Of a stretch of DNA of 21,640 nucleotides, positions 1-21,640 are shown one piece after another (position 1 is the first letter of the stretch; each line of letters starts with the position of its first letter). The notes below the pieces were generated by a model. The model ran no database searches. It saw nothing but the letters and a program-made list of their open reading frames with translations, and was not told the origin of the DNA. This DNA is from a virus: IMG/VR virus record IMGVR_UViG_3300021085_000261, positions 1 to 21,640 of that record. One strand, given 5' to 3'. Made by a program: the position numbers and the translations under genes.

Positions 1-2
1 AA

Positions 3-86
3 TTATTGAAAAAGAAACTTGAAGGAGTTGAGGATAAAGACTTTTATTCTTATTGTATGAAAACCTTAAAAACAAAAGAGAAATGA
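3..86 (+). CDS. C-terminal end of an unknown gene, truncated by the window edge
   Basis: An open frame enters from the left edge and stops with TGA at 84-86. It encodes about 27 residues ending YCMKTLKTKEK, rich in Lys and Glu. The stop overlaps the ATG of the next gene in the four bases ATGA, which is typical of translationally coupled phage genes and is the main reason to think the frame is real. A shorter reading starting at the ATG at 57 is possible. The fragment is too short to assign a function. Confidence 0.5.
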   Translation, partial: LLKKKLEGVEDKDFYSYCMKTLKTKEK

Positions 87-310
87 AAACATTAGTTCAA
101 CTATTAAACGATGCCGTAGTAGAGGCATATATTCTTGCATATAAAGGAAAGATTAAAGTGTCCCCTGCTTTTTTTGATATAAGGAATTACATTGAAAAAG
201 AAAAGTGTATAGGTTATTTAATCTGCGCGCGTAGATTTGGTGGCTACGAGTTACAAAGGGACTCAAGTCTACAAGGATATGGCATAACCTTTAACACCAA
301 AGAGAGATGA
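83..310 (+). CDS. Small hypothetical protein, 75 aa
   Basis: The ATG at 83 begins MKTLVQLLND and the frame ends at TGA 308-310. The frame stays open upstream to a TTG at 53, but the ATG at 83 is preferred because it overlaps the preceding stop (ATGA) and follows an A-rich stretch. The product mixes helical, hydrophobic and basic segments, including FFDIRNYIEKEK and ICARRFGGYEL. No catalytic motif, signal peptide or membrane segment is visible and I do not recognise the family. It lies in a run of four coupled small genes upstream of the terminase, a common place for small phage accessory genes. Function unknown. Confidence 0.6.
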   Translation: MKTLVQLLNDAVVEAYILAYKGKIKVSPAFFDIRNYIEKEKCIGYLICARRFGGYELQRDSSLQGYGITFNTKER

Positions 311-480
311 AAACAAACTACGATTCAATCAGGAGCGAGGAGAGCCGTAAGGTGATAGAGCTGATCAATCACTACGCTACTAAGAACGCAAAGCGCACAA
401 AGGTTAAGAGATACACCTATGGAAGTATCTCAGAACAATGTATGAAAGACCTATCAACATATGGAATCGAAAAAGACTAG
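307..480 (+). CDS. Small basic hypothetical protein, 57 aa
   Basis: The ATG at 307 overlaps the preceding stop as ATGA, and the frame ends at TAG 478-480. The product starts MKTNYDSIRSEESRKVIELI and has a strongly basic middle (KNAKRTKVKRYTY), so nucleic-acid binding is possible but unproven. Its last 20 bases overlap the start of the next gene at 461 in another frame. The tight overlaps on both sides and the absence of any other gene here support it as real. No family recognised. Confidence 0.6.
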   Translation: MKTNYDSIRSEESRKVIELINHYATKNAKRTKVKRYTYGSISEQCMKDLSTYGIEKD

Positions 481-703
481 TAGTCAAATCCTAATCAATA
501 GGAAGAACCTAGAGATGTTTATACACATCCTAACACAGGTACACATGAGAGGTCAGCTCTCAGCAGATGAACAAGCATTCGTAGGTAAGTTTGTAGACCT
601 ACCAGCAGCACCTGTGAAAGCAAACAGATCACAGCGTAGGATGAATCAGAAGATGATCAACCAGATAATCAGAGAGGAGCGTAAACGCAATCTAGAAGAA
701 TAG
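461..703 (+). CDS. Hypothetical protein upstream of terminase, 80 aa
   Basis: The ATG at 461 starts inside the end of the previous gene and the stop is TAG at 701-703. The protein looks mostly helical, with an amphipathic N-terminal half (LEMFIHILTQVHMRGQL) and a basic C-terminus (NRSQRRMNQKMINQIIREER). That pattern would fit a small nucleic-acid-binding or adaptor protein, but nothing specific is recognised. It is the last gene before the terminase pair. A motif repeated elsewhere at gene boundaries begins on the final G of its stop codon. Confidence 0.65.
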   Translation: MESKKTSSQILINRKNLEMFIHILTQVHMRGQLSADEQAFVGKFVDLPAAPVKANRSQRRMNQKMINQIIREERKRNLEE

Positions 704-716
704 GGTTTTATAGTTA
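703..716 (+). promoter_or_regulatory. Boundary motif copy A, GGGTTTTATAGTTA, before the terminase genes
   Basis: These 14 bases are identical to the copy at 15354-15367 and close to four others (3460, 7777, 12722, 21325). The copy begins at the last base of the upstream stop codon and lies 29 bases before the small terminase ATG. An AGGAGG follows at 716-721, but it is about 25 bases from the ATG, too far to serve as a normal ribosome site. It could be a phage promoter element, an RNA processing site or a module-boundary sequence. Confidence 0.35.
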
Positions 717-745
717 GGAGGTTTACCGAATTTGACACATTAAAA

Positions 746-1096
746 ATGGACAAGACTCAAGAACATAAGACAGCAATGCTAAAGGCATTAGAAGCGAATC
801 TAGGTATCGTAACCAAGTCGTGTGATGCTGTGGGTATATCAAGACAGACTCACTACAACTGGATGAAGGATGATCCTGAATACAGAAAGTCAGTTGATGA
901 ACTAGAGAATGTAGCGCTCGACTACGCAGAAGGAAAGCTCCATAGTCAAATAGAGAAGGAGAACCCTACGGCAATCATCTTCTATCTAAAGACCAAAGGC
1001 AAGAGGAGAGGGTACATAGAACGCCAAGAGATAACACACGAGGGTATCAAGACATTCACCATTGAAGAAGTAGATGAGCAAGATCCAAGTCAATAA
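746..1096 (+). CDS. terS: Terminase small subunit
   Basis: The 116-residue protein has an N-terminal helix-turn-helix at about residues 18-50 (LGIVTKSCDAVGISRQTHYN, then WMKDDPEYRKSVDE). This resembles the DNA-recognition domain of phBC6A51-type small terminases. The rest is helical and charged, ending in an acidic tail (TIEEVDEQDPSQ) that could contact the large subunit. The small subunit binds the packaging start site on phage DNA and presents it to the large subunit. Its last 23 bases overlap the large-subunit gene, as expected for a coupled pair. The frame is open back to 704, but ATG 746 is the only normal start. Family is recognised by pattern only. Confidence 0.8.
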   Translation: MDKTQEHKTAMLKALEANLGIVTKSCDAVGISRQTHYNWMKDDPEYRKSVDELENVALDYAEGKLHSQIEKENPTAIIFYLKTKGKRRGYIERQEITHEGIKTFTIEEVDEQDPSQ

Positions 1097-2228
1097 AGTA
1101 TTCGGACACCTCACACGATCAAATAAGAAGATAGTAGTAGAGCAAGGCGGTACTCGTAGCGGTAAGACCTACAACATCATCCTGTGGATTATCTTCTACT
1201 ACTGCACAAACAATACAGGCAAGACTATCACTATTGCTCGTAAGACCTTCCCAGCTGTACGCTCCTCAGTCATGAGGGACTTCCTAGAGATACTCAAAGC
1301 CTACGACCTCTACAAAGAGGAGAACCACAACAAGTCTAACAGCGAATACCAACTCAACGGCAACCTGATAGAGTTCATCTCAATGGATCAACCTCAGAAG
1401 ATTAGAGGGCGCAAGAGAGATCTGGCATTCTTGAATGAGGCGAATGAACTAACGATGGAGGACTGGCAGCAGATAGTGTTTCGTACTAACGGCAGAATCA
1501 TCCTTGACTATAACCCATCAGATACCTACCACTGGATCTACGACAGGGTGATACCGAGAGAGGATGCTGACTTCTATCAAACGACCTACCGAGACAATCC
1601 ATTCCTAGATCCTACTATCATCTTAGAGATAGAGCGACTGCAAGAAACGGATGAACACTACTGGAGAGTCTATGGACTAGGTGAGCGAGGTACTAACAGA
1701 GCGCAAGTGTTCCAGTTCACAACGATACAGCAAGTGCCTAGCACAGCAAAGTTCCTATCCTATGGTCTTGACTTTGGATTCACTAATGATCCATCAGCAC
1801 TCGTTAAATGTTACCAAGAAGGTAACAACCTCTACTTTGAGGAGATGCTCTACTCTACCAACCTAACCAACCAAGACCTCTCAAGGAGGTTCACTGATAT
1901 AGGGATAGGAAGGTACGAGGAGATATACGCAGATAGTGCAGAGCCTAAGAGTATAGAGGAGCTGCATAGAATGGGTTGGACTATCAAGCCAACCACTAAA
2001 GGAGTAGACAGCGTAAACGCTGGTATTGATATGCTGAAGCGTTATAAGATACACATCGTAGGAAGCAACCTGATGAAAGAGATGGAGAACTACCGATGGA
2101 TAGAAGATAAGAATGGTAACTTGCTGAACAAGCCAGAGGACAAGTGGAATCACTTGATTGATGCAGCGAGATATGGAGTATACAACAAACTAAGCAAACC
2201 TAACTATGGTAGATACGCAATCCGTTAA
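1074..2228 (+). CDS. terL: Terminase large subunit (ATPase and nuclease)
   Basis: The 384-residue protein is the DNA packaging motor of the PBSX/Terminase_3 type. Walker A is GGTRSGKT at residues 25-32 and the Walker B-like strand DLAFLNEAN is at 116-124. The C-terminal RNase H-like nuclease shows acidic residues at the expected places: D233 in YGLDFGFTNDP, D287 in YADSAEP and D363 in HLIDAARYG. ATP hydrolysis drives DNA into the prohead through the portal, and the nuclease cuts the concatemer. The length is slightly short for the family but both domains look intact. The start overlaps the small subunit by 23 bases and the end overlaps the next gene by 23 bases. Confidence 0.95.
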   Translation: MSKIQVNKVFGHLTRSNKKIVVEQGGTRSGKTYNIILWIIFYYCTNNTGKTITIARKTFPAVRSSVMRDFLEILKAYDLYKEENHNKSNSEYQLNGNLIEFISMDQPQKIRGRKRDLAFLNEANELTMEDWQQIVFRTNGRIILDYNPSDTYHWIYDRVIPREDADFYQTTYRDNPFLDPTIILEIERLQETDEHYWRVYGLGERGTNRAQVFQFTTIQQVPSTAKFLSYGLDFGFTNDPSALVKCYQEGNNLYFEEMLYSTNLTNQDLSRRFTDIGIGRYEEIYADSAEPKSIEELHRMGWTIKPTTKGVDSVNAGIDMLKRYKIHIVGSNLMKEMENYRWIEDKNGNLLNKPEDKWNHLIDAARYGVYNKLSKPNYGRYAIR

Positions 2229-2862
2229 GATAGAGATACCAGAGGCACTAGCCGACATCTCAGTAGGGAAGTACAAGAAGTTCATCATGATGGCTACGGA
2301 GGAGAATGGAGATGAACAAGCTCTGTATCACTTCTGTGGTCTTACTCCTGATCAACAGGAGAACATGAAGAAGAATGATAGGGACTACATCAGAGAGAAG
2401 ATAGCAGCTGTTCTAGCAGAACGACCAGCACTTGTTCAGACCTTCACATACAGAGGCGTAGAATACGGCTTCCATCCTAAACTAGAGGACATCTCTATGG
2501 GAGAGTATGTAGACCTCGATGAGTTACTCAAAGAGCCTTACAAGAACGCAGAGAAGGTTCTAGGTATTCTGTATAGACCTATCACTACTAAGATGTATGG
2601 TCGGCATCTGGTTGAAACCTACGATCCTGATAAGCACAATGGGCTTGGATTCCAAGACCTATCTGCTGACATCTTTCTAGGTTGTCTGCTTTTTTTTTAT
2701 CGTTTAGAGATCAGCTTACTCATAACTTTCCTACGATCTTCACAGAAGGAGGAGGAGATGAACCAGCCTTTGACAAGCAAACGCAGTTCTCAAGAAAGTG
2801 GGGATGGTATGGCGCAATCAATCAGATTGCTGGAGGTGATCTCTCAAAGTTTGATGAAGTAA
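2206..2862 (+). CDS. Tail-assembly-chaperone-like protein, zero-frame product (218 aa)
   Basis: The ATG at 2206 lies inside the end of terL. The first 164 residues look like one coherent domain, including IEIPEALADISVGKYKKFI near the N-terminus and HPKLEDISMGEYVDLDELL in the middle. After the T run at 2690-2698 this frame gives a less convincing tail (RSSQKEEEMNQPLTSKRSSQ) before stopping at 2862. The plausible continuation lies in the -1 frame (2697-2960). Related Bacteroidetes phage proteins, as I remember them, have an uninterrupted version with a Phe-rich segment at this point. The layout is like lambda G/GT chaperones, where a minority product is extended by frameshifting, but here the tape measure is 5 kb away. 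A sequencing error in the homopolymer would also explain it. Confidence 0.75.
   Translation: MVDTQSVKIEIPEALADISVGKYKKFIMMATEENGDEQALYHFCGLTPDQQENMKKNDRDYIREKIAAVLAERPALVQTFTYRGVEYGFHPKLEDISMGEYVDLDELLKEPYKNAEKVLGILYRPITTKMYGRHLVETYDPDKHNGLGFQDLSADIFLGCLLFFYRLEISLLITFLRSSQKEEEMNQPLTSKRSSQESGDGMAQSIRLLEVISQSLMK
2691..2697 (+). other. Candidate -1 ribosomal slippery site T TTT TTT
   Basis: The run of nine T (2690-2698) contains T_TTT_TTT in the zero frame, with codons at 2692 and 2695 both TTT. Slipping back one base lets both tRNAs re-pair perfectly, and translation continues with TTA TCG TTT from 2697. The joined product would be 251 residues. No strong downstream stem-loop is obvious by eye; a weak AGATC/GATCT pairing is all I see. 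Confidence 0.5.
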
Positions 2863-2960
2863 CAGCACTACCAGCTCGTACCTGTTTGACCTTCCTAGAG
2901 TTCTCTCTTGATAAAGCTGAGGTCGAGAAGGCACATATGAAAAACCAATCAAGGTTCTAG
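2697..2960 (+). CDS. Tail-assembly-chaperone-like protein, -1 frame extension
   Basis: This frame supplies 87 residues if entered by -1 slippage. It begins LSFRDQLTHNFPTIFTEGG and continues with a segment centred on KWGWYGAINQIAGGDLSKFD and then EVTALPARTCLTFLEFSLDK. The WGWY and D.SKFDEVT features look like the conserved C-terminal part of the uninterrupted Bacteroidetes phage homologues, so I read this as real coding sequence. There is no good independent start: the open stretch begins at 2682 with a TTG inside the upstream gene. It ends at TAG 2958-2960, followed by a short gap before the next transcription unit. Confidence 0.7.
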   Translation, partial: LSFRDQLTHNFPTIFTEGGGDEPAFDKQTQFSRKWGWYGAINQIAGGDLSKFDEVTALPARTCLTFLEFSLDKAEVEKAHMKNQSRF

Positions 2961-2980
2961 GTTATTAAAAAAACTATGTT

Positions 2981-2988
2981 TATATTTG
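2981..2988 (+). promoter_or_regulatory. Bacteroidetes-type -7 promoter box, TATATTTG
   Basis: TATATTTG fits the known Bacteroidetes -7 consensus TAnnTTTG exactly and lies 24 bases before the ATG at 3013, in the only gap of this region. An A-rich tract (2967-2973) lies upstream. I see no clear TTG or TTTG at the -33 position, so it may be a weak or activated promoter. It would drive 3013-3383 up to the terminator at 3409-3440. Confidence 0.45.
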
Positions 2989-3012
2989 TGTAAATCAAAA
3001 CACAAGAGAGAC

Positions 3013-3219
3013 ATGAGTTTATACGACAAGCTATCACCAGAAGCACTCAAGGTGCTAGATCAAGAGATGGTCAAGTACCCTAGCCTTACACAAGGCATTG
3101 TAGATGCTTTAAAGAACAACGATGTTGTTATCACTTTAACGATTGGTCAAGGCATATCTATCGGCACAGCCTTTGGATTTGAATGCACAGCTATTAACCT
3201 TTTCAGCTTCTTTGAGTAA
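3013..3219 (+). CDS. Small hypothetical protein, 68 aa, moron-like position
   Basis: The start is ATG 3013 (MSLYDKLSPEALKVLDQEMV), preceded by the A-rich leader CAAAACACAAGAGAGAC. The frame is open back to a TTG at 2986, but that would sit on the promoter-like box. The N-terminal half is predicted helical; the C-terminal half is Gly-rich and hydrophobic (ITLTIGQGISIGTAFGFE). The length is too short and the charge pattern too weak to call a membrane protein. With the next gene it sits between two tail genes, bracketed by a host-type promoter box and an intrinsic terminator. That suggests an independently expressed insert. Function unknown. Confidence 0.65.
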   Translation: MSLYDKLSPEALKVLDQEMVKYPSLTQGIVDALKNNDVVITLTIGQGISIGTAFGFECTAINLFSFFE

Positions 3220-3383
3220 TGGACTACCTAGACAGAGAGTTAATGGACTATCAGAATGATCAGGCGAGTCAATGTGATATATGCTACGAATACTGCGATG
3301 ATAGCTGGGTATGTAACTGCTGCCACGATTGTGAGAAGGAGAGTTGCGTATGCGATGAAGAAGAAGTACATTTGGGTATCTAG
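3219..3383 (+). CDS. Cysteine-rich mini-protein, probably zinc-binding (54 aa)
   Basis: The ATG at 3219 shares a base with the preceding stop (TAATG) and the frame ends at TAG 3381-3383. Between residues 19 and 45 there are nine Cys (19, 22, 26, 32, 34, 35, 38, 43, 45) plus His36, including CxxC pairs at 19/22 and 35/38. This spacing suggests one or two zinc sites of the ribbon or finger type. The flanks are acidic (MDYLDRELMD and DEEEVH). The acidic charge argues against direct DNA binding and favours a protein partner or regulatory role, though this is only inference. Together with 3013-3219 it forms the moron-like insert. Confidence 0.65.
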   Translation: MDYLDRELMDYQNDQASQCDICYEYCDDSWVCNCCHDCEKESCVCDEEEVHLGI

Positions 3384-3408
3384 ATTGGTTTACTAGATAG
3401 GTTTGGTT

Positions 3409-3440
3409 GAGGAGGGCTGTGGTGGCTCTCCTCTTTTTTT
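3409..3440 (+). terminator. Strong intrinsic terminator after the moron-like pair
   Basis: GAGGAGGGC (3409-3417) pairs with GCTCTCCTC (3425-3433) over nine positions with one G-T wobble. The loop is TGTGGTG and seven T follow (3434-3440). It ends the transcript of the two small genes, and the tail genes downstream need their own promoter. Confidence 0.85.
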
Positions 3441-3459
3441 ATACCTATTTTTACCTATT

Positions 3460-3474
3460 GGGTTTTTTAATTGT
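3460..3474 (+). promoter_or_regulatory. Boundary motif copy B, GGGTTTTTTAATTGT, directly before an ATG
   Basis: This copy lies between the terminator (3409-3440) and the ATG at 3475, with no other room for a leader. If it is a promoter, the transcript would have almost no 5' leader. It matches the other copies in GGGTTTT and TAATT. Confidence 0.4.
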
Positions 3475-3930
3475 ATGAAGAAGGGATACTACCAAATCAC
3501 AGAGGCACTTAAAAGTGCAGTAGAGGCTAACGACCACATCAATCAAGTAAGCTGGGGGAACATATTTGACATCGACTTTCGTAAGATGGATATGTACCCA
3601 CTGGCTCATGTCATCACAGGTAACGCTACATTGAATGAGCGTACCATCTCTTACGAGTTCGACTTGCTAGTGATGGATGTCGTAGACTACTCCAAAGAAG
3701 CGAAGGATCTATATGAGGGCAACATGATGAAGCAAGACATCTATCACAGAACACTTGCTACTATCTCAGAGATCCTCGCGACCTTCCGCAGAGGTGATCA
3801 GTACGATGCCTACTTCAGACTTACAAACGATCCTATTGCAGAGCCGTTCGATGAGGACTACGAGGCGAACATCTGTGGATGGAAGGCAACGCTAGTGATT
3901 GAAGCAATCAACCCGAACAACATCTGCTAG
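3475..3930 (+). CDS. Tail completion / tail terminator-like protein
   Basis: The start is ATG 3475 (MKKGYYQITEALKSAVEAND). The frame is open back to 3403, but that extension would be translated from the terminator hairpin and is rejected. The 151 residues contain segments I associate with a common Bacteroidetes phage structural protein: NQVSWGNIFDIDF, MYPLAHVITGNATL, LLVMDVVDYSKEAKD, a long helical stretch, and a final GWKATLVIEA strand. Size and pattern suit a tail terminator or completion protein that closes the tube before head joining. The next gene begins with GTG overlapping its TAG stop. Role is moderately supported, family identity by memory only. Confidence 0.6.
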   Translation: MKKGYYQITEALKSAVEANDHINQVSWGNIFDIDFRKMDMYPLAHVITGNATLNERTISYEFDLLVMDVVDYSKEAKDLYEGNMMKQDIYHRTLATISEILATFRRGDQYDAYFRLTNDPIAEPFDEDYEANICGWKATLVIEAINPNNIC

Positions 3931-4433
3931 TGGAGAACAGAAACCGAAATACGCAACTCGCACTAGAGAAGTTCGGTAAGTATCTGGTAACAGAGTCCAG
4001 AAAGAACCTAACGAGAAAGAACAAGAACAACACTAGGAAGTTGTACGACTCGTTGAGGTACGAGGTTGATGTAACAACCAACGCTGTGAACTTCGACTTT
4101 ATAATGGAGGAGTATGGCGAGTGGGTAGACAAAGGCAGAAAGAAGGGCAAGATGCCTCCTCAAAAGGAGATCTTCAAATGGGTACAGAAAAAAGGTATTC
4201 AGTTTAGAGACAACAGAGGCAAGTTCAAGACCTATGAGAGTACAGCTTGGGCGATAGCCAAGAGCATAAAGAAGCGAGGTATACCAGCAACCGACTTCTA
4301 CTCAAGACCTTTCAACTTAGGATATGCAAAGCTACCTAACGATGTAGTCCAAGCATACGCTCTAGACATTCAAGACTTTCTAGAGTTCAGCATAAACGAA
4401 TTAAACAAGAAGTACAAAGATGGCAGTAATTAG
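3930..4433 (+). CDS. HK97 gp10-like head-tail joining or neck protein
   Basis: The start is probably GTG at 3930, one base overlapping the previous TAG (TAGTG). The product is 167 residues and very basic. Its N-terminal helix (LALEKFGKYLVTESRKNLTR) is followed by LYDSLRYEVDV, an EYGEWVDKGRKKGKMPP segment and a RGIPATDFYSRPF segment. The order of a helix, a LYDSL beta strand and a YG.WVD.G turn resembles HK97 gp10-like proteins, which help form the neck or complete the tail. It lies next to the tail-completion-like gene as expected for such a pair. The use of GTG is the only oddity. Confidence 0.6.
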   Translation: MENRNRNTQLALEKFGKYLVTESRKNLTRKNKNNTRKLYDSLRYEVDVTTNAVNFDFIMEEYGEWVDKGRKKGKMPPQKEIFKWVQKKGIQFRDNRGKFKTYESTAWAIAKSIKKRGIPATDFYSRPFNLGYAKLPNDVVQAYALDIQDFLEFSINELNKKYKDGSN

Positions 4434-5724
4434 TCCAACAGGATTGCTAGGAGTACGCTCTCCTATATTCATCACTTGGAATGGTACTGGTGTTAGCGCA
4501 TCAGACATCAACTCATTTGAACTAGAGATATATGCTTGGAATGGTGAGGAGTCTGCGAAACCAGCTACTCCTATTTATACAATCAACAGAACATCAGGAT
4601 TTGTGGATTCATTTCCTACTGCTGACATATCAAAGCTACTTGAGAATGAGTTCATAAACCGAGTGTCCAAGCTAACGCAAGAGGCGATTGTAGACAACTC
4701 TCCAGACTCACTGCTATGGGTACAGGTAGACTATGACATCAACTATGATGTAGGTGGTACACCTACTACTGATGCAGGATCTACCGATGTGTTCATAGCA
4801 ACCTATGGCTATGGTAAGTTCGTAGAGGGTGCTAACCCGAACATCACCAAACCAATACTACAAAAGCACGAGAGGTACGCATACGATACTGATGCCTTTA
4901 TGATGTCTATCTTCTTAGGTCTACATGGTGAAGGTCTAGATGCTATCTATGGCTATCGTGATAGAGTCATCGCAGATGGTGGTGTAGTAGAGTCATTGAG
5001 CTGTGCTAACATTGGACTCGCTAAGATCAAGGTATTGAATGATGATGCGACTAGCTATGAGTACGCAGTAACGGAGGCAGATGTCTACGGCACTTCAGTA
5101 GAGGAGCGTTTGATGCTGTTCCCAGCTGGTATCGCTAACCTATCCAACTGGAAGGCTAACAACGGACTATCAGGAACTGCACCATACAACACCAAATACT
5201 ACGACATACAACTACTAGATGGCTTTGATAATGTCATAGAGTACATGAGGGTGTATAACGAATGCGAGGCTAAGTACGATCCTGTATCAATCTACTTCGT
5301 GAATCGCTATGGTGCATGGGACAACCTGACCTTCTTTAAGAAGTCGGAAACCAACCTCAGCGTATCGAAGGAGGACTATCGCAGTATCATCGGTGGTGCA
5401 TCTGCTAATGGGTACACATGGGGTACACAAGCACGAGGCATGAGAACCTATAACCACGAAGCTCGTGAGAGCATTACTTTGAATACTGGATTCGTGTCAG
5501 AGGATTACAGCGAAGTCTTAGAGCAGCTGTTGATGAGTGAGTATGTGTTGATGGTAATCAATCGCACTACTGAACGATCAGGAACTTCTTACGACATCGA
5601 GCAATCGCAGAGAACGATTAAGGTGGTTACCAATAGTCTAAGAAAGCAGAAGCATATAAACGACAAGACTATCAACTACACTATCAACATTGAGTTTGCT
5701 ACTACACAGAACGCAATGATATGA
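4420..5724 (+). CDS. Phage structural protein, probably tail or baseplate (434 aa)
   Basis: The ATG at 4420 overlaps the previous gene by 14 bases. The 434-residue product has a beta-rich N-terminus with a segment about IFITWNGTGVSASDINSFEL, EIYAWNGEE and DISKLLENEFINR, suggesting an Ig- or fibronectin-like fold. Aromatic and acidic segments follow, such as VSIYFVNRYGAWDNLTFFKK and a region ending INYTINIEFATTQNAMI. Related proteins recur beside tail genes of Bacteroidetes phages, usually unnamed. Position between neck genes and the tape measure suggests a distal tail or baseplate part. No signal peptide or catalytic motif is visible. The next gene begins with an ATGA overlap. Confidence 0.55.
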   Translation: MAVISPTGLLGVRSPIFITWNGTGVSASDINSFELEIYAWNGEESAKPATPIYTINRTSGFVDSFPTADISKLLENEFINRVSKLTQEAIVDNSPDSLLWVQVDYDINYDVGGTPTTDAGSTDVFIATYGYGKFVEGANPNITKPILQKHERYAYDTDAFMMSIFLGLHGEGLDAIYGYRDRVIADGGVVESLSCANIGLAKIKVLNDDATSYEYAVTEADVYGTSVEERLMLFPAGIANLSNWKANNGLSGTAPYNTKYYDIQLLDGFDNVIEYMRVYNECEAKYDPVSIYFVNRYGAWDNLTFFKKSETNLSVSKEDYRSIIGGASANGYTWGTQARGMRTYNHEARESITLNTGFVSEDYSEVLEQLLMSEYVLMVINRTTERSGTSYDIEQSQRTIKVVTNSLRKQKHINDKTINYTINIEFATTQNAMI

Positions 5725-7769
5725 TAGAGATATACATCGGATCAAGTAGGCTAGACACCTTCAAGGATGAGGATGTCAATATCAAACTGAGTGTTCAGAA
5801 CATAAAGGACATCAGCAAGATATTTGCGGACTATACGCAGAACTTCAGCGTACCAGCATCTAAGGCAAACAATGCGGTGTTCAAACACTACTACAATGCA
5901 GATGTGAGTGGAGGCTTTGATGCCTCCCTTAGAAAGTCTGCTACGATACTGCTAGACAAAGAGCCATTCAGAGAGGGTAGCATTGAGCTACTAGGAGTCA
6001 ATATGAAGAACGGACTAGCAAGTAGCTATGAGATAGTGTTCTTCTCTGCTGGTGTCAATCTCAAAGACTTGTTCGGTGAGGATGAGCTTACCGACCTAGA
6101 CCTATCGGCATATACGCACGATTACACAGGAGCGAATGTACGCACAGGCGCAGAGACTGGATTGAGTAGTGGCAACATCATCTATCCTCTTATCTCACCA
6201 GTTGATGATTGGTTCTACCATAGTTCATCATCAAACCATCAAGACAACAATATAGCGTATCACACTACGAACGATCCTCATGGTCTACACTACTATCAAC
6301 TCAAACCAGCTATCAAACTCGCAGCACTTGTTGATGCGATAGAAGCGAAGTATAGTATCACCTTCAACAGCAACTTCTTTGCCTCTGATAAGTTCACTCA
6401 GTTGTATATGTGGTGTCATCGTAGAGAGGGGTATATGTTCAAGGATCAGGAGAACGGATGGAATCCTGTACGAATTAGATACCAAACATCTAGCAATCCC
6501 TTTGCTCCCAGTGCGCCATTTGTAGTGCTTGATGATGCTGGTGATTTTGATGTAGTCAAGTCTAGCAGCTTGAATATGAATTTTCAAATTCACTACGACC
6601 TTACCATCATATCGGGATCTGATATAGGTCTATACATCTATGTCAATGGTAATCTATTCACTACTAAGGAGCATACTGCTAGTGTTACAGGAGAAGTAGT
6701 AGAGATGAATGGCATCAAGATTAACGACAAGATAAGCGTACGCCACGCACCAGTTCAAGGTGCTGCAAGTGCAAACTATGAGTTCAGTCTTGATGTAGAT
6801 ATTCTAGATTACACGGGATCTGGTGCTGGATATCCTAGAACATACATCACTGCATCTACTGGTGGTTTGCTAATGACCTTCGACAACGAAGTAGTGATAG
6901 CAAACCAAATGCCAGAGCAGAAGATAAGCGACTTCATCACTGGACTTGTTAAGATGTTCAACCTCACGATAGAGTCTACAAGTGCAACGCAGTTCACTCT
7001 AGAGCCTTTAGATGATTGGTATGCTAGTGGATCAACATACGACATCACAGACTTCACAGACATCTCTAGCCATAAGGTAACAAAGCCAGAGCTGTACAGA
7101 AGGCTCAAGCTAGAGCATGAGTTGGCAGATAGTAAGTTGATGCGTACACATAGACTAACGAGTGGAGATGTAGGCTATGGCGATCTAAGAGCCGACTTCA
7201 TCTTTGATGGTGGTGAGCTAACGAACCAAACCAACTTTGAACTACTACGCTTTGACAAGTTGATAGATGTGCATACAAGCACACCAATAGACTTCTTGGT
7301 AGGTAAGTCCATAGACAAAGACCTAGAGCCTTATATCGGTGCGCCTATGATCTTCTATTCTAATGGTACGCTAGACATCAGCGGAACGCCTATCGGGTTC
7401 TTAGATGAAACAGGGGTAACTCCTAGTCCAGCAGATCCTATGGATCAGTGTGTATTCATGGCTAATGTAAATGACAGCACATCGGCAGATGTAACGCAGA
7501 TGCTGACCTTCGGTCTAGAGCTAGATCCGTATCATGGTCAGGCGTTCAATGAAACGCTGTACTCGCAGTTCTGGGAGGACTACATCACTGACCTCTACTC
7601 AACGAGTAGGAGGGTGTATAGCTTCAAAGCTATCCTACCTATGACTACGATATATCAGTTGAAGATGAATGACAAGCTAGTGATCGCTGGTAAGCGATAT
7701 GTAATAAATGAAGTGAACCTCAACCTCAGAACGAGAGAGGCAACACTTGAACTTCTAAACGATGTCTAA
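5721..7769 (+). CDS. Large phage structural protein, probably tail tip or baseplate (682 aa)
   Basis: The ATG at 5721 overlaps the previous stop (ATGA). Residues 37-80 hold the most characteristic part, DYTQNFSVPASKANNAVFKH followed by YYNADVSGGFDA, and then GSIELLGVNMKNG and VFFSAGVNLKDLFGEDEL. I recognise this N-terminal pattern from a widespread, usually unnamed Bacteroidetes phage structural family. The middle is beta-rich and the C-terminus (IYQLKMNDKLVIAGKRYVIN followed by EVNLNLRTREATLEL) looks like the knob-like closing domain of tail-hub or tip proteins. Size and position just before the tape measure fit a tail-tip or baseplate hub. The stop shares a base with the next small gene (TAATG). 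Confidence 0.6.
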   Translation: MIEIYIGSSRLDTFKDEDVNIKLSVQNIKDISKIFADYTQNFSVPASKANNAVFKHYYNADVSGGFDASLRKSATILLDKEPFREGSIELLGVNMKNGLASSYEIVFFSAGVNLKDLFGEDELTDLDLSAYTHDYTGANVRTGAETGLSSGNIIYPLISPVDDWFYHSSSSNHQDNNIAYHTTNDPHGLHYYQLKPAIKLAALVDAIEAKYSITFNSNFFASDKFTQLYMWCHRREGYMFKDQENGWNPVRIRYQTSSNPFAPSAPFVVLDDAGDFDVVKSSSLNMNFQIHYDLTIISGSDIGLYIYVNGNLFTTKEHTASVTGEVVEMNGIKINDKISVRHAPVQGAASANYEFSLDVDILDYTGSGAGYPRTYITASTGGLLMTFDNEVVIANQMPEQKISDFITGLVKMFNLTIESTSATQFTLEPLDDWYASGSTYDITDFTDISSHKVTKPELYRRLKLEHELADSKLMRTHRLTSGDVGYGDLRADFIFDGGELTNQTNFELLRFDKLIDVHTSTPIDFLVGKSIDKDLEPYIGAPMIFYSNGTLDISGTPIGFLDETGVTPSPADPMDQCVFMANVNDSTSADVTQMLTFGLELDPYHGQAFNETLYSQFWEDYITDLYSTSRRVYSFKAILPMTTIYQLKMNDKLVIAGKRYVINEVNLNLRTREATLELLNDV

Positions 7770-7912
7770 TGAACTTGGGTTTTATAATAGAGCAGCTTTC
7801 AAAAGCTGACCACTTCACAGAGGAGGTACAGATAGCGAAGGGTAGGTACAAACTAATCACGACTTGGAAGGAAGCTAAAGCACATATCAAATGGCTGAGA
7901 AAAGGGAAATAG
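7769..7912 (+). CDS. Small hypothetical protein between tail-tip gene and tape measure (47 aa)
   Basis: ATG 7769 overlaps the previous stop (TAATG) and the stop TAG is at 7910-7912, 22 bases into the tape-measure gene. The product starts MNLGFIIEQLSKADHFTEEV and has a basic helical end (KEAKAHIKWLRKGK). It is the only frame that fills the gap between its two neighbours and is coupled to both, which supports it. It holds the motif copy at 7777 and an inverted repeat at 7793-7808. Function unknown. Confidence 0.6.
   Translation: MNLGFIIEQLSKADHFTEEVQIAKGRYKLITTWKEAKAHIKWLRKGK
7777..7791 (+). promoter_or_regulatory. Boundary motif copy C, GGGTTTTATAATAGA, before the tape measure
   Basis: Six bases after the stop of the 682-residue gene, and inside the start of the 47-residue frame. 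It shares GGGTTTTATAAT with copy D. It could direct transcription of the tape measure and head genes. Because it also encodes the residues GFII, chance is less easily excluded than at the intergenic copies. Confidence 0.3.
7793..7808. repeat. Perfect inverted repeat CAGCTTT-CA-AAAGCTG
   Basis: Seven base pairs with a two-base spacer, just downstream of motif copy C and within the 47-residue gene. As RNA the loop is too tight for a full hairpin, but as DNA it could be an operator. No T run follows, so it is not a terminator. Confidence 0.35.
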
Positions 7913-9459
7913 AAATAAATGTCAAAACGGATAAGGCTGTCAATAATGTAGACAACCTAACAGATGCCGTAGAGGACACTGCGAAAGCAGCCGACAAAGC
8001 GGAAGGCTCATTTGATGGTTTAGTATCAGGTATTGACAAGATGACTGGTGGTCTAGTTTCTGGATTTAAGAATGCGGTAACTGGTATTAAGAACGGCGTG
8101 AAGGCGATGAAAACCTTGAAGGTTGCTATTGCAGCCACTGGTATTGGATTGCTAGTTATTGCTATCGGTTCTCTAGTCTCTTACTTTACCAATACCCAAA
8201 AGGGAGCAGATAAGTTGAATGTAGCGTTCAAAGCGATAGGTGCTACTATTGATGTATTGGTTGATCGTGTATCAACATTTGGTGAGGGGTTGTTTAAGAT
8301 ACTATCAGGTGATTTCTCTGAAGGTGTAGATATCCTGAAGGGATCATTTAAGGGATTGGGTGAGGAGATACGCAATGAAGCATCGGCAGCAGCCGAACTA
8401 GAACGCCAGTTCCAAGCATTACAGGATCGCGAGATTTCAATGATAGAAACTCGTGCAGAGCGTAGAGCATCTATTGAAGCCTTACGACTTGTAGCGGCAG
8501 ATGAAACTAGAGATCTACAAGCTAGAGCCAACGCATTAAAGGAGGCGATGGAACTAGAGAAGCAACTTGCAGATGAGGAGGTAGCGATAGCAGCAGAGAG
8601 GGCTAGAATCTTACAAGAGCAGAATGCACTAGGTGAGTCTACGAGAGATGACTTACAAGCAGAGGCAGAAGCTAATGCTCGTGTGATTGAATTACAAGCA
8701 CAGCGTGATACTCGTTTGAAGGAATTGGTTGCTACATACAACAGCTTGAACAAGCAAGTAAGAGATGCAGCTCAAGCCATTCGTGATGAGGAGTCAGCCA
8801 TCCTAGAGCTAAACACTAAGGCGGTAGATAGTAAGAAGTTCGCAGTAGATAACGAACTGAAGATGCACAAGATGCTACGCACAGGCATGGCTCAGATGGA
8901 TCAGCAGTATGCTTCAACAAGAGAGCAGATAGAAGCTGACTCAGCAAAGAAAACTAGATCACAGAAGATGGCAGAGCTAGACATAGTTGCTGGAGCATTG
9001 AATGGTCTAGGTCAGTTGGCTGGTGAGAATGCGGCAGCTGGTAAAGCAATAAGCGCAGCAGAGGCTATCATCAACACCTACACAGGTGCTACTAAAGCCC
9101 TAGCACAAGGTGGTATCTTTGGTGCGGTAGCAGCAGCTGGTGTAGTAGCTAGTGGTATCGCTAGTGTTCGTGCAATCTACAAAACTGATATCCCAACGCC
9201 ATCACCTTCTAATGTAAGCGTAGGGGGTAGACAACTAGGCGGCGGCGGAGGTGGTTCTAGACCAGCATCACCTACACCTAACATCCCTAGACCTCAACTC
9301 GCTACTGGTATCGGGTTTGATACATCAGGTGCTAACTTAGGCAATCAGATAGCAGAGAGTCTGCAAGGCTCATCAATGAGAGCGTATGTAGTGAACCAAG
9401 ACATACAGAGCGCAGAGAAGCTAGATCGTAAAATAGAAGAAACAGCAACATTCGGATAG
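7891..9459 (+). CDS. Tail tape measure protein
   Basis: The 522-residue protein shows tape-measure features in order. There is a charged helical N-terminus (VDNLTDAVEDTAKAADKAEG), a hydrophobic segment at 76-97 (LKVAIAATGIGLLVIAIGSL) and a long Ala/Glu/Arg/Gln-rich coiled coil at about 155-340. A second hydrophobic stretch lies near 407-427 (GAVAAAGVVASGIA), followed by a Gly-rich and Pro-rich linker (GGGGGGSRPASPTPN). Tape measures fix tail length and may enter the host envelope at infection. At the usual ~1.5 angstrom per residue this length implies a tail of roughly 80 nm. The start overlaps the 47-residue gene and the end is one base from the protease gene. Confidence 0.85.
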   Translation: MAEKREIEINVKTDKAVNNVDNLTDAVEDTAKAADKAEGSFDGLVSGIDKMTGGLVSGFKNAVTGIKNGVKAMKTLKVAIAATGIGLLVIAIGSLVSYFTNTQKGADKLNVAFKAIGATIDVLVDRVSTFGEGLFKILSGDFSEGVDILKGSFKGLGEEIRNEASAAAELERQFQALQDREISMIETRAERRASIEALRLVAADETRDLQARANALKEAMELEKQLADEEVAIAAERARILQEQNALGESTRDDLQAEAEANARVIELQAQRDTRLKELVATYNSLNKQVRDAAQAIRDEESAILELNTKAVDSKKFAVDNELKMHKMLRTGMAQMDQQYASTREQIEADSAKKTRSQKMAELDIVAGALNGLGQLAGENAAAGKAISAAEAIINTYTGATKALAQGGIFGAVAAAGVVASGIASVRAIYKTDIPTPSPSNVSVGGRQLGGGGGGSRPASPTPNIPRPQLATGIGFDTSGANLGNQIAESLQGSSMRAYVVNQDIQSAEKLDRKIEETATFG

Positions 9460-9460
9460 T

Positions 9461-10417
9461 ATGAGATTTTTTGAATTAGTATTAGATGAGGAGAAGCTAT
9501 TGCATGGCATTGATGCTATCAGCATCGTAGAGCATCCAGCGATAGAGGAGGACTTCATCACAATGAGCAAGGAACACAAGTTCGAGTTCAAAGAGGTAGA
9601 CAACGAGAAGCGCATCCTGATGGGTGCAGCTATGATTCCAGAGAAGCCTATCTACCGAGTAGATGGTGGCGAAGAATACTATGTGTTCTTTACTAAGGAA
9701 ACGATACGCAGAGCATCGGAGTTGTACTTGATGAATGGTAAGCAAGGCAACGCTACCCTAGAGCATGAGAAGAAGATAGAAGGTCTATCGTTAGTTGAGA
9801 GCTGGATCATAGAGGACAGCGACAAGGACAAGTCTAGAGCCTACGGCTTAGAGTACCCAGTAGGTACATGGATGGTATCTATGAAGGTTAATAACGAGGA
9901 CATCTGGGAGAACTATGTCCGTGAGGGTATCGTAAAGGGATTCTCTATTGAGGGCTGGTTCATGCAGCGTGAGTCCGCTATTGAGGTCAATACGGAACTA
10001 TCAGCAATCGAATCAGCAGAAGCAGAACACCTCCTCTCCCTATATCTTCTGGGAATAACTAAAGGCGTTCTCAAGAACGACAAGAGATACAAGAATGGAA
10101 AGAAGCTGGAGATGGAGTCATTCAAAGACTACCCTGATTCAGTATCTAACAATGCAAAGAAAGGAATCGAACTCAACGAGAAGCAAGGCAACAAGTGCGC
10201 TACTCAAGTCGGTAAGATCCGAGCGCAGCAGCTCTCACAAAAGCAACCACTCTCAGTAGAAACCATCAAGCGTATGTACAGCTACTTAAGTAGAGCGCAA
10301 GAGTATTACGATGAAGGAGACACCACATCCTGTGGTTACATATCGTATTTGCTATGGGGTGGTCTAAGTGCTAAGAGATGGGCAGAGAGCAAATTGAAGG
10401 AGCTGGATCAGATATAG
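9461..10417 (+). CDS. Capsid maturation protease (XkdF-like) fused to a C-terminal domain
   Basis: The N-terminal ~170 residues match the prohead protease pattern of the XkdF/HK97 kind, including DAISIVEHPAIEEDFI. The likely catalytic His is H102 (ATLEHEKKIEG) and the likely Ser is S162 in VKGFSIEGWF. After a linker, a second domain at about 219-316 contains FKDYPDSVSNNAKKGIELNE, CATQVGKIRAQQL, SVETIKRMYSYLSR, a Cys and an LLWGG turn before SAKRWAESKL. This module occurs fused to phage head proteins as I recall; its role is unknown. The protease cleaves scaffold and capsid during head maturation. It precedes scaffold and capsid genes, as expected. Confidence 0.8.
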   Translation: MRFFELVLDEEKLLHGIDAISIVEHPAIEEDFITMSKEHKFEFKEVDNEKRILMGAAMIPEKPIYRVDGGEEYYVFFTKETIRRASELYLMNGKQGNATLEHEKKIEGLSLVESWIIEDSDKDKSRAYGLEYPVGTWMVSMKVNNEDIWENYVREGIVKGFSIEGWFMQRESAIEVNTELSAIESAEAEHLLSLYLLGITKGVLKNDKRYKNGKKLEMESFKDYPDSVSNNAKKGIELNEKQGNKCATQVGKIRAQQLSQKQPLSVETIKRMYSYLSRAQEYYDEGDTTSCGYISYLLWGGLSAKRWAESKLKELDQI

Positions 10418-10470
10418 AAAGTAACCCAAAATCAAAATAAATAGTTGTTTAATTAACAAAGTTCTAGAAA

Positions 10471-11058
10471 ATGAATCTAAACGAAGTGTTCAAGAAAATT
10501 GAAATGGCTCTCACTCCAAGTGAAGAAGCTGCTCCTGTTGAGGAGGTAAAGGTAGAGATGGCGAATATGCGCCTCGCTAATGGTGTCGTGATTGAGGCTG
10601 AGTCTTTCGAGGCTGGTCAGAATGTATTCCTCGTTGGGGAAGATGATGAGAAGGTAGCTGCTCCAGTAGGAGAGCATGAACTAGAAGATGGTCGTGTATT
10701 GGTTATCGTAGAAGAAGGTGTCATCGCTGAGATCAAAGAAGTAGAAGAAGCACCAGCTGAAGAAGAAGTTGAGGTTGAACAAGCTGCTGAGGAAGAAGAA
10801 ATGGGCTATGTTACCAAAGAGGAGTTTGAAAGCGCAGTATCTGAGATCAAAGAGATGATCGCTAACATGATGCCTCAAGAGGAAGAAATGAGTGCTACTG
10901 AAGAAGTAGTAGAAGAACAAGTGGAGATGAGTGTTGATGAAGCACCAGCGGCTAAGAAAGTAGCAGTTGCTCCAGTAGAGAAAAAAGTAGACATGAATCG
11001 CTATGCTAAGAAAGCACCGCAAGATACATTGTCTCGTGTTTTAAGTAAGTTATCATAA
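10471..11058 (+). CDS. Scaffold-like protein
   Basis: The 195-residue product is very acidic. It has a small folded section (MRLANGVVIEAESFEAGQNV and LEDGRVLVIVEEGVIAEIKE), then Glu/Val/Ala-rich repeats (EEAPAEEEVEVEQAAEEEE), a coiled-coil candidate (VTKEEFESAVSEIKEMIANM) and a basic C-terminus (NRYAKKAPQDTLSRVLSKL). The acidic coiled-coil body plus basic end is typical of capsid scaffolds. The basic tail would contact the shell. It lies between the protease and the capsid gene. The leader is A-rich. The GAA/GTA-rich DNA opens a shadow frame on the opposite strand, which I do not consider a gene. Confidence 0.7.
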   Translation: MNLNEVFKKIEMALTPSEEAAPVEEVKVEMANMRLANGVVIEAESFEAGQNVFLVGEDDEKVAAPVGEHELEDGRVLVIVEEGVIAEIKEVEEAPAEEEVEVEQAAEEEEMGYVTKEEFESAVSEIKEMIANMMPQEEEMSATEEVVEEQVEMSVDEAPAAKKVAVAPVEKKVDMNRYAKKAPQDTLSRVLSKLS

Positions 11059-11076
11059 ATTAAATAAAGAAGAAAA

Positions 11077-12003
11077 ATGGCTACAACCACTTCAGTAACT
11101 ACAACCTACGCTGGTGAAGCGGCAGGGCGTTTTGTAAGCGCAGCTCTTTTGAGCGCAGACACTATCGATGGCGGTGGTGTTACAATCAAACCAAATGTAA
11201 AGTTCAAAGAAGTCCTAAAGACTATGAACTTAGATGCAATCACTAAGGATGCAACTTGTGATTTCTCTGACACTTCAACATTGACTCTCGCAGAGAGCAT
11301 ACTTGAGGTCAAGCAACTACAAGTAAATCTGGAATTGTGTAAGTCCGATTTTGAGGACGACTGGCTTGCTGCTGAGATGGGCTTCTCTGCTCATGACAAC
11401 CTTCCAGCTACATTCTCTGATTACTTGATCGGATATGTTGCTTCTAAAGTCGCTGCAAAGAACGAATCAAACATCTGGCAAGGTGTTGATGCTAACGCTG
11501 GTGAGTTCGATGGTTTCACTACATTGGCTGCTGCTAACGCAGATGTGATTGATGTAACTGGTACGACTATCACTGCTGGTAATGTAATTGATGAGTTAGG
11601 TAAAGTAGTAGATGAAATTCCAGCTGCATTGTACGGCAAAGAGGATCTATACATCTATGTATCACAGCACATCGCTCGTTCTTATGTTCGTGCATTAGGT
11701 GGCTTCGGAGCTTCAGGCTTGGGTGCTAATGGTGTTGCTGCACAAGGTACTACTTGGTACAACGGAGGCGATTTAGCTTTTGATGGTGTTAAGTTGTTCG
11801 TAGCTTCAGGTCTACCGACAAACGATATGATTGCTGCTCAGAAGTCTAACTTGTACTTCGGTACTTCTATCCTTGCTGACTGGCAAGAGGTGAAGTTGTT
11901 AGATATGGCTGATTTAGATGGTAGCAAAAATGTTCGTGTGATCATGCGCATGGCTGCTGGTTGTCAGATCGGTATCGGTGCTGATGTAGTTTACTACACT
12001 TAA
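11077..12003 (+). CDS. Major capsid protein
   Basis: The 308-residue protein follows the protease and scaffold genes and precedes a strong terminator, the usual place and size for an HK97-fold shell protein. It starts MATTTSVTTTYAGEAAGRFV, and includes an N-terminal arm with GGVTIKPNVKFKEVLKTMNL, a helix (FSDYLIGYVASKVAAKNESN), a central acidic helix (NVIDELGKVVDEIPAALYGK) and a C-terminal strand region (KNVRVIMRMAAGCQIGIGAD). Its family is inferred by pattern and context. The leader AATAAAGAAGAAAA is A-rich with no Shine-Dalgarno site, consistent with a highly expressed Bacteroidetes-type gene. Confidence 0.8.
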   Translation: MATTTSVTTTYAGEAAGRFVSAALLSADTIDGGGVTIKPNVKFKEVLKTMNLDAITKDATCDFSDTSTLTLAESILEVKQLQVNLELCKSDFEDDWLAAEMGFSAHDNLPATFSDYLIGYVASKVAAKNESNIWQGVDANAGEFDGFTTLAAANADVIDVTGTTITAGNVIDELGKVVDEIPAALYGKEDLYIYVSQHIARSYVRALGGFGASGLGANGVAAQGTTWYNGGDLAFDGVKLFVASGLPTNDMIAAQKSNLYFGTSILADWQEVKLLDMADLDGSKNVRVIMRMAAGCQIGIGADVVYYT

Positions 12004-12023
12004 GAAGTAGTTATTTAATCATT

Positions 12024-12060
12024 AAAGGGGTAGGTGGGTTCAATCTGCCTACCCTTTTTT
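12024..12060 (+). terminator. Intrinsic terminator after the capsid gene
   Basis: GGGTAGG (12028-12034) pairs with CCTACCC (12048-12054) around a 13-base loop that can be partly closed by wobble pairs. A T run follows at 12055-12060 and flanking A bases can extend the stem. It separates the capsid gene from the tail-tube-like gene, so it may limit transcription of the latter, because I see no separate promoter in the 12 bases before its ATG. Confidence 0.8.
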
Positions 12061-12072
12061 AATTCATAGAAT

Positions 12073-12603
12073 ATGGCGTGTACATTAACAAAAGGAAGAA
12101 ACGAGCCTTGTAAAGATGTAGTAGGTGGTATCACCTCTGTGTACTTTGCAGACTTCGGAACATTAGGTGCGATTGGCTACGATGGCACTGCTGGTGAGAC
12201 TGATGTGATTGAAACATTTGGAGGAACTCCAGATTGGTTTGAGTTCAAACTAAAAGGAAACTCTAGCTTCGAACAAGCTGTTACCTCATCTCGTGAGAAT
12301 GGTACAACCTTCTACGAGCAGACATTAAACTTGACCTTCAAGAAGATGTCTAAGCAGACTCACAACGAATTGAAGTTACTTGCTTATGCAAGACCTCATG
12401 TGATCGTAGAGGACAACAACGGCAACAAGTTCTTGATGGGCTTTGAGTATGGTGCTGAGGTAAGCGGTGGCTCTATCGCAACAGGTGCAGCAATGGGTGA
12501 TCTATCAGGTTACACTTTGACCTTCACTGGTCAAGAGAAGATTCCAGCGAATTTCGTAGATGCTACGATTACAGCTGATGCTTCTAACATCTCTGACATC
12601 TAA
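12073..12603 (+). CDS. Major tail (tube) protein-like
   Basis: The 176-residue product has features of a tail tube subunit: a beta-rich core with DWFEFKLKGNSSFEQAVTSS, a NGTTFYEQTLNLTFKKMSKQ segment, then a strand-turn region (PHVIVEDNNGNKFLMGFEYG) and a GYTLTFTGQEKIPANF end. Small size, beta content and high-expression context between two terminators fit a tube protein. It could instead be a capsid decoration protein, given its place beside the capsid gene. The ATG at 12073 follows the A/T leader AATTCATAGAAT. Confidence 0.6.
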   Translation: MACTLTKGRNEPCKDVVGGITSVYFADFGTLGAIGYDGTAGETDVIETFGGTPDWFEFKLKGNSSFEQAVTSSRENGTTFYEQTLNLTFKKMSKQTHNELKLLAYARPHVIVEDNNGNKFLMGFEYGAEVSGGSIATGAAMGDLSGYTLTFTGQEKIPANFVDATITADASNISDI

Positions 12604-12623
12604 TAGTCTAAACTACTAGAATC

Positions 12624-12660
12624 AAAAAACCCCTTCCAATTACGGAGGGGGTTCTTTTTT
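12624..12660 (+). terminator. Intrinsic terminator after the tube-like gene
   Basis: AACCCCTTCC (12628-12637) pairs with GGAGGGGGTT (12644-12653), ten pairs with one wobble, around the loop AATTAC. Six A precede it and six T follow (12655-12660), so it could work in both directions. It isolates the capsid/tube unit from the portal unit. Confidence 0.85.
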
Positions 12661-12679
12661 GGTAGGAATTGCACCTACC
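12661..12679. repeat. Small hairpin GGTAGG-AATTGCA-CCTACC
   Basis: Six perfect pairs with a seven-base loop, directly after the terminator. The stem sequence repeats the GGTAGG/CCTACC stem of the terminator at 12024-12060. No T run follows. It may be a second structural stop, an operator or RNA protection. On the other strand it looks somewhat like a tRNA T arm, but no other tRNA parts are present. Confidence 0.4.
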
Positions 12680-12721
12680 TAAGAGAGCAATGAATGGCAA
12701 ATATACCACATCTTTCCTTTT

Positions 12722-12736
12722 GGGTTTTATAATTAG
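12722..12736 (+). promoter_or_regulatory. Boundary motif copy D, GGGTTTTATAATTAG, directly before an ATG
   Basis: The copy lies in a 133-base gap after a terminator and ends against the ATG at 12737. The transcript of the portal group must start here or further up this gap, and no Bacteroidetes TAnnTTTG box is seen in it. A promoter here would give a nearly leaderless message. Confidence 0.4.
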
Positions 12737-13093
12737 ATGATAATTGTAGAAGAAAATACAACGGCTACGATCAAGATGTACCTCCGAGACTTTACTACGG
12801 AGTCATTTGAGATTGAGATAATCTCTGAGGATCAGCGTAAGGAGGTAGTAGACACTACCCTTAGTGGAACATGGAACGACTTTAGAAAAGTGCTTACCTT
12901 TACCTATGATGTATCTGCTCTAGTAGCAGAGAACTTCTATGTCGTTAAGATATGGGAGGCTAGTAAGGTGAAGCTACTTTCTCAGGATCGTATGTATATC
13001 CTACCTTCAGGATCGGATGTTGCTACATACCAACCGAAACTAGCAGCAACTGAGAAAACAATGGACAACGAATTTAAGATCTATGGCGAATAA
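12737..13093 (+). CDS. Hypothetical beta-rich structural protein, 118 aa
   Basis: The ATG at 12737 follows motif copy D. The product begins MIIVEENTTATIKMYLRDFT and is rich in alternating hydrophobic and polar residues, as in a small beta sandwich (EIEIISEDQRKEVVDTTLSG, then WNDFRKVLTFTYDVSALVAE). No signal peptide or membrane segment is seen. It overlaps the portal gene by 11 bases, so it is probably co-translated with it and may be a virion component. No family recognised with confidence. Confidence 0.65.
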   Translation: MIIVEENTTATIKMYLRDFTTESFEIEIISEDQRKEVVDTTLSGTWNDFRKVLTFTYDVSALVAENFYVVKIWEASKVKLLSQDRMYILPSGSDVATYQPKLAATEKTMDNEFKIYGE

Positions 13094-14864
13094 CATAAAC
13101 TTCGTGCAGCTGTCAAGCTACACCTCTCCAACGATTACAGAGAACGCTCGTAGCGGATGGGTAGAGTATGGCGAGGACAATAACTACTTCCAGTACCTGA
13201 TTGACCGATACAACGGATCACCTACTAACAACGCAGTAGTGTCTGGTATCATTGACATGATATTCGGTAAGGGTATAGATGCAACAGATTCAGCACAAAA
13301 TCCAGAGGGCTACTTGCAACTGCGTAAGCTGATTAAGGATAGCGAACTGAAGAAGGTCATCAACGACTACTACTTGCTAGGGAACGGAGCGTTCCAAGTC
13401 ATCTACAACAGAGACAAGAGCAAGATCGTTGAGGTGTACCATATGCCAGTAGAATGCCTACGCTCTGAGAAGTGTAACGCTGAAGGCGATGTTGAGGGTT
13501 ACTACTATGCTTATGATTGGGGTGCAGTACGCTCTAAGAAAGGCGTAGAACGCATTCCAGCCTTTGGTTATGGCGAAGCATCTGAGAAGGTAGAGATACT
13601 CTACTTTAGACCTTATAGATCAGGAAGCTATTACTACTCACCAGTAGACTATCAAGGAGCGTTACCATACGCAGAGCTAGAGGGTGAGGTTGCAAACTAC
13701 CACATCAACAACATCAAGAACGGACTAGCTCCTTCTATGATTGTGAACTTTAACAATGGTGTACCTCCAGAGGAGGAGCGTGATATCATTGAATCACAGA
13801 TTAAGCAGAAGTGGAGTGGTTCATCGAACTCAGGTAAGTTCATCCTAGCGTTTAATGATGACTCAAATAGCGCAGCGAGTATTGAGCCTGTGCAACTATC
13901 CGATGCTCACAACCAGTACGAGTTCTTATCTAGAGAATCACAGCAGAAGGTACTAGTAGGTCATAGAATCACTAGCCCTATGCTGTTCGGTGTTAAAGAC
14001 CAAACAGGTCTAGGCAATAATGCTGATGAGATAAAGACAGCATTCCAGCTGTTTGATAACAGCGTTATCCAACCAAAGCAAGACCAAGTCATTGCAGCAC
14101 TTGATCAGATACTAGGATTCAACAACATTGCACTCAACCTATACTTTAAGACTCTTACTCCTATCGAGTTTACAGACTTAGAGAACGCTAAGACTACTGA
14201 GGTAATAGAGGAGGAAACAGGAGTCAAGATGAGCAAGTGTTCTATGGATATGCCAGAGGAGTACGATACTATGGTCGATGACCTTATCGCTTTAGGTGAG
14301 GATGTAGATGAAGATCAATGGGAACTAGTAGATGAGCGTGATGTAGACTACGATCAGGAAGATGCACTAGACTCTACGCTGAAGTTTGCCTCTACTGGTA
14401 CAGCAAGACCTAACGCTAACAGCGAACAAGATGGTGAGAATGTAGAGGGTACTCAGTTCCTAGTTCGTTACAGATACGATGGAAGCAAATCACCACAGCG
14501 TGAGTTCTGCCGTAAGATGATGACAGCGAACAAAGTCTATCGCAAAGAGGACATCATGACTATGGACAACCAAGCGGTGAACGCTGGGTTCGGAGTCAAT
14601 GGTGCAAGTACCTACTCTATCTGGTTGTATAAGGGTGGTGCTAGATGCAAACACAAGTGGGTTCGTAGAACCTACATGAGTAAGGGAGGGGTAAGACCTG
14701 ATGTTAAGAGTCCGAATGCTGAAACAATCAGCACAACGAAAGCAAGACAGAAGGGCTTTAGACCAGAGGCTAATGACTCAAAGGTAGCTGTAACTCCTAG
14801 TAACATGAAGAACAAGGGGTTCGTGAACCCTCCATCTATTAAGGACATTCAAGGAGGTATATAA
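13083..14864 (+). CDS. Portal protein with an extra C-terminal domain
   Basis: The 593-residue protein begins MANNINFVQLSSYTSPTITE and has portal features: GWVEYGEDNNYFQYLIDRYN, NNAVVSGIIDMIFGKG, a DYYLLGNGAFQVIYNRD region and a long central segment with QKVLVGHRITSPMLFGVKDQ. Portals form the 12-fold ring through which DNA enters. After an acidic linker (about 395-440) a further domain carries FLVRYRYDG, FCRKMMTANKVYRKEDIMTM, AVNAGFGVNG and a SIWLYKGGARCKHKWVRRTY block with Cys and His. I remember this second module on Bacteroidetes phage portals, with unknown function. Its stop shares one base with the next start (ATAATGG). Confidence 0.85.
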   Translation: MANNINFVQLSSYTSPTITENARSGWVEYGEDNNYFQYLIDRYNGSPTNNAVVSGIIDMIFGKGIDATDSAQNPEGYLQLRKLIKDSELKKVINDYYLLGNGAFQVIYNRDKSKIVEVYHMPVECLRSEKCNAEGDVEGYYYAYDWGAVRSKKGVERIPAFGYGEASEKVEILYFRPYRSGSYYYSPVDYQGALPYAELEGEVANYHINNIKNGLAPSMIVNFNNGVPPEEERDIIESQIKQKWSGSSNSGKFILAFNDDSNSAASIEPVQLSDAHNQYEFLSRESQQKVLVGHRITSPMLFGVKDQTGLGNNADEIKTAFQLFDNSVIQPKQDQVIAALDQILGFNNIALNLYFKTLTPIEFTDLENAKTTEVIEEETGVKMSKCSMDMPEEYDTMVDDLIALGEDVDEDQWELVDERDVDYDQEDALDSTLKFASTGTARPNANSEQDGENVEGTQFLVRYRYDGSKSPQREFCRKMMTANKVYRKEDIMTMDNQAVNAGFGVNGASTYSIWLYKGGARCKHKWVRRTYMSKGGVRPDVKSPNAETISTTKARQKGFRPEANDSKVAVTPSNMKNKGFVNPPSIKDIQGGI

Positions 14865-15364
14865 TGGCGCAGATACTATTTGTCAGCCCAGCTGATGTTA
14901 TAAAGAGAACAGGAATCAACGGCAATGTGGACAGAGATCAGATGATCCAGTTCATCAAGATTGCTCAGGACATCCACATTCAGAACATACTAGGCACTAA
15001 GCTATTCAACAAGATAGCTAGTGATATCAATGGTGATACTTTGACAGGTAACTATCTTACGCTCTTTACGAGCTACATTCAGGATATGGTGATACACTAT
15101 GCAACGATAGAGATATTGCCTTACATCCACTATAAGGTAGCAAATGGAGGCATCTATGTAAAGGGTGCAGAGAATGGCGAGAGCGTAACAAAGCAAGATC
15201 TGGACTACCTAGTACAAAAGGAGCGAGACATCGCAGAGCATTACTCTCGTAGGTTCGTAGATCACATGGCGTATTATAGCAGCTTGTACCCTGAGTACAA
15301 CAACAGCAGCAACGATGATATGTACCCTAGTAAGAATCAGAACTTCAATGGATGGGTTTTATAG
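14864..15364 (+). CDS. Head-tail connector protein (gp6-like, DUF6712 type)
   Basis: The start ATG 14864 overlaps the portal stop by one base and has one of the few good Shine-Dalgarno sites here (AGGAGG at 14850-14855, eight bases before the ATG). The 166-residue protein is mostly helical, with VDRDQMIQFIKIAQDIHIQN, ILGTKLFNKIASDI, YIQDMVIHYATIEILPYIHY and a KQDLDYLVQKERDIAEHYSR helix. This matches the pattern I know from Bacteroidetes head-tail connector proteins annotated DUF6712. It would sit under the portal as an adaptor. The stop TAG lies inside motif copy E. Confidence 0.75.
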   Translation: MAQILFVSPADVIKRTGINGNVDRDQMIQFIKIAQDIHIQNILGTKLFNKIASDINGDTLTGNYLTLFTSYIQDMVIHYATIEILPYIHYKVANGGIYVKGAENGESVTKQDLDYLVQKERDIAEHYSRRFVDHMAYYSSLYPEYNNSSNDDMYPSKNQNFNGWVL

Positions 15365-15444
15365 TTAAGAAGATCTACAAGCCAAAGGCTTCAAACATAA
15401 AGAAGCTAAAGGTGTATCTAAAAAAACAGAATAAGAATGGGTAA
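15352..15444 (+). CDS. Basic mini-protein, 30 aa
   Basis: ATG 15352 lies in the end of the connector gene and the TAA stop at 15442-15444 overlaps the next start. The product begins MGFIVKKIYKPKASNIKKLK and has ten Lys in 30 residues. The frame exactly bridges the 72-base gap between two structural genes with overlaps at both ends, as the 47-residue gene at 7769 does. Its small size makes chance possible. Function unknown; RNA or DNA contact would suit the charge. Confidence 0.45.
   Translation: MGFIVKKIYKPKASNIKKLKVYLKKQNKNG
15354..15367 (+). promoter_or_regulatory. Boundary motif copy E, GGGTTTTATAGTTA, before the fibre cassette
   Basis: Identical over 14 bases to copy A (703-716). It spans the stop of the connector gene and lies 69 bases before the next large frame at 15437. 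The fibre genes with different composition follow. Confidence 0.35.
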
Positions 15445-15730
15445 CGGCTACGGAGCAATATACGGAAGCACTTGGTGGGGTTCACAGAACGACATCAACT
15501 TCAACGAGATTAGCTACTACATCTATGCGGTAGATGAGTTAAAGACACGAGCATTAGCTGATGGTGCTATTATGGAAGGCTTTGGTTGTGCGAGTGAGTC
15601 TATCCGTACAATGGGTGAGAGAGATTCAGCAGAGGCGATGTTTGATGCTTACAGCGTTAGGGTAGTTGCCGATAGCGGAGCTACGGAGGCAAGAATCTGT
15701 ACTATTAAAGAAATAAGTTTACTACGATGA
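15437..15730 (+). CDS. Small tail-associated hypothetical protein, 97 aa
   Basis: The product begins MGNGYGAIYGSTWWGSQNDI, with Gly and aromatic residues, followed by NEISYYIYAVDELKTRALAD and a C-terminal part with SVRVVADSGATEARICTIKE. The Gly/Trp-rich start is often seen in small phage tail or fibre-adjacent proteins of Bacteroidetes phages. No catalytic motif is visible. The stop overlaps the first fibre gene (ATGA), suggesting it is made together with the fibres, perhaps as an adaptor or base for them. The codon style is still that of the main genome. Confidence 0.6.
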   Translation: MGNGYGAIYGSTWWGSQNDINFNEISYYIYAVDELKTRALADGAIMEGFGCASESIRTMGERDSAEAMFDAYSVRVVADSGATEARICTIKEISLLR

Positions 15731-17457
15731 GTATATACAAGTCAAGCAGTTTAGCAATGCTTCCTACTGCGTATAAGGATGGGAAGTTGTATAGTGTACG
15801 CCCTACTGATGGTAGTGGGGACTTCACATTTAGTAGGGGTTCAAATCTTGCTGCTACAAGAATTTCAGCTTCGCAGTTAATAGAGAAGGGTAGAGAGAAT
15901 CTCTTGCTGCAATCAAATACCTTTGATACTACTTGGACTACGACAAGAGCAACTTTTGTTGGTGGTCAAGCAGGGTATGATGGCTCAAACAACGCTTGGG
16001 CAATGGTTGATAACACCACTAATAGCACCCACTTATCTGCTCAATCATTATCACTCGGAGCAAGTGTTGCTACTTTTAGTATTTATGCAAAGGCTAATGA
16101 TGTTGATTTCCTTGCGGTACGCTTTGAAGGTTCATCAGTAGATTACGCTTACTTTAATTTAGCTTCTGGAACATTAGGCACTATTGACTCGGATTATATT
16201 GAGGCAAGAATTACAGATGTAGGTTCTGGTTGGTATCGTTGTGAAGCAACGAGAGTATTAGCGGCAAGTGGAAATCAAGTGGTTTTATTAGCTGCTCAAG
16301 CCAACAATGACCCAACATACGCAGGTGCAGGGACTACGGCACTATACATACAAGACTCACAAGTAGAATTAGGTCTCGTAGCTACTGAATACATTGAGAC
16401 AGGAGCATCTACTGCACAAAGTGGTATATTAGAGGACTTACCGAGATTAGATTATAGTGGTGGTGCTTCGTGTCCTGCTCTTTTACTTGAGCCTCAAAGA
16501 ACAAATAAGGCTAATTATAGTGAGGGATATGTAGGGTATCAAACATCCACAAGCGGTACAGGTGTAGCCCCTGTTGTAAGCCAAAACGCTGCCGTATCTC
16601 CTGATGGTACACAAAATGCTTTTAGAGTAGACTTAAATAGAGGCACGGGTAATACAGGTTCGGATTGGAGTTGGATATATCAAAGTAATATTGGATATGT
16701 TGGTTCTAATGTGATTAGCGTGTATCTTAAAGCAGCCACAAGCAACGACATCGGAAAGGAAATTGCCATTCGTGCAGCAGGTGGTTCAAATGCTGTAGTA
16801 TTAACCGCTGATTGGAAAAGACACGAAATAATTAAAACATCAACCGCAACATCCGATTTAGGATTGTATTCAAGAGGTGGAGAAAATGCAGACAATGCGG
16901 TTTCTTGTTATGTGTATGGATGGCAAGTAGAAAACAATTCAAGTTACCCTACAAGTTACATACCTACTATGGGTTCTGCGGTTACGAGGTCTCAAGATGT
17001 TTGTAGTGGAGCAGGAGATGCTGATACCTTTAACGATAGTGAGGGTACTTTGTTTGCAGAGATATTTATTGAAGAAGAAATAGATTCTAATATAAATATA
17101 AGCGTTTCTAAAGGTACTCACGCACAAGATTTGACCAAGTTTATTTATTTGCCATCTACTAATGAATTTAGGTTTGAAATATTTGGAGGAGCCGTTGGAA
17201 CCTCAATAACTATTAACAATTTATCTTTAGGTGTATATAATAAAATTGCGGGTTCTTATGATGGGTCAGATGTAAAATTATACATAAATGGTGTTCAAAT
17301 AGGTACTGCATCAACAAATCAACTACCTACTGGTTTGAATCAATTTAATTTTGATAGAGCGGATGGTACTGCACCTTTTAAGGGGAAGGCAAAAAAAGTT
17401 TTATACTTCCCAACTGCATTAACTGATAGCGAGTGTATCGCATTAACAACTATATAA
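15727..17457 (+). CDS. Receptor-binding / tail fibre protein 1 (carbohydrate-binding modules plus LamG-like domain)
   Basis: The 576-residue product has four parts. Residues 1-55 form a head that is shared with the next gene (GDFTFSRGSNLAATR). Residues 58-225 form a carbohydrate-binding-like sandwich with NLLLQSNTFDTTW, FSIYAKANDVDF, GSGWYRCEATR and ALYIQDSQVELGL. After a linker (PRLDYSGGASCPALLLEPQR), residues 260-421 repeat the fold and end YIPTMGSAVTR. Residues 430-576 resemble a concanavalin A/LamG domain (GSYDGSDVKLYINGVQIGTA). Such modules bind sugars on cell surfaces. TTA leucine and AT-rich codons differ from the neighbours, and GATC and CTAG are absent. No enzymatic residues seen. 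Confidence 0.75.
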   Translation: MSIYKSSSLAMLPTAYKDGKLYSVRPTDGSGDFTFSRGSNLAATRISASQLIEKGRENLLLQSNTFDTTWTTTRATFVGGQAGYDGSNNAWAMVDNTTNSTHLSAQSLSLGASVATFSIYAKANDVDFLAVRFEGSSVDYAYFNLASGTLGTIDSDYIEARITDVGSGWYRCEATRVLAASGNQVVLLAAQANNDPTYAGAGTTALYIQDSQVELGLVATEYIETGASTAQSGILEDLPRLDYSGGASCPALLLEPQRTNKANYSEGYVGYQTSTSGTGVAPVVSQNAAVSPDGTQNAFRVDLNRGTGNTGSDWSWIYQSNIGYVGSNVISVYLKAATSNDIGKEIAIRAAGGSNAVVLTADWKRHEIIKTSTATSDLGLYSRGGENADNAVSCYVYGWQVENNSSYPTSYIPTMGSAVTRSQDVCSGAGDADTFNDSEGTLFAEIFIEEEIDSNINISVSKGTHAQDLTKFIYLPSTNEFRFEIFGGAVGTSITINNLSLGVYNKIAGSYDGSDVKLYINGVQIGTASTNQLPTGLNQFNFDRADGTAPFKGKAKKVLYFPTALTDSECIALTTI

Positions 17458-17458
17458 G

Positions 17459-19195
17459 ATGAGTATATACGACAAAAGCAGTTTGGTCTTAATACCAAGC
17501 GGTACAAAGGCAGGTAAGGTCTACTCGCAGAAACCTGTAAGCGGTGATGGTGATTTTACTTTCACTCGTTCATCTGCTGCTACGAGAGTTAATGCAGATG
17601 GTAATATAGAGAAGGAGACAAGTAACTTGCTGACCTACTCTAATACTTTTAGTTCTTGGACACCTGCTAACGCTGTATTAACAGATGGTCAATCTGGTTA
17701 TGATGGAACAAGTGATGCTTGGTTATTAGACAAAGCTGCATCAGCAGGGAATATACAATTAAATGTTTCTTCAAGTGGTGTTAATACTTTTAGTTATTAT
17801 GCTAAAGCAGGGAGTGTTGATTGGACAAGGTTATTGATTTTAGGAACTACTAACGCATCAACATACATTAACTTAACGAATGGTGCAATAGGTGTAGGCG
17901 GTGGTGGCTTTATTGATGCTACGGCAACAGATGTAGGTAGTGGTTGGTGGAGAGTTTCTATTACTCATTCTACTGCAATTACTCAAGTTCGTATTTATCC
18001 TGCACCTGCCGACAACGATACAAGTGGTTCAAGCGGTAACATCTACATCCAAGATGCCCAACTAAATCAAGGGCTGATAGCGCAAGAGGTGATTACTACA
18101 ACTACATCTGCCGTATATGGAGGTATTACAGACAATACTCCAAGATTGGACTATACGGATAGTTCGTGTCCTGCACTATTGTTAGAGCCACAACGGACTA
18201 ATGTTGTTACGCAGTCGGAGTATTACGATACAGGCAATGGATACTTCAATTCATTTGCATTACACGACATCGTAACAAATACTACTGCAACAAAATCTCC
18301 AACAGGTGATTATTCTGCTTCAAAGATTATACCTGACACATCAAATAGTAGCAACCATAACATATATGGAAGTAATGTTACCTCTGGTACAAAGTATGCG
18401 GTTTCAATCTTCGCTAAAGCAGCAGAGTATAATTATTTACTGATTCGTGGTCTTGGTCTTGGCGGAAGTGGCGGAGCAAGATTTAATATATCAACAGGAG
18501 TTGTTGAAGGTGTTGCAGGATATGATTCAGCAACAATAGAGGATTACGGAAACGGATGGTATAGATGTATTGCAGTCGGTACTGCTACCTCTACAACAGG
18601 TGCGTACTATCACGCTTCTCCAACTGCTGCATTCACATCATTTCAAGGAAACAACTCCGATGGTATTTACATTTACGGAGCGCAAATAGAAGCAGGAAGT
18701 TACGCAACATCCTACATACCTACCTATGGGAGTAGTGTAACTCGTGTGGGTGAAACAAACTCCGTAACAGGTGTGAGTGATATTATTGGGCAAGAACAAG
18801 GCACTTTCTTTGTTGAATGGGAAAATATAGGTGATACATCAAGACCTTATTTAGCATTGAGCGCAGGAGGTTCTACGGCTAACCGAGTGTTGATTTATGA
18901 AAGTAGCGGTGTAAATGCTCAAATAAAAAGCGGAGGCTCTGTGGTATTTCAATCTACTACTGCATCTGTAAGCGGAACAATAAAAGCAGCAGTCGCATAC
19001 AACACAAATGATTTTGTATTCTATGTAAATGGAACGCAATATGGCACGGATTCAAGTGGCGCTACATTTAGCGGAACAACTTTAAGTGAAATAGAATTTG
19101 ACCACGCAGGGTTGATTGGTGCATCAATAAAACAATCACTTGTATTCAAGACACGACTAACAAACTCTGAATTAGCAGATTTAACTACACTATAA
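17459..19195 (+). CDS. Receptor-binding / tail fibre protein 2, paralogue of the previous gene
   Basis: The 578-residue product has the same parts as its neighbour. The head is shared (GDFTFTRSSAATRV). The first module covers about 56-213 (NLLTYSNTFSSW, FSYYAKAGSVDW, GSGWWRVSIT, IYIQDAQLNQGL), the linker is PRLDYTDSSCPALLLEPQRT, and the second module covers about 250-429 (GNGWYRCIAVGT, YIYGAQIEAG, YIPTYGSSVTR). A LamG-like end at about 435-578 includes FVFYVNGTQYG. The heads and linkers are most alike while the second modules and ends have diverged, so receptor preference probably differs. Both genes start ATGAGTATATAC. The gap between the two genes is one base. The duplication is old at DNA level. 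Confidence 0.75.
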   Translation: MSIYDKSSLVLIPSGTKAGKVYSQKPVSGDGDFTFTRSSAATRVNADGNIEKETSNLLTYSNTFSSWTPANAVLTDGQSGYDGTSDAWLLDKAASAGNIQLNVSSSGVNTFSYYAKAGSVDWTRLLILGTTNASTYINLTNGAIGVGGGGFIDATATDVGSGWWRVSITHSTAITQVRIYPAPADNDTSGSSGNIYIQDAQLNQGLIAQEVITTTTSAVYGGITDNTPRLDYTDSSCPALLLEPQRTNVVTQSEYYDTGNGYFNSFALHDIVTNTTATKSPTGDYSASKIIPDTSNSSNHNIYGSNVTSGTKYAVSIFAKAAEYNYLLIRGLGLGGSGGARFNISTGVVEGVAGYDSATIEDYGNGWYRCIAVGTATSTTGAYYHASPTAAFTSFQGNNSDGIYIYGAQIEAGSYATSYIPTYGSSVTRVGETNSVTGVSDIIGQEQGTFFVEWENIGDTSRPYLALSAGGSTANRVLIYESSGVNAQIKSGGSVVFQSTTASVSGTIKAAVAYNTNDFVFYVNGTQYGTDSSGATFSGTTLSEIEFDHAGLIGASIKQSLVFKTRLTNSELADLTTL

Positions 19196-19563
19196 TGAAA
19201 ACATTTAGAAAATACTCATTCGGCTCTAAAGGAGCAGCAACTACGAAACTGAATGCCTTACCACACGATGAGGAAGGTAACCCTAACCACAACCATAGTA
19301 TCGTACATCTTGGAAATCTCGTAGAGACTGAAGGTACATACGATGATGAAGGAAACGAACTCACCGCACCTGTACTATCTTCTACCTACCACATAGATGT
19401 TCTATGGGATGGTGAGGCATTAGAGTCTTGGGATAGTGCTATGGTATGGTGTGCGCCTATGGGCATCCATACTTTTGGTTCAAGCTCTGCTATTGCGGAA
19501 TGGACAGAGGCTTGTAAGGAGTTGCATCCAGAGTACTTCCCAGAACCAAGCGAGGAAGTATAA
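19195..19563 (+). CDS. Hypothetical protein after the fibres, 122 aa
   Basis: The start overlaps the fibre stop (TAATG). The product begins MKTFRKYSFGSKGAATTKLN and includes a His/Asn-rich part (GNPNHNHSIVHLGNLVETEG), an STYHIDVLWDGEALESWDSA strand region and a WCAPMGIHTFGSS segment, ending in an acidic PEPSEEV tail. I recall similar unnamed proteins beside fibres of Bacteroidetes phages. Codons return to the main genome style (CTA, GATG). It could be a fibre assembly factor or virion part; no function can be given. Confidence 0.6.
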   Translation: MKTFRKYSFGSKGAATTKLNALPHDEEGNPNHNHSIVHLGNLVETEGTYDDEGNELTAPVLSSTYHIDVLWDGEALESWDSAMVWCAPMGIHTFGSSSAIAEWTEACKELHPEYFPEPSEEV

Positions 19564-19703
19564 TGAAGCCTAGATGGAATGTACCACAGGACAAGCGTAG
19601 AGGATGCCTCTGTAAAGATGGCAAGAGATACTCTCGTGAGTGCTGTAATGGTGAGCTGATCAATCAGGGTATAGGTAAGATCTACAAAGATGAGACTGAG
19701 TAA
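19563..19703 (+). CDS. Small cysteine-containing protein, 46 aa
   Basis: ATG 19563 overlaps the previous stop (TAATG) and TAA at 19701-19703 lies within the next gene. The product has four Cys at 15, 17, 27 and 28 (RRGCLCKDGKRYSRECCNGE) followed by LINQGIGKIYKDE. The C.C...YS..CC.G....QGIG pattern recurs in small phage proteins of Bacteroidetes hosts, as I recall. A zinc site or disulphide-bonded fold is possible. Its position before the lysis cassette does not settle its function. Confidence 0.6.
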   Translation: MKPRWNVPQDKRRGCLCKDGKRYSRECCNGELINQGIGKIYKDETE

Positions 19704-20148
19704 GAACTTGACATTGGCTGAGGTTACAAAATCAGCAACTGCTATCCGTAAGGGCATCTCTAACGAGCCAACCATTGAGCATCTAGAGAATCTAAAAGCA
19801 GTAGCTGAGAACATCTTCCAGCCATTGAGAGATAAGTTCGCTGTGCCTATTGCGATCACGAGTGGATATCGTTCTGCTGATTTGAATAAAGCCATAGGCG
19901 GTAGTAGTACCTCTCAGCATTGCAAAGGTCAAGCCATTGACATTGATGCAGATGTATATGGTGGTCTAACGAACAAGGAGATCTTCGACTATATCAAGGA
20001 CTCGCTAGACTTTGATCAGTTGATTTATGAGTTCGGAACTAAAAACAACCCAGCATGGGTACATTGTAGTTTTATAAGTAGCGGCAATCGTAGACAGATT
20101 CTACGAGCCATCAAGAAAAACGGAAAGACAAGCTATGAACTTTATTAA
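19690..20148 (+). CDS. Peptidase M15-type endolysin
   Basis: The 152-residue product has the M15A zinc peptidase pattern: SGYRSADLN at 58-66, the zinc motif SQHCKGQAID at 75-84 with H77 and D84, an acidic residue in QLIYEFG (E114), and the third ligand in WVHCSF (H125). This family cleaves peptidoglycan cross-links or stem peptides (D-Ala-D-Ala type or L-Ala-D-Glu). There is no signal peptide, so release through a holin is expected, and holin-like genes follow directly. It overlaps the preceding small gene by 14 bases and the next by 14. Confidence 0.85.
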   Translation: MRLSKNLTLAEVTKSATAIRKGISNEPTIEHLENLKAVAENIFQPLRDKFAVPIAITSGYRSADLNKAIGGSSTSQHCKGQAIDIDADVYGGLTNKEIFDYIKDSLDFDQLIYEFGTKNNPAWVHCSFISSGNRRQILRAIKKNGKTSYELY

Positions 20149-20356
20149 GATATTCAAAGACACTAACGACTGGAACGAGAAAACCATCATTGGTTTCTTA
20201 TCGTTTGCTGTTATGGTGTTAGTCATGGTAGCTGATGTAGTTACAGGTTGGCTAGGCAAGGATTTACTCGTGAACGAGTTTATCTACAACTCATTCGTGT
20301 TTGTAACATTAGGCAGCTTCGGTATTGCTGGTCTAGAAAAGTTTGCTAAGAAATGA
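20135..20356 (+). CDS. Holin-like membrane protein, two transmembrane segments (73 aa)
   Basis: The product begins MNFIKIFKDTNDWNEKTIIG. Hydrophobic segments lie at about 18-40 (IIGFLSFAVMVLVMVADVVT) and 48-67 (FIYNSFVFVTLGSFGIAGL), with a basic end (KFAKK). Size, two membrane spans and position right after the endolysin fit a holin. Its N-terminal KIFKDTNDW pattern recurs in Bacteroidetes phages in my memory. The alternative is an antiholin. The stop overlaps the next start (ATGA). Confidence 0.65.
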   Translation: MNFIKIFKDTNDWNEKTIIGFLSFAVMVLVMVADVVTGWLGKDLLVNEFIYNSFVFVTLGSFGIAGLEKFAKK

Positions 20357-20517
20357 CAGAGACAGATATAAAATTGATACTGCTTAACACAAGCACTTTT
20401 GCTATTAGCTTTGCACATATAGAAAACGCTTTGAAGATTGCACTGCTCTTAATCTCTATTGGATATACAGCGCAGCGTTGGTATCTAATGCACAAGGGCA
20501 ATGGCTCAAGAGACTAA
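20353..20517 (+). CDS. Small membrane protein in the lysis cassette, 54 aa
   Basis: ATG 20353 overlaps the holin stop as ATGA and TAA is at 20515-20517. The product begins MTETDIKLILLNTSTFAISF and has a hydrophobic core at about 24-40 (ENALKIALLLISIGYTAQRW), followed by a short basic tail. A single membrane span is likely. It could be a second holin, antiholin or holin partner. The 17-base overlap with the next gene supports it as real. Confidence 0.6.
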   Translation: MTETDIKLILLNTSTFAISFAHIENALKIALLLISIGYTAQRWYLMHKGNGSRD

Positions 20518-20752
20518 ATCTTTTCTAAAAGAAAATTGGTCAATGTTGATCTGGCTTGTTGCAGCAGTCTTTGCGGCAGGTGGTATTTATGCAGAGTTCT
20601 CATCCCTAAAGATGGAGTTGAATGTAGTGCATGAAAGATTAGATAAAAAGATTCTAGTCATAGAGAATCTAGAGGGAAGAATTTACGATATTGAAAAACA
20701 CTTAGAATACCGAAAAGGATATAATGAATCACAAAGAAACAAGCCAAGATAG
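20501..20752 (+). CDS. Membrane-anchored coiled-coil protein in the lysis cassette, 83 aa
   Basis: The product begins MAQETKSFLKENWSMLIWLV with a membrane span at about 14-31, then a coiled-coil candidate (SLKMELNVVHERLDKKILVI, then ENLEGRIYDIEKHLEYRKGY). An N-terminal anchor followed by a coiled coil is the layout of an inner-membrane spanin subunit (Rz), although the periplasmic part is short. It may instead be a holin regulator. The end overlaps the next small gene. Confidence 0.55.
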   Translation: MAQETKSFLKENWSMLIWLVAAVFAAGGIYAEFSSLKMELNVVHERLDKKILVIENLEGRIYDIEKHLEYRKGYNESQRNKPR

Positions 20753-20843
20753 TTTTGCAGACTTCGTTGATGAACTAACAGACCAAGAGCAGCCTAGCTG
20801 CAACATTGATAACCCTGAAGATTGCGAAGCATGTGGCAGTTAA
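20724..20843 (+). CDS. Acidic mini-protein with three Cys, 39 aa
   Basis: ATG 20724 lies in the end of the previous gene, and TAA 20841-20843 lies within the next. The product begins MNHKETSQDSFADFVDELTD and ends with C26, C34 and C37 in SCNIDNPEDCEACGS. It is acidic with no membrane segment. Coupled overlaps on both sides support it; the small size leaves room for doubt. No function known. Confidence 0.45.
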   Translation: MNHKETSQDSFADFVDELTDQEQPSCNIDNPEDCEACGS

Positions 20844-21250
20844 TAAAAAGAGGAGCAGTTCTAGTAGGGCTGCTTTTTTTGACTCAGGGATGTGGTGCGA
20901 AGTATCACCTGAATCGTGCGATTGCAAAAGATCCTACGATACTAGAGTCGGTTGTGGTAAGAGTAGACACAACGATCATCACAGAAAATAAAGCGATTAG
21001 AGACACTCTAATTCTAAATAGGGTAGATACCATCACATTAGAAAGAAACTCTGTTAGAGTTAAGATAAAGCGTATTCACGATACGATACAGATAGATGCT
21101 GAGTGTCTATCAGACACGATCACAATAAGTAAGGTAGTCGAAGTACCTCAAGTTGTCTATCAAGAAAAAAAGTTCAATAGGAATTATCTATTGCTCTTGA
21201 TTATCTCAATTATTCTATATACCTTCGGTCTTATTAAAGTACTTAAGTAG
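20831..21250 (+). CDS. Candidate unimolecular spanin (lipoprotein with C-terminal membrane anchor), 139 aa
   Basis: The ATG at 20831 begins MWQLIKRGAVLVGLLFLTQG with Cys at 21, a lipoprotein-like signal (basic, hydrophobic, then LTQGC, an imperfect lipobox). The middle is charged and rich in repeated D-T-I units (VDTTIITEN, VDTITLERNSV, HDTIQIDAECLSDTITISK). The end has a membrane span (NYLLLLIISIILYTFGLI, about 115-135) and a KVLK tail. An outer-membrane lipid plus inner-membrane anchor in one chain is the layout of u-spanins such as phage T1 gp11, which fuse the two membranes at lysis. An upstream TTG at 20822 is less likely. Role inferred from topology and position. Confidence 0.6.
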   Translation: MWQLIKRGAVLVGLLFLTQGCGAKYHLNRAIAKDPTILESVVVRVDTTIITENKAIRDTLILNRVDTITLERNSVRVKIKRIHDTIQIDAECLSDTITISKVVEVPQVVYQEKKFNRNYLLLLIISIILYTFGLIKVLK

Positions 21251-21328
21251 TATATAATATATATATAGTACTCTTACAGAGTACAAAAAAAAATATATAT
21301 ATAATATATATACTCTCTTACAGAGAGT
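21251..21328. repeat. AT-rich double hairpin region after the lysis genes
   Basis: Two perfect six-pair hairpins have the same loop: GTACTC-TTACA-GAGTAC (21268-21284) and ACTCTC-TTACA-GAGAGT (21312-21328). Each is preceded by a run of alternating TATATAATATAT, and A9 follows the first. The second is followed by TTTT. They may be paired terminators, the second with a short T run (21328-21331), or a binding site for a phage protein. The arrangement looks like a diverged tandem duplication of about 44 bases. Confidence 0.65.
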
Positions 21329-21336
21329 TTTATAAT
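21325..21336 (+). promoter_or_regulatory. Boundary motif copy F, GAGTTTTATAAT, directly before an ATG
   Basis: The copy runs out of the second TTACA-loop hairpin and ends against ATG 21337. It differs from the GGG copies at one base (GAG), partly because these bases also form the hairpin stem. Confidence 0.3.
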
Positions 21337-21492
21337 ATGACAAGGAGACAAAAGAGTATAGCTATCGAGATGGGTAAGTTAGAGGATGATTACCACAATC
21401 ACTTCCTGTCTCACTTTGGATTCCATGATGAGCAAAGGTCTGATCACCTAAACTTCTGGAAGTACCATAAGAATACTGGCTATGACCTTTAG
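21337..21492 (+). CDS. Small hypothetical protein, 51 aa
   Basis: ATG 21337 is the first start after the hairpin region and TAG is at 21490-21492. The product begins MTRRQKSIAIEMGKLEDDYH and is rich in His, Asp and aromatic residues (NHFLSHFGFHDEQRSDHLNF). The charge mix gives no clear clue and no family is recognised. Its stop lies inside the next frame. It begins a new module separated from the lysis genes. Confidence 0.6.
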   Translation: MTRRQKSIAIEMGKLEDDYHNHFLSHFGFHDEQRSDHLNFWKYHKNTGYDL

Positions 21493-21634
21493 AGAAGCCC
21501 AAAGGCTTTCGAGCCTACTCAACGAAGATGGCTATCACGCTTGGGCAGTAGATGGCTTTCATGTTAATGTACTCTTTGATGGTGTACTCTACGAACTAAA
21601 AACAGCAGAACGACAACCGAATGAGAGATCCTAA
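21482..21634 (+). CDS. Small hypothetical protein, 50 aa
   Basis: ATG 21482 overlaps the previous gene by 11 bases and TAA is at 21632-21634. The product begins MTFREAQRLSSLLNEDGYHA, followed by a beta-like part (WAVDGFHVNVLFDGVLYELK). A small alpha-beta fold is likely. The overlap pattern matches the rest of the window. No family recognised. Confidence 0.6.
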   Translation: MTFREAQRLSSLLNEDGYHAWAVDGFHVNVLFDGVLYELKTAERQPNERS

Positions 21635-21640
21635 CATCGA
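21621..21640 (+). CDS. Start of the next gene, truncated by the window edge
   Basis: ATG 21621 overlaps the preceding gene by 14 bases and gives MRDPNI before the window ends. The overlap agrees with the coupling seen elsewhere. Nothing more can be said. Confidence 0.4.

Follow-up and report, generated by a model that had tools for sequence, protein, structure and literature searches.

The closest described systems are genes from which two products are made by slippage. In phage lambda, the G and GT products come from one gene and have a common N-terminal part, and a −1 shift at GGGAAAG adds a second tail. Five zero-frame codons are left after the slip, and the genes are located between the tail tube and the tape measure. 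The E/E+E' gene of phage P2 is also shifted by −1, at a run of T (T_TTT_TTG) with 6 zero-frame codons past the slip, and is located between the tube gene FII and the tape measure gene T. The tail chaperones of actinophages (SEA-PHAGES) are recoded as well, and the annotated ones have an average of 26 nt from the slip to the in-frame stop (PMC10885494). In the known tail chaperone shifts, the unshifted protein ends a few codons past the slip, and its tail is taken as filler. More than one product also arises by transcriptional slippage at homopolymers of about nine A or T in Thermus dnaX and in the mxiE and spa genes of Shigella (PMC5009743).

The gene described here lies in a viral window of 21,640 nt (IMG/VR record IMGVR_UViG_3300021085_000261), on the plus strand. 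Its open reading frame starts with the ATG at 2206 and reads the nine T at 2690–2698 as CTT TTT TTT TAT. In this phase the run contains the −1 heptamer T_TTT_TTT (2691–2697), which fits the in-frame pattern X_XXY_YYZ; the phase was kept across the clusters of relatives. Codons 1–164 (2206–2697) form the N-terminal domain (N-part) of both predicted products. The zero-frame tail at 2698–2862 (54 codons and TAA) completes a product of 218 aa that ends at 2862. After a −1 shift, the tail at 2697–2960 (87 codons and a stop), which bears a KWGWY motif, gives 164 + 87 = 251 aa, ending at 2960. The +1 frame is closed by a TAG at 2705–2707, two codons past the run, and an early +1 stop was kept in nearly all relatives. 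The first-pass annotation had described a gene at 2206–2960 split at nine T with a perfect −1 heptamer; its coordinates and both product lengths agreed exactly with ours. Translation also confirmed its placement of WGWY and LSKFDEVT in the −1 frame.

The gene resembles lambda G/GT in its two predicted products with a common N-part and in the −1 shift that adds a tail; in both cases the phage is tailed and encodes a tape measure protein. It differs in the slip site (nine T), in the selected 54-codon zero-frame tail and in its position beside terL. It shares with P2 the use of a T run for the −1 shift; no sequence similarity to the P2 gene was found. The distance from slip to stop is about 165 nt, as opposed to the average of 26 nt in actinophages. 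A stretch of about nine identical bases, A or T, is also the slip site in dnaX, mxiE and spa, but those are cellular genes, whereas here a phage gene with predicted slippage has two dual-coded tails. Direct homologues with T9, a −1 KWGWY tail and a position beside terL occur in two cultured phages, Nonlabens (Inhavirus) P12024L (genes 40–41) and P12024S (genes 38–39), where they are annotated as two separate genes and the zero-frame tail has only 25 codons. No published account of the arrangement was found in the open-access literature. What is new is that both outcomes of a −1 recoding of known type carry selected, overlapping tails.

Conservation of the T run

The run by itself is weak evidence, since T9 occurs twice in the window, both strands counted, compared with 0.40 times expected from shuffling. 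Comparison of relatives was more informative. Nine or ten T with the C-terminal part in the −1 frame were found in ~320 related loci from viruses, which fall into 90 clusters (80% identity or less). An initial pair of scans returned 80 and 29 loci, respectively. All 80 relatives of the N-part, at 66–99% identity, had TTTTTTTTT in the same codon positions; wherever the contig reached, they also had the −1 tail. More distant loci from alignment-based searches all had nine or ten T with the C-part in −1, as did 78 of 79 loci that were more distant still. Over 244 tabulated loci (243 relatives and the window, with a few contigs entered twice), the run was T9 in 207 and T10 in 37. No relative examined had fewer than nine T. 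All 90 of 90 clusters had a run of at least nine T at the slip site, whereas 689 kb of sequence from these loci contained just 16 such runs outside it. As every relative examined keeps nine or ten T at the junction, the run is more than a chance feature. T9 and the −1 frame were still found where similarity had fallen to about 27–33% identity. The −1 tails that diverged most were too variable for their profile to be used in scanning.

The relatives include a Flavobacteriaceae MAG and a Winogradskyella MAG, both with T9 or T10 and the C-part in −1. Based on these matches, the host is probably a marine member of the Flavobacteriaceae. The homologues in P12024L and P12024S adjoin terL and carry T9. 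A tblastn search of the phage collection with the window's own N-part gave no match, and the Nonlabens phages were reached from more distant members of the family. The −1 KWGWY tail of P12024L was checked and is present, annotated as a separate gene. Genes 40 and 41 of this phage (L255, 6001–6695; JQ823123.1, 23946–24640) thus appear to be one slippage gene annotated as two.

Altogether, the conserved T9, the −1 frame and the dual coding are established by comparison of relatives, and programmed −1 recoding at T9 is almost certain on this basis. That both proteins are made, and in what ratio, we infer from the sequences.

Two loci had one tail interrupted. In L264 (near 4001), this was the −1 tail, with the zero-frame tail intact; in L339 (near 3995), it was the zero-frame tail, with the −1 tail intact.

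The overlapping zero-frame tail

The two tails overlap by 54 codons in the window and by 38–88 codons in nearly all clusters. The zero-frame tail was 51–55 codons long in most of the window's clade. In other groups it was mostly 54–56 or 38–40 codons long, and in a third set 62–101.

We checked whether such lengths are expected by holding the −1 protein fixed and resampling its codons synonymously by local usage. Over 72 clusters (80% identity or less), the zero frame was open for a mean of 55.0 codons compared with 14.8 expected, and it was open for at least 38 codons in 98.6% compared with 17.8% expected. The same test gave 8.9 compared with 9.1 expected for control windows of other genes (n=1374), and 7.8 compared with 7.4 for the N-part. 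A further 18 clusters had a mean of 76.7 codons compared with 21.4 expected, with P<0.05 in 17 of the 18. The exception was P12024L, whose zero-frame tail of 25 codons is not longer than expected; hence, a long zero-frame tail is not universal.

In both clades and in every identity bin, fourfold sites differed less often within the overlap than within the N-part or past the zero-frame stop. In the window's clade at 80–90% identity, the mismatch was 0.19 in the overlap, 0.38 in the N-part and 0.39 past the zero stop. Along the gene, the mismatch fell at the slip and rose again near the zero stop. Single columns showed which residues are kept. In one column, −1 codons for Leu, Ile, Val or Phe ended in T in 44 of 44 clusters (8.8 expected), which keeps a zero-frame Leu. 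In another, −1 Leu was written as CTC in 36 of 44 (3.3 expected), which keeps a zero-frame Ser. The zero-frame stop was at one column in 44 of 44 clusters, and the third-base bias dropped in the columns just past it. Because the clusters are related by descent, these counts do not represent independent events, but the control genes have the same history of descent. The window's clade showed the same third-base pattern. A BLOSUM test for conservative zero-frame replacements at differing sites gave no signal; this is a weak test, as few sites are free to change.

The zero-frame tail is thus very probably under selection, and the comparison indicates two alternative C-termini in overlapping frames, both of them selected. 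The first-pass annotation had considered the zero-frame tail unrelated to the −1 tail. This is correct for the sequences, but the zero-frame tail is itself conserved and selected, and a second coding sequence had been missed. Neutral read-through was considered for the zero-frame tail and ruled out by its openness and by the fixation of third bases. With two selected frames over 38–88 codons, the short form is likely to have a function in its own right.

Origin of the split and mode of slippage

Two alternatives do without recoding or without a second protein tail. The first-pass annotation had named the loss of a T during sequencing as the main alternative. On this reading, taken here together with an assembly error or a fixed one-base deletion, the true gene would have ten T and one continuous frame. 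The annotation had proposed comparing homologues for T runs, and this comparison decides the matter. The −1 arrangement is present in ~320 loci from independent metagenome assemblies and in both cultured phage genomes, and an error could not explain selection on the zero-frame tail. One further locus (L267, near 967) carries ten T and has its N- and C-parts in a single frame, while its close neighbours have T9; both an assembly error and a real fixed slip are possible there. In addition, three BFVD proteins of 258–267 aa (A0A516L611, A0A516L5A8 and A0A6J5N0W0) match the model of the N-domain as well as that of the −1 tail, so that continuous-frame relatives may exist. The conservation nevertheless rules out a lost T as the source of the split, and we give this explanation practically no weight. 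The other alternative is that the constraint in the overlap comes from an RNA element. In its favour, synonymous sites are most constrained over the first 20 codons past the slip and, in the window's clade, over the 10 codons before it. However, one particular frame stays free of stops for 38–88 codons, third bases track the zero-frame residue class and relax past the zero stop, and downstream folds were overall no better than shuffles. An RNA element in place of a second protein tail is therefore very improbable. In the ten codons before the slip (2668–2697), silent sites are constrained in the window's clade (0.21 compared with about 0.6). This constraint is absent from the largest other group, and a clade-specific upstream signal is possible.

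The proteins would be the same if the ribosome stepped back one base at T9 or if RNA polymerase added one U. In transcriptional slippage, the polymerase would slip on the nine T and produce mRNAs of differing run length (9 U, 10 U and others), which are translated normally. U10 mRNA would yield the −1 tail, and U8 mRNA the N-domain truncated after two codons. In bacteria, nine A or T in a row make RNA polymerase slip with high efficiency, and E. coli ribosomes shift only weakly on U_UUU_UUU (PMC5009743). All loci had a homopolymer of 9 or 10 T, although a ribosomal heptamer needs only seven, and such runs are rare elsewhere in the same loci. A T to C change at the last heptamer base would be silent in both frames in 74 clusters and was seen in none of them. 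TTC makes up 27% of Phe codons, so this doubly silent C is avoided. The sole cluster with a C (TTC) at this place has ten T before it, and two clusters with a single T before the heptamer carry two T after it. A search for downstream hairpins found none that was stable or consistent, and the 18 stretches of 91 nt examined folded overall no better than shuffles. On the other hand, the tail chaperone shifts that have been characterised take place on the ribosome (PMC5009743), and the T on either side are in part dictated by the hydrophobic residues that both frames encode. In ribosomal frameshifting, two Phe tRNAs would slip in tandem on T_TTT_TTT, in the manner of lambda G/GT and P2 E/E+E'. This mechanism is consistent with the perfect in-frame heptamer, with a −1 direction like that of most tail chaperones, with a heptamer phase that is retained when the run moves and with the precedent of T_TTT_TTG in P2. 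It does not account for a run longer than needed in every relative, for the doubly silent C that is never used or for the lack of an obvious stimulatory structure. We give transcriptional slippage about an even chance and ribosomal frameshifting a chance somewhat below even; between polymerase and ribosome, we lean slightly towards the polymerase. The first-pass annotation had taken the slippery heptamer for programmed frameshifting. Its −1 recoding is strongly supported, and its ribosomal part is matched at least as well by transcriptional slippage on T9.

Predicted products and gene neighbourhood

All 72 family members examined matched phrog_32199, a family annotated without function. The AF2 model of the N-domain had a pLDDT mostly above 90. 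In the zero-frame tail, a helix at residues 154–185 continued from the N-domain, and a second helix followed at 200–217 with lower confidence. The −1 tail was modelled as a helical domain (pLDDT 78). No useful PDB relatives were found by sequence or fold. The VIA-align rows matched the helical tail only and were uninformative on the N-domain.

A role in tail assembly, which the first-pass annotation had also suggested, is plausible. The architecture is of the chaperone type, with a short and an extended product predicted from a common N-part and with T9 and the −1 frame conserved in ~320 loci. The tape measure gene lies in the same structural block. Weak matches were found to phrog_166 tail protein (10 members, best 3e-5), to Phage_TAC_7 (one family member, E=0.03) and, with Foldseek in BFVD, to annotated tail assembly chaperones, among them A0A8S5L849 (probability 0.87 and E 0.8, over 54 columns at rmsd 2.3). 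Against this, hhalign gave no match to lambda G or P2 E, and the gene adjoins terL instead of lying between the major tail protein and tape measure genes. From the architecture, the structural block and the weak matches, we consider a tail assembly chaperone role reasonably probable. By analogy, the gene likely works like G/GT and is a candidate member of that class, with codons 1–164 likely the 'G'-like part.

The explanation that we favour with good confidence for the locus as a whole is one recoded gene whose 218-aa and 251-aa proteins both have real, selected tails and would act as a G/GT-like chaperone pair. At T9, a fraction of expression would slip by −1, so that one gene would give two proteins that share the 164-aa N-domain and differ in their C-terminal tails. 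As in G/GT, the short form would coat the tape measure protein in many copies, and the long form would recruit tail tube subunits. The conserved zero-frame tail suggests that the short form does more than lambda gpG. More tentatively, a large clade of flavobacterial phages may generate the two forms of its chaperone through slippage of RNA polymerase at T9, rather than by ribosomal frameshifting, and may have overprinted a full, selected alternative C-terminal domain on the unshifted protein; we rate this combined reading as possible at less than even chances.

The position beside terL and 5 kb from the tape measure, pointed out as unusual in the first reading, is real. The gene for the terminase large subunit (1074–2228, plus strand; Terminase_3 and RNaseH-like C domain, PF04466 E=5.7e-26 and PF17288 E=1.4e-14) overlaps the start of the slippage gene, and TerL was upstream of it in 83 of 89 testable clusters. 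The tape measure gene (7891–9459, plus strand; phrog_3336 tail length tape measure protein, E=1.5e-11) follows about 5 kb and several genes downstream. The order at 7891–14864 is unusual, with the tape measure, an XkdF-like protease, the likely major capsid protein and then the portal; terL is about 11 kb upstream of the portal. Two adjacent tail-like proteins (15727–17457 and 17459–19195) have the motifs ALLLEPQRTN and SYIPT.GS.VTR in common and look like a tandem duplication.
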